Assembly (NCBI RefSeq): GCF_001941625.1
Contig: NZ_CP016076.1
Location: forward strand, 1,550,001-1,614,000
Source: Actinoalloteichus fjordicus
GTDB taxonomy: Bacteria; Actinomycetota; Actinomycetes; Mycobacteriales; Pseudonocardiaceae
Direction of reading: 5' to 3'
DNA: 64,000 nt
Made by a program: the position numbers and the translations under genes. Of this stretch, positions 1 through 64,000 are shown one piece after another. Positions within the stretch are counted from its first letter, which is position 1, and every line of letters starts with the position of its first letter. The notes beneath the pieces were generated by a model. The model was given only the letters and a program-made list of their open reading frames with translations, searched no databases and was not told where the DNA came from.

Positions 1-1
1 C

Positions 2-499
2 GTGCTGCTGGACTCGATCACCCGACTGGGCCGGGCCTACAACCTGGCCGCGCCCGCCTCGGGCCGGATCCTCTCCGGTGGTGTCGACTCCACCGCGCTG
101 TACCCGCCCAAGCGGTTCCTGGGTGCGGCGCGCAACATCGAGAACGGCGGCTCGCTCACCATCTTCGCCACCGCTCTCGTGGAGACGGGATCGACCGGTG
201 ACACGGTGATCTTCGAGGAGTTCAAGGGCACCGGCAACGCCGAGCTGAAGCTCGACCGCAAGCTCGCCGACAAGCGGACCTTCCCGGCCGTGGACGTCGA
301 CGCGTCGAGCACGCGGAAGGAGGAGCTGCTGCTCTCGCCGGACGAGCTGGCCGTGACGCACAAGCTGCGTCGGGTGCTGGCCGCGCTGGACGACCAGCAG
401 GCGCTCGACCTGGTGCTCACGCAGCTCCGCAAGACCCGTACCAACATCGAGTTCCTCATGCAGGTGGCCAAGAGCACACCGGGCAACGGCGATCAGTGA
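2..499 (+). CDS. rho: Transcription termination factor Rho, C-terminal part (5' truncated by window edge)
   Basis: This is the last ~165 residues of Rho, the hexameric RNA-dependent ATPase/helicase that ends transcription. What is visible is the C-terminal part of the ATPase domain: an [13 protein letters not shown] segment near the window start, then a [16 protein letters not shown] strand and the [12 protein letters not shown] region typical of Rho. The true start lies upstream of base 1; the apparent GTG at base 2 is internal. Rho followed by rpmE, prfA and prmC is the usual actinobacterial order. A strong hairpin lies just after the stop. Identity is certain; only the extent is unknown. 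Confidence 0.96.
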
Positions 500-520
500 T
501 CGCCTGCCGCTAGCCGAGCA

Positions 521-548
521 GGCCCGGTCTCGACAACGAGGCCGGGCC
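521..548 (+). terminator. Intrinsic-type terminator after rho
   Basis: A 12-bp stem (521-532 with 537-548) with one T-G wobble and a 4-base ACAA loop lies 22 bases after the rho stop. It is followed by a short pyrimidine-rich stretch rather than a clear T-run, as is common in GC-rich actinomycetes. It probably separates rho from the opposing membrane-protein gene and from rpmE. Confidence 0.7.
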
Positions 549-716
549 GTCTCGTTCACCGCCCCCGCAGGCCGAGGCCGGACCCCGGTCCGTGGCCTTC
601 GTCTCGATGACGAGCGGCGGAGCAGGCCTGACGGGGCGCGCTTCGGCGGATCGGCTGCCGCCTGACCTGCCAGGCCGTCGAGATGCCTGCGATCGGGTTC
701 CGCGCGGGCCGTCCGA

Positions 717-1070
717 TCAGCGACACCCGACCCGGAAGGCACCCCAGCAGCCCGCCCCGACCAGCCCGATCGCCAGCGCGATCGGCACGGGCAGCTCGAT
801 GCCGTCGATCATCAACGCGGGCAGCAGCAGTACTCCGACGTACGCCCACCCCGCCCAGCGCAGAGCACGGATGCCGTGCCAGTCGACGTCGACGCTGGTC
901 ACCATGGCTATCGCGGCCGCAGACCCGAACAGGATCGGGCTGGACAGGGCGACGTCGGTGCCTGCGACCGCGCAGATCGCTCCGGCCAGTCCGACGACCG
1001 TCGCCAAGAACAGCGGCGGCAGGAGAAGCCACGACCGCACGGTCACCAGATCGGCCACGCGACACAACAC
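717..1070 (-). CDS. Small four-helix membrane protein of unknown function
   Basis: About 117 residues with four hydrophobic stretches, roughly at residues 12-33, 37-54, 66-86 and 92-112, so probably an integral membrane protein. I recognise no family motif. It is on the opposite strand between rho and rpmE. The start is uncertain: I chose the GTG at 1070 because a CATCCT hexamer (minus strand, 1077-1082) sits 6 bases upstream, the leaderless arrangement seen for many genes here. A GTG four codons further in is also possible, and the frame stays open further upstream but with a poor, Arg/Pro-rich sequence. Confidence 0.55.
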   Translation of the reverse strand: MLCRVADLVTVRSWLLLPPLFLATVVGLAGAICAVAGTDVALSSPILFGSAAAIAMVTSVDVDWHGIRALRWAGWAYVGVLLLPALMIDGIELPVPIALAIGLVGAGCWGAFRVGCR

Positions 1071-1339
1071 CGAGACAGGATGCTGGTTCGATCTCGAATC
1101 CGCATGCCTGGCGGCGCCGAGTCTCGGCGGGCGGTCGTCCTCGCGCGTTGGATGGCACCCGTGGCGACCAGGGACGCCGGGATCGCGGAACAAGTCCGCA
1201 TCTGATGGCGTTGCAGGGGGCGGTCGGCACATCTGGCAGACTGAACAGTCGAGTCCGGCACCGGTTCACCCCTGGTCGAGAAGGCTGTGCGCGAAGCGCC
1301 GCAGCGGGGACCCGGCGGCCACGATGAAAGGGACAAGAC

Positions 1340-1552
1340 GTGAAGAGCGGCATCCACCCCGAGTACTCCACCACCCAGGTCAACTGTGGTTGTGGGAACA
1401 GCTTCACCACGCGGAGCAGCAGCACCAACAACTCGATCACCGTCGAGGTCTGCTCCAACTGCCACCCGTTCTACACGGGCAAGCAGAAGATCCTGGACAC
1501 CGGCGGCCGCGTCGCCCGGTTCGAGGCTCGTTACGGAAAGCGCGCCAAGTAG
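1340..1552 (+). CDS. rpmE: Ribosomal protein bL31, zinc-binding type
   Basis: A 70-residue bL31 protein of the 50S subunit. It starts MKSGIHPEY, as L31 proteins do, and carries the four zinc-ligand cysteines as C16-x-C18 and C38-x-x-C41, so it is the C+ (zinc-containing) form. The ATG at 1340 follows an AAAGGGACAAGACGTG stretch acting as ribosome binding site. It lies between rho and prfA in the standard order. A long hairpin directly downstream may limit read-through into prfA. Confidence 0.97.
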
Positions 1553-1562
1553 CCGCTCCTTC

Positions 1563-1600
1563 GGCGCCCGCACCGCTGCCTGAAGCAGTGGTCGGGCGCC
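1563..1600 (+). terminator. Hairpin between rpmE and prfA (terminator or attenuator)
   Basis: GGCGCCCG then ACCGCTGC pairs with GCAGTGGT then CGGGCGCC, with one bulged base and one G-T wobble, giving about 16 paired bases around a short CTGAA loop. It starts 10 bases after the rpmE stop and ends 37 bases before the prfA start. It could reduce read-through so that L31 is made in excess of release factor 1. Confidence 0.6.
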
Positions 1601-1637
1601 GTTGTCGTGTCGGCTGCCCAACGAAAGGGATCGGTGG

Positions 1638-2714
1638 ATGGACACCTCGGCGCTGGAGGCCTTGTCCTTCGAGTTCGGCGACCTGGAGGAGCGGCTCGCC
1701 GACCCTGCGGTGCATTCCGATCACGCCCTGCTGCGCAGGCTGAGCAGACGACATGCCGAACTCGCTCCGGTGATCCGCACGGCACGTGAGCTGGAGCAGA
1801 CCCGCGTCGATCTGACGGCCGCCCGCGAACTGATCCTCGAGGACCCGGCGTTCGCCGCCGAAGCCGAGGAGCTGGCCGCCCGCATCCCGATCCTGGCCGA
1901 ACGCCTCACCGAGCTGCTGCTGCCGCGCGACCCGCACGACGCCTCCGACATCGTCCTGGAGATCAAAGCGGGGGAGGGCGGCGAGGAGTCGGCGCTCTTC
2001 GCCGCCGACCTGCTGCGCATGTATCAGCGCTACGCCGAACGCCAGGGCTGGCGGACCGACGTGCTCGACGCCAACATCTCCGACCTCGGCGGCTACAAGG
2101 ACGTCACGGTCACGGTGAAGGGCGGGAGCACCGGCCCGGACGGCGTCTGGTCGCGACTGAAGTTCGAGGGCGGGGTGCACCGGGTCCAGCGGGTGCCCGT
2201 GACCGAGTCGCAGGGGCGGATCCACACCTCGGCCGCCGGGGTCCTGGTCTTCCCCGAGGTCGAGGACATCGAGATCGACATCGAGGAGAAGGATCTGCGG
2301 ATCGACGTGTTCCGGGCCTCCGGCCACGGGGGGCAGAGCGTGAACACCACCGACTCGGCGGTGCGGATCACCCACCTGCCGACCGGACTGGTCGCCTCGT
2401 GTCAGAACGAGCGCAGTCAGCTGCAGAACAGGGCTCGCGCGCTGCACGTGCTGCGGGCCCGCCTGCTCGCGTTGGCCGAGGAGGAGGCCGCCGCCTCCGC
2501 GTCGGCGGCTCGGCGCAGCCAGGTCCGCACGGTGGACCGCTCGGAGCGGGTGCGCACCTACAACTTCCCCGAGAACCGGATCTCCGATCACCGGGTGGGA
2601 TTCAAGGCACACAATCTCGATCAGGTGCTGGCGGGGGAGCTGGACCAGGTGCTGGACGCCCTCGGCGAGGCTGATCGCCGAGAGCGGATGGAACAGGCGG
2701 GGCAGGCTCGCTGA
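1638..2714 (+). CDS. prfA: Peptide chain release factor 1 (RF1)
   Basis: A 358-residue class I release factor that reads UAA/UAG and hydrolyses peptidyl-tRNA on the ribosome. The universal GGQ loop is at residues 231-233, in the context SGHGGQSVN, and the C-terminal [12 protein letters not shown] segment is typical of RF1. The ATG at 1638 is preferred over the ATG at 1602 because a GAAAGGGA site lies 8 bases upstream and the family starts there. prmC, whose product methylates the GGQ glutamine, follows after about 340 bases. Confidence 0.96.
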
Positions 2715-3057
2715 CCCGGCCACGCCGTTGATTCCTGAGCTGTCGACGCCCTGCCACCGGCTTCGTCGCCTGCCCGGATCGCGGCGGCCCGACGGATGGC
2801 CTGCCTGAACGGAAGGGGGCGAGACGTTCATCGACGTGCGGGCCGGGCACGACCCGATGTCGGCGACGAGAGGGCGCCGCATCGTCGCGCCGCCACCGGC
2901 CGCCGCCACCGACCCGCATCACCGCGCCGAGCCCCGCTCGATCCGCTTCCGAACGACCGGATGGAATCGCGAGTTCCTCGACTGCTTCGCGGGCCGGCCT
3001 GCTCGTCGGGAGACGAGTGAGATGCGTGACGGCCACGACATGGCAAGCTGACGGACT
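2715..3057 (+). other. Intergenic region prfA-prmC, no gene seen
   Basis: 343 bases, GC-rich, with no reading frame that has credible composition or a ribosome binding site. The long opposite-strand frames crossing it are Arg/Pro-rich shadows. No strong hairpin seen. Confidence 0.5.
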
Positions 3058-3930
3058 GTGAGCAGACAGCCGTTGCGGATGGCGTTGATGGAGGCCGAGC
3101 GGATTCTCCGAGCGGCGGGGGTGGGCAGCCCGCGAACCGACGCGGAACTGTTGGCCTCGGAGGTGCTGGGCGTGTCGCGAGGCAGGCTGGCGTTGGTGAC
3201 CCTGGTCGACGAGGACGTGATCGAGAACCTGCACGAACTCGTCCGCAGGCGGGCGGAGCGCATCCCGCTCCAGCATCTCCTCGGCTGGGCCCCGGCGGGC
3301 GCGATCACCGTGAGTGTCGGGCCGGGCGTCTTCATTCCCCGCCCGGAGACGGAGCTGCTGCTCGAATGGGGGCTCGCCGCGCTGGCCGGGGTCAGCAGGC
3401 CGGTCGTGGTCGATCTGTGCACCGGTTCCGGCGTACTGGCGCTCGGCGTGGCGAACGCCCGGCCCGATGCGATCGTGCACGCGGTGGAGCGGGAGCCGCG
3501 CGCGTTGGCCTGGGTGCGCAAGAACGCCGATGCGCGGGCCGCCGAGGGGGACACCCCGATCCGGCTCCACGCGGGCGACGTGACCGACCGCGCGACGCTG
3601 GCCGATCTGGACGGAACGGTCGACCTGGTGTTGTGCAACCCGCCGTACGTGCCGCTGGCGGCCCAGGTCGAGCCGGAGGTCTCCGAGCACGATCCCTTCG
3701 AGGCGGTGTTCGGCGGCCCGGACGGGCTGGACGTGATCCGGCCGGTCGTGAGTACGGCCGCGCGGCTGCTGCGGCCGGGCGGGGGAGTGGCGATCGAGCA
3801 CGACGACACCCATGGCGAGTCCGTTCCCGCGCTGCTCGCGGCGCGCAAGGTGCTCACCGACGTCGCCGCCCACTCGGATCTCGCCGGGCGACCGCGCTTC
3901 GCCACGGCCCGCCGCACCGGCACGCGGTGA
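3058..3930 (+). CDS. prmC: Release factor glutamine N5-methyltransferase PrmC
   Basis: 290 residues. It methylates the Gln of the GGQ motif in RF1/RF2 using S-adenosylmethionine. An N-terminal helical domain (about 1-90) is followed by a Rossmann-type methyltransferase domain with VVDLCTGSGVLAL as the SAM-binding loop and the catalytic N194-P-P-Y197. The start is the GTG at 3058; an ATG seven codons in (3079) is possible. The gene following prfA is the usual partnership. Confidence 0.95.
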   Translation: MSRQPLRMALMEAERILRAAGVGSPRTDAELLASEVLGVSRGRLALVTLVDEDVIENLHELVRRRAERIPLQHLLGWAPAGAITVSVGPGVFIPRPETELLLEWGLAALAGVSRPVVVDLCTGSGVLALGVANARPDAIVHAVEREPRALAWVRKNADARAAEGDTPIRLHAGDVTDRATLADLDGTVDLVLCNPPYVPLAAQVEPEVSEHDPFEAVFGGPDGLDVIRPVVSTAARLLRPGGGVAIEHDDTHGESVPALLAARKVLTDVAAHSDLAGRPRFATARRTGTR

Positions 3931-4167
3931 TCGATCTCGACGGTTCTTCGCGCCTCGATCTTGCCCTGGTCCGCCCGTCTTCGATACCCTGACCGGCTCT
4001 GCGCAGTCGGGGCCGGGCCCGAGGAGACGGCTCTGGCGGGTGGGTCGGGCGGTGGTGCCGCTCGATCGGACATCGAACGCGACGTCCGATCGTGGCGGAG
4101 CCGACGGATGCGCAGCAGGCGATGACTCAGTAGAAGACCGCACGACAGCCGAAAGGAGCGTGACGCC

Positions 4168-4227
4168 GTGCGATGCCATACCTGGCCGCCCGCCTGGAGA
4201 CTCCGGGAGCACGGGCGGCGGGTCTGA
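4168..4227 (+). CDS. Candidate 19-codon upstream open reading frame
   Basis: GTG at 4168 lies 9 bases after a GAAAGGAG site (4151-4158), a better ribosome binding site than that of the next gene. It encodes MRCHTWPPAWRLREHGRRV and stops at 4227, 11 bases before the ATG of the Cys-rich gene at 4239. It has the layout of a leader peptide or translational-coupling frame. There is no independent evidence of translation. Confidence 0.3.
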   Translation: MRCHTWPPAWRLREHGRRV

Positions 4228-4238
4228 GAAAGAACGAG

Positions 4239-4544
4239 ATGTCCCGTTCGGACAGGACGAAACCGATGTGGGTGCGCTGCATCGAGCACGCCGCCCCTCC
4301 GATTCATGATCACCGCTTCGGCACCTGTGACCTCCCGCCACGTCCGACGCGGGAGGAGACCGACACCCGTTGCCGATGGGAGACCGACAGCTTCTCGCCG
4401 TTCGGCCGCACGTGTTGTTCCGGTTGTCCGCATCGCTTCTGCCGCAATGAGCGACAGCGGATGAACAAGACCGCCAACCGCGATGAACGCCGAGCAGGCA
4501 GGCGTGCGGCACGCCGCTTCCTCCGGGGCGGGGACGACGACTGA
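4239..4544 (+). CDS. Small Cys-rich basic protein, conserved hypothetical
   Basis: 101 residues beginning MSRSDRTKPMWV, an N-terminus I associate with a small uncharacterised actinobacterial protein family. Visible features are an HDHRFGTCDLP segment, a CRWE segment, a CCSGCPHRFC cluster that could bind a metal, and a highly basic tail (ERRAGRRAARRFLR) ending in acidic GGDDD. The ATG at 4239 is chosen because the family-like sequence starts there; it follows an AGAACGAG stretch. It is preceded by a tiny frame with a good ribosome binding site and followed by a 16-bp inverted repeat. Function unknown; nucleic-acid binding is only a guess from the charge. Confidence 0.6.
   Translation: MSRSDRTKPMWVRCIEHAAPPIHDHRFGTCDLPPRPTREETDTRCRWETDSFSPFGRTCCSGCPHRFCRNERQRMNKTANRDERRAGRRAARRFLRGGDDD
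4331..4356 (+). repeat. 8-bp perfect hairpin inside the Cys-rich gene
   Basis: CCTCCCGC (4331-4338) pairs with GCGGGAGG (4349-4356) around a 10-base loop. It lies in coding sequence, so it may simply be a product of base composition. Confidence 0.4.
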
Positions 4545-4561
4545 GTCTTACCCGCATCGCA

Positions 4562-4630
4562 GACGTCCGAGACCGAGACGGACCCGCCGCCCCCGGGCAG
4601 CGTGTTCGGCCCGCCTCGGTCTCGGACGTC
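4562..4630. terminator. 16-bp perfect inverted repeat with long loop, likely terminator
   Basis: GACGTCCGAGACCGAG (4562-4577) is the exact reverse complement of 4615-4630, separated by 37 GC-rich bases. It begins 17 bases after the stop of the Cys-rich gene. A terminator is the simplest reading; the long spacer would also fit a protein-binding or recombination site. Confidence 0.55.
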
Positions 4631-4914
4631 ACCTCGTCCGCACCCGTCGGCTGCCGCTCTCCGGTGAGCCCGTGCGGCGGGCCGCAGGCGAGTCGGTTCA
4701 CCGCGGCCGACCCCGGCGATCGCGGGATTCACGAACCGGCGACCCGCACCTGACTCCGGCCTCCGCGGACACGCGCTGCGCACCGTCGACGCCCGACTCG
4801 CCGCGCTGCCGGACCCGTTCCCCACACCGGACTCACGCCGGCCCCGCGCCGCGCCGAACCCCTTCGCTCCGGCCCCCTGACCGCGCCCGGACCGGTGAGT
4901 GCCAGGATCGTCCG

Positions 4915-5562
4915 GTGAGCATCAGCTACGACTGCAACAGCTCGGACACCCGGCAGGCAGGGCTGGCCGCCGCCGCCGACGCGGTGCGCGCCGGTCAACT
5001 GGTGGTGCTGCCCACCGACACGCTCTACGGCATCGGCTGCGACGCCTTCGACGCGGACGCCGTGCGCTCCCTGCTCAGTACGAAGGGCCGGGGCCCGGAC
5101 ATGCCCGTCCCGGTGCTGGTCGGCTCCTGGTCGACCATCGACGGCCTCGTGCTGACCGTTCCGCGCTCGGCCCGCACCCTGATCGAGGCCTTCTGGCCCG
5201 GCGGGTTGTCGCTGGTGTTGCCGCACGCGCCGTCACTGGCCTGGGACCTGGGCCGGACTCGCGGCACGGTGATGCTGCGGATGCCGCTGCACCCGGTCGC
5301 GCTCGAACTGCTTCGCGACGTCGGCCCGATGGCCGTCTCCAGCGCGAACCGCTCGGGTCGCCCGCCCGCGACGACGGCGGAGGCCGCCCGCGATCAGCTC
5401 GGCGACGACGTCCGGGTCTATCTCGACGGCGGAGCGGCCGAGCACGCGGTCGCCTCCACGATCGTCGATCTCACCGGCGGATCGCCGAGGGTGCTGCGGG
5501 AGGGCGCCGTCTCGACGGCGGAGATCTCCGAGGCACTCGGCGTCGACATCGCGGTCGAATGA
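4915..5562 (+). CDS. tsaC: Threonylcarbamoyl-AMP synthase (Sua5/YwlC/TsaC)
   Basis: 215 residues. It makes threonylcarbamoyl-AMP from threonine, bicarbonate and ATP for t6A37 modification of ANN-decoding tRNAs. It shows the YrdC-domain signatures VVLPTDTLYGIGCDA, KGRGPDMPVPVLV, FWPGGLSLVL and VSSANRSGRPPATTAEA. The GTG at 4915 is preferred: the protein then starts at the family position and a CAGGAT hexamer (4903-4908) lies 6 bases upstream, suggesting a leaderless transcript. Upstream in-frame sequence is Arg/Pro-rich and not credible. It is the short form without the C-terminal Sua5 domain. Confidence 0.93.
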   Translation: MSISYDCNSSDTRQAGLAAAADAVRAGQLVVLPTDTLYGIGCDAFDADAVRSLLSTKGRGPDMPVPVLVGSWSTIDGLVLTVPRSARTLIEAFWPGGLSLVLPHAPSLAWDLGRTRGTVMLRMPLHPVALELLRDVGPMAVSSANRSGRPPATTAEAARDQLGDDVRVYLDGGAAEHAVASTIVDLTGGSPRVLREGAVSTAEISEALGVDIAVE

Positions 5563-5656
5563 TCTTGAACGGCCGGTTTCCCCAGCGCCGGCCGCTCCGA
5601 GTAGCGTTGCCGAAGCATTCGCACGTCGTTGAGCCAGGCGCGAGGAGCAAGCAGAA

Positions 5657-6940
5657 GTGAGCACGCCGTTCTGGGGCCCGGACTTCGGTGCCCTCCAGTC
5701 ATCCGATCCGGAGATCGCCGACGTCGTCCTGGGTGAGTTGGGCCGGCTGCGCGGCGGCCTCCAGCTCATCGCCAGTGAGAACCTGACCAGTCCGGCCGTG
5801 CTGGCCGCACTGGGTTCGACACTGTCGAACAAGTACGCGGAGGGCTACCCCGGTCGTCGTTACTACGGCGGCTGCGCGGAGGTCGACAAGGCCGAGCTGA
5901 TCGGCATCGAGCGCGCGAAGGAGCTCTTCGGCGCCGAGCACGTCAACATGCAGCCGCACTCCGGTGCCAGCGCGAACATCGCCGCCTACGCGGCCTTCGC
6001 CAAGCCGGGCGACACCATCCTCGCGATGGACCTCAAGCAGGGCGGGCACCTGACGCACGGCTCGAAGGTCAACTTCTCGGGCAAGTGGTTCAACCCGGTC
6101 TCCTACAGCGTCCGCAAGGACACCGAGCTGATCGACTACGACCAGGTCCGCGACCTGGCGAGGGAGCATCAGCCGAAGATCATCATCGCGGGCGCCACCG
6201 CGTACGCCCGGCTGATCGACTTCGCCGCGTTCCGGGAGATCGCCGACGAGGTCGGCGCCATCCTGATGGTCGACGCGGCGCACTTCATCGGACTGGTGGC
6301 AGGCAAGGCGATCCCGTCGCCCGTGCCCTACGCCGACGTCGTCACCTTCAGCACGCACAAGGTCCTGCGGGGACCGCGCGGCGGCATGATCCTCAGCCGC
6401 GAGGAGCACGCGAAGGCCATCGACAAGGCCATCTTCCCGTTCAACCAGGGCGGGCCGCTGATGCACTCCATCGCAGGCAAGGCGGTGGCGCTCAAGGAGG
6501 CGGCCACCCCGGAGTTCGAGGCCTACGCCGCGCAGGTCGTCACCAACGCGGGCGCGCTGGCCAAGTCGTTGGAGGCCGAGGGCATGCGGGCCGTCTCCGG
6601 CGGCACCGACACCCACCTGGCCCTGATCGACCTCCGAGGGCTCGGCGTGACCGGCGCCCAGGCCGAACAGCGGGCCGACGCCGCGAACATCACCCTGAAC
6701 AAGAACGCCATTCCGTACGACCCCGAGAAGCCGATGACCGCCTCCGGCATCCGGGTCGGCTCCCCGTCGGTCACCACCCAGGGCATGGTCGAGGCCGACA
6801 TGGCCCAGATCGGCTCGCTGATCGCCCGCGCGATGCGGGCCGAGCCCGGCACGCAGGCGGGAGACGCCGAGCTGGCCGAGGTCGCCTCCGCCGTCGGTGA
6901 ACTCGTCGCCGCCCACCCCGCCTACCCGCGCCCCGCCTGA
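5657..6940 (+). CDS. glyA: Serine hydroxymethyltransferase
   Basis: 427 residues, a PLP enzyme that interconverts serine plus tetrahydrofolate with glycine plus methylene-THF. It contains the N-terminal [26 protein letters not shown] and [10 protein letters not shown] segments and the PLP-lysine K235 in [13 protein letters not shown]. An unusual detail is [12 protein letters not shown] where most enzymes have DxAHxxGL; this is conservative. GTG at 5657, preceded by GAGGAGCAAGCAGAA. It lies between sua5 and wecA. Confidence 0.95.
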
Positions 6941-6957
6941 GCTGACAAGGAAGTTCC

Positions 6958-8124
6958 GTGGGCGTTCCGTCCGCTTTCGTCCCAGTGGGACTGCCTGTTC
7001 GGGAATACCTGCTGGTCTGCCTGACGGCGGCGGCGGTGACCTTCCTGATCACCGGGGTGATCCGGCTCTTCGCCATCAAGGTCGGCGCGGTCGCCCATCC
7101 TCGGCAACGTGACGTGCACGTCAAGCCGATGCCGAGGATGGGCGGGATCGCCATCTTCATCGGCGTTCTCGCCGGGATGCTGCTCGCCTTCCGGCTGCCG
7201 GTGCTCAGCCGAGCGTTCGAGTACTCCAACGACATCATCGCGGTGATCGTCGCGGGTGCGGTGATCGTGATGATCGGCGGACTCGACGACCGTTTCGAAC
7301 TCGACTCGCTGACGAAACTCGCAGGCCAGGTCACCGCGGCGGGGATTCTGGTGCTCTACGGTGTCCAGTGGTTCTTCTTCTGGGTGCCCTGGGGCGGGGT
7401 CGACGGCGGCGTCGGATCGCTGCTCTCGCTCAGCGACAACCAGGGCGGCGTCCTGACCGTCCTGCTCGCGGTGGCGATGATCAACGCGATGAACTTCGTC
7501 GACGGCCTCGACGGGCTCGCGGCGGGGATCGGCCTGATCTCCGCCCTGGCGATCTGGGCCTTCTCGATGACCCTGCTCGAGGATGTCGTGGCCTATCCGC
7601 CCGCGTTGATCGCCGCGACGCTGGCGGGCGGGTGTCTCGGGTTCCTGCCCTACAACTTCCAGCCCGCGAAGCTGTTCATGGGCGACTCCGGGTCGATGCT
7701 GATCGGCCTGATGCTGGTGGCGGCCAGCACGACGGCCTCGGGACGGATCGACTACTCCCGGTACGGCGGCTCCGACGCGCTGGCGCTGCTCTCGCCGCTG
7801 GTGGTGGTGGCGGCGGTGCTCTTCCTGCCGATGCTCGACCTCATCATGGCCGTGGTCCGGCGGACTCGACGCGGCCAGAGTCCGTTCAGCGCCGACAAGA
7901 TGCACCTGCATCATCGGCTGCTGGAGATCGGTCACTCGCAGCGGCGCGCGGTGCTGCTCATCTACTTGTGGGCAGGCGTGCTGGCCTTCGGCGCCGTGGC
8001 GTTGACCCTGTTCGAACCCGTCGTGGTCGGCTGGGGCATGGGCGCGGCGCTGATCATCGTGGTCATCACCTCGGCGATCCCGAGGCTGCGGGCTCGGCGT
8101 CGGGATCGGGCTCAGCCGAGCTGA
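6958..8124 (+). CDS. wecA: UDP-GlcNAc:undecaprenyl-phosphate GlcNAc-1-phosphate transferase (WecA/MraY family)
   Basis: 388 residues, polytopic membrane enzyme that starts glycan or arabinogalactan-linker synthesis on decaprenyl/undecaprenyl phosphate. Motifs in order: HVKPMPRMGGIAIFIG, IGGLDDRFELDSLTKL, NAMNFVDGLDGLAAG (metal-binding Asp), FMGDSGSMLIG and the cytoplasmic HLHHRLLEIGHSQ histidine motif. About ten membrane segments. The GTG at 6958 has an AAGGAAG site 4-5 bases upstream and lies 17 bases after glyA, so the two are probably co-transcribed. It matches the wecA position before atpI in mycobacteria. Confidence 0.93.
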   Translation: MGVPSAFVPVGLPVREYLLVCLTAAAVTFLITGVIRLFAIKVGAVAHPRQRDVHVKPMPRMGGIAIFIGVLAGMLLAFRLPVLSRAFEYSNDIIAVIVAGAVIVMIGGLDDRFELDSLTKLAGQVTAAGILVLYGVQWFFFWVPWGGVDGGVGSLLSLSDNQGGVLTVLLAVAMINAMNFVDGLDGLAAGIGLISALAIWAFSMTLLEDVVAYPPALIAATLAGGCLGFLPYNFQPAKLFMGDSGSMLIGLMLVAASTTASGRIDYSRYGGSDALALLSPLVVVAAVLFLPMLDLIMAVVRRTRRGQSPFSADKMHLHHRLLEIGHSQRRAVLLIYLWAGVLAFGAVALTLFEPVVVGWGMGAALIIVVITSAIPRLRARRRDRAQPS

Positions 8125-8695
8125 GCGAGGCGTGTGGCGCGTCCGGCCGGGACGCGCCCAGGCGGGGATCGGGCCCGATCCGGCGGCGGCCGGTCGGGCC
8201 ACGCCTGGTCGCGGGAATCCCGGCCGGTGCACCTGCGGGTAGCCCGGTCGACGGCGCACCGCACCGGGTCTCGTTCGGGCGCAGGCGGCCGTCCGAGAAC
8301 CGCTCGGCTGCCTATCCGCCCGGCCGTCGGTCGACGCCCGTGTGATGCTCCGGCGGGTGACGCGGGCGAGTCGATGTTCGACAAGAGTTCGCCGAATGTT
8401 CCACTCCGCGCCGGACTCGGCGGGCGAGTCACGTCGTCGGAGTCGTCCCCTCGACACAGGCAGCCGCGCGGCGGCCCGACGCAAGGTTGATGGAGTCGGC
8501 GCTGGTCAGCGCCGACTCGCCGCCGAAGGGCGTGTTCAGTGACGACGACCGGAATCCGCCATTCCCGAGCGCCCGCCACGTCGTCGGCGTCGGGCGGGTG
8601 ATGCCGAAGCCGGGCCGCTCCCGGCCGCCGGTGGTGTGGGCCGGTGGGCGTATTGGGCACAATGGGTGAATGACCGCACGAAAGAGGAGTCCCCG
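8125..8695 (+). other. Intergenic region wecA-atpI, no gene seen
   Basis: 571 bases. Reading frames present are Arg/Ser/Pro-rich and overlap one another on both strands; none has a credible start. A GGGCACAATGGG stretch at about 8656-8667 could hold a -10 element for the atp genes, but this is weak. Confidence 0.45.
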
Positions 8696-9184
8696 GTGAC
8701 CGCTGTCTCCACGACGGAAGCGCTGCGCTCGGCCCTGCGGCAGGCCTCGTTCGCGGCGCTGATCCTCGCCCTGCCCGCAGTGGGCATCGGCTGGTTGGTC
8801 GCCGACCTGTCGGGTGTCTGGGGCGCGGTGCTGGGTGTCGCGATAGCCGCAGGCTTCCTGCTGGTCACGCTGGTGGCCACCCTCGCGACCGCCAATGCCT
8901 CCCCGGTGGCCATGGCCGCCGCCGTCCTCGGTTCCTGGGGCGGCAAGATGGTGGTCCTCTTCGTGGTGCTCTTCCTGATCCGTGACCAGGACTTCTACTC
9001 GCGGGGCGTGCTGTTCGCCGTCCTCGTGGTGACGGTGGTCGGCATCCTCGCCGTGCAGACGCGGGCGTTGCTCCGAGCGAAGACCCTGTATGTCGATCCG
9101 AACCCATCGAGTGCCGCAAAGGCCACCGAAGGTGACGAAATGGATGTGACCGGCGTCTCGCCAATGGGTGACAGGAGCGCCTGA
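8696..9184 (+). CDS. atpI: ATP synthase protein I (AtpI-like)
   Basis: 162 residues. Four hydrophobic segments (about 19-37, 41-60, 77-95 and 105-122) fit AtpI, a non-structural assembly/chaperone factor for the c-ring, and the position just before atpB is the family's normal place. The GTG at 8696 is chosen because AAAGAGGAG lies 6 bases before it. The hydrophilic tail (about 132-162) is longer than usual and contains no motif I know. Sequence conservation of AtpI is low, so the call rests mostly on topology and context. Confidence 0.82.
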   Translation: MTAVSTTEALRSALRQASFAALILALPAVGIGWLVADLSGVWGAVLGVAIAAGFLLVTLVATLATANASPVAMAAAVLGSWGGKMVVLFVVLFLIRDQDFYSRGVLFAVLVVTVVGILAVQTRALLRAKTLYVDPNPSSAAKATEGDEMDVTGVSPMGDRSA

Positions 9185-9482
9185 CCACGGAGGTTAGGTG
9201 AGCGTGATGACCCTGGTGTTCGAGGTTCTGACCGGCGATTGGTAGTGTTCGCCTCAGGATGAGATCGAACGGACATTCTCCCCAAATGGGTGAGGGCACC
9301 TGTTCGGTCTGTCACCTACGTCCGTATCGCAGCCGCGATGTCCGGATCACGCAGGTTCACTGTGGACACGCTCCAGGCCGACACTTCGTAACTCTGCTTG
9401 AGCATGGCCCCGGTGTGCCCCATCATCGACGTCCGTTTCGGCCGGGCTGGATCGACAGCCGGCTCCGACCAGGGAGACCACA
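9185..9482 (+). other. atpI-atpB intergenic region, probable regulatory leader
   Basis: 298 bases without a convincing gene. The region is less GC-rich than its surroundings and contains TAGTGT at 9243-9248, which could be a -10 element for the main atp operon. A short frame with CxxC and HC residues occurs at 9259-9486 but has no ribosome binding site and runs into the atpB leader. Confidence 0.4.
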
Positions 9483-10298
9483 CTGAACGCGCAAGTGTTG
9501 GCCGCCACGCTGGCCGCAGGCGGAGCGCCCGAGTTCCACGCGCCGGGCCTGGAGGAGTTCTACCCCGCTGCGGTCCTGTTCGAAGGCACCATCTTCGAGA
9601 TCAACCGCATCATGCTGATCCGCCTGCTCGTGGTGCTGGCGTTGTCGTTGTTCTTCATCTTCGCGCTGCGTCGCACCAGGCTGGTGCCGCGTGGCCTGCA
9701 GAACTTCGCCGAGTGGTGCCTGGACTTCGTCCGGTTGCAGATCGCCGAGGAGATCCTCGGCAAGGTCCAGGGACGCCGGTTCCTTCCGGTGCTGATGATC
9801 TTGTTCTTCGGCATCGTCGGGATGAACATCACCGGAGTCATCCCGTTCCTCAACATCGGCGCCACCAGTCTCATCGGCTTCCCACTGGTGATGGCCCTCT
9901 TCGTCTGGGTGGTCTTCATCGTCGCGGGCATCAAGGCCCAGGGCGGCGGAGCGTTCCTGAAGAACACCGTGATGCCGCCGGGGGTCCCCGGGTGGATGGC
10001 GCCGATCATGATCCCGATCGAGTTCGCCTCGGCCTTCGTGGTCCGGCCGTTCTCGCTCACGGTGCGACTCCTGGCGAACATGCTCGCCGGTCACATCATC
10101 CTGGTGCTGTTCTTCTCAGCCACCCATTTTTTGTTCTTCGAGGCGGGCTCCGCCTTGATCGCGCCTGCTGGCCTGCTCACCCTGACCATGGGTTTCGCAT
10201 TCACCCTCTTTGAGATCATGGTCGCCGTCCTGCAGGCCTACATCTTCACTCTGCTCGCCGCGGTCTACATCGATCTCTCGCAGCACGCCGAGCACTAA
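9483..10298 (+). CDS. atpB: ATP synthase Fo subunit a
   Basis: About 271 residues, polytopic membrane subunit forming the proton half-channels against the c-ring. The essential Arg lies in FSLTVRLLANMLAGHII, and the C-terminal FEIMVAVLQAYIFTLLAAVYI is diagnostic. Start: an AGGGAG site (9471-9476) lies exactly 6 bases before a CTG at 9483 and 18 bases before the next GTG at 9495. CTG initiation (M-NAQVLAATLAAGG) is therefore the better-spaced choice; most pipelines would call 9495. First structural gene of the atpBEFHAGD run. Confidence 0.93.
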   Translation: MNAQVLAATLAAGGAPEFHAPGLEEFYPAAVLFEGTIFEINRIMLIRLLVVLALSLFFIFALRRTRLVPRGLQNFAEWCLDFVRLQIAEEILGKVQGRRFLPVLMILFFGIVGMNITGVIPFLNIGATSLIGFPLVMALFVWVVFIVAGIKAQGGGAFLKNTVMPPGVPGWMAPIMIPIEFASAFVVRPFSLTVRLLANMLAGHIILVLFFSATHFLFFEAGSALIAPAGLLTLTMGFAFTLFEIMVAVLQAYIFTLLAAVYIDLSQHAEH

Positions 10299-10655
<357 letters not shown>

Positions 10656-10684
10656 GCCGACACTCAACGAGTTAGGTGACCAAC

Positions 10685-11227
10685 GTGGCTATTGACGCAG
10701 TGTTGGCGGAGGCACAGAACCCGCTCCTGCCTGCCTCGTACGACATCATCTGGTCCCTGGTCTGCTTCGTCATCATCGCCTTCCTCTTCTGGAAGTTCGT
10801 GATGCCCCGCTTCGGCGCCCTGCTCGACGAGCGTTCGGCGAAGATCGAAGGCGGCATCGCCAAGGCGGAGGCCGCGCAGGCCGAGGCCGCGGAGCTGCTG
10901 GAGCAGTACAAGGCCCAGCTCGCCGAGGCGCGTTCCGAGGCGGCCCGGATTCGGGACGACGCTCGGGCCGAGGGCGAGCAGATCGTCGAGGAGATGCGGC
11001 AGCGTGCTCAGGAGGAGTCCGCGCGCATCCTCGCGCAGGGTCAGCTTCAGCTCGACGCGCAGCGGGCGCAGATCGTCACGGAGCTCCGGGGCGATCTGGG
11101 GCGCATCGCGGTCGACCTGGCCGGACGAGTGGTCGGCGAGTCCCTGGAGGACGAGGCCCGGCAGCGGGGGACCGTGGACCGGTTCCTCGACGAGCTGGAC
11201 TCCGTGTCGGCGCCGGCCAAGTCGTGA
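10685..11227 (+). CDS. atpF: ATP synthase Fo subunit b
   Basis: About 180 residues: a single membrane helix (about 20-40, [18 protein letters not shown]) followed by a long charged coiled coil forming the peripheral stalk. The GTG at 10685 is preferred over the GTG at 10676, because AGGTGA (10674-10679) is correctly spaced for the former and overlaps the latter. It lies 29 bases after atpE. Confidence 0.94.
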
Positions 11228-11282
11228 ACGAATGCCGTGAACAGCGCACGGGCCAGCCAGAGATGAGGACGGTGAGATTGCG

Positions 11283-12110
11283 GTGACCATACTCAACGCC
11301 GCGAGTCGAGACGCCTTCGCCGAAGCCGAGCGACGGCTGTTCGCCGAACTCGACGGCGCGACCGCCGAGGCGGCGGCCGGGCTGGGCGAGGACCTGAGCG
11401 CGGTGGCTCGCCTGCTCGGCCGCGAGGCCGGACTGCGGCGGGCCGTGGCGGACGCCTCCGCCGAGTCCGCCACCCGCGAGGGCCTCATCCGGGCAGTGCT
11501 CGGCGAGAAGGTCGGCGAGCGGTCGTTCGCGGTGCTGGCCGCTGCGGTCGGCGCTCGCTGGTCCAGCCCGCGTGAGCTGGTCCACGGCATCGTGCTGCTC
11601 GGCCGGACCGCGTTGCTGATCAGCGCGGAGAAGAACGGACGCCTCGACGCGGTGGAGGACGAGCTGTTCCGGCTCGGTCGCATCGTGGCGAGCAGGTCCG
11701 ATCTCGAACAGCTGCTCGCCGATCCGGCTGGGAACGTCGGCGGCAAGACCGCGCTGGTGCGCGGTCTGCTGGCCGACAAGGTCGAGTCGGTGACCCTGGC
11801 GCTGGTGGAAGACCTGTTGCACCGCCTGCGCGGCGGTGACGTGGTCGAGGAGATCGACGAGCTCGCCGGTGCGGCTGCCGCCCGGCGAGAGCGCTCGGTC
11901 GCCCACGTACGGACTGCCGTGCCCCTCACCGAGGCGCAGCAGACCAGGCTGATCGCGACGCTGAGCCGAATCTATGCACGTCAGGTGGCTTTGCACCTGG
12001 AGGTGGACCCGACGGTGGGCGGTGGACTGCTGATCCGAGTCGGCGACGAGGTGATCGACGGCACCGCCGCAGGGCGGCTGGCCGCGCTCGGTCGTCGGCT
12101 CGCGGGCTGA
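11283..12110 (+). CDS. atpH: ATP synthase F1 subunit delta
   Basis: 275 residues, the OSCP-like subunit joining the b-stalk to the top of alpha3beta3. The C-terminal half shows ARRERSVAHVRTAVPLTEAQQTRLIATLSRIYARQVALHLEVDP-like OSCP sequence and the VGGGLLIRVGDEVIDGTAAGRL end. The protein is longer than the ~180-residue bacterial norm, as is usual for actinobacterial delta subunits. GTG start at 11283. Confidence 0.94.
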   Translation: MTILNAASRDAFAEAERRLFAELDGATAEAAAGLGEDLSAVARLLGREAGLRRAVADASAESATREGLIRAVLGEKVGERSFAVLAAAVGARWSSPRELVHGIVLLGRTALLISAEKNGRLDAVEDELFRLGRIVASRSDLEQLLADPAGNVGGKTALVRGLLADKVESVTLALVEDLLHRLRGGDVVEEIDELAGAAAARRERSVAHVRTAVPLTEAQQTRLIATLSRIYARQVALHLEVDPTVGGGLLIRVGDEVIDGTAAGRLAALGRRLAG

Positions 12111-12180
12111 CCACGACGCCTCGATCACGACCCACCGCAAACCCGACAATGCCTGAGAACGAAGCGAGAGCAGGAACGAC

Positions 12181-13830
<1,650 letters not shown>

Positions 13831-13841
13831 CGTGGTGACGG

Positions 13842-16203
<2,362 letters not shown>

Positions 16204-16220
16204 GCCGCACAGCACGCGAG

Positions 16221-16253
16221 ACGGGCCGGACTCCCAATGGGGGTCCGGCCCGT
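16221..16253. terminator. Strong bidirectional terminator after atpD
   Basis: A 15-bp stem (16221-16235 with 16239-16253, one T-G wobble) with a 3-base AAT loop, followed by TCGTTCT. It sits 18 bases after the atpD stop and 30 bases before the stop of the opposing gene, so it can serve both. It should separate atpD transcription from atpC. Confidence 0.85.
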
Positions 16254-16283
16254 TCGTTCTGTCGGTGATGCCCGGCGGATGCG

Positions 16284-17687
16284 TCAGTCGTCGAGATCGA
16301 CGACCACGCTGCCGCCGTCGGCGTCGCGTACCTCGACCTGGACGGCGGTGGGCGGCAGCAGCGCCGCACCCTGTTCGGCCCGGGCGTCCCGCCACTCGGC
16401 GTCGGGGCTGTCGCGGTAGCGCAGCTCCGACTCATGGTCGAACACCGCCCAGCCCTGGTCATCGGGCAACCGCAGGGCGACCGGCAGCGGCGACTCGACG
16501 TCGATCGGGCCGCCGTAGACGACTTCGTGCTCCGCTCCATCGACGATCACGGCGTAGAGGTGCGGTGCGGTGGGGCCATAGCTCACGTTGGTGATCAGCG
16601 CAGTTCGCCCGTCGGGCAGCGCCAATGCGGCCAGTTCGGAAAAGCTAGAAGTTAGGGGGGCGATCACGCCAGCCTCGGTGAGTGCACCGAAGAGGCGCCT
16701 ACTCGGATTCCTGATCAGGGATCGATCGGCGATCTGGCCGACCTCGATAATCGCCTGCGGGCGACCGTCCTCGTCGGATGAGGTGCCCGCGAGCAGCGGG
16801 CCGGGATACGTGGTCTGGTGACCTATCGGCTCATCGTGGTCGCCACGACGGCCCTCGGGAAACATGGGTTGGACGGCCCTGCCTGCGGGCCCGCCGTCGA
16901 ACATGCTGCCCTCCGGCGTCGGGGACAGATCAAGACCTTCTGGAGGGCTCGGTGAGTCCAGCTCCGCGATCCCGATGTGATCGTCGAGCGGGACCTCCCG
17001 CCAGTGGCGGGAGGGCAGGCCGGTGGCGGGGTCGATGTCGATGTGTTCCGACAGCGAGACATGTCCCCAGTCGGCATCGACGACGACGAGTACTCGCGAG
17101 TCTGGCCCGACGAAATTCGACAGGAGTCGCCCGCCGTCCGGGTTGGCGCTGAGCACTCGTGTCCGGCCCTGGGCATCCGGCCCCACCACGCCGCTGATCG
17201 CCTCCACGTCGTTTCTCGTGATGGCCTGCGTGATGACGGCGACCGGCCCCGCCGGGGTCTCGAAGGCGGCATGGACGTTCGGCTCACCGGTCAGCACGAG
17301 CCCGTCGGGGTACCGGAGCCAGGTGATCGCGTCCGCTGCCTGCTCCCGCCAGAGCGCCTCCGCCTCGGCGAGGAATGCCGCATCCTCGGCGAGATCGCCT
17401 CGGGGCTCGCCGGTCAGCCGTTCGGTGAGCACCGGCGATGGTTCGCCGAACCTCCCCTGGGCGGGAATGACCGGGTCGGCACCGTCCTCTTGCTCGCGCA
17501 GCCAGCCCGTCAGGGCCGTGCCCGCCGCCAGCACCACCGTGAGGGCCGTCGCCGCGCCGAAGATGGTCCGTCGCTTCCTCCTGCGTTCTCTGCCACGAGA
17601 GAGCACCCGGTGCGCGAGGCTCGGGTCGGCCTCGACGTCCGAGACGATCTCCTCCAGCCGTTCGGTGAGCCTGGTCGGTTCGGTCAT
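16284..17687 (-). CDS. Membrane-anchored protein encoded with an ECF sigma factor (putative anti-sigma)
   Basis: 467 residues: a cytoplasmic N-terminus of about 40 residues (MTEPTRLTERLEEIVSDVEADPSLAHRVLSRG-like, ending in a basic RERRRKRR stretch), one membrane helix (about 41-62) and a large extracytoplasmic domain without recognised motifs. It overlaps the sigma gene by four bases (ATGA), so the two are translationally coupled. This layout is common for membrane proteins encoded with SigE-family ECF factors. The anti-sigma role is inferred; no HxxxCxxC zinc anti-sigma motif is present. Confidence 0.72.
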   Translation of the reverse strand: MTEPTRLTERLEEIVSDVEADPSLAHRVLSRGRERRRKRRTIFGAATALTVVLAAGTALTGWLREQEDGADPVIPAQGRFGEPSPVLTERLTGEPRGDLAEDAAFLAEAEALWREQAADAITWLRYPDGLVLTGEPNVHAAFETPAGPVAVITQAITRNDVEAISGVVGPDAQGRTRVLSANPDGGRLLSNFVGPDSRVLVVVDADWGHVSLSEHIDIDPATGLPSRHWREVPLDDHIGIAELDSPSPPEGLDLSPTPEGSMFDGGPAGRAVQPMFPEGRRGDHDEPIGHQTTYPGPLLAGTSSDEDGRPQAIIEVGQIADRSLIRNPSRRLFGALTEAGVIAPLTSSFSELAALALPDGRTALITNVSYGPTAPHLYAVIVDGAEHEVVYGGPIDVESPLPVALRLPDDQGWAVFDHESELRYRDSPDAEWRDARAEQGAALLPPTAVQVEVRDADGGSVVVDLDD

Positions 17688-18250
17688 CGGAATGCCCCCC
17701 TCAACGGTGTCGCTCGCAGTGATTCCGCGTCGTTCTCGTGCGGGTCGTTCTCTTCCCGGTCGTTCTCGGCGTAGACCCGCCGCAGCCTCGTCAACCCGAG
17801 CGAGGTCTGGCTCTTCACCGTTCCGACCGCGCAGCCCAGCGCACGGGCCGTCTCGGCCTCGGTGAGGTCCTCGAAATACCGCAGGACGATCACCGCACGC
17901 ATCCTCGGCGGCAGCTCCCGCAGCGCCTGCAAGACCGCGTCTCGGTCGGACACCGTCTCGTCGGCCCCGGCGTGCTCGTCCTCATCGGCGCGTTCCGACA
18001 GGGGCACCTCCGCGACCCGTCGGGACAGCCGCCGCCAGCGGTTGGCGGCGGTGTTGGCCAGAGCCGCCCTGGCGTAGGCCTCCGGCGAGCCCGTGACCCG
18101 TGACCAGCGCACAAACATGCGTTCCAACACGTCCTGGAGGAGGTCCTCGGCGGCGCCCCGGTCACCGCCGCACAGCAGGTATGCCGTGCGTAACAGGGCG
18201 GTCGATCTGCTCCTGACGAAGTCCTCGAACTCCGCCTCGGGTCGTCTCAC
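17684..18250 (-). CDS. ECF RNA polymerase sigma factor, SigE family
   Basis: 188 residues. Sigma region 2 is at about 8-75 (FVRSRSTALLRTAYLLCGGDRGAAEDLLQDVLERMFVRW) and region 4 at about 105-160 (LRELPPRMRAVIVLRYFEDLTEAETARALGCAVGTVKSQTSLGLTRLR), with a helix-turn-helix. The tail is acidic and Asn/Glu-rich. GTG at 18250 with GAGGGAG 6 bases upstream. It is divergent from atpC and inserted, with its partner, between atpD and atpC. A 13-bp palindrome upstream could be involved in its control. Confidence 0.92.
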   Translation of the reverse strand: MRRPEAEFEDFVRSRSTALLRTAYLLCGGDRGAAEDLLQDVLERMFVRWSRVTGSPEAYARAALANTAANRWRRLSRRVAEVPLSERADEDEHAGADETVSDRDAVLQALRELPPRMRAVIVLRYFEDLTEAETARALGCAVGTVKSQTSLGLTRLRRVYAENDREENDPHENDAESLRATPLRGAFR

Positions 18251-18364
18251 TCATCACTCCCTCGTTCGTTCAGTGAACGTCACAGGTAGAGACACCGGGA
18301 GGGGGGAGAAGGTTGGAAGTCCGTTGTCTAGACTGCGGGGAGGCAGCCGACGAAGGAGATGCGT
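18251..18364. promoter_or_regulatory. Divergent promoter region, ECF sigma gene / atpC
   Basis: 114 bases separate the two divergent starts. A 13-bp palindrome, CGTTCAGTGAACG (18267-18279), lies about 17 bases before the sigma start. On the atpC side TAGACT (18329-18334) is a possible -10 element, and AAGGAG (18353-18358) is the atpC ribosome binding site. It implies atpC has its own promoter. Confidence 0.55.
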
Positions 18365-18730
18365 GTGGCAGAGATGTCCGTCCAGCTTGTCGCGGTAGAG
18401 CGTCGTCTCTGGTCGGGTACGGCGAGCTTCGTCGTGGCCCAGACCATCGAGGGCGAGATCGGCATCCTGCCCAATCACGAACCGCTGCTGGCCCAGCTTG
18501 CCGAGGGCGGCCTGGTCCGCATCACCACCACCTCCGGCGACGTCCTCCGCGCCGCGGTGCACGGGGGCTTCCTGTCGGTCACCGGCGACGGGGTGAGCGT
18601 GCTCGCCGAGGACGCCGACCTGGCCGCCGAGGTGAACGTGGAGCAGGCTCGCGCCGATCTGGAGAGCGAGGACGCCGACATCCGGGGTCGAGCCAAGGCG
18701 AGGCTGCGGGCAGCCGGACAGGCAGCCTGA
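18365..18730 (+). CDS. atpC: ATP synthase F1 subunit epsilon
   Basis: 121 residues, the small regulatory subunit on the central stalk. Conserved [24 protein letters not shown] and [20 protein letters not shown] are present, and the C-terminal helices are short. The GTG at 18365 is chosen because AAGGAG (18353-18358) is 6 bases upstream; the ATG at 18359 directly abuts that site and is unlikely. Unlike the normal atpDC arrangement, it is separated from atpD by 2.2 kb holding two opposite-strand genes and a terminator. Confidence 0.95.
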
Positions 18731-18760
18731 GCCCAGCGCGACGGGGACGGGGGCCGAGCC

Positions 18761-19195
18761 GTGTGGGTCGTCGAGGCCGTCGGAGTGGGCCTGTTCGCTG
18801 CCGCACTGGTACTGGGCTTACTCGTGCTCCGCAGAATCAGACTGCTGCGGCGCGCGGGCGGGATCGACGTGGCGTTGCGGACGCGCCTGGAGGACAGCCC
18901 TCGGGGCTGGCACCTCGGGGTGGGCCACTATCGCGGTGACGACTTCCTCTGGTTCCGGGTTCTGAGCCTGCGCTCCGGCCCGGACCAGGTGGTCCAGCGC
19001 ACCGGCCTGGAGATCTCCAGCCGCCGGGCGCCCTCCGCGCCGGAGGCCTACGCGATGCCCGTCGGCTCGACGGTGCTGCGGTGTGCGGGCAACGAGCGCG
19101 AGATCGAACTGGCCATGACGCAGGACGCGTTGACCGGATTCCTGTCCTGGCTGGAGTCGGCGCCGCCCGGCCACAGCGTCCCCTGGGCTTCCTGA
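18761..19195 (+). CDS. DUF2550 family membrane-anchored protein
   Basis: 144 residues with one N-terminal membrane helix (about 4-24) followed by RRIRLLRRAGGIDVALRTR and a soluble domain (GWHLGVGHYRGDDFLWFRV). This matches DUF2550, which follows atpC in mycobacteria (Rv1312 position). Function unknown. GTG at 18761, 30 bases after atpC, so probably co-transcribed. It contains a rare TTA leucine codon at 18818-18820. Confidence 0.85.
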   Translation: MWVVEAVGVGLFAAALVLGLLVLRRIRLLRRAGGIDVALRTRLEDSPRGWHLGVGHYRGDDFLWFRVLSLRSGPDQVVQRTGLEISSRRAPSAPEAYAMPVGSTVLRCAGNEREIELAMTQDALTGFLSWLESAPPGHSVPWAS

Positions 19196-19913
19196 CTGCC
19201 GAGCAGCGTCCCGCTCTTGACGTCTCCCGGCTGAGACTCGCCGCCTTCCGCCTCGCCTCGGTCCGAGGCCTGCGGTGCATCACCCCGGTATGGCGGCCTC
19301 TCCCGCCGCCTGATGCCGAGTGTCGACTCCCGCGACCCGGCACGTGTCCGACCACGGCCCCGTTCTCGTGTCTCCGATCATGTCGGGCAGCAAGCCGCGA
19401 ATCAGCCGTCCGGTGTGATCCACCTTTTCGCCTGCATGGTCGACACTCACCACCGGCAGGCCGTGCACTCACCTGACGCCGCAGCCGCGTGCGCCGTCGG
19501 GCGTGGGCGTGCCGTCACCGAGTCGCTCCGAAGTCCGGTCAGCCGAGCAGTCGCCTCGGCACCCTTGCCCTCGCCGTGACCCCTGCCCGCGCCGTGCCGC
19601 CGCATCCCCGGGCCGACGGCACGGGCGAGAGGCAGTCCAGCGACACACCGTCTGACTCGCGCGGGACTGGATGAGGACGGCTGCCGTCGTCGTAGCCGCC
19701 TCTGGTGAGCCGGCTGTGCTGCCCGTCCGACCGACAGGTCCGAGACGGCTGCGGCTTTCGTGGTCGGACGCTCGTCGGGCACGGCCGGTGGCGACCGATG
19801 CGACACCGAACGAGACCACTGCGCCGACGCGCCTGCCGCTGGGGACGGGCATCGCCGCTGCCGGGCAGCCCGAGGTCCACCAGCAGGCGGATCGCATGGG
19901 CGCGGCGTCGCCG
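19196..19913. other. Non-coding region between DUF2550 and pduO genes
   Basis: 718 bases. Frames on both strands overlap, are Arg/Pro/Ala-rich and lack ribosome binding sites; none resembles a known protein. No clear terminator hairpin, tRNA or IS remnant found. In M. tuberculosis the equivalent place holds a transposase gene; nothing like one is visible here. Confidence 0.5.
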
Positions 19914-20489
19914 TTACTGGTCGCCGCCCGGCTTCCACTTCACGTCGCCGTCGGGGTTGGCCACCCGACAGAGGATGAACAGCAGGTCCGAGAGGCGGTT
20001 CAGGTACTTGGCGGTGAGGGCGTTGGTCTGCTCGGCCGCATCACTCGCGAGCAGTGCCCAGGTCGTGCGCTCCGCCCGCCGGGTCACGGTGCGGGCCACG
20101 TGCAGCAGGGCCGCCGCCGGGGTGCCGCCGGGCAGGATGAAGGAGTCGAGCTTGGGCAGGTCCGCGTTGAACTCGTCGCACCAGCCCTCCAGCCGATCGA
20201 TGTAGGCCTGCGTGATCCGCAGCGGGGGATACTTCGGATCGGGCACGATCGGCGCGCAGAGGTCGGCTCCGACGTCGAACAGGTCGTTCTGGACCTGGCG
20301 GAGCACCGCCACCACCGACTCGCTCGGACTGCCCAGCGCCAACGCCACGCCGATGGCGGAGTTCGCCTCGTCGACGTCGGCGTAGGCGGCCAGCCGCACG
20401 TCGGTCTTGTGCACCTGGGAGGCATCGCCCAGGCGAGTCATACCGCCATCGCCCGTTCGCGTGTAGATCTTGGTCAGGTGCACCGACAT
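19914..20489 (-). CDS. Cob(I)alamin adenosyltransferase, PduO type
   Basis: 191 residues. It transfers the adenosyl group of ATP to cob(I)alamin to make coenzyme B12. Signature N-terminus HLTKIYTRTGDGGMTRLGD (ATP binding), the LFDVGADLCAP segment, RxxxRRAERTTWALL and the C-terminal LNRLSDLLFILCRVAN are all present. ATG at 20489; a TAGGCT hexamer on the minus strand (20496-20501) lies 6 bases upstream, indicating a leaderless transcript. Divergent from murA. Its product is the cofactor of the acyl-CoA mutase encoded at 49.4 kb. Confidence 0.94.
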   Translation of the reverse strand: MSVHLTKIYTRTGDGGMTRLGDASQVHKTDVRLAAYADVDEANSAIGVALALGSPSESVVAVLRQVQNDLFDVGADLCAPIVPDPKYPPLRITQAYIDRLEGWCDEFNADLPKLDSFILPGGTPAAALLHVARTVTRRAERTTWALLASDAAEQTNALTAKYLNRLSDLLFILCRVANPDGDVKWKPGGDQ

Positions 20490-20550
20490 GCGGGCAGCCT
20501 AGCGAACCCGTGGGGCGACGGCGAGGAGTCGACCTCTACCCTGCTTGTCT
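20490..20550. promoter_or_regulatory. Compact divergent promoter, pduO/murA
   Basis: Only 61 bases separate the two starts. Minus-strand TAGGCT (20496-20501) is 6 bases from the pduO ATG; plus-strand TACCCT (20537-20542) is 8 bases from the murA GTG. Both genes would be leaderless and their -35 regions must overlap. Confidence 0.65.
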
Positions 20551-21819
20551 GTGAGCGAGCACTTCCAGGTCCGGGGCGGTGCCCGGCTAGTCGGCAGGGT
20601 CGACGTCGTCGGAGCCAAGAACAGCGTGTTGAAGCTGATGGCGGCTGCGCTGTTGGCCGAGGGCACCACGACCATCACCAACTGTCCCGAGATCCTGGAC
20701 GTCCCCCTGATGGCGGATGTGCTCCGGGGGCTGGGCTGTGAGGTGTCCATCGAGGGCGACACGGTGTCCATCACCACCCCCGCCGAGCCGAGCCATCGAG
20801 CCGACTTCGCGTCGATGAGCAAGCTGCGGGCATCGGTGTGCGTCCTGGGGCCGCTGGTCGGGCGGTGCAGGCGTGCCGTGGTGGCGCTGCCGGGCGGGGA
20901 CGCGATCGGATCGCGCCCGCTCGACATGCATCAGAACGGCCTGCGTCAGCTCGGCGCCACCAGCGAGATCGAGCACGGTTGTGTGGTGGCCGAGGCCGAG
21001 GGCCTGCACGGGGCGCAGATCTGGCTGGACTTCCCGAGCGTGGGCGCCACCGAGAACATCCTGATGGCTGCGGTGCTGGCCGACGGGACGACGGTGATCG
21101 ACAACGCCGCCAGGGAACCGGACATCGTCGACCTCTGCCTGATGCTCCAGCAGATGGGCGCCAAGATCGAGGGTGCGGGCACCTCGACGCTGACCGTGCA
21201 CGGCGTCAGTGCGTTGCAGCCCACCGAGCACCGGGTCATCGGCGACCGCATCGTGGGAGCGACCTGGGCCATCGCCGCCGTCGCCACCTGCGGTGACGTC
21301 GACGTGCACGGGGTGAACCCGCAGCATCTCGAACTGGTGCTGGACAAGCTGCGCACGGCGGGCGCCGAGGTGACGACCAGGACCGACGGCTTCCGGGTGG
21401 TCATGGCCACCCGGCCGCAGTCGGTGGACTTCGTGACGCTGCCCTATCCCGGCTTCCCCACCGACCTCCAGCCGATGGCCATCGTGTTGTCTGCGGTCTC
21501 CGAGGGCACCTCGATGATCACCGAGAACGTCTTCGAGGCCCGGTTCCGGTTCGTCGAAGAGATGGTCCGGCTCGGGGCAGACGCGCGGACCGACGGCCAT
21601 CACGCGGTCGTGCGGGGCGTCGAACGCCTCTCCAGCGCTCCGGTATGGGCCTCGGACATCCGGGCCGGGGCAGGCCTGGTGCTCGCCGGACTGTGCGCCG
21701 ACGGCGTCACCGAGGTCTGGGACGTCTTCCACATCGACCGGGGCTACCCGAGGTTCGTCGAGAACCTCGTCGCGCTGGGCGCCTCGGTGGAACGAGTGTC
21801 GGCCCCGCCGGAGCGCTGA
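20551..21819 (+). CDS. murA: UDP-N-acetylglucosamine 1-carboxyvinyltransferase MurA, Asp-type active site
   Basis: 422 residues, first committed enzyme of peptidoglycan synthesis (enolpyruvyl transfer from PEP to UDP-GlcNAc). [18 protein letters not shown] binds substrate. The active-site loop reads [15 protein letters not shown], so the residue normally Cys115 is D117, as in the intrinsically fosfomycin-resistant M. tuberculosis enzyme. The GTG at 20551 is preferred to the TTG two codons earlier; TACCCT lies 8 bases upstream. A terminator follows at 21911. Confidence 0.96.
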
Positions 21820-22617
21820 GCCCGAGCGGAGCCGCTCGCGCCGTCGAAGTCAGCGGCAGCGACCCGACCGGGGCGCTGCCTGCTGCTGCGCTGCCCGCCC
21901 ACGCCCGTCCACGCCCGGCCCCTTCGTCGTGCGGGGCCGGGCGTCGTGCGCTCTCTCGTGCTCTCCGCCTCCGGAGCGGCGGTCTGCCTTTTCGGCGCAG
22001 GCGTCGACGGCCGTGGTGCTGCGGCCGCAGAGCGTCCCGTTCGGCACGGCTCGAATCCGGTGTCCCCGATCATCCCTGGCCGCTCACTCGCTCGGGTGAG
22101 CCCGAAGCCACGCCTGCTCGGCGGTTCGCGCGCATTTCCGGGAAAAGGCGGTCTCGCGGTCCGGAACGTCCGTTTTTGTTGCGAACACGCAGTAGTCGGT
22201 TAATCACTCGACGGCGCAGCGTTGTCGACATTCCCGCCGATCTTTCCCGATCGTGTTAATACTGCTTTACGGCTGGTGAACGGCCTTCCTCGCACACTGC
22301 TCGGGGCGCCGGACGAAATCGTGAGGTCCGACACGGGGGCGAGCGCGCGGCCGATCGTGACCTAATAGTGACCCATATAGCACAGTGGTGGCGATCGTGT
22401 CAGGCAAACGGGTGAAATCGCTGGTAACCCACAGTTTGCGACTTGATCCGATGGCCGAATGACCGCCGTCACTTCCTATCTCGTTCGTATAACGCCACGC
22501 GTTACGGTCAGCGCCTACCTTTGACCGCACCAGGTGTCCCGCCTACGTTCGACACGCCGAGTCGCCGCAGCGTGACGACTCGCATCGTCCTGTCACCGAG
22601 TGGGGGAGCGGCCTTCC
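21820..22617 (+). promoter_or_regulatory. murA-ehuB intergenic region with AT-richer ehu control region
   Basis: 798 bases without a gene. It contains the murA terminator at 21911-21944. From about 22140 to 22520 base composition falls well below the surrounding GC level. Within it GTGACC occurs twice 11 bases apart (22357-22362 and 22368-22373) next to CCATATAG, a plausible regulator site one helical turn apart, and a GTTACGGTCAGCGCCTACCTTT stretch lies at about 22501-22522. These are candidate control elements of ehuBCDA. Confidence 0.5.
21911..21944 (+). terminator. Terminator after murA
   Basis: Perfect 12-bp stem ACGCCCGGCCCC (21911-21922) with GGGGCCGGGCGT (21933-21944) and a 10-base loop, about 90 bases downstream of the murA stop. 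No T-run. Confidence 0.75.
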
Positions 22618-23535
22618 GTGCTAGCTGCGAACGTCACCCGACGAAACTTCATACGAGGTGCCACCGGCGGCCTTCTGGCGGTCGGGCTCGGCGTCGGCGT
22701 CGCCGGGTGCAGCTCGATCGACCTCTCCACTGCGGGCGGTGGTGGCGATCTGCTCGATCAGTTGCGTGATCGCGGCAACGTCCGGATGGGATTCGCCAAC
22801 GAGACGCCCTTCGCCTACATCGATTCCGAGGGCGACCTGACCGGTCAGGCCGCCGAGGTCGGCAAGGAGATCTTCCGTCGACTCGGGGTCGACAGCTTCG
22901 TTCCGAAGCTCGCCGACTTCAGTTCGCTGATTCCCGGCCTCAACGCCGGGCTGTTCGACGTCATCTCCGCAGGCATGTACATCACGCCCGCCCGCTGTGA
23001 ACAGATCTTGTTCACCAACCCCGACTACAACGCGCCTTACGCCTTCCTGGTCCCCGAGGGCAATCCCTTGGGCCTCACCACGCTGGAGGACGTCGTGGCC
23101 AATCCCGACGTCGTGCTCGGCGTGATCGTCGGCGGCGTGGAGGAGTCGGTCGCCACCGGCGTGGGCGTCCCCTCGGATCAGATCGTGGTCTTCCCCGATC
23201 AGGTCTCCGGCATCGACGGCGTCGCCGCCGGGCGGGCCGACGCCTTCCTTCTCTCCACCCTCTCGTTGCGCTCGGCGTTGGGCGGCAGACCCGACTCCGG
23301 GCTGGAGCTGTCCGAGCCGCCCTTCATTCCGACGGTCGACGGCGTCGACCAGAACGGTGCGGGCGGGTTCGGCTTCCGGCTGGGCGAGGCGAACATCGTC
23401 GAGTCCTTCAACAGTGAGCTGGCGACCCTCAAGAGCGAGGGTCTGCTCCTGCCGATCGTGGAGCCCTTCGGCTTCACCGAGGACGAGATGACGGACCTGA
23501 CCGCCGAAGAACTGTGCCAGGCACCGTTGGCCTGA
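22618..23535 (+). CDS. ehuB: Ectoine/hydroxyectoine ABC transporter substrate-binding lipoprotein
   Basis: 305 residues. The N-terminus has a Tat motif (T-R8-R9-N-F-I) and a lipobox VAGC with C31 as the lipidated residue, so it is exported folded and anchored outside the membrane. The rest is an SBP family 3 domain; the segment around SAGMYITPARCEQILFTNP and FLVPEGNPLGL is characteristic of EhuB. The GTG at 22618 is chosen because GGGGGAG (22602-22608) is well spaced and the Tat signal follows directly. It is first in the ehuBCDA operon. Ligand specificity (ectoines rather than polar amino acids) is by family resemblance. Confidence 0.87.
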   Translation: MLAANVTRRNFIRGATGGLLAVGLGVGVAGCSSIDLSTAGGGGDLLDQLRDRGNVRMGFANETPFAYIDSEGDLTGQAAEVGKEIFRRLGVDSFVPKLADFSSLIPGLNAGLFDVISAGMYITPARCEQILFTNPDYNAPYAFLVPEGNPLGLTTLEDVVANPDVVLGVIVGGVEESVATGVGVPSDQIVVFPDQVSGIDGVAAGRADAFLLSTLSLRSALGGRPDSGLELSEPPFIPTVDGVDQNGAGGFGFRLGEANIVESFNSELATLKSEGLLLPIVEPFGFTEDEMTDLTAEELCQAPLA

Positions 23536-23553
23536 CCGGAAGGAGTTGCCCCG

Positions 23554-24252
23554 TTGTCTCCGGGACTCTGGCAATACATGATCGAGGGGCTGGTGGTCAC
23601 CCTCCAGCTCACGGTCTTCGGTGCCCTGCTCGGCCTCGTCTTCGCGTTCGCCGCCGGGCTCGCTCGGGTGAGCAGGAAGAAGTTCCTCCGCGCGCTGGGT
23701 TTCCTCTACACCGAGACCTTCCGCGGGATGTCGGCCCTGATCGTGTTGTTCTGGCTGATCTTCGTGATGCCTCGGTTCGGCTACCAGCTGGCACCGTTGT
23801 TCGCAGGCGTCCTCGCCCTGGCACTGAACATCGGCGCCTACGGCGCTGAGGTGGTGCGCGGTGCGATCCGCGCGATCCCGCAGAGCCAGCTCGAGGCCGC
23901 CACGGCCCTGAACTTCACCCCGTGGCAGCGGACCCGCAAGGTCGTGCTGCCGCAGGCGATCGTCGCGATGATCCCCGCCTTCAGCAACAACCTCATCGAA
24001 CTGCTCAAGGCCAGCGCGCTGGTGTCGATCGTCTACCTCTCCGACCTGACCTTCGGCGCGCAGCTCGTCCGGGCCTCGACGCAGAACACCGCAGGCGTGT
24101 TCGGCGGCCTGCTGGTCGCCTACGGGGTCATCGCGTTGATCTTCACCGTGTTGATGCGCTTTCTGGAACGACGGGCCGCCGCATCGCTCGGCCGGACGGT
24201 TCCGCCCGGCATGATCGCCCGCATCTTCCGCAGGACGGAGGCCTCGGCATGA
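23554..24252 (+). CDS. ehuC: Ectoine/hydroxyectoine ABC transporter permease
   Basis: 232 residues, polar amino-acid type (HisMQ) permease with about five membrane segments. The EAA loop that contacts the ATPase is visible as GAIRAIPQSQLEAATALNFTPW followed by VVLPQAI. The TTG at 23554 has AAGGAG 8 bases upstream; the ATG at 23578 is a weaker alternative. It starts 18 bases after ehuB and overlaps ehuD by 4 bases (ATGA). Confidence 0.87.
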   Translation: MSPGLWQYMIEGLVVTLQLTVFGALLGLVFAFAAGLARVSRKKFLRALGFLYTETFRGMSALIVLFWLIFVMPRFGYQLAPLFAGVLALALNIGAYGAEVVRGAIRAIPQSQLEAATALNFTPWQRTRKVVLPQAIVAMIPAFSNNLIELLKASALVSIVYLSDLTFGAQLVRASTQNTAGVFGGLLVAYGVIALIFTVLMRFLERRAAASLGRTVPPGMIARIFRRTEASA

Positions 24253-24914
24253 CCGGATGGAACTGGGACGTGTTCTGGGACTCGGTCCCTGCCCTGTTGG
24301 ACGGGCTCGTCGTGGCGTTGCAGGCGACGGTGCTCGGGTATCTGATCGCGCTCGTCCTCGGCCTCGGGTTCGCTCTGCTGCGACGCAGCACGAAGCTGTG
24401 GATCAGTGTTCCCGCGTCGATCGTCATCGAGTTCATCCGCTCCACCCCGTTGCTGGTGCAGCTCTTCTTCCTGTTCTACGTGCTGCCCGAGGTGGGCATC
24501 AGCTTCTCCACCCTGACGACCGCCGCGATCGGACTCGGCGTGCACTACGCCACGTACGTGTCGGAGGTCTACCGCTCGGGCATCGACGGCGTGCCCGTCG
24601 GCCAGTGGGAGGCGGCGCGAGCACTGAACCTGCCGGTCAGGCGGACCTGGACCAGCGTGATCCTGCCGCAGGCCCTGCCTCGGGCGATGCCTGCGCTGGC
24701 CAACTACGTGATCGCGATGTTCAAGGACACGCCGACGCTCGTCGCCATCACCGTGGTCGAGATGCTGACCGTGGCCCGTGCGATCGGCTCCGAGACGTTC
24801 CTCTACGCGGAGCCGATCACCATGGCCGGAATCCTCTACCTGGTGACCGCACTCGTGATGTCCTGGCTCGCCAGGATCCTGGAACGCCGATTCGGTCAGG
24901 TCCGAGCCGCGTGA
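24249..24914 (+). CDS. ehuD: Ectoine/hydroxyectoine ABC transporter permease
   Basis: 221 residues, second permease of the importer. IEFIRSTPLLVQLFFLFYVLP and the EAA loop SGIDGVPVGQWEAARALNL followed by ILPQALPRAMPALANY are typical of the HisMQ family. The start ATG at 24249 overlaps the ehuC stop (ATGA), so translation is coupled. Confidence 0.87.
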   Translation: MTGWNWDVFWDSVPALLDGLVVALQATVLGYLIALVLGLGFALLRRSTKLWISVPASIVIEFIRSTPLLVQLFFLFYVLPEVGISFSTLTTAAIGLGVHYATYVSEVYRSGIDGVPVGQWEAARALNLPVRRTWTSVILPQALPRAMPALANYVIAMFKDTPTLVAITVVEMLTVARAIGSETFLYAEPITMAGILYLVTALVMSWLARILERRFGQVRAA

Positions 24915-24946
24915 CCGGCGGAAAGAATGAGAAGGGGAGCAAGCCG

Positions 24947-25762
24947 ATGACCGAGGCGACCAGCGCCGTGGCCGAGAAGGGCCCGAAGCAGGCCGACTTC
25001 ATCCGGTTCGACGACATCAGCAAGCGCTTCGGCAAGAACGTGGTGCTCGACGACCTCTCGTTCTCCGTGGGAGCGGGCGAGCGGGTCACGCTGATCGGGC
25101 CGAGCGGATCGGGCAAGACGACGATCCTGCGGATGTTGATGACCCTGCTCAAGCCGGACAGCGGCACCATCAAGGTCGGCGAGGACTACCTCTTCCACGA
25201 GGAGCGCAACGGCAGCCTCGCCCCGGCGAGCGAGGCGCACATCCGCAAGGTGCGCGGCCGGATCACCATGGTGTTCCAGCAGTACAACCTGTTTCCGAAC
25301 ATGCGGGTGCTGCGCAACGTCACCGAGGCTCCGGTGCACGTCCTGGGCAAGTCCAAGGACGAGGCCGAGGAGCGGGCCAGGGAACTGCTGGACATGGTGG
25401 GGCTGGGCGACAAGGTCTCCGCCTACCCCTCGCAGCTCTCCGGCGGGCAGCAGCAGCGGGTGGCCATCGCCCGTGCGCTGGCGATGGACCCGGACATCCT
25501 GCTGCTGGACGAGGTCACCTCGGCGCTGGACCCGGAGCTGGCGGCCGAGGTGCTGGACGTGCTGCGTGACGTCGCCAGGTCCAGCGACATCACCATGCTG
25601 TGCGTGACGCACGCGATGAAGTTCGCCAGGGACGTCTCCAACCGCGTGCTGATGTTCGACGCGGGCCGGATCATCGAAGCGGCGCCGCCTGCCGAGATCT
25701 TCGACGAGCCCAAGCAGGAGCGGACCCAGAAGTTCCTCCAGTCGGTGCTCGCCGAGAGCTGA
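24947..25762 (+). CDS. ehuA: Ectoine/hydroxyectoine ABC transporter ATP-binding protein
   Basis: 271 residues. Walker A G51-PSGSGK-T58, a Q-loop in VFQQYNLFPNMRVLRNV, the ABC signature LSGGQQQR, Walker B ILLLDEVTSALD and the H-loop VTHAMKFA are all in place. The ATG at 24947 has GAAGGGGAG 7-8 bases upstream; an in-frame GTG at 24911 overlapping the ehuD stop is possible and would add 12 residues. Last gene of ehuBCDA; the ectD/usehA-type catabolic genes are not in this window. Confidence 0.88.
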   Translation: MTEATSAVAEKGPKQADFIRFDDISKRFGKNVVLDDLSFSVGAGERVTLIGPSGSGKTTILRMLMTLLKPDSGTIKVGEDYLFHEERNGSLAPASEAHIRKVRGRITMVFQQYNLFPNMRVLRNVTEAPVHVLGKSKDEAEERARELLDMVGLGDKVSAYPSQLSGGQQQRVAIARALAMDPDILLLDEVTSALDPELAAEVLDVLRDVARSSDITMLCVTHAMKFARDVSNRVLMFDAGRIIEAAPPAEIFDEPKQERTQKFLQSVLAES

Positions 25763-25814
25763 TCAGACGACGGTCGACGGACCGATCGGATGCCGGGGAG
25801 AACACACTCTTCCC

Positions 25815-25877
25815 GGCGTCCGGCGTCCGGCGTCCGGCGTCCGGCGTCCGGCGTCCGGCGTCCGGCGTCCGGCGTCC
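25815..25877. repeat. Nine perfect tandem copies of heptanucleotide GGCGTCC
   Basis: Nine uninterrupted head-to-tail copies of GGCGTCC occupy 63 bases between the ehuA stop and the convergent Nudix gene. The flanks on either side do not continue the repeat. Seven is not a multiple of three, so the array cannot be a neutral coding repeat and it lies outside genes. It is a simple sequence repeat likely to vary in copy number by slippage. Confidence 0.97.
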
Positions 25878-25951
25878 GCTACCGCGTCGCGGCCTGCTGC
25901 CGCAGGCGTGCCGTGCCCGACCGCCGTGTTCTGACCGGTTGTCGGGACGGC

Positions 25952-26542
25952 TCACTCCGGTCGATCGGTGCGGCTCACCGGCAGCCCGTCGCTCGATGCG
26001 GGCATTACGCCTGCCCGCCGGTCGTGCAGCAGCAGCAGCGCGTACGCCGCGATCGATTGCGCATCGGTGATCAGCCCTTCGGCGATCATCTGTTCGAACT
26101 CCGTCCGGGTGAACCACCCGCCTCGCATGTCCTGTTCCTCGTGCTCGCGCTGCGCCTCGCCCTCGGTCAGCTCGGTCGCGAGATACACCCGCCCGCGCTG
26201 ACTGGAGTGGCCCGGCGCCACGTCGAGCAGGCCGATCTCCACCATGCTGGCCGCGCGAAGCCCCGTCTCCTCCCGCAGCTCCCGCTCGGCGAGCACCGCC
26301 TGCTCCACCACTGCACGGTCCGGCGCCGTGCCCTGCGGGAACTCCCAGCGTCGGAGGCCGAGCGGATAGCGGAACTGCTCGACCAGGTGCAGCCGGTCCC
26401 CGTCCGCCGGGATGATCAACGCGTAGTTCGGCTTGTCCACGACGCCGTACGTGCCCGCCGAGCCGTCCTGTCGCCGGATCGCATCCTCGCGGACCGTCAT
26501 CCACGGATTGGCGTACACCTGCCGGGAACTCACCGTCTCCAT
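25952..26542 (-). CDS. Nudix hydrolase (ADP-sugar/NDP-X pyrophosphatase-like)
   Basis: 196 residues. A Nudix domain spans about 30-165 with the core box AERELREETGLRA, and WEFPQGTA before it. The upstream glutamate of the canonical box is displaced (two extra residues between the box glycine and REL), so the fit is slightly divergent. The layout YALIIPADGDRLHLVEQFRYPLGLRRWEFPQG resembles ADP-ribose pyrophosphatases. Substrate unknown. ATG at 26542. Convergent with ehuA and separated from it by the heptanucleotide array. Confidence 0.85.
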   Translation of the reverse strand: METVSSRQVYANPWMTVREDAIRRQDGSAGTYGVVDKPNYALIIPADGDRLHLVEQFRYPLGLRRWEFPQGTAPDRAVVEQAVLAERELREETGLRAASMVEIGLLDVAPGHSSQRGRVYLATELTEGEAQREHEEQDMRGGWFTRTEFEQMIAEGLITDAQSIAAYALLLLHDRRAGVMPASSDGLPVSRTDRPE

Positions 26543-26696
26543 GCCGACAGATGATGCCGCACCCGGGAGTGGTTCCCCGGCGGGGTTTCCACGGGCGGGT
26601 GATCGATCGTCGCCATGGCGTGATGTTGCTGGTGGTCGCGATCGGCTGCCGGTACGCAGGAGGTGACGTGTTGATCAGCTCGGGAGGAGACGACAG

Positions 26697-27986
26697 ATGG
26701 TGCACCACGATCGGCGGCGCTGGGCCGCCTGTGTGAGCGCGGTGACGGTCGGGCTGATGATCGGCACGGCGTCGGTCGGCACGGCGGCCCCGGACACTGG
26801 AGGCGGGGGGACGACGTCGGCGTCGGCGATCCCGACCGGGACGGGCGCAGCGGCCGAGGCAGGCGGGTCGGGCACCGGCCTCGACGAGGAGCGGGGCGGT
26901 ATCCGCGCGGCGGCCAGCCCGACGGCGATCCGAGGCAGCTACCTGGTGGTGCTGCCCGACACGCTGGCGCCCGAATCGGTGCGCACCGCCGTCGACTCCC
27001 TGATCGCCGTCTACGGCGGGAAGCTGCGGCACACCTTCGAGCACTCCGTGCGCGGCTTCTCCGTCGAGCTCGACCAGGTCGCCGCCCGCCTGCTCGCCGC
27101 CGATCCGGCCGTCGCCTTCGTCGAACAGAACCAGACCGTCTCCCTCACCGACACCCAGCTCGACCCCACGTGGGGTCTCGACCGGATCGATCAGCGGGAG
27201 CTGCCGCTCGACCAGTCCTACACCTATGGCAACACGGCCCTCTCGGTGAACGCCTACGTGATCGACACCGGTGTCCAGCCGACGCACGTCGAGTTCGACG
27301 GCCGGGCCGTCGCCGCCTTCGACGCGATCGGCGACGGTCGGGACGGGGCGGACTGCAACGGCCACGGCACCCATGTGGCGGGCACGATCGGCGGCACCGA
27401 ATACGGCGTCGCCAAGGAGGTCGCCATTCAGGGCGTGCGGGTCCTCGACTGCGGGGGCTCGGGCACCATCGAGGGCGTGCTCCAGGGCATCGAGTGGGTC
27501 ACCGCGAACGCCGAGGCGCCCTCGGTGGCGAACATGAGCCTGGGCGGCGGCGTCTCGGAGGCGCTGGACGCGGCGGTCGCCGAGTCGATCGCCAGCGGCA
27601 TCACCTACGTGGTCGCGGCGGGCAACGACAATGAGGACGCCTGCAACGCCTCGCCCGCGAGGACGCCTACCGCGCTGACCGTGGCCGCCTCCGACGACGC
27701 GGACGTCCGGGCGAGCTTCTCCAACCTCGGCGAGTGCGTCGACCTGTTCGCCCCCGGCGTGGACATCACCTCGGCGTGGATCGGCGCCGATGACGCGATC
27801 AACACGATCAACGGAACCTCGATGGCCTCGCCGCACGTCGCGGGCGCGGTGGCGCTCTATCTGGAGGCCGACCCGGACGCGACGCCGGGCGAGGTCGCCG
27901 CCGTGACCCTCTCGTGGACCACCAGCGACGTGATCACGGACGCGGGCGAGGGCACGCCGAACCGGCTGCTCTACACCGGCGGCTGA
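26697..27986 (+). CDS. Secreted subtilisin-like serine protease (S8) with inhibitor-I9 propeptide
   Basis: 429 residues. Signal peptide about 1-31 (basic RRR then hydrophobic), Gly/Ser/Thr-rich linker, an I9 propeptide at about 76-146 (GSYLVVLPD...FVEQNQTVSL), then the peptidase domain. The catalytic triad is D190 (YVIDTGV), H223 (GHGTHVAG) and S375 (GTSMASPH); the oxyanion Asn is in AAGNDNEDA. This is the proteinase-K/aqualysin-like type of streptomycetes. The ATG at 26697 follows GGGAGGAGACGACAG. Confidence 0.94.
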   Translation: MVHHDRRRWAACVSAVTVGLMIGTASVGTAAPDTGGGGTTSASAIPTGTGAAAEAGGSGTGLDEERGGIRAAASPTAIRGSYLVVLPDTLAPESVRTAVDSLIAVYGGKLRHTFEHSVRGFSVELDQVAARLLAADPAVAFVEQNQTVSLTDTQLDPTWGLDRIDQRELPLDQSYTYGNTALSVNAYVIDTGVQPTHVEFDGRAVAAFDAIGDGRDGADCNGHGTHVAGTIGGTEYGVAKEVAIQGVRVLDCGGSGTIEGVLQGIEWVTANAEAPSVANMSLGGGVSEALDAAVAESIASGITYVVAAGNDNEDACNASPARTPTALTVAASDDADVRASFSNLGECVDLFAPGVDITSAWIGADDAINTINGTSMASPHVAGAVALYLEADPDATPGEVAAVTLSWTTSDVITDAGEGTPNRLLYTGG

Positions 27987-28065
27987 CCAGCGCACGTCGG
28001 CTGGCGTCGCCGCCGTGTGACGGGGCGTCGGCCGACGAACGATCGCCTTCTCTACGCTGTGCCGC

Positions 28066-28725
28066 GTGCGTCTCGTCATCGCTCGCTGTCAGGTCGACTA
28101 CGTCGGCAGGCTCACCGCCCATCTTCCGATGGCCAATCGGCTGCTTCTGATCAAGGCAGACGGGTCGGTGTCGGTGCACTCCGACGACCGGGCCTACAAG
28201 CCGCTCAACTGGATGAGTCCGCCCTGCTGGCTGATCGAGGACCCGGACATCTGGACCGTGCAGAACAAGGCGGGCGAGCGGGTCGTGATCACCATCGACG
28301 AGGTGCTGCACGACAGCAGGCACGAACTGGGCGTCGAACCGGGGCTGGTCAAGGACGGCGTGGAGGCCCACCTCCAGGAGTTGCTGGCCGAGCACGTCGC
28401 CACCCTGGGCGACGGCTGGACCCTGGTGCGTCGGGAGTTCCCGACGGCGATCGGTCCCGTCGACCTGATGTGCCGCGACGCGGGCGGCGCCTCGGTGGCC
28501 GTCGAGATCAAGCGGCGGGGCGAGATCGACGGCGTCGAACAGCTCACGCGCTACCTCGAACTGCTCAATCGCGACCCACTGCTCGCCCCGGTGCGGGGCA
28601 TCTTCGCGGCGCAGCAGATCCGGCCACAGGCCAGGACGCTGGCCGAGGACCGAGGCATTCGTTGCGTCGTCCTGGACTACGACGCCCTGCGGGGCATCGA
28701 GCCGGACGAGTTCCGCCTCTTCTGA
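28066..28725 (+). CDS. nucS: Mismatch-specific endonuclease NucS/EndoMS
   Basis: 219 residues. NucS cuts both strands at G-T, G-G and T-T mismatches and underlies the MutS/MutL-free mismatch repair of actinobacteria. The N-terminal DNA-binding domain ([21 protein letters not shown]) is followed by a RecB-like nuclease domain with D133 (GPVDLM) and E147-x-K149 (VEIKRRG). The C-terminal EFRLF is a likely sliding-clamp-binding peptide. GTG at 28066, with TACGCT (28053-28058) 7 bases upstream: a leaderless start. Confidence 0.95.
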
Positions 28726-28780
28726 CACCGGCCTTCTCCGGCCGCCACCGACACCCAGACTGACGTCGCACGCGCGCGTG

Positions 28781-28809
28781 CGAGACCGGCTCCGCTCGAG
28801 CCGGTCTCG
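28781..28809. terminator. Terminator between nucS and the symporter gene
   Basis: Perfect 12-bp stem CGAGACCGGCTC (28781-28792) with GAGCCGGTCTCG (28798-28809), 5-base loop CGCTC. It lies 56 bases after the nucS stop. Confidence 0.75.
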
Positions 28810-28918
28810 GCCGCGTCCGATGGCAGAGCGGTTCATCTCGCTCCGGGTTAGTCTTCTGCGAGACAGCCCTGCGACGTTCCGGGCGCGTCGAGTGTTCACC
28901 CGTCGAGAGGTGGCTTCG

Positions 28919-30595
28919 GTGATTCTTGCGCAAGAGACGCTGCGCCTGAATGCGGGTCCGGTGGACTACGCGCTGATCGCCGTCTACTTCGTACTCGTCT
29001 TGTTGATCGGTTATCTCGCACGGCGTTCGGTGTCGACCAGTCTGGACTTCTTCCTCTCCGGTCGGTCACTACCCGCGTGGGTGACAGGACTTGCGTTCAT
29101 CTCGGCGAACCTCGGCGCGATCGAGATCATCGGAATGTCGGCCAACGGCGCCCAGTACGGGATGCCGACGATGCACTACTACTGGATCGGCGCCATTCCG
29201 GCGATGGTGTTCCTCGGCATCGTCATGATGCCGTTCTACTACGGCTCCAAGGTGCGCAGTGTTCCCGAGTATCTGCGCCGTCGTTTCGGCAAGGGTGCTC
29301 ATCTGGTCAACGCGCTCAGCTTCGCCGCCGCCCAGGTGCTGATCGCGGGCGTCAATCTCTTCGCCCTGGCGCTCGTGATCAACGTGTTGCTCGGCTGGCC
29401 CATCTGGGTGTCGGTCGTCGTCGCGGCGGCGGTGGTGCTCAGCTACACCACCCTCGGCGGCCTGTCGGCGGCCGTCTACAACGAGGTCCTCCAGTTCTTC
29501 GTGATCGTCGCCGCCCTGTTGCCACTGACCATCGTCGGTCTCATCCAGGTCGGCGGCTGGCAGGGGTTGACCGATCGGGTCGCGGCCGAGGCGGGGCGGC
29601 AACAGCTCGCCGCCTGGCCGGGAACCGAGCTGACGGGCTTCGGCAGCTCCTTCCTCAGCACGTTGGGAATCGTGTTCGGCCTCGGTTTCGTGCTCTCCTT
29701 CGGATACTGGACGACGAACTTCGTCGAGGTACAGCGAGCCATGTCGGCATCCAGCATGTCGGCGGCCCGTCGTACGCCGTTGATCGGCGCGTATCCGAAG
29801 ATGTTCATTCCGTTCGTGGTGGTGATCCCCGGCATGATCGCCGGTGTGCTCTCCCCGCAGCTCGCCACGTTGAAGGCGGGCGGCGAGAGCGAGTTGACCT
29901 ATAACGACACGCTGTCGGTCCTGATGCGTGATCTCCTGCCCAACGGCATCCTCGGGGTGGCGATCACCGGTCTGCTCGCCGCGTTCATGGCGGGCATGGC
30001 GGCCAACATCAGCGCGTTCAACACGGTGTTCACCTATGACCTCTGGCAGACCTATATTCGTCGTGATCGACCCGACGGCTACTATCTCAAGATCGGCCGT
30101 CGAGCAACGGTGATGGGTACGATCATCGCGATCGGAACTGCATTCATCGCAGCGGGCTACAGCAACATCATGGATTACATTCAGCAGCTCTTCTCCTTCT
30201 TCAACGCACCATTGTTCGCCACCTTCATCTTGGCCATGTTCTGGAAGCGGATGACACCGGCCGCAGGCTGGATCGGCCTCGTCTCGGGCACCGCAGCCGC
30301 CATCACGGTCTCGGTCCTGGCGGAGACGGGGGTGTGGGACCTGCCGGGTCAGGGCGCGAGCTTCCTCGGGGCGGGTGCCGCGTTCGTCGTCGACGTCGTC
30401 GTCAGCGTGGTCGTCACGATGCTGACCCGCCCAAAGCCGGAGACGGAGCTGGTGGGGCTGGTCTGGAGCCTGACGCCCAAGGCCGATCGCACGCACTCCA
30501 CGACCGGGCGGGACGCGGGCTGGTACCGCTCTCCCGCGCTGCTGGGCGGCGGCGCCCTGGTGCTGGTCGCGATCCTGAACGTCATCTTCGGCTGA
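28919..30595 (+). CDS. Sodium:solute symporter (SSS family)
   Basis: About 558 residues with 13-14 membrane segments. SSS-family landmarks: DFFLSGRSLPAWVTGLAFISANLGAIEIIGMSANG near the N-terminus, then GVNLFALALVINVLLGWP, YNEVLQFFVIVAALLPL and AAFMAGMAANISAFNTVFTYDLWQTYI. The closest subfamily by eye is the sodium/sugar (SglT/YidK-like) group, but substrate cannot be told. The GTG at 28919 is chosen because GAGAGG (28905-28910) is 8 bases upstream; the frame is open to 28778 but that part reads as leader. A small membrane protein gene follows and is probably its partner. Confidence 0.9.
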   Translation: MILAQETLRLNAGPVDYALIAVYFVLVLLIGYLARRSVSTSLDFFLSGRSLPAWVTGLAFISANLGAIEIIGMSANGAQYGMPTMHYYWIGAIPAMVFLGIVMMPFYYGSKVRSVPEYLRRRFGKGAHLVNALSFAAAQVLIAGVNLFALALVINVLLGWPIWVSVVVAAAVVLSYTTLGGLSAAVYNEVLQFFVIVAALLPLTIVGLIQVGGWQGLTDRVAAEAGRQQLAAWPGTELTGFGSSFLSTLGIVFGLGFVLSFGYWTTNFVEVQRAMSASSMSAARRTPLIGAYPKMFIPFVVVIPGMIAGVLSPQLATLKAGGESELTYNDTLSVLMRDLLPNGILGVAITGLLAAFMAGMAANISAFNTVFTYDLWQTYIRRDRPDGYYLKIGRRATVMGTIIAIGTAFIAAGYSNIMDYIQQLFSFFNAPLFATFILAMFWKRMTPAAGWIGLVSGTAAAITVSVLAETGVWDLPGQGASFLGAGAAFVVDVVVSVVVTMLTRPKPETELVGLVWSLTPKADRTHSTTGRDAGWYRSPALLGGGALVLVAILNVIFG

Positions 30596-30641
30596 CCGTC
30601 GGCGTCCGTCGAGCGGACGACTATTCGTGAGGAGGACGCCC

Positions 30642-30929
30642 ATGGCCGAGCACCACGCGCGGTCGGCACAGGCCCATCGGGGCGCCGGGCTGTTCGACCT
30701 CCGGTGGATCCTGGCCTTGCTGTTCGTCCTCTACGGCGGGGTGCTCACCGTGCTCGGCGTCGGCTTCACGACGGACGAGGACCTGGCGAAGGCGGCGGGG
30801 GTCGCCATCAATCTGTGGGCAGGCCTGGCGATGCTGTTGGTGGCCGCGCTCTTCGCCCTGTGGGCCAGACTGCGTCCCGTCGTGGTGGACCCTCGGTTGA
30901 TTGATCGCGGAGATGACGACAATCCGTGA
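30642..30929 (+). CDS. Small two-helix membrane protein linked to the symporter
   Basis: 95 residues: RGAGLFDLRWILALLFVLYGGVLTVLGVG forms the first membrane helix and INLWAGLAMLLVAALFALWARLRPV the second, with an acidic C-terminus. The ATG at 30642 has GAGGAGG 8 bases upstream and the gene starts 46 bases after the symporter stop. Small proteins of this shape commonly accompany SSS symporter genes; a subunit or stabilising role is inferred. Confidence 0.75.
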   Translation: MAEHHARSAQAHRGAGLFDLRWILALLFVLYGGVLTVLGVGFTTDEDLAKAAGVAINLWAGLAMLLVAALFALWARLRPVVVDPRLIDRGDDDNP

Positions 30930-31014
30930 GGGTTGCGCTCCGCAGGGCGACGACCGTCTGAGGGATTGTCTGTTGCTACCTCACTGACCGGTGACTGGCG
31001 CTACCGTGCTGTCC

Positions 31015-32034
31015 GTGCGCCGTCTTCGCCGTCTACGACTCGCCCTGATCCCGGCCGTGCTGCTGCTGGCGGCGGGCTGTGCGGGCAGCACCGATCTCGC
31101 CAAGGTCACCTTCGAGCGGACCACCGTGCCCGCTGGGGAGCGGGAGAACGTGGCCCTACCCCCTCCCGACACCGAGACTGATCAGGGCGGCGGCGAGCCA
31201 CAGACCCAGGACGAGGCGTTCAGCCCGGCGGCTCTTCGCTCGGTCGATCCCTGCGGGCTGCTCGACGAGGAGGAGTTCGCGGGCATCGGCGAGGCCCCCG
31301 AGGCCCTCCGCAGCGGCTACAGCAGATGCGGCTTCTACAGCTCCGACGCGCAGGGCGAGTCGGTCGGGCTGACCTTCACCGTCGGCGACTCGGTGTTCTC
31401 CGAGGCCGAGCAGGCCACCCAGGAGATCGGCGGCCTCAAGACCCACATCCAGTCCGTTGACGGTGACGGTGGCGGGGTCTGCTTCGTCCGCGTCATCACC
31501 ACCGACGGGGAGAACGCGAAGTCGCTGACGATCCAGCTGAACGCCAAGGTCGACGACGTCTGCGCCACCGGCAAGGAGTTCGCCGAGCACGCGGTGGAAC
31601 TCCTCCGTGAGGATCCGCCGCACAACGCCGAGGGCACCGGTCTGCTGGCAGGCCTGGACGCGTGTGAGACGGCCGAGGACGACGAGGTCATCGGCTGGGT
31701 CGGCGAGGGATACCGGGAGTACTCCAACGGCCTGCACGACTGCACCTGGTCGCGCGGCGGCGTCGAACTCGAGGTCGACTTCAACACCTACTACGACCCG
31801 GCAGGCAGCGACGACGCCGAGGAGATCGACCTGGACGGCACCACCGCCTACCGGGTCCTCGATGAGAACGTGTACCCGGAGTGCGACGTGTCCTGGGCTC
31901 ACGCGCCCTTCGGCGACACCATCGACTTCGAGGTGGTGACGGTGTCGATGTCCGACATCCTGGAAGAGGGCGTCGACACCTGCGCACTGGCCACCGAGAT
32001 CGCAGGCGTGGTCAAGGACCGCATCCCGGCCTGA
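31015..32034 (+). CDS. Lipoprotein with two DUF3558-like halves
   Basis: About 339 residues. Signal peptide MRRLRRLRLALIPAVLLL then lipobox AAGC with C22. The mature part is acidic and contains two similar units: DPCGLLDEEEFAGIGEAPEALRSGYSRCGFY (first) and LDACETAEDDEVIGWVGEGYREYSNGLHDCTW (second), each with paired cysteines as in DUF3558. GTG at 31015 chosen because TACCGT (31002-31007) is 7 bases upstream, a leaderless pattern; the GTG at 30991 would add eight residues. Function unknown; location outside the membrane. Confidence 0.78.
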   Translation: MRRLRRLRLALIPAVLLLAAGCAGSTDLAKVTFERTTVPAGERENVALPPPDTETDQGGGEPQTQDEAFSPAALRSVDPCGLLDEEEFAGIGEAPEALRSGYSRCGFYSSDAQGESVGLTFTVGDSVFSEAEQATQEIGGLKTHIQSVDGDGGGVCFVRVITTDGENAKSLTIQLNAKVDDVCATGKEFAEHAVELLREDPPHNAEGTGLLAGLDACETAEDDEVIGWVGEGYREYSNGLHDCTWSRGGVELEVDFNTYYDPAGSDDAEEIDLDGTTAYRVLDENVYPECDVSWAHAPFGDTIDFEVVTVSMSDILEEGVDTCALATEIAGVVKDRIPA

Positions 32035-32150
32035 TCATCGGCAGGCATCGCCGGGCGGACATCGACCCGCGCTGGTCGGGGGAGCATCGCCTCGACCGTG
32101 CGGCGTAATCTTCGCTCTGATCCGACTTCGTCACCGGTGGGAGGACGCTT

Positions 32151-33725
32151 ATGCGACAGAGCGACACCGATCAGCCCGCCGGTCCCACACCCCCCTCATC
32201 GGGGGGAACAGACCCCGATCCCGGCCGGGCCCACGAGGACGGTGACCGCCGGGCGTGCGCCGAACCCGCCGAGTTCACCTCCTATGACCCGCGCACCGGA
32301 GAGGTCGTCGGCGGGCATCGACTCACCTCGCCCGCCGAGGTCGTCACGGTGGTGGCCGAGGCCCGCACCGCCTCGGCCTGGTGGCGGGAGCTGGGGTTCG
32401 CGGGCAGGCGAGCCCGGCTGGACCGCTGGCGGGTCGCTCTGTTCGGACAGATCGAGCAGCTGGCCGCCCTGATCTGTGCCGAGACCGGCAAGCCGCTGGA
32501 CGATGCCCGACTGGAACTGCTGATGGTGCTCGAACACCTGCGGTGGGCGGCGGAGAACGCCGAGGGAATCCTGCGGCGCAGGCGAGTGGCCACCGGCAGG
32601 CTGATGACCAACCACGCCTCCACCGTCGAATATCAGCCGCTGGGGGTGGTCGGCGTCATCGGTCCCGCGAGCCAGCCCGCGTTCGCTCCGATGAGCTCGG
32701 TGGTGGGCGCGCTCTCGGCAGGCAACACCGTGGTGCTCAAGCCGAGCGAACTGACGCCGGGAGTTGCGGTCGCCCTCGCGGTCGCCTTCGCGGAGATCGT
32801 GCCGGAGCACCCGGTGCTCAGCGTGATCACGGGGGACGGGAGTACCGGTGCGAACCTGTGTTCGGCAGGCGTCGACAAGATCTCCTTCACCGGCAAGGCC
32901 GACACGGCCCGACGGGTGCTGATCGACTGTGCCCAGACGCTGACGCCGGTGGTCGTGGAATGCGGCGGCAAGGACGTGATGCTGGTCGACTCCGACGCGG
33001 ATCTCGTCGACGCGGCCGAGTCCGCCGTGTGGGGCGCGATGTCCAATGCCGGGCAGAGCAGCACCTCCCTGGAACGGGTGTACGTGGTCGACGAGGTCGC
33101 GGACCGGTTCGTCGACCTGGTCGAGCAGCGGGCACGCCGGCTGCGGCCCGGCGGTCAGCCGGGCGCCGACTTAGGGCCCGTGCAGCAGTCCAGCCAGGTG
33201 GACGTCATCCGGGAACAGCTCGCCGAGGCGATCGACCAGGGCGCGCGCTGCCTGGTGGGCGGACTGGAGTCGCTCCGTCCGCCCTATGTCGAACCGGTGG
33301 TCCTGCTGGACGTGCCGGAGGACTCCACCGTGCTCACCGAGCCGACCAGGGGTCCGATGCTGGTGATCAACCGCGTCCCCGACCTGGACACGGCCGTGCG
33401 GCTGGCCAACGCCTCCCGGTTCGGCCTCGGCGCCTCGGTGTTCTCCCGAAGCCGGGGGGAGGAGGTCGCGGCGAGCCTGCGGGCGGGTGTGATCGCGGTG
33501 AACAGCGCCGGGACCGCAGGCGCCGTGCCCGCATTGCCGCTCGGCGGCGTCGGCGCCTCCGGCTACGGTCGGGTACGTGGCGCGGACGGGCTGCGGGAGT
33601 TCGCCACGGTCAAGTCGGTGACCAGGCGACGAGGCAGGCCGCTGATCAATGCTCTGACCTTCGGCAGGAGGTCCGGCACCGTCCGCCGGCTGTTGCGCCT
33701 GGTCCGGATGCGTTACGGTCGCTGA
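32151..33725 (+). CDS. Aldehyde dehydrogenase family protein lacking the catalytic cysteine
   Basis: 524 residues. A disordered N-terminal stretch (about 1-40) precedes an ALDH fold: PLGVVGVIGPASQPAFAP, GNTVVLKPSELTP, ISFTGKADTARRVL, E270 in VECGGKDVMLV, and the C-terminal NSAGTAGAVPALPLGGVGASGYGR. In the active-site loop, which normally reads GQ-x-C, it has G301-Q-S-S304, so the nucleophile is replaced by Ser. The enzyme may be inactive as a dehydrogenase or do a different reaction. The ATG at 32151 follows GGGAGGACGCTT. A rare TTA codon occurs at 33171. dhaK follows after 107 bases. Confidence 0.9.
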   Translation: MRQSDTDQPAGPTPPSSGGTDPDPGRAHEDGDRRACAEPAEFTSYDPRTGEVVGGHRLTSPAEVVTVVAEARTASAWWRELGFAGRRARLDRWRVALFGQIEQLAALICAETGKPLDDARLELLMVLEHLRWAAENAEGILRRRRVATGRLMTNHASTVEYQPLGVVGVIGPASQPAFAPMSSVVGALSAGNTVVLKPSELTPGVAVALAVAFAEIVPEHPVLSVITGDGSTGANLCSAGVDKISFTGKADTARRVLIDCAQTLTPVVVECGGKDVMLVDSDADLVDAAESAVWGAMSNAGQSSTSLERVYVVDEVADRFVDLVEQRARRLRPGGQPGADLGPVQQSSQVDVIREQLAEAIDQGARCLVGGLESLRPPYVEPVVLLDVPEDSTVLTEPTRGPMLVINRVPDLDTAVRLANASRFGLGASVFSRSRGEEVAASLRAGVIAVNSAGTAGAVPALPLGGVGASGYGRVRGADGLREFATVKSVTRRRGRPLINALTFGRRSGTVRRLLRLVRMRYGR

Positions 33726-33832
33726 GTCCTGGCAGGTCACCCGAAGTCGCGTGTCACGGCCGTCGGACGGCGGTTCGCTCGCGGTGCACGGGCGGCCGAC
33801 GACTCGGCGGGCTGTCTGGGGGGAGCACGGCA

Positions 33833-34830
<998 letters not shown>

Positions 34831-34831
<1 letters not shown>

Positions 34832-35541
34832 TGAGCTGCGACGGGGCGGGCACGGCGGCGGCATGGCTTCGAGTGGCCGAGGTCGTGCGCGAACACCGAG
34901 ACGAACTCGTCATGCTGGATCGCGAGATCGGCGACGGTGACCACGGCGAGAACCTGCGACGCGGCTTCGACATGGTCGCCGACCGGCTGACCTCGGCGGA
35001 GGACGACACTCCCCGCGCCGTCCTACGGCTGGTCGCCTCCACTCTGATCTCCACTGTCGGCGGTGCGGCCGGACCCTTGTACGGCACGGCGTTGCTGCGG
35101 GCGGGCAATGCGATCGGCGACCGTCCCGTGCTGGACGCGGCGGCCGTCGCGGCCGCGCTGACGGCCGCAGTGGAGGGCGTCGTGGCGCGGGGCCGGGCCG
35201 AGCCCGGCGACAAGACGATGGTGGACGCGTTGCAGCCCGCCGCGTCGGCCGCCGTGGCGGCGAGTGAACGCGGCGCGACGATCGCCGAGGTGCTCGCCGA
35301 GGCCTCGGCCGCTGCCGATGCCGGCGCGCACGCCACCGTCCCGCTGATCGCTCGCAAGGGCCGCGCCTCCTACCTGGGAGAGCGCAGCGCGGGACATCTG
35401 GACCCCGGCGCCCGGTCGACCGCGCTGATCCTGGCGTCGTTGGCCGCCTCCGCCGCGTCCTGGCGCCCGGCCGGGCAGGCCGAGGGCACCGACCAAGGCG
35501 GGCCCACCGGGCCGAGCATCGCACCGGGGGAGGACGCATGA
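34831..35541 (+). CDS. dhaL: Dihydroxyacetone kinase, ADP-binding subunit DhaL
   Basis: 236 residues. DhaL carries a permanently bound ADP that relays phosphate from DhaM to dihydroxyacetone. The metal-binding loop IGDGDHGEN and STVGGAAGPLYGTALLRAG and GDKTMVDALQPA are typical. The ATG at 34831 overlaps the dhaK stop and has GGGGG just upstream; an ATG at 34819 is possible. A C-terminal Gly/Pro-rich tail of about 30 residues is extra. It overlaps dhaM by 4 bases. Confidence 0.94.
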
Positions 35542-36383
35542 CCCTCGTCGGGCTGGTGCTGGTCTCGCACAGCAGGCAGCTTGCCGCAGGCCTCGCCGAA
35601 CTGGCGGGCCAGATGGCACCGGACGTCCGCATCGAGGCGGCGGGCGGCCTGCCCGGCGGCGAACTGGGCTCCGACCTCGAACTGGTCTCCGCTGCGGTGG
35701 ACCGGGCCGAACAGGGGCGAGGCGTGGTGCTCCTCTATGACATCGGCAGTGCCCAGATGACGGCCGAACTGGCCGTGGAGGCGCTCGACGACCCAGGCCG
35801 GGCCTATGTCGCCGACGCACCCTTCGTCGAGGGCGCCGTCGCGGCGGCCGTCGCCGCCCAGGGCGGCGCGGACCTGGAGTCGGTGGCGTTGACCGCGTCC
35901 TCCGCCGCAGCGGACGCGGAATGGCCGCTGGCCGATCCCGGCTTCGGCGCCGCCGACCCGGCGGTCGCGACGACGGCGGTCGCGACGACGGGGGTTGCCG
36001 AGACGACGGCGGTGCCCGCAGGCGACGAGGCGCTCGCGCACGCGGCTGGGTCGTCGCCGGGATCGGCCGAGTCGGCGCTCGCGCTCGGCTCGGATTCGGT
36101 ACTCGCCTCGGAGACTCCCGGCGGCGAGATCGAGGTCGAGCTGCGCAACGACGTCGGCCTGCATGCCCGACCTGCTGCCCTGCTCGCGCGCCGCGTGGCG
36201 GGGCTGGACGCGCGGGTGACCGTGCAGTACGGGGAGCGGCTCGCCGATGCCGCCAGCGTGCTCGCGCTGATGGGCCTCGGTGCGGGCGGCGGATCGACCG
36301 TGCGGGTCCTGGCCGTCGGTCCGGATGCGGCCGAGGCACTGCGTCGCGTGGCGGACCTGGCGGCACGTCGCTTCGAGGGCTGA
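35538..36383 (+). CDS. dhaM: Dihydroxyacetone kinase phosphotransfer subunit DhaM fused to HPr
   Basis: 281 residues in three parts. First, an EIIA-Man-like domain (about 1-125) with phosphorylatable H11 in LVLVSHSRQLAAG. Second, an Ala/Thr-rich linker (about 135-190) with short VATTAVATTG-type repeats. Third, an HPr domain (about 195-281) with H209 in NDVGLHARPAALLA. The chain can thus take phosphate from enzyme I at its own HPr domain and pass it to its EIIA domain and on to DhaL. ATG at 35538 overlaps dhaL (ATGA). Confidence 0.93.
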   Translation: MTLVGLVLVSHSRQLAAGLAELAGQMAPDVRIEAAGGLPGGELGSDLELVSAAVDRAEQGRGVVLLYDIGSAQMTAELAVEALDDPGRAYVADAPFVEGAVAAAVAAQGGADLESVALTASSAAADAEWPLADPGFGAADPAVATTAVATTGVAETTAVPAGDEALAHAAGSSPGSAESALALGSDSVLASETPGGEIEVELRNDVGLHARPAALLARRVAGLDARVTVQYGERLADAASVLALMGLGAGGGSTVRVLAVGPDAAEALRRVADLAARRFEG

Positions 36384-36543
36384 TCTCGCGTCGCCGTCGG
36401 TTCGAGGACCCGACCGGCGTACGCACGTCGGCTGCCGAGCCGGGCGACTCGTCCGCGCCATCGGTTCGTCCCGCTCGCCCGGTGCGATGCCCGGCCTCGT
36501 GCCGGTGCCTCGGTTCCGGTTCGGGAGGAGACGGTGGCCGGAG

Positions 36544-36858
36544 TCAGCGGCGTCGCGCCGTGGGGCCGCGCCTGCCCCGCGCGTTCCAACACCCGGTGTG
36601 CCAGTGCCGACGATCCTCGACGCCGCCGTGATCCTCGGCGGGCCAGGCGACGACGTGTGAGATGCCCGCTCTGATCTCGTGATCGCAGCCGGGGCACCGA
36701 TATATCTTGGCCGCCTGAGCGCCCGGAACGGTGCGGACCAGCCAGTCGCCGTCGGGTGCCGCCACCCGATGGGCGGATCCGAGGGTCGCCCCGATGGTGC
36801 GGGACTCGCTCGATGCTGCGGCGGAGCCCGCACGGCGGGGTTGGTTACGGCGTGGCAC
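36544..36858 (-). CDS. Small zinc-ribbon-like protein (conserved actinobacterial hypothetical)
   Basis: 104 residues. A basic N-terminus (VPRRNQPRRAG) is followed by IYRCPGCDHEIRAGISHVVAWPAED and RRHWHTGCW, so C-x-x-C and H-x-H-x-x-C pairs form a plausible metal site. Proteins with this pattern are widespread uncharacterised actinobacterial proteins, sometimes labelled ATP/GTP-binding without clear reason. The GTG at 36858 is chosen because the family-like sequence begins there and a minus-strand TAGCCT (36867-36872) lies 8 bases upstream. Convergent with dhaM. Confidence 0.75.
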   Translation of the reverse strand: MPRRNQPRRAGSAAASSESRTIGATLGSAHRVAAPDGDWLVRTVPGAQAAKIYRCPGCDHEIRAGISHVVAWPAEDHGGVEDRRHWHTGCWNARGRRGPTARRR

Positions 36859-37065
36859 GGGGGCACAGGCTAGCCGTTCCGCCGATGAGGTCGGTGACCA
36901 GCGCGCCGGGGGCACGCGATTCGGCGAGACACACGTCACTGCCGCCGTCCCCTGCTCACGTCGTCGGGAGGGCCGTCGCCGCCCGGTGCGTGCGCAACGG
37001 CTCCGGCGACCGGCGGGGGCCGGGTGAGGCTGCCTGGCCTGCGGCGTCGGGCAGTATCGACGGCG

Positions 37066-37815
37066 ATGAGTACTCCCATTCGATCGAGCACCGTGCTGCC
37101 CGGCAGGCGGACGGCGATCACTCTGCGCACCGCCGACGGCCTCAGCCTCGTCGGCGAGCTGGCGCTGCCTGCGGATCGACCCCCGCGGGCGACGCTGTTA
37201 TGCCTGCATCCGCTGCCCACCCACGGCGGGATGATGGATTCGCAGCTCTACCGCAAGGCCGCCTGGCGACTGCCCGCACTGGCCGATCTGGCCGTGCTGC
37301 GCTTCAACACGCGCGGGACCGCGAGTGCAGCGGGGCGCAGCGAGGGCGAGTTCGATCACGGCAGACGGGAAGGCCTCGACGTCGCCGCAGCCGTGGCCTG
37401 GGCCCTCCGCCACGAGCTGCCCGACATCTGGGCACTGGGCTGGTCGTTCGGCGCGGATCTCGCCCTGATGTACGGCCTCGATCCGGCAGTACGCGGCGCC
37501 GTGCTGCTGTCGCCGCCGTTGCGCTTCAGCGGTCCGGAGCATCTCCAGGCCTGGGCGAGCTGGGGCAGGCCCCTGCACGCCCTGGTGCCCGAGCTGGACG
37601 ATTATCTGCGGCCCGCCGAGGCACGGGAACGACTTGCGGTCGTACCCCAGGCCGAGGTGACCGCGTATCCGGGCGCCCGCCACCTCTGGGTCGGCCGCGC
37701 GGATGAGGTTCTCGACGGAGTCGTCTCGATCGTGGCGCCGACGGTACCGACACCGCTGCCGCGCAGCTGGGACGGTCCGTGCGAGTCGGTGCACTTCGCC
37801 GTCCACCGGGGCTGA
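37066..37815 (+). CDS. Alpha/beta hydrolase
   Basis: 249 residues. The nucleophile elbow is G-W-S-F-G in IWALGWSFGADLALMYG; LCLHPLPTHGG is the HG-type oxyanion strand; and an H near GARHLWVGR would complete the triad. The pattern resembles dienelactone-hydrolase/serine-aminopeptidase-like proteins. The ATG at 37066 is preferred, with CAGTAT (37052-37057) 8 bases upstream; the GTG at 37024 gives an unlikely Arg-rich start. A rare TTA codon is present at 37198. Substrate unknown. Confidence 0.85.
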   Translation: MSTPIRSSTVLPGRRTAITLRTADGLSLVGELALPADRPPRATLLCLHPLPTHGGMMDSQLYRKAAWRLPALADLAVLRFNTRGTASAAGRSEGEFDHGRREGLDVAAAVAWALRHELPDIWALGWSFGADLALMYGLDPAVRGAVLLSPPLRFSGPEHLQAWASWGRPLHALVPELDDYLRPAEARERLAVVPQAEVTAYPGARHLWVGRADEVLDGVVSIVAPTVPTPLPRSWDGPCESVHFAVHRG

Positions 37816-38335
37816 GCCCACTGGGGCGGTGCCGGGGGCCTGCGGCGCAGGCCGACTCACTCGACGCCGCTCGGCGGCCCGGTCTGCGGCGGACGCATCG
37901 CCGGAGTCCCACGGTGTCCGATCAGGTGATCGCCGTGCCTGCCCGTGGCGACGGGCCGTCTGGTGAGCACAGGCACCGGGGCAGGACTCGCCGTCGGCCC
38001 GCCACCGCCGAACCGGCCTCCTTCCGGCGTTGCGACCGGCCGCCCGAGGCCACCCGCCGGTCGTCGGTGCCCGTCGGTCTTCACCCCGCGCCCTCGCCCG
38101 GTACGTCGCGATGGCACGACGACAGTGGAACCAAGTGCCATCACCGAACCTGCTCGGGCCACCGGGGCGCGCCTGCCGTGTCCGGGCCGTCCGATCACGA
38201 CACCGGGACGGCGAAACCGACGCACCCCACCCGGACCTCGCCGACACACGGTATGAGGTCTCGGTCGTGTCGTTGCAGCGTGCTGCCGGTCTTTCTCGAT
38301 GAGACGCAGGCGAGCCCGCCGGCAGGATGGCTCTC
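37816..38335. other. Intergenic region between two alpha/beta hydrolase genes
   Basis: 520 GC-rich bases with no credible gene, terminator or repeat seen. Frames on both strands are Arg/Pro-rich. Confidence 0.5.
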
Positions 38336-39121
38336 ATGTCCACAGCTGCCGATCACCGCCTGCCCTTGGTCCTTCTGCACGCCTACCCGCTCGACTCGCG
38401 GATGTGGGACGACGTCCGTGCCGCGTTGTCGGCGGAGGTCCGACTGATCACCCCGGACCAACGCGGGCTGGGGACCGCACCGCTCGCCGAGGAGGACGCC
38501 GAGACGCCCGCTCCCGACCTCGCGGTCGTCGCCGCCGACGTGGTCGCCCTGCTGGACCGGCTTGGGATCGAGCGAGCGATCGTCGGCGGGGCCTCGATGG
38601 GCGGCTACGCCGCGATGGCGCTCCTGCGACTGGCACCGGAACGGGTCGCGGGTCTGCTGCTGGTCGACACGAAGTCGGAGGCCGACCAGGAGGCGCCGCG
38701 CGCGGCACGCCTCGACGCGGCCGCGCGGGCGGAGACCGAGGGAACCGCCGACTGGATCGCCGCCGCGATGCTGCCCAAACTCGCGGCCGCCTCGACCCAT
38801 CAGACCCGCCCGGCGGTCGTCGACCGGCTCCGGAGGCTGATCGAGGAGCAGCCTGCCGCCGGGGTCGCCTGGGCGCAGCGTGCGATGGCCGTCCGCCCGG
38901 ACTCCACCGCAGTGCTGCGGGACTCCGGGCTGCCGACGCTGATCGTGGTCGGCGAGCAGGACGAACTCTCCCCGCCCGACGGGGCGCGGCGGTTGGTGGA
39001 GCTGCTCCCGCACGGGCGGTTGGAGATCGTTCCGGATGCGGGGCATCTGGTGCCGATGGAGGCCCCGACCGCGTTCCTCGCCGCAGTGCTCCCGTGGCTG
39101 GCCGAGCGGCGGGGCCGATGA
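38336..39121 (+). CDS. Alpha/beta hydrolase (esterase/lactonase-like)
   Basis: 261 residues. Oxyanion strand LVLLHAYPLDSRMW, nucleophile elbow G-A-S-M-G-G, acid D in GEQDELSPP and H in DAGHLVPME. This is the family of 3-oxoadipate enol-lactonases and related esterases; substrate not predictable. The ATG at 38336 is chosen because CAGGAT (38323-38328) sits 7 bases upstream; the ATG at 38327 overlaps that element. A dispersed repeat begins 23 bases after the stop. Confidence 0.88.
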   Translation: MSTAADHRLPLVLLHAYPLDSRMWDDVRAALSAEVRLITPDQRGLGTAPLAEEDAETPAPDLAVVAADVVALLDRLGIERAIVGGASMGGYAAMALLRLAPERVAGLLLVDTKSEADQEAPRAARLDAAARAETEGTADWIAAAMLPKLAAASTHQTRPAVVDRLRRLIEEQPAAGVAWAQRAMAVRPDSTAVLRDSGLPTLIVVGEQDELSPPDGARRLVELLPHGRLEIVPDAGHLVPMEAPTAFLAAVLPWLAERRGR

Positions 39122-39144
39122 CTCGGCCCCGCCGCAGACGCCTC

Positions 39145-39307
39145 AGTGCCGGTCTTCGGTCCCGCGCCGTCGTGCGCGGGGATCGGCGTGGCTGTGCTGC
39201 ACGGCGACCGGAGGAAGCCACGGCGGTGTCATGGTGACCGACGACTACGCCGCAGATCGCCGCGCTGGCCCTGCGCAACAGGAAAGTGGGGATTAAAGAC
39301 AGGCTCT
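39145..39307 (-). mobile_element. MITE-like dispersed repeat, copy A
   Basis: About 163 bases, minus orientation. The end at 39307-39288 reads AGAGCCTGTCTTTAATCCCC and the opposite end (39145 onward, AGTGCCGGTCTTCGGTCCCG) is a degenerate inverted copy. The interior (CTGTTGCGCAGGGCCAGCGC, GCGGCGATCTGCGGCG, GTCGTCGGTCACCATG) matches copy B at 59052-59212 along its whole length, roughly 80 percent by eye. No coding capacity. It spans the whole gap between the hydrolase and the coiled-coil gene, and its outer base is the last base of the latter's stop codon. Confidence 0.8.
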
Positions 39308-40797
39308 CAGGTCTGGCTGCGGTCGGGACGAGGCAGCGTGGCGGTTGCCTGCTCTTCCTGATGCTGACTGAAGGGGGCGGCAGCCGACCCGTTCTCGTCG
39401 GTTCGTCCCGACGACTCGGCGGCGGGCTCGCCGGTCCGCTCGGGTTCGACGCCCACCGGCTCCTGAATCCGGGTGCCGCCGCCGACCGAGGACTCCGACC
39501 AGCGAAGCGTGATCTCCTGACCTGCGGGCGGGCCCGGCGCCGGCGTCGCCGCGGCGTCCGACAGCTCGGTCTCGTTCGACGACGCCGCGCCGTCGGTGCG
39601 CAGTATCTCGGTGGACTCCGCGTTCACCGTCGGCTTCGCGAGGATGGTCGTGTACCCGCCCGCACTCGGCTCGGAGTCGGCACCCTTGCTAGGGCGCCCG
39701 GAGCTCGCGGAGAGCGGGCCGTCGGGCAGCCTGAGCTGCTGGGTGGGCGGGTCGAAGCCGGGCGCCGCGGCGGGCGGGGCCGAGGGAGCCTGGCTCGGCT
39801 GCTGTTGGGCGGCCTGCTGGTTCTGCGGCTGCTGCTGCGGGGCGGGCGGCGGTGGGGCGAAGTGCGGCCACGGTGCGTCCGCCTCCTCCTCGAACCGCTG
39901 GATCAGCGGCAGCGACTCGGCGAGCAGGCCGTTGATCGCCCTGACCTGATCGGAGAGCCGGGCGCGGTGCTTGCGCAGGGTCTCGACCTGGTTCTGTGCC
40001 TTGCTGACCCGACGGTTGGACTCCTCGGTGGCCTCGCGGACGCGGCGATGCGACTCGCCCGTGGCCTCCTGAAGTCGCCGGTTCGCCTCATGGGTCGCCT
40101 CGCGCACGCGGCGCTCCGCCTCGGCCTTGCTGTGCGCCTCCTGCTCGGCCAGTGCCCGCATCGCGTCGGTCCGGCGGGCGGACATCGCGATCTCGAAGTC
40201 CTCGTCGACCTTGACCCGGCGGGCGTCCGCCTCGTCGTCTGCGGCCTTCCTGGCGCGGTCGGCGTCGGCGACCAGCCTGGTCGCCTCGTTCCTCGCCTCC
40301 GTCACTGTGCGTTCCGCCTCGCGGTTCGCGTTCTCCAGGACGGTGCGGTGCTCCGACTCCATCTCCTGACGCCGATTCTCATTCTCGGTGATCAGGCGAT
40401 CGTAATGATTGCGAAGCTCGGCGATCTCGGCCTCGGACTTGGCCTTGACCTCGGCGACGTCGGACTCCGCGCGGGCGCGGATGTCGTTGGCCTCCTCCTG
40501 AGCGAGGCGCAGCATCCGCTGCAGCCGTTCGCTCATTCCCTCGAGGCTGGTCGGAGGCTGGCTCAGTCGCTCCACCTGAGCGTGCAGCGTCTCGACCTCG
40601 GCGCGGGTGCCCTCCAGCTGCCTGGCCAGGTCGGTGGCCTGCGAGAGAGCCGCGTTGCGGTCGGCTGCCAGGATGCGCAGGTCGGTGTCTAGTCGCTCCA
40701 GATGTTCGTCGACCTGGGCACGGTTGTAGCCGCCGCGCCGGACTGTCTCGAAGCCGGAGCCCAACGGGAGAAGATCACGGTCGTCAGCGAGGCCCAT
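39307..40797 (-). CDS. DivIVA/Scy/FilP-like coiled-coil protein with hendecad repeats
   Basis: 496 residues. The N-terminus (GFETVRRGGYNRAQVDEHLERLDTDL) resembles the DivIVA-type lead segment. A long coiled coil runs to about residue 310 and includes four 11-residue units beginning RRVREATHEAN, RRLQEATGESH, RRVREATEESN and RRVSKAQNQVE. Then come a Pro/Gln-rich linker and a disordered Ser/Glu/Pro-rich tail. Such proteins organise polar growth or cytoskeletal scaffolds in actinomycetes; the role here is inferred. The ATG at 40797 has minus-strand TAGCGT (40805-40810) 7 bases upstream. The stop codon abuts the MITE-like repeat. Confidence 0.82.
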   Translation of the reverse strand: MGLADDRDLLPLGSGFETVRRGGYNRAQVDEHLERLDTDLRILAADRNAALSQATDLARQLEGTRAEVETLHAQVERLSQPPTSLEGMSERLQRMLRLAQEEANDIRARAESDVAEVKAKSEAEIAELRNHYDRLITENENRRQEMESEHRTVLENANREAERTVTEARNEATRLVADADRARKAADDEADARRVKVDEDFEIAMSARRTDAMRALAEQEAHSKAEAERRVREATHEANRRLQEATGESHRRVREATEESNRRVSKAQNQVETLRKHRARLSDQVRAINGLLAESLPLIQRFEEEADAPWPHFAPPPPAPQQQPQNQQAAQQQPSQAPSAPPAAAPGFDPPTQQLRLPDGPLSASSGRPSKGADSEPSAGGYTTILAKPTVNAESTEILRTDGAASSNETELSDAAATPAPGPPAGQEITLRWSESSVGGGTRIQEPVGVEPERTGEPAAESSGRTDENGSAAAPFSQHQEEQATATLPRPDRSQT

Positions 40798-40810
40798 GGT
40801 TGTCACGCTA

Positions 40811-41389
40811 CCTGCCCAGTACGGTGAATCAGGGTTGACTCTTGGTCAATGTCTACCCGGATTTCGCGATTCTGCTCACCATGTCCGCCGACCTGTTGAC
40901 GAGACGCGGTTCGGGTTGCCGTTTCGGCGCTCGCGCGTTAGTCGAACTCGACGCGATCGCACGATACGGTCCACAGTGGATGCAGAGAGTGATCCTTTCG
41001 GGCGTACCGGCCCCGTCTGCCGTCGGTGACCCTTCGTTCGGGGTGCGGTCGGGACGAGGCGACGACGGCGAGTGTGGACAAGGCTTGGCGGCGCGAGACG
41101 GCGATCTGCGGCTGCGGCCCGCCGCCTGCGCCCCGAGGTAGCGGCCACCCCGCCTTCCACGATCGTGGGAGTGAACCGCCCGATGTGGTGACGTTGATCT
41201 GCGCAGCGTCAACCCCTGCTGGCGGCGGCGACCCCCGTGGCGGCGAGCCGCGTGGGTACGACTAGCCACAGCGTCCCGGCGGCGCACGCAGGAATGCGTC
41301 AACCGGGCGGCGGTCCGTTCCTCGCCGCCGGTCGTCGTCCCGGCGTCTCCTTCGGTCGCGCGGAGCGGCGCGGATCTCGAAAGGGCGCG
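40811..41389. other. Intergenic region between coiled-coil gene and mce
   Basis: 579 bases. A plus-strand frame at 40842-41141 (99 codons, MVNVYPDFAILL...) has a plausible first half but turns Arg/Ala-rich and lacks a ribosome binding site. I do not call it. No hairpin or repeat of note. Confidence 0.45.
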
Positions 41390-41860
41390 TCAGGCCTCGG
41401 GATCGTGGGCCGCCTCGACCTGGTCCGCGGGCTGGACGAGTTCGACGAGCACGCCTCCCGCGTCCTTGGGATGCACGAAGTTGACCAGGCTGTTCGACGT
41501 CCCTCGGCGCGCCGTCTCGTAGAGGACTCGGAGCCCCTTCGCGCGCAGGAGCTCCGCGACGGCGGCGACGTCGGTCACCCGGTAGGCCAACTGCTGGAGC
41601 CCGGGACCGCTGCGTTCGAGGAACTTCGCGATGGGCGACTCCGCCGTCAGCGGGGCGAGAAGCTGCACCGCAGTGCCCTCGCCGTCGTCGCCGGGAGCCC
41701 GCAGCATCGCCTCCCGCACGCCCTGGGCCTCGTTGACCTCCTGGTGCACCGAAGTGAGGCCGAAATGCTCTCGATGGAAGGCGATGGCGACGTCCAGATC
41801 GGGGACCGCGATCCCGACGTGATCGATCGCCGTGACGTAGGACGAGATCTCGCTGTGCAT
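41390..41860 (-). CDS. mce: Methylmalonyl-CoA epimerase
   Basis: 156 residues, vicinal-oxygen-chelate fold enzyme that interconverts (R)- and (S)-methylmalonyl-CoA. The N-terminal metal-binding His is in TAIDHVGIAVPDLDVAI, later HQEVNEAQGVREAMLRAPG, LQQLAYRVTD and a final Glu in GVLVELVQPA. The ATG at 41860 begins the conserved sequence and a minus-strand TAAGCT (41869-41874) lies 8 bases upstream. Its position before the fadA-type thiolase matches mycobacteria. It links propionyl-CoA to succinyl-CoA with a B12 mutase. Confidence 0.92.
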   Translation of the reverse strand: MHSEISSYVTAIDHVGIAVPDLDVAIAFHREHFGLTSVHQEVNEAQGVREAMLRAPGDDGEGTAVQLLAPLTAESPIAKFLERSGPGLQQLAYRVTDVAAVAELLRAKGLRVLYETARRGTSNSLVNFVHPKDAGGVLVELVQPADQVEAAHDPEA

Positions 41861-42152
41861 GGTCACCCAGCTTAATGACGCCCGACCGGGGAACCGAGCC
41901 CGCGAAGGGGGTGTCGTCTGCTGCTCAGGGGGGCGGATCGGGATGTCGGCAGGACGGCCCACCGTTCGGCCGCGCCGTCCTGCGACCGCCGGTCGATTTC
42001 GCGTCCCGCTCCTCGCGGCGGCTCGCGCTCGTGTCGCGGGTGAGCAGGCGAACTCGGCGTCGGCCGGGGTCGATCCGATCGTGACCTGGAGATCGGGCCG
42101 AGGTGTACCTGTCGCACCCGCACCACGGGCGCGAGTGAACTACGGTTCCGCC

Positions 42153-43010
42153 GTGACCTTCTCGATCGTTGCCAGAGACTCGACGACCGGTGAGCTGGGC
42201 GCCGCGGTGGCGGGCTGCGTGCTCGCGATCGGGGCCAGGGCGATCGTCGTGGAACCGGGGGTGGCGGCCGTCGCGGTGCTGGCGGCGGGCGGCACCGCCG
42301 AGCAGCGGCTGATCATCGACCAGATCGCGGCCGGGGTGAACCCGGAGCAGGCCGTCACGATCGTCGAACCGGGTCCCGAGGTGCAGTGTGGCGCTGTCGG
42401 CAAGGACGGCGCAGGCAGCTGGACCGGCGGAGAGACGCCCGCTCACGCGACCGGCCTCGCGGAGGAGCACTACGCCGTGCAGGGCAACCTCTTGGCGTTG
42501 CCGAGCGTGTGCGAGGCGATGTCCGAGACGTTCCTGGACACCACCGGTCCGCTGGCGCGGCGGCTGCTGGCCGCCCTGCGCGCCGGGCAGCAGGCAGGCG
42601 GCGACGTCCGAGGCCAGCAGTCGGCGGGCCTGGTGGTCCGCAGCGCGGACGGCGCCGAGGTGCTCCCGCTGGACCTGCGAGTCGACGATCACCGGGACCC
42701 GCTGCGCGAACTGAGCAGGCTGCTCGACGTGCATCGCGCCCACGATCTGCTCGCCTCCAACGCCAACCGGCTGCACGAGGACGCCGATCTGGCGCGGCGG
42801 CTCGTCGAGGCGGCCGAACGCATACCCGGCGATGCGCTGCTCACCGGCTGGGCTGCGGTCGGGGCGGTGACCCACGACTTCGCGGAGGCCCCGATCCTGG
42901 CTGCGGCGGCGGATCTGCTCTCGCCCACCTTTCCCGCCTGGTGCGCACACCAGGCCTCGCTCGGCGGGCCGCTGACTCCTGCCTGGCGGAGCCTCGGCGC
43001 CGTCGGCTGA
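42153..43010 (+). CDS. DUF1028 family protein
   Basis: 285 residues starting MTFSIVARDSTTGELGAAVAGCVLAIG, the hallmark of DUF1028 (an Ntn-hydrolase-like family of unknown activity). Further conserved pieces are AGGTAEQRLIIDQIAAG, QGNLLA and GGDVRGQQSAGLVV. The C-terminal ~90 residues extend beyond the core domain. The GTG at 42153 is chosen because TACGGT (42141-42146) lies 6 bases upstream. It is divergent from mce; no operon partner. Confidence 0.88.
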   Translation: MTFSIVARDSTTGELGAAVAGCVLAIGARAIVVEPGVAAVAVLAAGGTAEQRLIIDQIAAGVNPEQAVTIVEPGPEVQCGAVGKDGAGSWTGGETPAHATGLAEEHYAVQGNLLALPSVCEAMSETFLDTTGPLARRLLAALRAGQQAGGDVRGQQSAGLVVRSADGAEVLPLDLRVDDHRDPLRELSRLLDVHRAHDLLASNANRLHEDADLARRLVEAAERIPGDALLTGWAAVGAVTHDFAEAPILAAAADLLSPTFPAWCAHQASLGGPLTPAWRSLGAVG

Positions 43011-43536
43011 CGTCGCGAGCCGCCGGGCTCGGCAGCCACGTCGGCCGCCCGCACGCACCCGGTCGCGTCGGCTGCACCCGGTCGCGTCGTCGCCACCGGA
43101 GCCGCCCGCCTGCCTGCCGGTTCCGGCACGGTCGGTGTGATCTCCGTCGGATGGCGGGCGATCGCGCGCCCGGATCTGGCTGCGTCGGTCCTGTCTGGGG
43201 CGGCCGGTCCTGCCTGGGGCGCGCTGCCGTTGGTCTGCGACCGAACCGAGCCGATACCCCGAACTGCGCCTTCCGTGTGATCCGGCTTCGCGCCGAGAAC
43301 GCCTGCCGCTCGGCCCGACCGTAGGACCTGGGCAGCGTCGATTCGGCGGCCGTCGTCGCATCGCAGCCCGCTGCCCGACGGGCACCTGCGCAGTGGTACG
43401 GCGGATCGAATGCGGCATCGGGACGATCTCGCGGACAGGGACTCCGATGATCTGGTAGAGCCGGGTAGGGTCCGAGCAGAGCCGATGTCACCGCATCCCG
43501 CTCGCCGAACTCTCCCCCACACGCAAGGAGACAGTC
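43011..43536 (+). other. Intergenic region upstream of the thiolase gene
   Basis: 526 bases, no credible gene. CACCCGGTCGCGTCG occurs twice 23 bases apart (43067-43081 and from 43077 in partly overlapping form), a short local duplication. The ribosome binding site of the thiolase gene (AAGGAGACAG) ends the region. Confidence 0.4.
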
Positions 43537-44724
43537 GTGACCGGTTCCGTCATCGTCGCCGGGGCTAGGACGCCGATCGGCCGCCTGCTCGGATCGCTCA
43601 AGGACTTCTCCGCCGCCGAACTCGGCGGCGTCGCCGTGAAGGCGGCCCTCGACCGGGCGCGGGTGACTCCCGACCAGGTGCAGTACGTCATCATGGGCCA
43701 GGTCCTCACCGCCGGTGCGGGACAGATCCCGGCGCGGCAGGCCGCCGCAGCAGCGGGCATCCCGATGACCGTGCCCGCGCTGACCGTGAACAAGGTCTGC
43801 CTGTCCGGTCTGAACGCCATCGCCCTGGCCGACCAGCTCATCCGGGCGGGTGAATGTGACGTGATCGTGGCGGGCGGCCAGGAGTCGATGAGCCAGGCGC
43901 CCCACCTGCTGCCGGGATCGCGGTCGGGCTTCAAGTTCGGTGACGTCCAGCTCGTCGACCACATGGCGCACGACGGGTTGTTCTGCGCGTTCGACCAGGT
44001 CGCGATGGGTCTCTCCACCGAGAAGCACAACGCTCGCCACGAGCTGACCAGGGACGAGCAGGACGCCTTCGCCGCCCGGTCCCACCAGACCGCCGAGGCC
44101 GCCGCGCGGCGCGGGGTGTTCGCCGAGGAGATCGTTCCGGTGGAGATCCCGCAGCGTAAGGGCGGCGCGGTGGTCTTCGACGCCGACGAGGGCATTCGGG
44201 GCGACACCACCGTCGACACGCTGGCGCGGCTCCGACCTGCGTTCGCCGCCGACGGCACCATCACCGCAGGCTCCTCGTCGCAGATCTCCGACGGCGCCGC
44301 CGCCGTCGTGGTGATGAGCAAGGCCAAGGCTGAGGAACTCGGACTGGAGTGGATCGCCGAGATCGGCGCGCACGGCATGGTCGCCGGTCCGGACACCAGC
44401 CTCCAGGAACAGCCGTCGAACGCCATCGCGGCGGCGTGCTCGAAGGCGGGCATCGCCCCGAACGACCTCGACCTGGTGGAGATCAACGAGGCCTTCGCGG
44501 CCGTCGGCGTCGTGTCGAGCCGGGCGCTGGGAGTGCCTGCCGACCGCGTCAACGTCAACGGCGGTGCCATCGCGCTCGGCCATCCGATCGGGATGTCCGG
44601 GGCGCGGCTCGTCCTGCATCTCGCCTTGGAACTGCGCAGGCGCGGGGGCGGCGTCGGTGCGGCGGGCCTGTGCGGTGGCGGCGGCCAGGGCGACGCGCTG
44701 CTCCTGCGCGTGCCGAAGGCGTAG
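43537..44724 (+). CDS. Acetyl-CoA acetyltransferase (thiolase, FadA4-like)
   Basis: 395 residues, biosynthetic-type thiolase condensing or cleaving acetoacetyl-CoA. The acyl-carrying cysteine is C88 in [11 protein letters not shown]; the catalytic His lies in [16 protein letters not shown] and the second Cys in [18 protein letters not shown] is present. GTG at 43537 with AAGGAGACAGTC upstream. meaB follows 7 bases later, so they are probably co-transcribed. Confidence 0.95.
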
Positions 44725-44731
44725 GCGTCTC

Positions 44732-45697
44732 ATGGTGCGCGGAATGACGGTGTCCGAGCTGGTACGGCGGGCCAGGGACGGACAGCCTCGAGCGTTGGGC
44801 AGACTGATCTCGCTGGTGGAGGACGGGAGTCCCGCGCTGGCCGAGGTGGCTGCCGCCCTCGCCCCCCACACCGGCGGGGCGCAGGTCGTCGGACTGACCG
44901 GGCCGCCGGGAGTGGGCAAGTCCACCTCGACATCGGCACTGGTCAAGGCGCTGCGCGCCTCGGGACGGCGGGTCGGGGTGCTCGCGGTCGACCCCTCGTC
45001 GCCGTTCTCCGGAGGTGCGTTGCTCGGCGACCGGGTGCGGATGCAGGAGCATGCGACCGACGACGGCGTCTTCATCCGGTCGATGGCCACCCGAGGACAT
45101 CTGGGCGGGCTGGCGTGGTCGACCCCGCAGGCCCTTCGGGTGCTCGACGCGGCGGGCTTCGACGTGGTGCTCATCGAGACGGTCGGCGTCGGGCAGTCGG
45201 AGGTGGACGTCGTCTCGCTGGCCGACACGACGTTGGTACTGCTGGCTCCCGGCATGGGCGACGGCATCCAGGCGGCCAAGGCGGGCATCCTCGAGGTCGC
45301 CGACGTGTTCGTGGTGAACAAGGCCGATCGGGAGGGCGCCGACCAGACGGTGCGCGAGTTGAAGTACATGATCTCGCTGGGCAGGCGGGAGAAGGAGGGG
45401 CCGAGCTGGCGGACCCCGATCGTGCGCACCGTCGCGGCCAAGAGCGAGGGTGTGGACGAGGTCGTCGCGGCCATCACCGACCATCGGGACTGGATGGTCG
45501 AGCACGGCGAGCTGGACGCGCGGCGGGTGCGCCGGGCGGAGAACGAGATCCAGGCCGTCACGGCTGCCCGGCTGCGCGCCGAGATGGGCGAACTGCGGGG
45601 CGGAGTCGCCCTGGAGAAGCTGGCCAGGCGGGTCGTCGACGGCCGCAGCGATCCCTATTCGGCCGCCGAGGAGCTGATCACGGAGCTGCGGGGCTGA
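44732..45697 (+). CDS. meaB: Acyl-CoA mutase-associated GTPase MeaB
   Basis: 321 residues, G3E-family P-loop GTPase that loads and protects adenosylcobalamin on methylmalonyl- or isobutyryl-CoA mutase. Walker A GPPGVGKST, then VDPSSPFSGGALLGDRVRM, ETVGVGQSEVDV (switch region) and NKADREGADQTVREL are typical. ATG at 44732; the ATG at 44744 is possible. Its client mutase is encoded 3.7 kb downstream. Confidence 0.94.
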   Translation: MVRGMTVSELVRRARDGQPRALGRLISLVEDGSPALAEVAAALAPHTGGAQVVGLTGPPGVGKSTSTSALVKALRASGRRVGVLAVDPSSPFSGGALLGDRVRMQEHATDDGVFIRSMATRGHLGGLAWSTPQALRVLDAAGFDVVLIETVGVGQSEVDVVSLADTTLVLLAPGMGDGIQAAKAGILEVADVFVVNKADREGADQTVRELKYMISLGRREKEGPSWRTPIVRTVAAKSEGVDEVVAAITDHRDWMVEHGELDARRVRRAENEIQAVTAARLRAEMGELRGGVALEKLARRVVDGRSDPYSAAEELITELRG

Positions 45698-45799
45698 GCG
45701 GTGCCCTCGGCAGCTCGGCCGCGTAGCGCGGCTGTCGACGGTTCAGCCTGCGATCGGCACGGCTCGCCGCGGTCAGGACGGTGGTGGACAGCGCCTGCC

Positions 45800-47368
45800 T
45801 CACTCCTCCTCCGGTGACGGCCGGGCTGAGGCCGATCCCGGTCGGAAGGCGGGGCCGAGGCTGTCCAGTGGGTCTGCCGTCGTGATCAGCGGATCGGTCA
45901 GCGCGAAAGTCCGGGCCGGCCCAGGGCCGGTCGCCTGGGTCTCGAACCGGACCGTCACCCGACCCACGCCCGCTCCCTGCACCCAGCCGTGCCCGAACTC
46001 GGGATGCGACACGTCGTCGCCTGCCCGCCGGGTGACGGCCGCTCCCGGCGGGACGGCGACCGGCCTGCCGCCCGGATGGTGGTCGCCCGACGCCGCCGAG
46101 TCCTGGGTGACGACCTCCGACGTCGCGCCCGTCTCTGTCGAGTCATGACGGTCCGCCTGCCCGGCAGGCCGGACGGGCTCGGCCCTGGCGGACACGTCGG
46201 CGACGGTCACGTCGGGCGGCTCGGCATCGTCGGGTCCCGGCTCCCATTCCACCCCCGACGGCGCAGGCACCGCCGAGCCGCCGAAGGTCCGACGTGTCGT
46301 CGGGCTGACCGGCTCGAACAGCGGCTCCTGCTCTCCCGCGCTGAGTCCGGACAGGGAGACGCCCACCAGCCGCACCTGGGTCCCGAACGGCACCGCGAGT
46401 CGGATCAGCCGCAGCGCCATCGCGGTCAGCGTCCCTCGATCGGTCGTGGCGGCGTTGATCGTCTCGGAGCGGCTGATGGTTGTGAAGTCGGCGTCGCGCA
46501 CCTTCACCGTCACGGTGCGGGCGGCGCGGTGCGCCTTGACCAGCCGGGTGTGCGCCGCCTCGGCCATCGACCGCGCCTCGTCCGCGAGCTGTGCCGGATC
46601 GGTCAGGTTCTCGTCGAACGTCGTCTCCGCGCTGACCTGCTTGGTCTCCGCCCGCTCCGCGACCGGGCGACTGTCCCGCCCCTGGGCGAGCGCGTGCAAC
46701 TCGGTGCCAATCGCCTGACCGAGCAGGGCGGTGACGTCCCCGAGGTCCAGCGCGGCGAACTCGCCGAGTGTCCGCACGCCGATGCGGTGCAGCTTCGCCT
46801 CGGAGACCGGGCCGATGCCCCATAGCGCACGCACCGGCAGGTCCCGCAGCGTGGCGCGCTCCCCGCCGGGCGGGACGACCAGCAGTCCGTCCGGCTTGGC
46901 GAGATCGGAGGCGATCTTGGCCATGGTCTTGCCGCTCGCCGCGCCGACCGAGGCGACGAGCCCCAACTCGCCTCGGATGCGGTCTCGCAGCGCGCGCACG
47001 GCCGCCTCAACCTCGGCCGCCGTCGCTCCCTGGAGGTCCGGCGGCTCGGTGAAGGCCTCGTCGAGCGAGATCCGCTCCAGCACCGGGGAGAAGTCGCGGA
47101 GCAGCGCGAAGACGCGTTCGCTGGCGGCGCTGTACACCGCGAACCTCGGCGGCAGCACCGTGGCGACCGGGCAGAGTCTGCGAGCCTGGGCCATCGGCAT
47201 CGCCGAGCGCGCGCCGTACCGCCGCGACTCGTAGCTCGCCCCGGCGACCGTGCCGCGCGGGCCCGGCCCGCCGACCAGCACGGCCCGGCCGCGCAGGGTG
47301 GGTCGGGTGAGCTGTTCGACGGCGGCGAAGAACGCGTCCATGTCGATATGCAGCACCCACCGCGTCAC
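45800..47368 (-). CDS. dinB: DNA polymerase IV (Y family)
   Basis: 522 residues, translesion polymerase. WVLHIDMDAFFAAVEQ holds D9 and D11, and ISLDEAF holds the catalytic Asp-Glu. YGARSAMPMAQA, ASGKTMAKIASDLAKPDG and WGIGPVSEAKLHRIG are conserved. The C-terminal ~150 residues go beyond the little-finger domain, including a Pro/Gly-rich stretch and a GDDVSHPEFGHGWVQGAGVGRVTVRFE module seen in other actinobacterial DinB proteins. The GTG at 47368 is chosen because the conserved sequence begins there. Convergent with meaB. Confidence 0.93.
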   Translation of the reverse strand: MTRWVLHIDMDAFFAAVEQLTRPTLRGRAVLVGGPGPRGTVAGASYESRRYGARSAMPMAQARRLCPVATVLPPRFAVYSAASERVFALLRDFSPVLERISLDEAFTEPPDLQGATAAEVEAAVRALRDRIRGELGLVASVGAASGKTMAKIASDLAKPDGLLVVPPGGERATLRDLPVRALWGIGPVSEAKLHRIGVRTLGEFAALDLGDVTALLGQAIGTELHALAQGRDSRPVAERAETKQVSAETTFDENLTDPAQLADEARSMAEAAHTRLVKAHRAARTVTVKVRDADFTTISRSETINAATTDRGTLTAMALRLIRLAVPFGTQVRLVGVSLSGLSAGEQEPLFEPVSPTTRRTFGGSAVPAPSGVEWEPGPDDAEPPDVTVADVSARAEPVRPAGQADRHDSTETGATSEVVTQDSAASGDHHPGGRPVAVPPGAAVTRRAGDDVSHPEFGHGWVQGAGVGRVTVRFETQATGPGPARTFALTDPLITTADPLDSLGPAFRPGSASARPSPEEE

Positions 47369-47632
47369 CCGGTCATTCAAGCCCGTCGGGCTGACGGTCG
47401 CGGTCAGCACGCTCCCGTCCTGCGGGTGACTTCCCGTCCCGGACCGGACGGACCCCTTCGAGAGGGGGTCGCTCGGCGGGGTGAGTGCCGTTCTACAGTG
47501 GCGAGCGCGTCGAGGTGCGCAGGTGCGACGGACGTCCGCAGCCGGGCACGCTCGGCGGTCGTCTTCGCGGCGCGGCTCGGACGACGCCTCGAGATCCGCC
47601 GCTCGAGATCCGCCGATCGATGGAGGAAGACC

Positions 47633-47968
47633 GTGTTCGCCACGATAGCCGCCCGATTCCGCCTCGTCGCCGTCGCGGAGGCACTGTCGTGGACGGGTCT
47701 GCTGATCGGCATGTTCTTCAAGTACGTCGTGGTCAACACCGAGATCGGCGTGGAGGTCTTCGGCCCGATCCATGGCGCGTTCTTCGTCCTCTACGTCGCC
47801 TCCGTGGTGCTGGTCCGACGTGAGCTGAAGTGGGACACGAAGACGACGGTGTGGGCGCTGATCGCCAGTGTGCCGCCTCTGGGCACGGTCGTCTTCGAGC
47901 GGTGGGCGCGACGGACCGGGCGCCTCGGTGAGCAGACTCCGCAGCAGGCGGCCTCGGTCGCGAGCTGA
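47633..47968 (+). CDS. DUF3817 family small membrane protein
   Basis: 111 residues with three hydrophobic segments: FRLVAVAEALSWTGLLIGMFF, IHGAFFVLYVASVVLV and TVWALIASVPPLGTVVF. The AEALSWxGLLxGMFFKY opening is the DUF3817 signature. Function unknown. The GTG at 47633 has GGAGGAAG about 4-5 bases upstream. Convergent with the MarR gene, with a shared terminator between them. Confidence 0.85.
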   Translation: MFATIAARFRLVAVAEALSWTGLLIGMFFKYVVVNTEIGVEVFGPIHGAFFVLYVASVVLVRRELKWDTKTTVWALIASVPPLGTVVFERWARRTGRLGEQTPQQAASVAS

Positions 47969-47992
47969 GTCAAGGCGTCACCCGGCGCCGGT

Positions 47993-48023
47993 GGCGCCCC
48001 GCCGACCACGTCGGCAGGGCGCC
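47993..48023. terminator. Bidirectional terminator between DUF3817 and MarR genes
   Basis: A 13-bp stem GGCGCCCCGCCGA (47993-48005) with TCGGCAGGGCGCC (48011-48023), one mismatch, 5-base loop CCACG. It lies between two convergent stops (47968 and 48034). Confidence 0.75.
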
Positions 48024-48033
48024 TGCTCGCGGC

Positions 48034-48552
48034 TCAGGCCTCGCCGTCGGCGTCGAAGTCGCCCGCGGCCAGCCGGACCTTGGCGAGCAGCCCGGTGAGC
48101 TGCGTCAGTTCGGCGTCGTCCAACCCGGTCAGACCGAAGTGCACCTCGGTGACGGCGCTGGTGGCCGCCTGCATCCGCTCACGGCCGGTCTCGGTGATGG
48201 CGACCAGCGTGGTACGGCGATCGGTGGGGTGCGGGGTTCGTTTGACCAGGTCGTCCTTCTCCAGTCGGTCCACGATGTTGGTCACGCTGGTGGGGTGTAG
48301 TTGGAGTCGCTCGCCCATGACGCGCATGGGCAGCGCTCCCTGGCGGGAGAACGACAGCAGCACGAGGGCCTCGTACCGCGCGAAGGTCAGGTTGAGCGGG
48401 CGCAGCGCCGCGTCGGCGGCGGACTGAAGGATCTGCTGGACCCGCATCACGCTGGTCACCGCGGCCATCGTGCTCGACGAGCCGATGCGGTCGGACCAGA
48501 GTCGAGCCGCACGGGCGATGGGGTCGAACGGAAGTGGTCGGTGGCCGGTCAT
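48034..48552 (-). CDS. MarR family transcriptional regulator
   Basis: 172 residues, winged-helix dimeric regulator. Core: LRPLNLTFARYEALVLLSFSRQGALPMRVMGERLQLHPTSVTNIVDRLEKDDLVKRTPHPTDRRTTLVAITETGRERMQ, with the recognition helix at HPTSVTNIVDRLE and the wing at TPHPTDRRTT. ATG at 48552; a minus-strand TAGCGT (48561-48566) lies 8 bases upstream. Divergent from the MTH1187-like gene; a 10-bp palindrome in the shared upstream region is a candidate operator. Confidence 0.92.
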   Translation of the reverse strand: MTGHRPLPFDPIARAARLWSDRIGSSSTMAAVTSVMRVQQILQSAADAALRPLNLTFARYEALVLLSFSRQGALPMRVMGERLQLHPTSVTNIVDRLEKDDLVKRTPHPTDRRTTLVAITETGRERMQAATSAVTEVHFGLTGLDDAELTQLTGLLAKVRLAAGDFDADGEA

Positions 48553-48882
48553 GAGGATCGACGCTAGCAGCGTCCGAACCCTGCCAGCGTGACGGCCGTA
48601 CCGACGGGTAGCTCTAGTGGCGGTGTAGGCCCTGGCTCGGCGACTCGCGAACTCGACACGCCGAGCCACGGCGTGTCGTTCGGGGTGGTCAGGCACGGCG
48701 TGTCCGGTGTCGCACCCGTTCACGCCACGGGCGCCCGGCGAGATCATCGTCCGGTGCGGGTGTACTCGGGCGGGTGCGACGCGATCTACTCGGGCAGTCC
48801 GGGTACGGGCGTCACCGGATGGTGGCGACGGGTCGAGTCCCGGCGGTGAGCGCCGCAGCGCGGTGCGGAGAAGGAGAGTCAC
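48553..48882. promoter_or_regulatory. Divergent control region with a 10-bp palindrome
   Basis: 330 bases between the MarR gene and the MTH1187-like gene. CGACACGCCG (48654-48663) is the exact reverse complement of 48669-48678, separated by AGCCA. A third half-site, CACGGCGTGTCC, follows about 25 bases later at 48694. The arrangement fits a MarR-type operator or a hairpin. No tRNA or gene found here. Confidence 0.5.
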
Positions 48883-49182
48883 ATGTTGATCGCATTCAGT
48901 GTCAGCCCGGCGGGCAGTGGTTCGGAGAGCGTCAGCGACGCCGTCGCCGACGCCGTGCGGATCGTCCGCGAGTCGGGTCTGCCCAACGAGACGAACGCGA
49001 TGTTCACGCTGATCGAGGGGGAGTGGGACGAGGTGATGGACGTGGTGCGCCGGGCGACGGACGCGGTGCTGGCCGCTGCGCCGAGAGCGAGCCTGGTCAT
49101 CAAGGCCGACATCCGACCAGGGCACGTCGGTCAGCTGCGGGCCAAGGTGGAGCGGGTGGAGGCGCGGCTCGCTCAGGACTGA
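48883..49182 (+). CDS. MTH1187/YkoF-type thiamine-binding-like protein
   Basis: 99 residues: MLIAFSVSPAGSGSESVSDAVADAVRIVRESGLPNETNAMFTLIEGEWDEVMDVVRRATDAVLAAAPRASLVIKADIRPG matches the MTH1187 family, small tetrameric ferredoxin-fold proteins of which some bind thiamine or HMP. The ATG at 48883 has AAGGAG 6-7 bases upstream. The exact ligand is unknown. Confidence 0.87.
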   Translation: MLIAFSVSPAGSGSESVSDAVADAVRIVRESGLPNETNAMFTLIEGEWDEVMDVVRRATDAVLAAAPRASLVIKADIRPGHVGQLRAKVERVEARLAQD

Positions 49183-49388
49183 CGGCTCCTTGCAGGCGTC
49201 CGCCGGGCGGCGGCCTTCGGGAGGGTCTCTCGGCAGGGCCGCGTCTCGGCAGGCGACGTCTCTCCTCAGACCGCAGCATCGAAGGCGGTGACGGGGCGCC
49301 GAGGTCTCGATGGCCATCCGATAGTAGGACGTCCTACTATGGGGTCGTCGGCCACCGCCGACCGTCGGCCACTTTCGGGGAGACAGTC

Positions 49389-51308
49389 ATGGAGCAGGAC
49401 GGCACGTCGCGTCGCAGGGGGACCGAGGCGGGCAGCCAGGCAGAGGACACCGAGGCGGGCAGCCGAGCAGCGGACACTGCGGCGGGCAGCCCTGCGGAGC
49501 GCGCTGTGGCGGGCAGCCCCCTCGTGGGTTCTGCGGCAGGCAGCCCCGTGGCGGGCGCTGCTGCCGGCAGCCAGGGAGCGGACACCGGGACCGAGGCCCG
49601 ACACCGGGAGGCCGAGGCGGGCCGTGAGCGGTGGGAGAAGCGCTACGCCGAGGCCGAGGCGGCGGGCCGCGTGCGCGACGCCGACTTCACCACCCTCTCC
49701 GGCTCACCGGTCGAGCCGCTGTACGGGCCTGCGCCGGGTGAGGAGCCGACCGGCTTCGAGCGGATCGGCTGGCCGGGGGAGTTCCCCTTCACCCGGGGCC
49801 TGCACCCGACGGGCTATCGCGGCAAGCCGTGGACCATCCGCCAGTTCGCGGGGTTCGGCAACGCCACCCAGACCAACGAGCGCTACAAGATGATCCTGGC
49901 GCAGGGCGGCGGCGGCCTGTCGGTCGCCTTCGACATGCCCACGCTGATGGGACACGACTCCGACGACGCCAAGTCGCTCGGCGAGGTCGGACACTGCGGG
50001 GTCGCCGTCGACTCCGCCGCCGACACGGACCTCCTCTTCGCCGACATCCCGCTCGACGAGGTCACGACCTCGATGACCATCTCCGGGCCCGCCGTGCCGG
50101 TGTTCTGCATGTATCTGGTGTCGGCCGAGCGGCAGGGCGCCGACATCCGCAGGCTCAACGGCACGCTTCAGACCGACATCTTCAAGGAGTACATCGCCCA
50201 GAAGGAGTGGCTGTTCTCCCCGGAGCCGCACCTGCGGCTCATCGGCGACCTCATGGAGTACTGCGCCGGGAACATCCCCGCCTACAAGCCCCTGTCGGTC
50301 TCGGGCTACCACATCCGCGAGGCCGGGGCGACGGCCGCGCAGGAGCTCGCGTTCACCCTCGCGGACGGGTTCGGCTACGTCGAGCTGGGCCTGTCCCGAG
50401 GCCTGGACGTCGATGCCTTCGCCCCCGGCCTGAGCTTCTTCTTCGACGCCCACATCGACTTCTTCGAGGAGATCGCGAAGTTCCGGGCCGCCCGCCGGAT
50501 CTGGGCGCGCTGGTTGCGCGACGTCTACGGCGCGAAGACGGCGAAGGCGCAGTCGCTGCGATTCCACACCCAGACGGCGGGGGTGTCGCTGACCGCGCAG
50601 CAGCCGGACAACAACATCGTGCGCACCGCAGTGGAGGCCATGGCGGCCGTGCTCGGCGGCACGAACTCCCTGCACACCAACGCGCTGGACGAAGTGCTCG
50701 CCCTGCCGAGCGAGAAGTCGGCGCAGATCGCGCTGCGCACCCAACAGGTGATCGCCGAGGAGACCGGGGTCATGAACGTCGCCGACCCGCTGGGCGGTTC
50801 CTGGTACGTCGAGGCGCTCACCGACCGCATCGAGGCCGAGGCCGAGCGGGTGTTCGAGCACATCGGCGACCTCGCAGCGATCGCGGTGCCCTCGGGACGG
50901 CATCCCATCGGCAAGATGACCTCCGGCATCCTGCGTGGCATCGAGGACGGCTGGTTCACCGGCGAGATCGCCGACTCGGCGTTCGCCTACCAGCAGGCCG
51001 TCGAGAAGGGCGAGAAGCAGGTGGTCGGCGTCAACCGGCATACCGGCTCCATCTCTGACGAGTTGGAGATCCTGCGGGTCAGCCACGAGGTGGAGCGCGA
51101 GCAGAACCGGATTCTCGGCGAGCGCCGCGCGGCCAGGGACACGCCCGCCGTCGACCGCGCGCTGGCCGATCTCGTGCAGGCCGCGCGCGGGACGGGGAAC
51201 ATGATCGAACCGATGCTGGCCGCCGTCCGGGTGGAGGCCACGCTCGGCGAGATCTGTGACGCGCTGCGCGCCGAATGGGGCGTCTACACCGAGCCCGCAC
51301 GCTTCTGA
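49389..51308 (+). CDS. icmA: Adenosylcobalamin-dependent acyl-CoA mutase large subunit, isobutyryl-CoA mutase type
   Basis: 639 residues. Residues about 75-639 are the substrate-binding TIM-barrel subunit of a B12 acyl-CoA mutase; the cobalamin-binding domain is absent, as in IcmA. In methylmalonyl-CoA mutase the substrate-selecting pair is Tyr89/Arg207; here the equivalents are F153 ([10 protein letters not shown]) and Q271 (YIAQKEWLF), with the same spacing of 118 residues as Phe80/Gln198 of isobutyryl-CoA mutase. The N-terminus adds about 70 residues containing six 9-residue repeats. ATG at 49389 after GGGGAGACAGTC. The small B12 subunit (IcmB) is not in the window; MeaB is at 44.7 kb. Confidence 0.88.
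49422..49583 (+). repeat. Six-copy 27-bp minisatellite in the mutase N-terminus
   Basis: Codons 12-65 consist of six consecutive 9-residue units: [54 protein letters not shown]. The AGS core is invariant. At DNA level the units are degenerate around GGCAGCC. Being a multiple of three, copy number could change without breaking the frame. Confidence 0.9.
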
Positions 51309-51400
51309 CCACGCTCGTCGAGCCGGTGTGCTGCGAGCTTCTTCGCGATCTCTGCCACCGGCTCGGCGAGGCTGCGGCCGTTCGTGTCAGGATGGTGAAT

Positions 51401-52411
51401 GTGACGAGGCCAGACCCACGTAAGACCGCCGCCCTGTCCGCCGCCCTGTCCGGCGCGCTGGATCTCTCCGCGCTCAAGGCCAGGGCCGAGTCCACGCGTC
51501 CCGGCGCCCGGCCCGCAGGCGCCGCACCTGCGGCGACGCCCGGTGCGGGCAGTGGAGCGGGTGTCGCAGGAAACGGCGGCGATGCCACCGACTCTCCGTA
51601 CGTCGTCCATGTCACCGAGGCCGAGTTCCAGGCACAGGTCGTCGATCGGTCGATGCAGGTTCCGGTCATCGTCGACCTGTGGGCCACCTGGTGTGAGCCG
51701 TGCAAGCAGCTGTCGCCGGTCCTGGAGAAGCTGGCCGCCGAGGGCAAGGGCACGTTCATCCTGGCCAAGGTCGACGTGGACGCCAATCCGCGGATCGCCC
51801 AGGTGTTCGGCGTCCAGTCCGTGCCCACCGTGGTGGCCATCGCGGGCGGCCAGCCGGTCGACGCCTTCTCGGGTGTTCAGCCGGAGCCGCAGCTGCGCCA
51901 GTGGATCAGCCAGCTGCTCGACGCGCTGCGGGACAAGCTGCCCGGGATCGCCGCCGCCGAGGCCGCGGGCCCGGACGCCGCCGAACCGGAGGAGCCCGCC
52001 GAGGACCCGAGGATCGTCGAGGCGGAGGACGCGGTCGAGCGCGGCGACTACGCCGAGGCAGAAGCCGCCTATCAGCGCATCCTCGACGTGGAACCCGCGA
52101 ACGAGGACGTCAAGGCCGCGCTGATCCAGGTGCGCTTCCTGGCGAGGGCCGAGAACGTCGACCGATCTGCGGTGGCCAGGGCCGATGCCGCACCGGACGA
52201 CATCGACGCCCAGCTTGCCGCCGCGGATGCCGAGGTGGCCGACCAGGACGCGGAGGCGGCCTTCAAACGCCTGATCGAGACGGTGCGTCGCTCCGCAGGA
52301 GACGACCGCAACCGAGTGCGCAGCCACCTGGTGGAGCTGTTCGAGCTGTATCCGGTCGGCGACGAGCGAGTGATCGCCGCCCGCCGTGCGCTGGCCAACG
52401 CGCTGTACTGA
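51401..52411 (+). CDS. Thioredoxin-domain protein with TPR-like C-terminus (CnoX/YbbN type)
   Basis: 336 residues. After a Gly/Ala-rich N-terminus, a thioredoxin domain (about 65-170) carries W-C98-E-P-C101 and the cis-Pro in [10 protein letters not shown]. The C-terminal region (about 195-336) is helical with TPR-like repeats such as [35 protein letters not shown]. This architecture matches the chaperone-holdase CnoX/YbbN. The GTG at 51401 has CAGGAT (51388-51393) 7 bases upstream. It lies at the Rv1324 position of the conserved backbone. Confidence 0.92.
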
Positions 52412-52507
52412 CCTGAGTCGGGTGTCGCCGCGAGGCCCCGCGCCCCTTTCCACGGCGCGGGGTCGCCGCGCGGGCTCCGGTCGATCAGCGCTGTTAGGGT
52501 CGACCGC

Positions 52508-53350
52508 GTGACGGCCCGGCCCACCAAGACGCTTCGCATCACCACGCGCAACGCCGCCTTCCAGCAGTGGCAGGCCCTGGTGACGAATCGGAACAAGCGT
52601 CAGCGGCTGGGGGAGTTCCTCGTTCAAGGCGTGCGGCCGATCAGCATCGCCGTGCAGCAGCAGTGGCCGCTGCGATCGCTGCTGCGGGTCTCGGGACGAC
52701 TGTCCGCCTGGGCGACGGAGATCCTGGCCACCGCCCCCGTCGCGCTGGTCCAAGAACTCTCCCCGGAGCTGATGGCCGAGCTGGGGCAGAAGGACGACAA
52801 GCCGCCGGAGCTCATCGCGGTGGCCGAGATCCCCGCCGACGACCTGACGCGAATCCCCGTCCGACCGGACATGCTCGTCGTCGCCTTCGACCGGCCGACC
52901 AGTCCCGGCAACCTCGGCACGGTGATCCGCTCCGCCGACGCGCTGGGTGCCTGCGGGGTGCTGATCACCGGGCATGCCGCGGACCTCTACGACCCGAAGA
53001 CCATCCGGGCCACCACGGGCTCCTTCTTCGCGATGCCCGCCGTGCGGGTCGCCGCAGGCGAACACGCCGCAGCCTGGGTGGACCAGGTGCGGGCGGGCGG
53101 CATTGAGCTGCGCGTGATCGGGACGAGCGAGGACGGTGCACACGAGATCGCCGACGCGGAGCTGCGCGGCCCGACGATGCTGGTCATCGGCAACGAGACC
53201 ACCGGGATGAGCACCGCATGGGCCGCCCGCTGTGACGAGCTGGTCCGCATCCCGATGGTCGGCTCGGCCAGTTCTCTCAACGCCGCCGCCTCGGCCTCCA
53301 TCGCCCTGTACGAGGCCGCCCGGCAGCGGCGGGCCCCCGAGACCGGCTGA
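52508..53350 (+). CDS. TrmH/SpoU family RNA 2'-O-methyltransferase
   Basis: 280 residues. An N-terminal substrate-binding domain (about 20-115) precedes a knotted SPOUT methyltransferase domain with motif 1 FDRPTSPGNLGTVIRSADALGACGV, motif 2 LVIGNETTGMS and motif 3 IPMVGSASSLNAAASASIALYE. Target RNA (rRNA or tRNA) not predictable. The GTG at 52508 has TAGGGT (52495-52500) 7 bases upstream. Confidence 0.92.
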   Translation: MTARPTKTLRITTRNAAFQQWQALVTNRNKRQRLGEFLVQGVRPISIAVQQQWPLRSLLRVSGRLSAWATEILATAPVALVQELSPELMAELGQKDDKPPELIAVAEIPADDLTRIPVRPDMLVVAFDRPTSPGNLGTVIRSADALGACGVLITGHAADLYDPKTIRATTGSFFAMPAVRVAAGEHAAAWVDQVRAGGIELRVIGTSEDGAHEIADAELRGPTMLVIGNETTGMSTAWAARCDELVRIPMVGSASSLNAAASASIALYEAARQRRAPETG

Positions 53351-53567
53351 GGCTGCCTGCGGCTCCGGCGGTGACGGGCCGGACGTGCCTGCGCCTGCCT
53401 CGCCTGCCGCCGAGCCCACGGTGGATCACGCCGCTGATCGACCACACTCGCCCGGCTTGTCGCATGGGGCCGCGACGTCCGAGGCAGGCCGCTGCCGAGC
53501 TCATGATCCGACATCGCCCCGTCAGCGACCTCGCCGCCGTCGGAGAACCGGGCAGGGGCTCGGCCGA

Positions 53568-55061
53568 TCAGTCGCCGAACTGCTCCGTGCAGGGGTCGTT
53601 GCCCTCTTCGAAGCCGACCTGGAAGGCCTCGACGCGGGCGAAGCCGGAGGGCACGCTGGCGCCGTCGACGTCGGCGGCGATGAGACTGTCCTGGCTGAGC
53701 AGCTCGGCCACCGCCTCGTCGAGGTCGCCGGGGGAGATGCGCAGGCCTGCGTAGGATGTGGCGTCGGGCGAGCGGTTCGGCATCAGCATGCCCGCCCAGG
53801 AACCGGTCAGACACGCCGTCCGCAGCCCGGCCGACTGGCCCTCCAACGACAGTCCGGCCTGTTCCTGCACGGCCATCGTGTATCGCGAGGCGATCTCGGC
53901 GAACGCGGCGAAGTCGCCGATGCCCGCCGCCGAGGGGTCGCCGCCGGGGGTCGGCGGGGTGCCGATGGCCGCGAGTTCCGGCATGTCCAGTCCGATGCTG
54001 TTGCCCTCGACGCAGTAGGCGGCGGGCTCGGTCTCGCCGCAGTTCGTCCCGGAGAGGTCCAGCGTGGGCGCCTGGTCGAGTTCCTCGGCGAAGACCTCGG
54101 CGAGACTCTGCTCCACGAGCGCGACGTGCTGTTCGTTCACCTCGAGCTGGCCGGTCGCGTCGCTCTCGGCGAATTCGAGCTGGGTGATCCGCTGCTGCAT
54201 CTCCTCGACGTCCATCTCCGCGCAGCGGCTCGCGCCGTCGCTGAAGCCGAAGATGAAGGCGGTGGTGCGATCGAAGGCGTTGCCGTGTGCCTGGGGACCT
54301 CGGAAGTCGGTGCCTGCCTGGTCGCGAATGGAGAACAGCGCGGCGAGGATGGCATTGAGTCCCTCACCGGTCGACACCTCGAAATACGGCGAGTCCCCGT
54401 CGGCGATGTAGCGGAAGTAGCCGCCCGCGTAGCAGTCGGCCTGCTGCTCGGCCAGGATCGTCGGCATGTCCGCCGTCATGTTGCCGGACTTGTACTGCAC
54501 CGCGTGCCCCATCTCGTGGGCGAGCACGGTGACCACCGCCATCGGGCCGAACTGCTGATCGAGCATCGGCATCAGCACACCGCGATCCCAGGCGATGGCG
54601 TCCTCCGGCGGACAGTAGAACGCGTTGGGCACGCCGCTGGTGTCCATCCCGCAGATCACGATGGGCGACTGCTCGGCGTCGTACGACGCGAGCCTCGCCA
54701 CCGGTTCGAACGCCAGGCCGTCGAACGTGTCCGGGTACTCGGTCGCCCAGTAGTCGTACAGGTCGGCGACCGCGCTCATCGCGAGCCGATCCATCTCGCC
54801 GCCGTTACCGTTCTCGTAGGTGAGATCGATGCGGGGCGCGCCTTCGCGAGGGCCGCTGGGGCCGTGTGTCACCGGAAGCCCGGCGACGGTGGCCGGGTCC
54901 AGCCCGCCGAACGGGACGGCGGTACCCGCCACCCGTTGCGGACCGCAGCCGATCAGGAGACTGACGGCGGCGATCAACGCGACGCCCGTCGTCAGTGCCG
55001 AGGTGTTTCGTCGGGAGAGGGCCACTCGCACGCTACGTCCTGACCGATCGTGAACCATCAC
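53568..55061 (-). CDS. Lipoprotein zinc metallopeptidase, HEMGH type
   Basis: 497 residues. Signal peptide with lipobox LIGC (C39). The zinc motif H182-E-M-G-H186 is followed by LAEQQADCYAGGYFRY, whose Glu is the likely third ligand. Many cysteines suggest disulfides in an extracytoplasmic protein. It belongs to the putative neutral zinc metallopeptidase group common in actinobacteria. ATG at 55061 (a second ATG follows immediately). It is downstream of a paralogue that shares the HExGH and AD-C-YAG patterns, 177 bases away on the same strand. Substrate unknown. Confidence 0.87.
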   Translation of the reverse strand: MMVHDRSGRSVRVALSRRNTSALTTGVALIAAVSLLIGCGPQRVAGTAVPFGGLDPATVAGLPVTHGPSGPREGAPRIDLTYENGNGGEMDRLAMSAVADLYDYWATEYPDTFDGLAFEPVARLASYDAEQSPIVICGMDTSGVPNAFYCPPEDAIAWDRGVLMPMLDQQFGPMAVVTVLAHEMGHAVQYKSGNMTADMPTILAEQQADCYAGGYFRYIADGDSPYFEVSTGEGLNAILAALFSIRDQAGTDFRGPQAHGNAFDRTTAFIFGFSDGASRCAEMDVEEMQQRITQLEFAESDATGQLEVNEQHVALVEQSLAEVFAEELDQAPTLDLSGTNCGETEPAAYCVEGNSIGLDMPELAAIGTPPTPGGDPSAAGIGDFAAFAEIASRYTMAVQEQAGLSLEGQSAGLRTACLTGSWAGMLMPNRSPDATSYAGLRISPGDLDEAVAELLSQDSLIAADVDGASVPSGFARVEAFQVGFEEGNDPCTEQFGD

Positions 55062-55238
55062 GGATTGGATGACGTCCGCACGGGATGAACCGGACCAGAC
55101 ACCTCACCCGGAGAGCACCATACTGGCCCGGAGAATCTCGTGTGAGGTAATCCGTCTGCTCCGTTCGAGGCGGCCGGTGGACGTCGATCCCGTGCCTGGG
55201 ACAGGGCGCCCGGCGCGGTCCGACGCGCGATGCGCTGA

Positions 55239-56717
55239 TCAGCGTCGGAGACAGTCTGCGGCGCCGTCGCGGCGGCCGGCCGCGAAATCGAGCACCCGTT
55301 GCAGACCACTGCCGTCCCCCGCGAACCCGGTGACATCGCGCGCGGGCTGGTCGTCGGCCAGCAGCAGGAGCACGGCCTCGTCGAGATCGCCCACGCCCCA
55401 CCACTGCTCCTCGACATGCGCACTCCGCCGACCCTGCCCGTCGTCCGCCGCCGCTTCGGTCCGGTCTGCCTGCGCAGGCCCGGCCGCCGACCACGCGCCT
55501 ACCAGGCACACCGCCCGCCTACCTGCCGTCGGGTCGTCGATCGGCAGTCCCAGTCGGGTCGTGGCGGCCAGGGCGTGCCTGCCCGCCACCATCGTGGCGG
55601 CGGCGTGATCGCCGATCCTGCTGTTCACCTCGGCCAGGTCGCCGTCGGCTCCGATCCCGATCACCACGGCGGGCTCCGCCGGACAGAAGGCCACCGGGCC
55701 CTGGCCTGTGCCGCAGTCCGGATCGCCCGCCACCGTGCGGACCACGGGAGCTGGGCCGTGGCCGCCGTGCCGGATCGCCAGGTCGGCGAAGTAGGTGCCG
55801 AGGTCCTCGGTACTCAGCTCGGCGAGCGGCCGATTGCGCAACGGTCGATCCTGGCGGGGCGGCGGTGGGGCGAGGTCCTGCGTCGTCAACGCGGCGCAGC
55901 GCCGCGCCCCCTGTGAATATCCCTCGTGGAAGGCCAGGACCCGGTCCAGCGCGCCGCCGTGGGTGCGCTCGGGAGGCTCGCCGACGACGATCGGGTCCCG
56001 GAATCGCACCAGCGCCGCCAACGCGTCATCTACCTCGGCCGTCGTGAAGCCCGATGCGCCGCCGCCGTCGACCGCCCAGCGGAAGTACGTCCCCGCGTAG
56101 CAGTCGGCCATCGCCTCGCTCAACAGCACGGGGTAGCGCTCCGGCATGGTGCGGCGCGCGGCGTCGTCCACCCCGAGCCTGGTGTGCACGCGGTGCCCGA
56201 GTTCGTGGGCCAGGACGACGGTCACCCCGGCCGGGCCGTGATCCTCGGCCAGCACCGGCAGCAGGACGCCGCGATCCCAGACCAGCGCGTCGGCCGACTC
56301 ACAGTAGTAGGCGGAGCCCGCGATCTCGGTGGTCCTCGCGAGGCACGGCGGCGCCTTCCGGCCGACGTCGGCGATGCCGTCGGCGGCGTGCAGCCCGCCG
56401 GTCGGCGGCACCCAGGGAAGAGCGAAGGCGGGTTCGAAGGTCTCCGCCCAGTACGCCAGCAGATCCTCGACGGCAGCGTCCGCCAGCCGATCTACCTCGG
56501 CGCCTGCTGCTTCTGCCGCCGTCGTGCCGGGTCCCGCTGAGCCTGACCCGGTGTCGTTGCCCTCGGCGGCAACGCTGCCGGCCCCGAGGCCGCCGGCGGC
56601 GAGGTCTTCGGGGTCAGTGCCCCACTGCACCGAGCCGTCGGCGACCAGCGCGAGCGCCAGGAGCAGCACCAGCACGGCCGCCGGAAGTCGGCCGCCGAGG
56701 GTCGCCGAGCGGCTCAC
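55239..56717 (-). CDS. Secreted zinc metallopeptidase, HELGH type (paralogue of the neighbour)
   Basis: 492 residues. An N-terminal signal or anchor helix (about 10-27) is followed by an Ala/Gly-rich linker, then a metallopeptidase domain with H171-E-L-G-H175 and LSEAMADCYAGTYFRWAVDG. YYCESADALVWDRGVLLPVL aligns with FYCPPEDAIAWDRGVLMPML of the downstream gene, so the two are ancient duplicates. No lipobox cysteine is visible, unlike the paralogue. The GTG at 56717 starts 16 bases after the glgB stop, so co-transcription with glgB is likely. Confidence 0.86.
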   Translation of the reverse strand: MSRSATLGGRLPAAVLVLLLALALVADGSVQWGTDPEDLAAGGLGAGSVAAEGNDTGSGSAGPGTTAAEAAGAEVDRLADAAVEDLLAYWAETFEPAFALPWVPPTGGLHAADGIADVGRKAPPCLARTTEIAGSAYYCESADALVWDRGVLLPVLAEDHGPAGVTVVLAHELGHRVHTRLGVDDAARRTMPERYPVLLSEAMADCYAGTYFRWAVDGGGASGFTTAEVDDALAALVRFRDPIVVGEPPERTHGGALDRVLAFHEGYSQGARRCAALTTQDLAPPPPRQDRPLRNRPLAELSTEDLGTYFADLAIRHGGHGPAPVVRTVAGDPDCGTGQGPVAFCPAEPAVVIGIGADGDLAEVNSRIGDHAAATMVAGRHALAATTRLGLPIDDPTAGRRAVCLVGAWSAAGPAQADRTEAAADDGQGRRSAHVEEQWWGVGDLDEAVLLLLADDQPARDVTGFAGDGSGLQRVLDFAAGRRDGAADCLRR

Positions 56718-56733
56718 GTCGCCCGACTCGGCG

Positions 56734-58923
56734 TCACTGTTCGGGCACCAGCCAGATCGCCCCGGCGGGCGGCAGCTGCAAGACCGCCGAGGCGGGCCTG
56801 CCGTGCGAGGACACCGGCTCCGCGACGACCTCGCCCGCGTTGCCGACGCCGGAACCGCCGTACGCCGTGGCGTCGGTGTTGAGGATCTCCCGCCATCGCC
56901 CCGCCTTCGGCAGGCCGAGTCGGTAGTCGTGTCGAGGGATGCCCGCGAAGTTCACCACGCAGGCCAGTTCGACGGGCCTGCCCTGCTCGTCCTCGCCGTG
57001 GCGGAGGAAGGCGAGCACGTTGTTCGCCGCGTCGTCGGCGATCAGCCAGGAGAAGCCCGTCGACGAGGTGTCGCGGGTGAACAGGGCCGGGTGCGCGCGG
57101 TAGGCGGCGTTGAGATCGCCGATCAGCCGCCGCAGTCCGGCGTGCAAGGGCTGGTCCAGCAGCTGCCAGTCCAGCGAGTCCGACTCGGACCACTCGGCGA
57201 TCTGACCGAACTCGCCGCCCATGAAGAGCAGCTGCTTGCCGGGATGCGCCCACATGTAGGTGTAGAGGCTGCGCAGGTTGGCCGCCTTGTTCCAGTCATC
57301 GCCGGGCATCCGCGACCACAGCGAGCCCTTGCCGTGCACCACCTCGTCATGCGAGAGCGGCAGCAGGTAGTTCTCGCTCCAGGCGTACATCAGGGAGAAC
57401 GTCAGCTCGTCGTGGTGATGCGCGCGGTGCACCGGATCGAGCGCGACGTAGCGCAGCGAGTCGTGCATCCAGCCCATGTTCCACTTGAAACCGAAGCCGA
57501 GGCCGTCGAGATCGGTGCGGCGGGTGACGCCCGGCCAGGCGGTGGACTCCTCGGCCGCCATCATGATCCCCGGATGGTGCTTGTAGACGGTGGCGTTGAG
57601 TTCCTGAAGGAACCGGACGGCGTCGAGGTTCTCCCGGCCGCCGTGCTCGTTGGCCGTCCACTGGCCGTCTTCCCGCGAGTAGTCGAGGTAGAGCATCGAG
57701 GCGACGGCGTCGACACGGAGCCCGTCGATGTGGAACTCCTCGGCCCAGTAGAGCGCGTTGGCGATGAGGAAGTTCCGAACCTCGGGCCTGCCGAAGTCGA
57801 AGACGTAGGTCCCCCAGTCCGGATGCTCGCCCCGATGGGGATCGGGATGCTCGTAGGTGGGGGTCCCGTCGAACCGGGCCAGCGCCCACTCGTCGCGGGG
57901 GAAGTGCGCGGGCACCCAGTCGACGATCACGCCGATGCCCCGCTGATGAAGCACGTCGATCAGATGGCGGAGGTCGTCCGGCGAGCCGAAGCGGGCGGTG
58001 GGGGCGTAGTAGGACGTGACCTGGTAGCCCCAGGATCCGCCGTAGGGATGTTCGGCGATGGGTAGCAGTTCGATGTGGGTGAAGCCCAGTTCGACGACGT
58101 GGTCGGCGAGCTGTTCGGCGAGCTCGCGGTACCCCAGCCCGCGCCGCCATGAGCCGAGATGCACCTCGTAGACGCTGATCGGGCTTCGGGACAGGTCTGC
58201 GGCGTCGCGCCGGGCCACCCAGTCGTCGTCCTGCCAGATGTGGTCGGACACCGTCACGATGGACGCCGTGGCGGGCGGCACCTCGGTGGCGAAGGCCATC
58301 GGGTCGGCCTTCTCATGCCAGCGGCCGTCGGCGTCGAGCAGCCGGAACTTGTACCGCGTGCCCGGCTCGACGCCGGGGACGAACACCTCCCACACGCCGG
58401 TCGAGCCCAGCGAGCGCAGCGGGGTGCGCACCCCGTGCCAGCCGTCGAAGTCGCCGCAGACCCGCACGCCCTGGGCCCGGGGCGCCCACACGGTGAAGGC
58501 GGTGCCCTCCACCACGCCCAGCGACGTCTCATAGCTTTGGAGATGAGCGCCGAGCACATCCCAGAGCCGTTCGTGTCTGCCCTCGGCCAGGAGGTGCAGA
58601 TCCAGCTCACCGACGGTCGGCATCCAGCGGTAGGGGTCGTCGACCACCTCGGTGTGCGTGCCGTAGCCGACCTCGAGCCGGTAGTCGCCGGGCGGCTCCG
58701 GGATCACACCGGAGAAGAGGCCGTCCTCGTGGACGGAGGCCAGCACGTGGCGCTCGCCAGCCGTCACCACGGTCACCGAGTCGGCATGCGGCCGCAGCGT
58801 GCGGATCAGCGTCCCGTCGGGATGCGGGTGGGCGCCGAGGATCGAGTGCGGATCGTGGTGGGCCCCCGACAGCAGTCGGCCGGTCTCCTCCGGGTGCGGT
58901 GGACAGGACTGCGTGGTCGGCAT
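56734..58923 (-). CDS. glgB: 1,4-alpha-glucan branching enzyme
   Basis: 729 residues, GH13 branching enzyme. An N-terminal domain and CBM48 (about 1-225) precede the catalytic barrel; the nucleophile is D405 ([10 protein letters not shown]) and the acid/base is E458 ([12 protein letters not shown]), 53 residues apart as in M. tuberculosis Glg[12 protein letters not shown]-type sequence ([12 protein letters not shown]) is conserved. ATG at 58923 with GAGGTGAC upstream. In the GlgE pathway it branches the linear maltosyl products of GlgE, encoded just upstream. Confidence 0.96.
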
Positions 58924-59051
58924 CAGGCGTCACCTCGGTCACTGGAAGAACGGCCGTCGTGTCGGCGCGAGCGGCGGGCCCGCGCTGGTTGCTGATCGAC
59001 CGAACGACACCGAGCGGCCTCACCGGTAGTTCGTGGCGTGTCGACGATCTT

Positions 59052-59212
59052 AGAGCCTGTCTTCGATCCCTGCTTCCTGTTGCGCGGGGCCGGCGCGGCG
59101 ATCTGCGGCGTTGTCGTCGGTCACCATGGCTCCGCCATGGCTCCCTCCTCCGCCTGGCAGCTCATCCACGCCGATCCCCGCTCACGACGGAGAGGGATCG
59201 AAGACAGACTCT
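59052..59212 (+). mobile_element. MITE-like dispersed repeat, copy B (complete)
   Basis: 161 bases bounded by 20-bp terminal inverted repeats: AGAGCCTGTCTTCGATCCCT (59052-59071) and AGGGATCGAAGACAGACTCT (59193-59212), which pair at 19 of 20 positions. No open frame, no transposase. The interior matches copy A at 39145-39307 (opposite orientation). Its first 79 bases after position 59054 are repeated exactly at 59218-59296. No clear target-site duplication. Confidence 0.85.
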
Positions 59213-59217
59213 TCGGG

Positions 59218-59350
59218 GCCTGTCTTCGATCCCTGCTTCCTGTTGCGCGGGGCCGGCGCGGCGATCTGCGGCGTTGTCGTCGGTCACCATGGCTCCCTAC
59301 CGTCGGACCGCCGCTCGCCGCCGTCGCTCGTAGGGTATCGAGGCCGCACG
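59218..59350 (+). mobile_element. MITE-like dispersed repeat, copy C (partial)
   Basis: 59218-59296 is identical over 79 bases to 59055-59133 of copy B. After that the sequence diverges; a TAGGGTATCGAGGC stretch at 59331-59344 could be a decayed right end. Exact right boundary uncertain. It lies 5 bases after copy B in the same orientation. Confidence 0.75.
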
Positions 59351-59360
59351 ACCGGGATGG

Positions 59361-61331
59361 TCACGGTCGTCGCACCGAGACGATGTGTGCGACGGCGCTG
59401 TGCGGGTCGAGCCGCACGTAGTTCGCCTGGCCCCATTCCCAGCGTGCCCCGGTGACCTCCTCATGGGCGGTGAACCGGTCGTCCCATGCCAGGCCCAGCT
59501 CGGGCAGGTCGAGCCACACGGTGCCCTCCTGGGGCACGGCGGGATCGAGGGTGACGACCACGATCACGGCGTCCCCGGTGGCCGGATCGGTCTTGGAGTA
59601 GACGATCAGCGCGTCGTTGTCGACGTGATGGAAGCGCAGGGTGCGCAGTGTTGCCAGCGCGCGATTCCGGCGTCGGATCTCGTTGAGGGTGTGCAGCCAG
59701 GGTTCGAGCGATCGACCCTCCCTCAGCGCCCTGGTGTGATCGCGGGGCCGCAGTTCGTACTTCTCCGAGTTCAGATATTCCTCGGAGCCGGGCCGGACGG
59801 GTTCGTTCTCGAAGAGTTCGAAGCCTGCGTAGACGCCCCAGGTGGGCGCCAGCGTGGCGGCGAGGGCCGCGCGGATCGCGAACGCGGCCGAACTCGCGTG
59901 GGCCAGGGAGGTCGGCAGGATGTCGGGGGTGTTGACGAAGAGGTTGGGCCGCGCCTCGTGGGCGTGGGCGACGAGATCGCTGCCGAATTCGGTGAGTTCG
60001 TGTTTGGTGGTGCGCCAGGTGAAGTAGGTGTAGTGCTGGGTGAAGCCGAGTCGGGAGAGTCCGTACATGCGGGCGGGTCTGGTGAAGGCTTCGGAGAGGA
60101 ACAGGACGTCGGGGTGGGTCGTCTTGAGTTCCGCGATGAGGTGTTCCCAGAAGTCCGGTGGTTTGGTGTGGGGGTTGTCCACCCGGAAGATGCGGATGCC
60201 GTGGTCGATCCAGTGGATGACGACGCGACGGATCTCCTGGTATAGCCCGGTGGGGTCGTTGTCGAAGTTGAGGGGGTAGATGTCCTGGTATTTCTTGGGT
60301 GGGTTCTCGGCGTAGGCGATGGTGCCGTCGGGTCGGGTGGTGAACCATTCGGGGTGGTCGCGGACCCAGGGGTGGTCGGGGGCGCATTGGAGGGCGAGGT
60401 CGAGGGCGACCTCGAGGTTCAATTCGGTGGCGCGGGCCACGAATCGATCGAAGTCGTCCAGCGTGCCGAGGTCGGGGTGGACGGCGTCGTGTCCGCCGTC
60501 GGGTGATCCGATGGCCCACGGCGATCCGACGTCGTCGGGTCCCGGTGTGAGGGTGTTGTTGCGTCCTTTGCGGTGTACGTGGCCGATGGGGTGGATCGGC
60601 GGCAGATAGACGACGTCGAAGCCGAGGTCCGCGACTCGCTCCAGCTCGGCGGCGGCGGTGCGGAACGTTCCGTGCACCGGTCTGCCCAGCTCGTCGTGCC
60701 CGCCGGTCGACCGAGGAAAGAACTCATACCAGGAACCGACCAGCGCCCGCTCCCGATCCACCCAGAGCTGGTGCACGACCCCCTTGGTGACCAGTTCGCG
60801 CACCGGCTGCTCGGTCATCACGGTGTCGGCGGGCTCGTCGAACGCGGGTGCCACCCGCTGCGGCAGCGGTCTGCCCGCGTCGCGCAGGGCCGACACCGCC
60901 GTGGTCAGCGCCGCGCGCACGGCTCTACTGCCCGGTCTCCTGGCCACCCGTTCCAGCAGCCGGGCGCCGGTCTCCAGGTCGTTGGCCAGCTCGGCGGCGC
61001 CCTGACCAGCGCCGATCTTCGTCTCCACCGCATGGCGCCAGGTCGCCCATGGATCAGACCAGGTGTCCACTCGGAACGTCCACATGCCCGGTTGATCGGG
61101 TCGGATCACCGCCGACCAGCGGTCCAAGCCGGGATCGGTCAACACCATGCGGGTCTGCCGTGCGACGCGGTCGGCCGGACCTCGCCAGGAGACGTTCGCG
61201 GCCTGTCGATCGTGCCCGTCCCGCCACAGGGTGGCCTGCACCGGAACATGCTCGCCGACCACCGCCTTGGCCGGATACCGACCGAGGCTGATCACTGGCG
61301 ACACCTCGTCGACGACCAGTCGTCCGCTCAC
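59361..61331 (-). CDS. glgE: Alpha-1,4-glucan:maltose-1-phosphate maltosyltransferase GlgE
   Basis: 656 residues, GH13 enzyme extending alpha-glucan with maltosyl units from maltose-1-phosphate. The nucleophile is D385 ([10 protein letters not shown]) and the acid/base E414 (FLSEAFTRP), 29 residues apart as in Streptomyces Glg[24 protein letters not shown] is the typical N-terminal domain. The GTG at 61331 is chosen because GGAAGGGA lies about 7 bases upstream and the family sequence begins there; upstream Met codons give an unlikely start. Codon use in the central catalytic part differs from the rest. treS and mak are not adjacent. Confidence 0.94.
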
Positions 61332-61708
61332 CGCGACGTCCCTTCCGTGGTGGGTTGACGGTCTCATCCTGCCTGCTGGAGATCGTGGTGATCGCAACGG
61401 GGCCGCGCCGACCGGTCGCCTCACCGGTGATCAATCCTGCGTCAACCGGCTGTCTTCTGCCTGTTGAACTGAAAACCACTGAGTCGGTGGACGACGGCCG
61501 CGCCGCTGTGGCGAATGCGTTGTCGGACATCCGCCATCGGCATGAGTTTCAGGCACACCCGTGGCACGGCACCGTCGCCCACGGCTCACAGACGGTGTGA
61601 ACCACGCGGTGCACTCTCGATGCTCGTCGGGCGCGCTCCGGCCGTCAAGGGTTGGCTGGCATGGCGCGAAAGCGCCCCTCGACAAGGCTCAGGAGCGGGA
61701 GGTCGGCG
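61332..61708. other. Divergent intergenic region glgE / oxidoreductase gene
   Basis: 377 bases with somewhat lower GC around 61455-61490 (a TTGAACTGAAAACCACTGAG stretch). It should hold both promoters; no clear gene or hairpin. Confidence 0.45.
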
Positions 61709-62338
61709 ATGCGGATCGCGATCGTCGGAACCGGTGCCCTGGCGGGTGGGCTCGGTGATCGGCTGCTGCGCGGTCAGCACGAGGTCGTCGTGTTCGGCAG
61801 GACGACTGACCGGGCCGAACGCCTCGCAGCCCTGCTCGGCGCGGCGGGGGCGGGCGTCGTGACCGCGAGCACCATCGGCGATCCGCTGCCTGCGGTCGAC
61901 CTCGTGATCCTGGCCGTGCCCGGCGCCGCCGTGCCCGACCTGATGGAGCAGTACGGTGAGCAGCTGCCGGGACAGATCGTCGTCGACGCGACCAATCCGG
62001 CCGGACCGCTGGTGGAGCTGCACAGTCCCGCCGGGTTCTCGATGGCGGAGCGGATCGCCGCACTCGCGCCGATGGGCACCTCGGTGGTCAAGGCCTTCAA
62101 CACCACCTTCGCAGGCACCCTCGCGGGGGACGAGTCGCTCGACGTCTTCATCGCCACCGACGATCCCGAGGCGCGGATGACGATGGTGCGGCTCGTGCAG
62201 AGCATCGGCTGCGTGCCGATCGACGCCGGTCCGCTGCATCACGCGAGAGCGCTGGAGACCATGCAATGGCTGCATCACAGCCTGCAGAGTCTGCTCGGCA
62301 CCCGAAACACCACGACGATCTCGCTGCGGGTGGTCTGA
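61709..62338 (+). CDS. NADP/F420-type oxidoreductase (Rossmann protein)
   Basis: 209 residues. N-terminal nucleotide-binding loop MRIAIVGTGALAGGLGDRLL, then VVVFGRTTDRAERLA, VILAVPGAAVPDLM, VVDATNP and SVVKAFNTTFAGTL, as in the F420-dependent NADP reductase / NADP oxidoreductase family. The ATG at 61709 has GGGAGG 6 bases upstream. Substrate unknown. Confidence 0.87.
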   Translation: MRIAIVGTGALAGGLGDRLLRGQHEVVVFGRTTDRAERLAALLGAAGAGVVTASTIGDPLPAVDLVILAVPGAAVPDLMEQYGEQLPGQIVVDATNPAGPLVELHSPAGFSMAERIAALAPMGTSVVKAFNTTFAGTLAGDESLDVFIATDDPEARMTMVRLVQSIGCVPIDAGPLHHARALETMQWLHHSLQSLLGTRNTTTISLRVV

Positions 62339-62612
62339 CCGCTCCTACACAGTGCGTCTCGACGTGGTGGCCGATCGTGGGGGCAGGGGGCCGGGCGGGG
62401 CACCGATGCTCGACGAGCGGGTGTGTTCGACCAGCGGCTCCTCGGGAGCTGGACCGATTCCGGGGCTGGTCGTGGGTAAAGGTGGCGGCGTTCGGCGGTC
62501 GGTCGATCCGAGATCACCGGTACGCCGAGCACCCGTCCGGCGGCGGGACCAGCGGTTTCCCAGCGTGGACGGTCGTGCGTGAGCTGCGGTTCGTCCCGGC
62601 CCGACGCCCCGG

Positions 62613-64000
62613 TCAGCGGTACAGCGCCGCCTCCGAGTCGGCTCGACGCGCCGCCCGCTCCGACGACGGCAGCTCATCCTCCGAGCAGCCGTCCTCCGGG
62701 CCTGCGGCGTAGTCCCGGCCGCCTGCCTGCCGCAGCGCCTCGGTCTCGGGAGCCTGCCGCGAGCCGGCGTCGACGGCCTCGTCCCTTGTCGTCGAGACGG
62801 TGTGTGCGGGCGCGGTCGTGCCGGACTCGACGAGCCGCGTGGCGGGATCGGACCGTGCTCCCGACTCCACGGTGTCGTGCGCGATCGACGTGCCGTGCGG
62901 GTCGATCCGATGCGCTTCGGAACTGTTCGTCTCGATCGTCGCCGGGGCCGCCGCCTTCTTGCGGCGATACCGGAATCGCCGGGCGATCGGCTCCTCTACG
63001 AGCCTGGTCAGCAGCCAGCCCAGCATCACCGAGCACACGATCATCGCGGCGGACTGCGCCATCGGCGGCACCCCGGCCTCCGACAGCCGGTACATCACGC
63101 TGTAACCGATGTTGTGGTTGACCAGGTAGACGCCGTAGGAGATGCCTGCCAGCCAGACCACCGGCCGCAGGACCGGGTGATCCCAGTCCGGTCCCCGCGC
63201 CGCCGCGCCGATGGCCACGGTCGCCACGGCCATGGCGACCGCGCCCGCGACGTCGGACGAGGTGAGGAACTGAGTCATGATCGCAGCCGCGACGATGGTG
63301 AGCACGCCGTTGCCGGAGCGATGCGTGCCCCACAGCCACAACGCCGCACCCGCCGCCAGCAGGTGCACCCGCCCGGCGCCCACGGTCTCGGCGATCTCGA
63401 TGCCTCGGGTGAGGGTCGGTCCCGGCCCGGCGCTCTTGACGAGTTCCAGCGCGACGGGCACCACCGCCGCGATGGCCAGCGTCATCCGCAGCCGGAGGCC
63501 GTGGCGCCAGCGGCGCGGCCACAGCAGTGCCGTGACCAGGAACGCGGTGACCTGGAGTGGAATGGTCCAGTAACTGCCGTCGGTGCGGCTGATGCCCTCG
63601 ATCAGGCCCGGCGGATACACCAGGATCGTGCCGATCAGCGAGGCGAAGCTGCGCTCCAGCGACTCCGGACCCCAGAGATGGACGATCACGTGAGTGAGGA
63701 CGGCGGCGGCGACCATCGGCGGGATCACCCGGACCAGCCGGTTCTGCAACAGTGCCCTCGGGCCGCTGGAGCTGAGCGTCTGGCAGATGAAGTACCCGGA
63801 GATGATCATCAGGATCGAGGCGCCCGCCTGGAGGCTCAGGAAGACCGGGCGTTCCTCCAGCTCCGGCACGAGGAACGGGCCGCCCCAGGTGGCGTGCTGC
63901 ACCACCACGAGCGCGATGGCGACGGCCCGCAGCACGTCCCAGCTCGCCCGGCGGGTCCCGGGTCGCGACGTGCTGTTCTTCGTGGCAGTGTTCTTGCCGT
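62613..64000 (-). CDS. Acyltransferase 3 family membrane protein (5' end beyond window)
   Basis: At least 461 residues read continuously to the window edge, so the gene is cut off at its start; the GTG at 63935 is internal. The sequence before it (RRASWDVLRAVAIALVVVQHATW) is the first helix of an OafA/YrhL-type acyltransferase, with the catalytic His in VVQHA. About ten membrane helices, then GISYGVYLVNHNIGY and VEEPIARRFRYRRKK. The last ~110 residues form a hydrophilic, Glu/Ser/Ala-rich cytoplasmic tail. It probably O-acylates a sugar or cell-surface polymer. Confidence 0.88.
   Translation of the reverse strand, partial: GKNTATKNSTSRPGTRRASWDVLRAVAIALVVVQHATWGGPFLVPELEERPVFLSLQAGASILMIISGYFICQTLSSSGPRALLQNRLVRVIPPMVAAAVLTHVIVHLWGPESLERSFASLIGTILVYPPGLIEGISRTDGSYWTIPLQVTAFLVTALLWPRRWRHGLRLRMTLAIAAVVPVALELVKSAGPGPTLTRGIEIAETVGAGRVHLLAAGAALWLWGTHRSGNGVLTIVAAAIMTQFLTSSDVAGAVAMAVATVAIGAAARGPDWDHPVLRPVVWLAGISYGVYLVNHNIGYSVMYRLSEAGVPPMAQSAAMIVCSVMLGWLLTRLVEEPIARRFRYRRKKAAAPATIETNSSEAHRIDPHGTSIAHDTVESGARSDPATRLVESGTTAPAHTVSTTRDEAVDAGSRQAPETEALRQAGGRDYAAGPEDGCSEDELPSSERAARRADSEAALYR

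Follow-up and report, generated by a model that had tools for sequence, protein, structure and literature searches.

A short leader reading frame and a hairpin precede a small, sporadically distributed gene of actinobacteria and some of their phages

Introduction

A small gene of Actinoalloteichus fjordicus, which encodes a 101-residue protein of an unnamed Cys/His/Arg-rich family, is preceded by a leader open reading frame (ORF) whose start and frame are conserved, and by a nested hairpin in which base-pairs covary among relatives. The preferred reading, with a probability of roughly 40%, is that of a single-gene unit in which translation would be gated by the leader mini-ORF; it draws on sequences and fold models. 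Known regulatory upstream ORFs (uORFs) of bacteria were mostly discovered individually. Here what appears to be one device, an ORF of four or five codons with a hairpin, recurs over many actinobacterial genera and in some phages. Since the device recurs while its peptide changes, translation itself rather than the peptide is indicated as the signal. The protein family, kept by some phages among tRNA and ribosome-rescue genes, also offers a testable path to function. The features are collected in Table 1, with positions counted in the window, the whole stretch of 64,000 nucleotides that was analysed (NZ_CP016076.1, 1,550,001 to 1,614,000).

Table 1. Features of the gene and its leader in the window
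Feature	Position	Strand	Details	Basis
RBS of the leader ORF	4153-4158	+	AAGGAG	sequence
Leader ORF	4168-4227	+	19 codons in the window; conserved part is the start and the codons to the usual place of the stop	sequence comparison
Nested hairpin	4185-4219	+	P1, 4185-4192 with 4212-4219; P2, 4193-4198 with 4202-4207	covariation
RBS of the main gene	4228-4232	+	GAAAG; inside hairpin P3 in most group A relatives, P3 broken in the window	sequence, alignment
Main gene	4239-4544	+	unnamed Cys/His/Arg-rich protein family	ORF, homologue searches, alignment, dN/dS
Inverted repeat	4562-4630	+	16-bp perfect arms, 4562-4577 and 4615-4630; 37-base loop; terminator-like	genome search for the arms, fold against shuffles, comparison with G002

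The gene and its protein family

The gene occupies part of an interval of some 1 kb that separates an upstream ORF ending at 3930, read from its translation as prmC, from a gene that starts near 4915. As read from the translations, the local order is rpmE, prfA, prmC, the 101-codon gene, a tsaC/sua5-like gene and glyA. Just 5′ of the small ORF read as rpmE (1340-1552), Rfam has a match to RF03158, the L31-Actinobacteria leader (1255-1320, + strand). Besides a CRWE segment and a basic tail, the encoded protein has Cys at positions 14, 30, 45, 59, 60, 63 and 68; the initial annotation had called attention to a gene with clustered Cys and these two features in what would look like an empty gap, and the ORF and its translation bear out each of these points. 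The homology search that it proposed finds relatives at 129 loci in one scan of named genome contigs. The 80 that were kept are all actinobacterial, with many from Streptomyces and Nocardiopsis, others from Streptosporangiales, relatives of Actinoplanes and Pseudonocardiales, and one each from Mycobacterium and Rhodococcus. A set of 112 loci gave 101 distinct proteins, and 71 sequences entered alignment A2; L085, whose start is missing, was left out, and L131 has no determinable orientation. In the 71-row alignment the invariant positions include D5, P9, H23, D24, H25, G28, C30, L32, C45 and W47, so that both His and Cys are invariant in the family, and an Arg near the C-terminal end is conserved.

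The distribution of the gene is sporadic across actinobacteria and some of their phages. Matches are found in 15 of 390 Pseudonocardiaceae genomes and in 16 of 394 genomes of a class sample, while a phage-weighted profile matches 13 of 298 genomes at the level of the order and 2 of 296 at that of the phylum (the source genome being counted each time). The nearest relative, G002, has a protein 95% identical to that of the window, and the two frames differ by a dN of 0.029 and a dS of 0.113, values which indicate purifying selection on the protein frame. Since the gene is conserved and under such selection, and its leader is conserved too, it is more than a chance ORF. Conserved operon partners were sought and rejected: apart from the family itself, no neighbour cluster is present at more than 7 of 81 loci in a comparison of ORFs of at least 90 codons with high GC3. 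One genome of the same genus carries the gene and its leader twice, side by side (L023, G001:C1:2251738-2252618), and the copy at L034 (G003) has an early end of its reading frame and is probably decayed.

No family in Pfam, NCBIfam or PADLOC fits the 71 members scanned in each, the weak matches involving one or two members with a best E of 0.027. In PHROGs the best E is 0.0074, with two members matching an unnamed PHROG, and a sequence search of the PDB gives a single match with an E of 6.1. The predicted fold (mean pLDDT 77.8, pTM 0.41) has no match among PDB structures; matches in BFVD have E values from 0.02 to 9, and two of them are the proteins of Asapag and Cane17. Literature searches of a partial collection found no paper on the protein family or its leader.

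The leader ORF

Upstream of the ATG at 4239, conserved DNA occurs in two main forms, group A, with 57 leaders including that of the window (58 with the phage contig L115), and group B, with 36 leaders. In group A a start codon is followed by four variable codons, a codon at a conserved place, helices P1 and P2, and then the main RBS in the small hairpin P3. An ATG or GTG stands exactly five codons before the conserved codon in 52 of the 58 leaders, window and L115 included, and in the remaining six the start and its ribosome site lie further upstream, still in frame. The start letters swap between A and G (24 ATG, 28 GTG) while the inner codons vary, and the length changes among these leaders keep the frame in every case (6/6). 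An RBS precedes the in-frame start in 51 of 54 anchorable leaders, as counted by eye with a loose list of sites; L098 and L127 are unanchored in this count, though included among the 58. In the window this site, AAGGAG, is indeed better than that of the gene, GAAAG, as had been noticed at the outset. The comparison establishes a putative leader ORF with a kept start and frame 5′ of the gene.

At the conserved place 27 of the 58 leaders have TAG, 12 have CAG, 9 TGG, 7 CGG and 3 another codon, so that 31 leaders, that of the window included, have no stop at the hairpin. The window has TGG at 4183-4185 where G002 has TAG, and because UGG stands where the stop is expected, the leader ORF extends to 19 codons in the window. 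The 19-codon peptide was rejected as a conserved unit, since the leader of G002, with its 95% identical protein, stops after five codons; judged from the aligned leaders, this length is peculiar to the genome of the window. The initial annotation's upstream frame is thus conserved in its start and frame in group A and in its stop in group B, but not in its length.

In group B, an extended RBS, GGAGGTGATC, found in 24 of the 36 leaders when counted by eye, is followed by a frame of four or five codons. Of the 34 leaders that could be parsed, 22 encode MHPV with or without one further residue, and 33 have their stop at codon 5 or 6; the parsing pattern missed L095 and L106, both of which by eye stop at the hairpin. 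Leaders without a stop at codon 5 have a T as the following base, giving TGA, in 20 of 21 cases, against 3 of 13 otherwise (Fisher p 2e-5, uncorrected for relatedness). The exception in group B is L113, whose leader frame continues to a TGA, read by eye, that overlaps the main start as ATGA. L066 keeps the gene and the last part of the leader (P3), and by eye unrelated DNA replaces its mini-ORF and P1/P2.

The first codons of the gene are fixed at the DNA level as well. In group A, Arg3 is encoded by CGT in 44 of 57 genes, compared with 105 of 931 Arg codons further along the same genes. Codon 3 is thus mostly CGT, although CGC prevails later. The first codons (4239-4256 in the window) could also form a small hairpin, UGUCC-CGUAC-GGACA, seen by eye in group A relatives.

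The nested hairpin and the inverted repeat

The nested hairpin, which is absent from the initial annotation, lies between the leader start and the main gene. On alignment A4, changes on both sides occur in 4 of the 8 pairs of P1, in 1 of the 6 pairs of P2 and in none of P3. Altogether, two-sided changes are seen in 5 of 19 pairs, with 97.2% of the cells pairing, and 0 of 500 shuffles reach either value; for further pair types, 43 of 500 shuffles attain the observed number. This covariation is support and not proof, since related sequences can beat shuffles without any structure. RNAalifold, unaided, yields P1 and P2 and not P3. A covariance model of group A, run on 246 genomes of the class and 12 chosen ones, reaches 64 bits or more only at the main gene, everything else falling below 31 bits; these lower matches are taken as chance, and the one inspected, L153, lacks the leader anatomy. 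Rfam 15 has no gathering-score match at the place of the gene and leader in the window, and at loose thresholds all matches in L053, L103 and the window (4000-4900) are far under the gathering scores. The P1 sequence differs among group A, group B and phages, and the core protein motif is constant.

The 16-bp perfect inverted repeat with its 37-base loop exists as first described; its place, however, is 3′ of the gene's stop, not between the small frame and the gene. Its arms have no further exact copies in the genome and are identical in G002, where the loop differs, and none of 200 shuffles folds as well as this stretch (z −5.5). The repeat was rejected as a regulator, since it sits 3′ of the gene and by eye is not seen after 15 other copies. 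No T run follows 4630, as it would in an intrinsic terminator, despite the strong stem. Actinobacterial terminators often have no T run, and the repeat is most likely a terminator; the terminator scan covers loops of 3-8 bases, a range that the 37-base loop exceeds. The proposal of a unit regulated through its leader is supported in part, by the kept frame and stop, whereas the repeat that it named is most likely a terminator, distinct from the conserved hairpin.

Phage and plasmid copies

Of the 13 copies examined in phages or viral contigs, seven are inside tRNA arrays, those of Cane17, Tonenili, prophi86-1, Rhodococcus phage Dorin and contigs L190, L193 and L195, a count that stands without a background rate for phage genes and that is not of fully independent copies, as Cane17 and Tonenili belong to the same genus and the three contigs are relatives. 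The L194 copy is about 3 kb after a tRNA array, and those of Asapag, L188, L189, L192 (with one doubtful tRNA call) and L115 are outside arrays. The copies of Cane17 and Tonenili adjoin a peptidyl-tRNA hydrolase gene, and genes for an RF-1-like protein, RtcB and peptidyl-tRNA hydrolase lie no more than about 4 kb from that of prophi86-1. Since phage copies sit among genes of this kind and in tRNA arrays, their neighbourhoods hint at a tRNA or ribosome role for the protein. Among 91 scanned chromosomal loci, a few of them overlapping, none is in a tRNA array and five have a single tRNA call. Four plasmid records, three from Rhodococcus, match a phage-type query, and two other queries have no plasmid match.

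The stand-alone phage leaders L115, L188, L189 and L192 repeat the leader plan with other sequences. The mini-ORF of L193 forms the end of the upstream gene, in the same frame, those of L194 and L195 overlap the upstream gene, and the leader peptide of L190 is the same as that of L193. The frames ATGACATGA of Cane17 and ATGACATAA of Tonenili, which have a weak site and lie inside another possible frame, were rejected as leader evidence; both are nonetheless among the 10 phage leaders in the accessibility and pairing models.

Models of unlocking

A detector of a short ORF with a hairpin finds 31 of 36 group B leaders and 8 of 13 phage leaders, against 54 of 640 other ORFs and 198 of 2260 shuffles. 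It finds 36 of 57 in group A, where at least 10 of the matches must be other short frames since only 26 have TAG, and 1 of 7 other leaders, through a dubious match. When a ribosome is placed on the leader ORF in group B, the modelled accessibility of the main site rises from 0.37 to 0.52, with 23 of 34 leaders up and none down (33 of 120 up in a matched control). In group A it stays unchanged (0.468 to 0.491), with 10 of 57 up against 31 of 120 in the control, and fold modelling gives no support for unlocking in this group, that of the window. Among the phages, 5 of 10 leaders open (control 33/120); of these only L188 stands clear of the upstream gene, and two are the doubtful Cane17 and Tonenili frames, so that the models support unlocking in phage leaders weakly.

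Pairing of the leader start with the main start in the 10 phage leaders has a value of −15.7 kcal/mol, against −9.8 for shuffled sequences and −9.9 for swapped partners. In group B it is −15.8 against −15.3 kcal/mol for swapped partners, which are themselves conserved, and in group A it is no better than shuffled. A hairpin joining the uORF and the main RBS is accordingly modelled for group B and some phage leaders and not for group A, the window included.

Proposed mechanism and alternatives

In the proposed mechanism, a ribosome would load at the strong site of the leader ORF, typically of four or five codons, and would end at, or pass, the foot of the hairpin. While it is parked there, the leader would be unable to base-pair with the RBS of the main gene, which would then be open to a new ribosome or to reinitiation. 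Given how freely the group A peptide varies, what the device senses is probably not one amino acid but how ribosomes initiate or terminate, for instance whether they stall or drop off. We infer that the leader ORF is translated, and likewise the direction of regulation, the signal sensed and the protein's target, tRNA or the ribosome. Unlocking in phages comes mostly from doubtful leaders or leaders that overlap an upstream gene, which somewhat lowers the probability of this reading. By eye no T-run terminator is seen between the leader and the gene, and for this reason coupling or unlocking fits the leader better than transcription attenuation.

The absence of such a terminator, along with the lack of a clear common pattern in group A peptides, makes attenuation by a sequence-specific leader peptide, responding to an amino acid or an antibiotic, very unlikely, even though the MHPV peptides of group B speak for it. 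About as improbable is the suggestion that leader conservation reflects recent horizontal spread only, with a functionless ORF and hairpin: the distribution is sporadic and neighbours are not shared, as such spread would have it, but the two-sided changes in the hairpin, the frame-keeping length changes and the compensating change of the stop in group B argue against it.

Two other explanations are unlikely to a lesser degree. The protein, Cys/His-rich and Arg-tailed, might bind P1/P2 of its own mRNA and block translation, the leader ORF being secondary. The restriction of the group A leader to this gene in the genomes searched, the position of the best covariation in P1 and the invariant His and Cys and conserved Arg of the protein are consistent with such autoregulation, but the core protein motif is constant even though P1 has a different sequence in group A, in group B and in the phages, and autoregulation does not explain why the leader ORF keeps its frame and stop. 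With a similarly low chance, the leader ORF might be a mere site of ribosome loading or reinitiation for steady expression, with nothing sensed; the variable group A peptide, the frequent loss of its stop and the ATGA overlap in L113 agree with this, whereas a hairpin right after the stop and the modelled masking in group B exceed what loading needs. Gating by the mini-ORF is preferred to all of these. A wider reading, unlikely as a whole, is that of an exchangeable actinobacterial and phage gene whose small zinc-binding product would act on tRNA or ribosomes, and which would be switched on by a peptide-independent mini-ORF that senses stalling or peptidyl-tRNA drop-off; phages would use the gene in tRNA arrays to counter tRNA-depleting defences of the host, and chromosomes would have adopted it as a translation-stress response.

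Comparison with known systems

Some tRNA array units of mycobacteriophages and mycobacteria contain genes for RF-1, Pth and tmRNA (PMC5966550). Similarly, some phage copies of the present gene sit in arrays that include a peptidyl-tRNA hydrolase gene and, in one case, an RF-1-like gene; the scanned chromosomal copies, in contrast, are outside arrays, and the protein family is not named in the passages of that paper concerned. The mg2 minigene of axe-txe, with two codons, acts in cis to raise expression of the next gene, perhaps through mRNA stability, and both its frame and its distance matter (PMC8708949). It shares with the present leader a very short ORF before a gene, and the frame is kept here as well, but the abstract of that paper does not mention a hairpin at the stop.

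A close parallel is toiL, the uORF of E. coli topAI-yjhQ, a short ORF within a hairpin that holds the RBS of the main gene; ribosomes stalled on toiL open this RBS, and several classes of translation inhibitor trigger the response (PMC12121999). In contrast to toiL, the present ORF typically has four or five codons, the group A peptide is variable, the hosts are actinobacteria and phages, and the group A fold model is without masking. Both leaders combine a short upstream ORF with a hairpin, and by analogy the logic of the present leader would be close to that of toiL.
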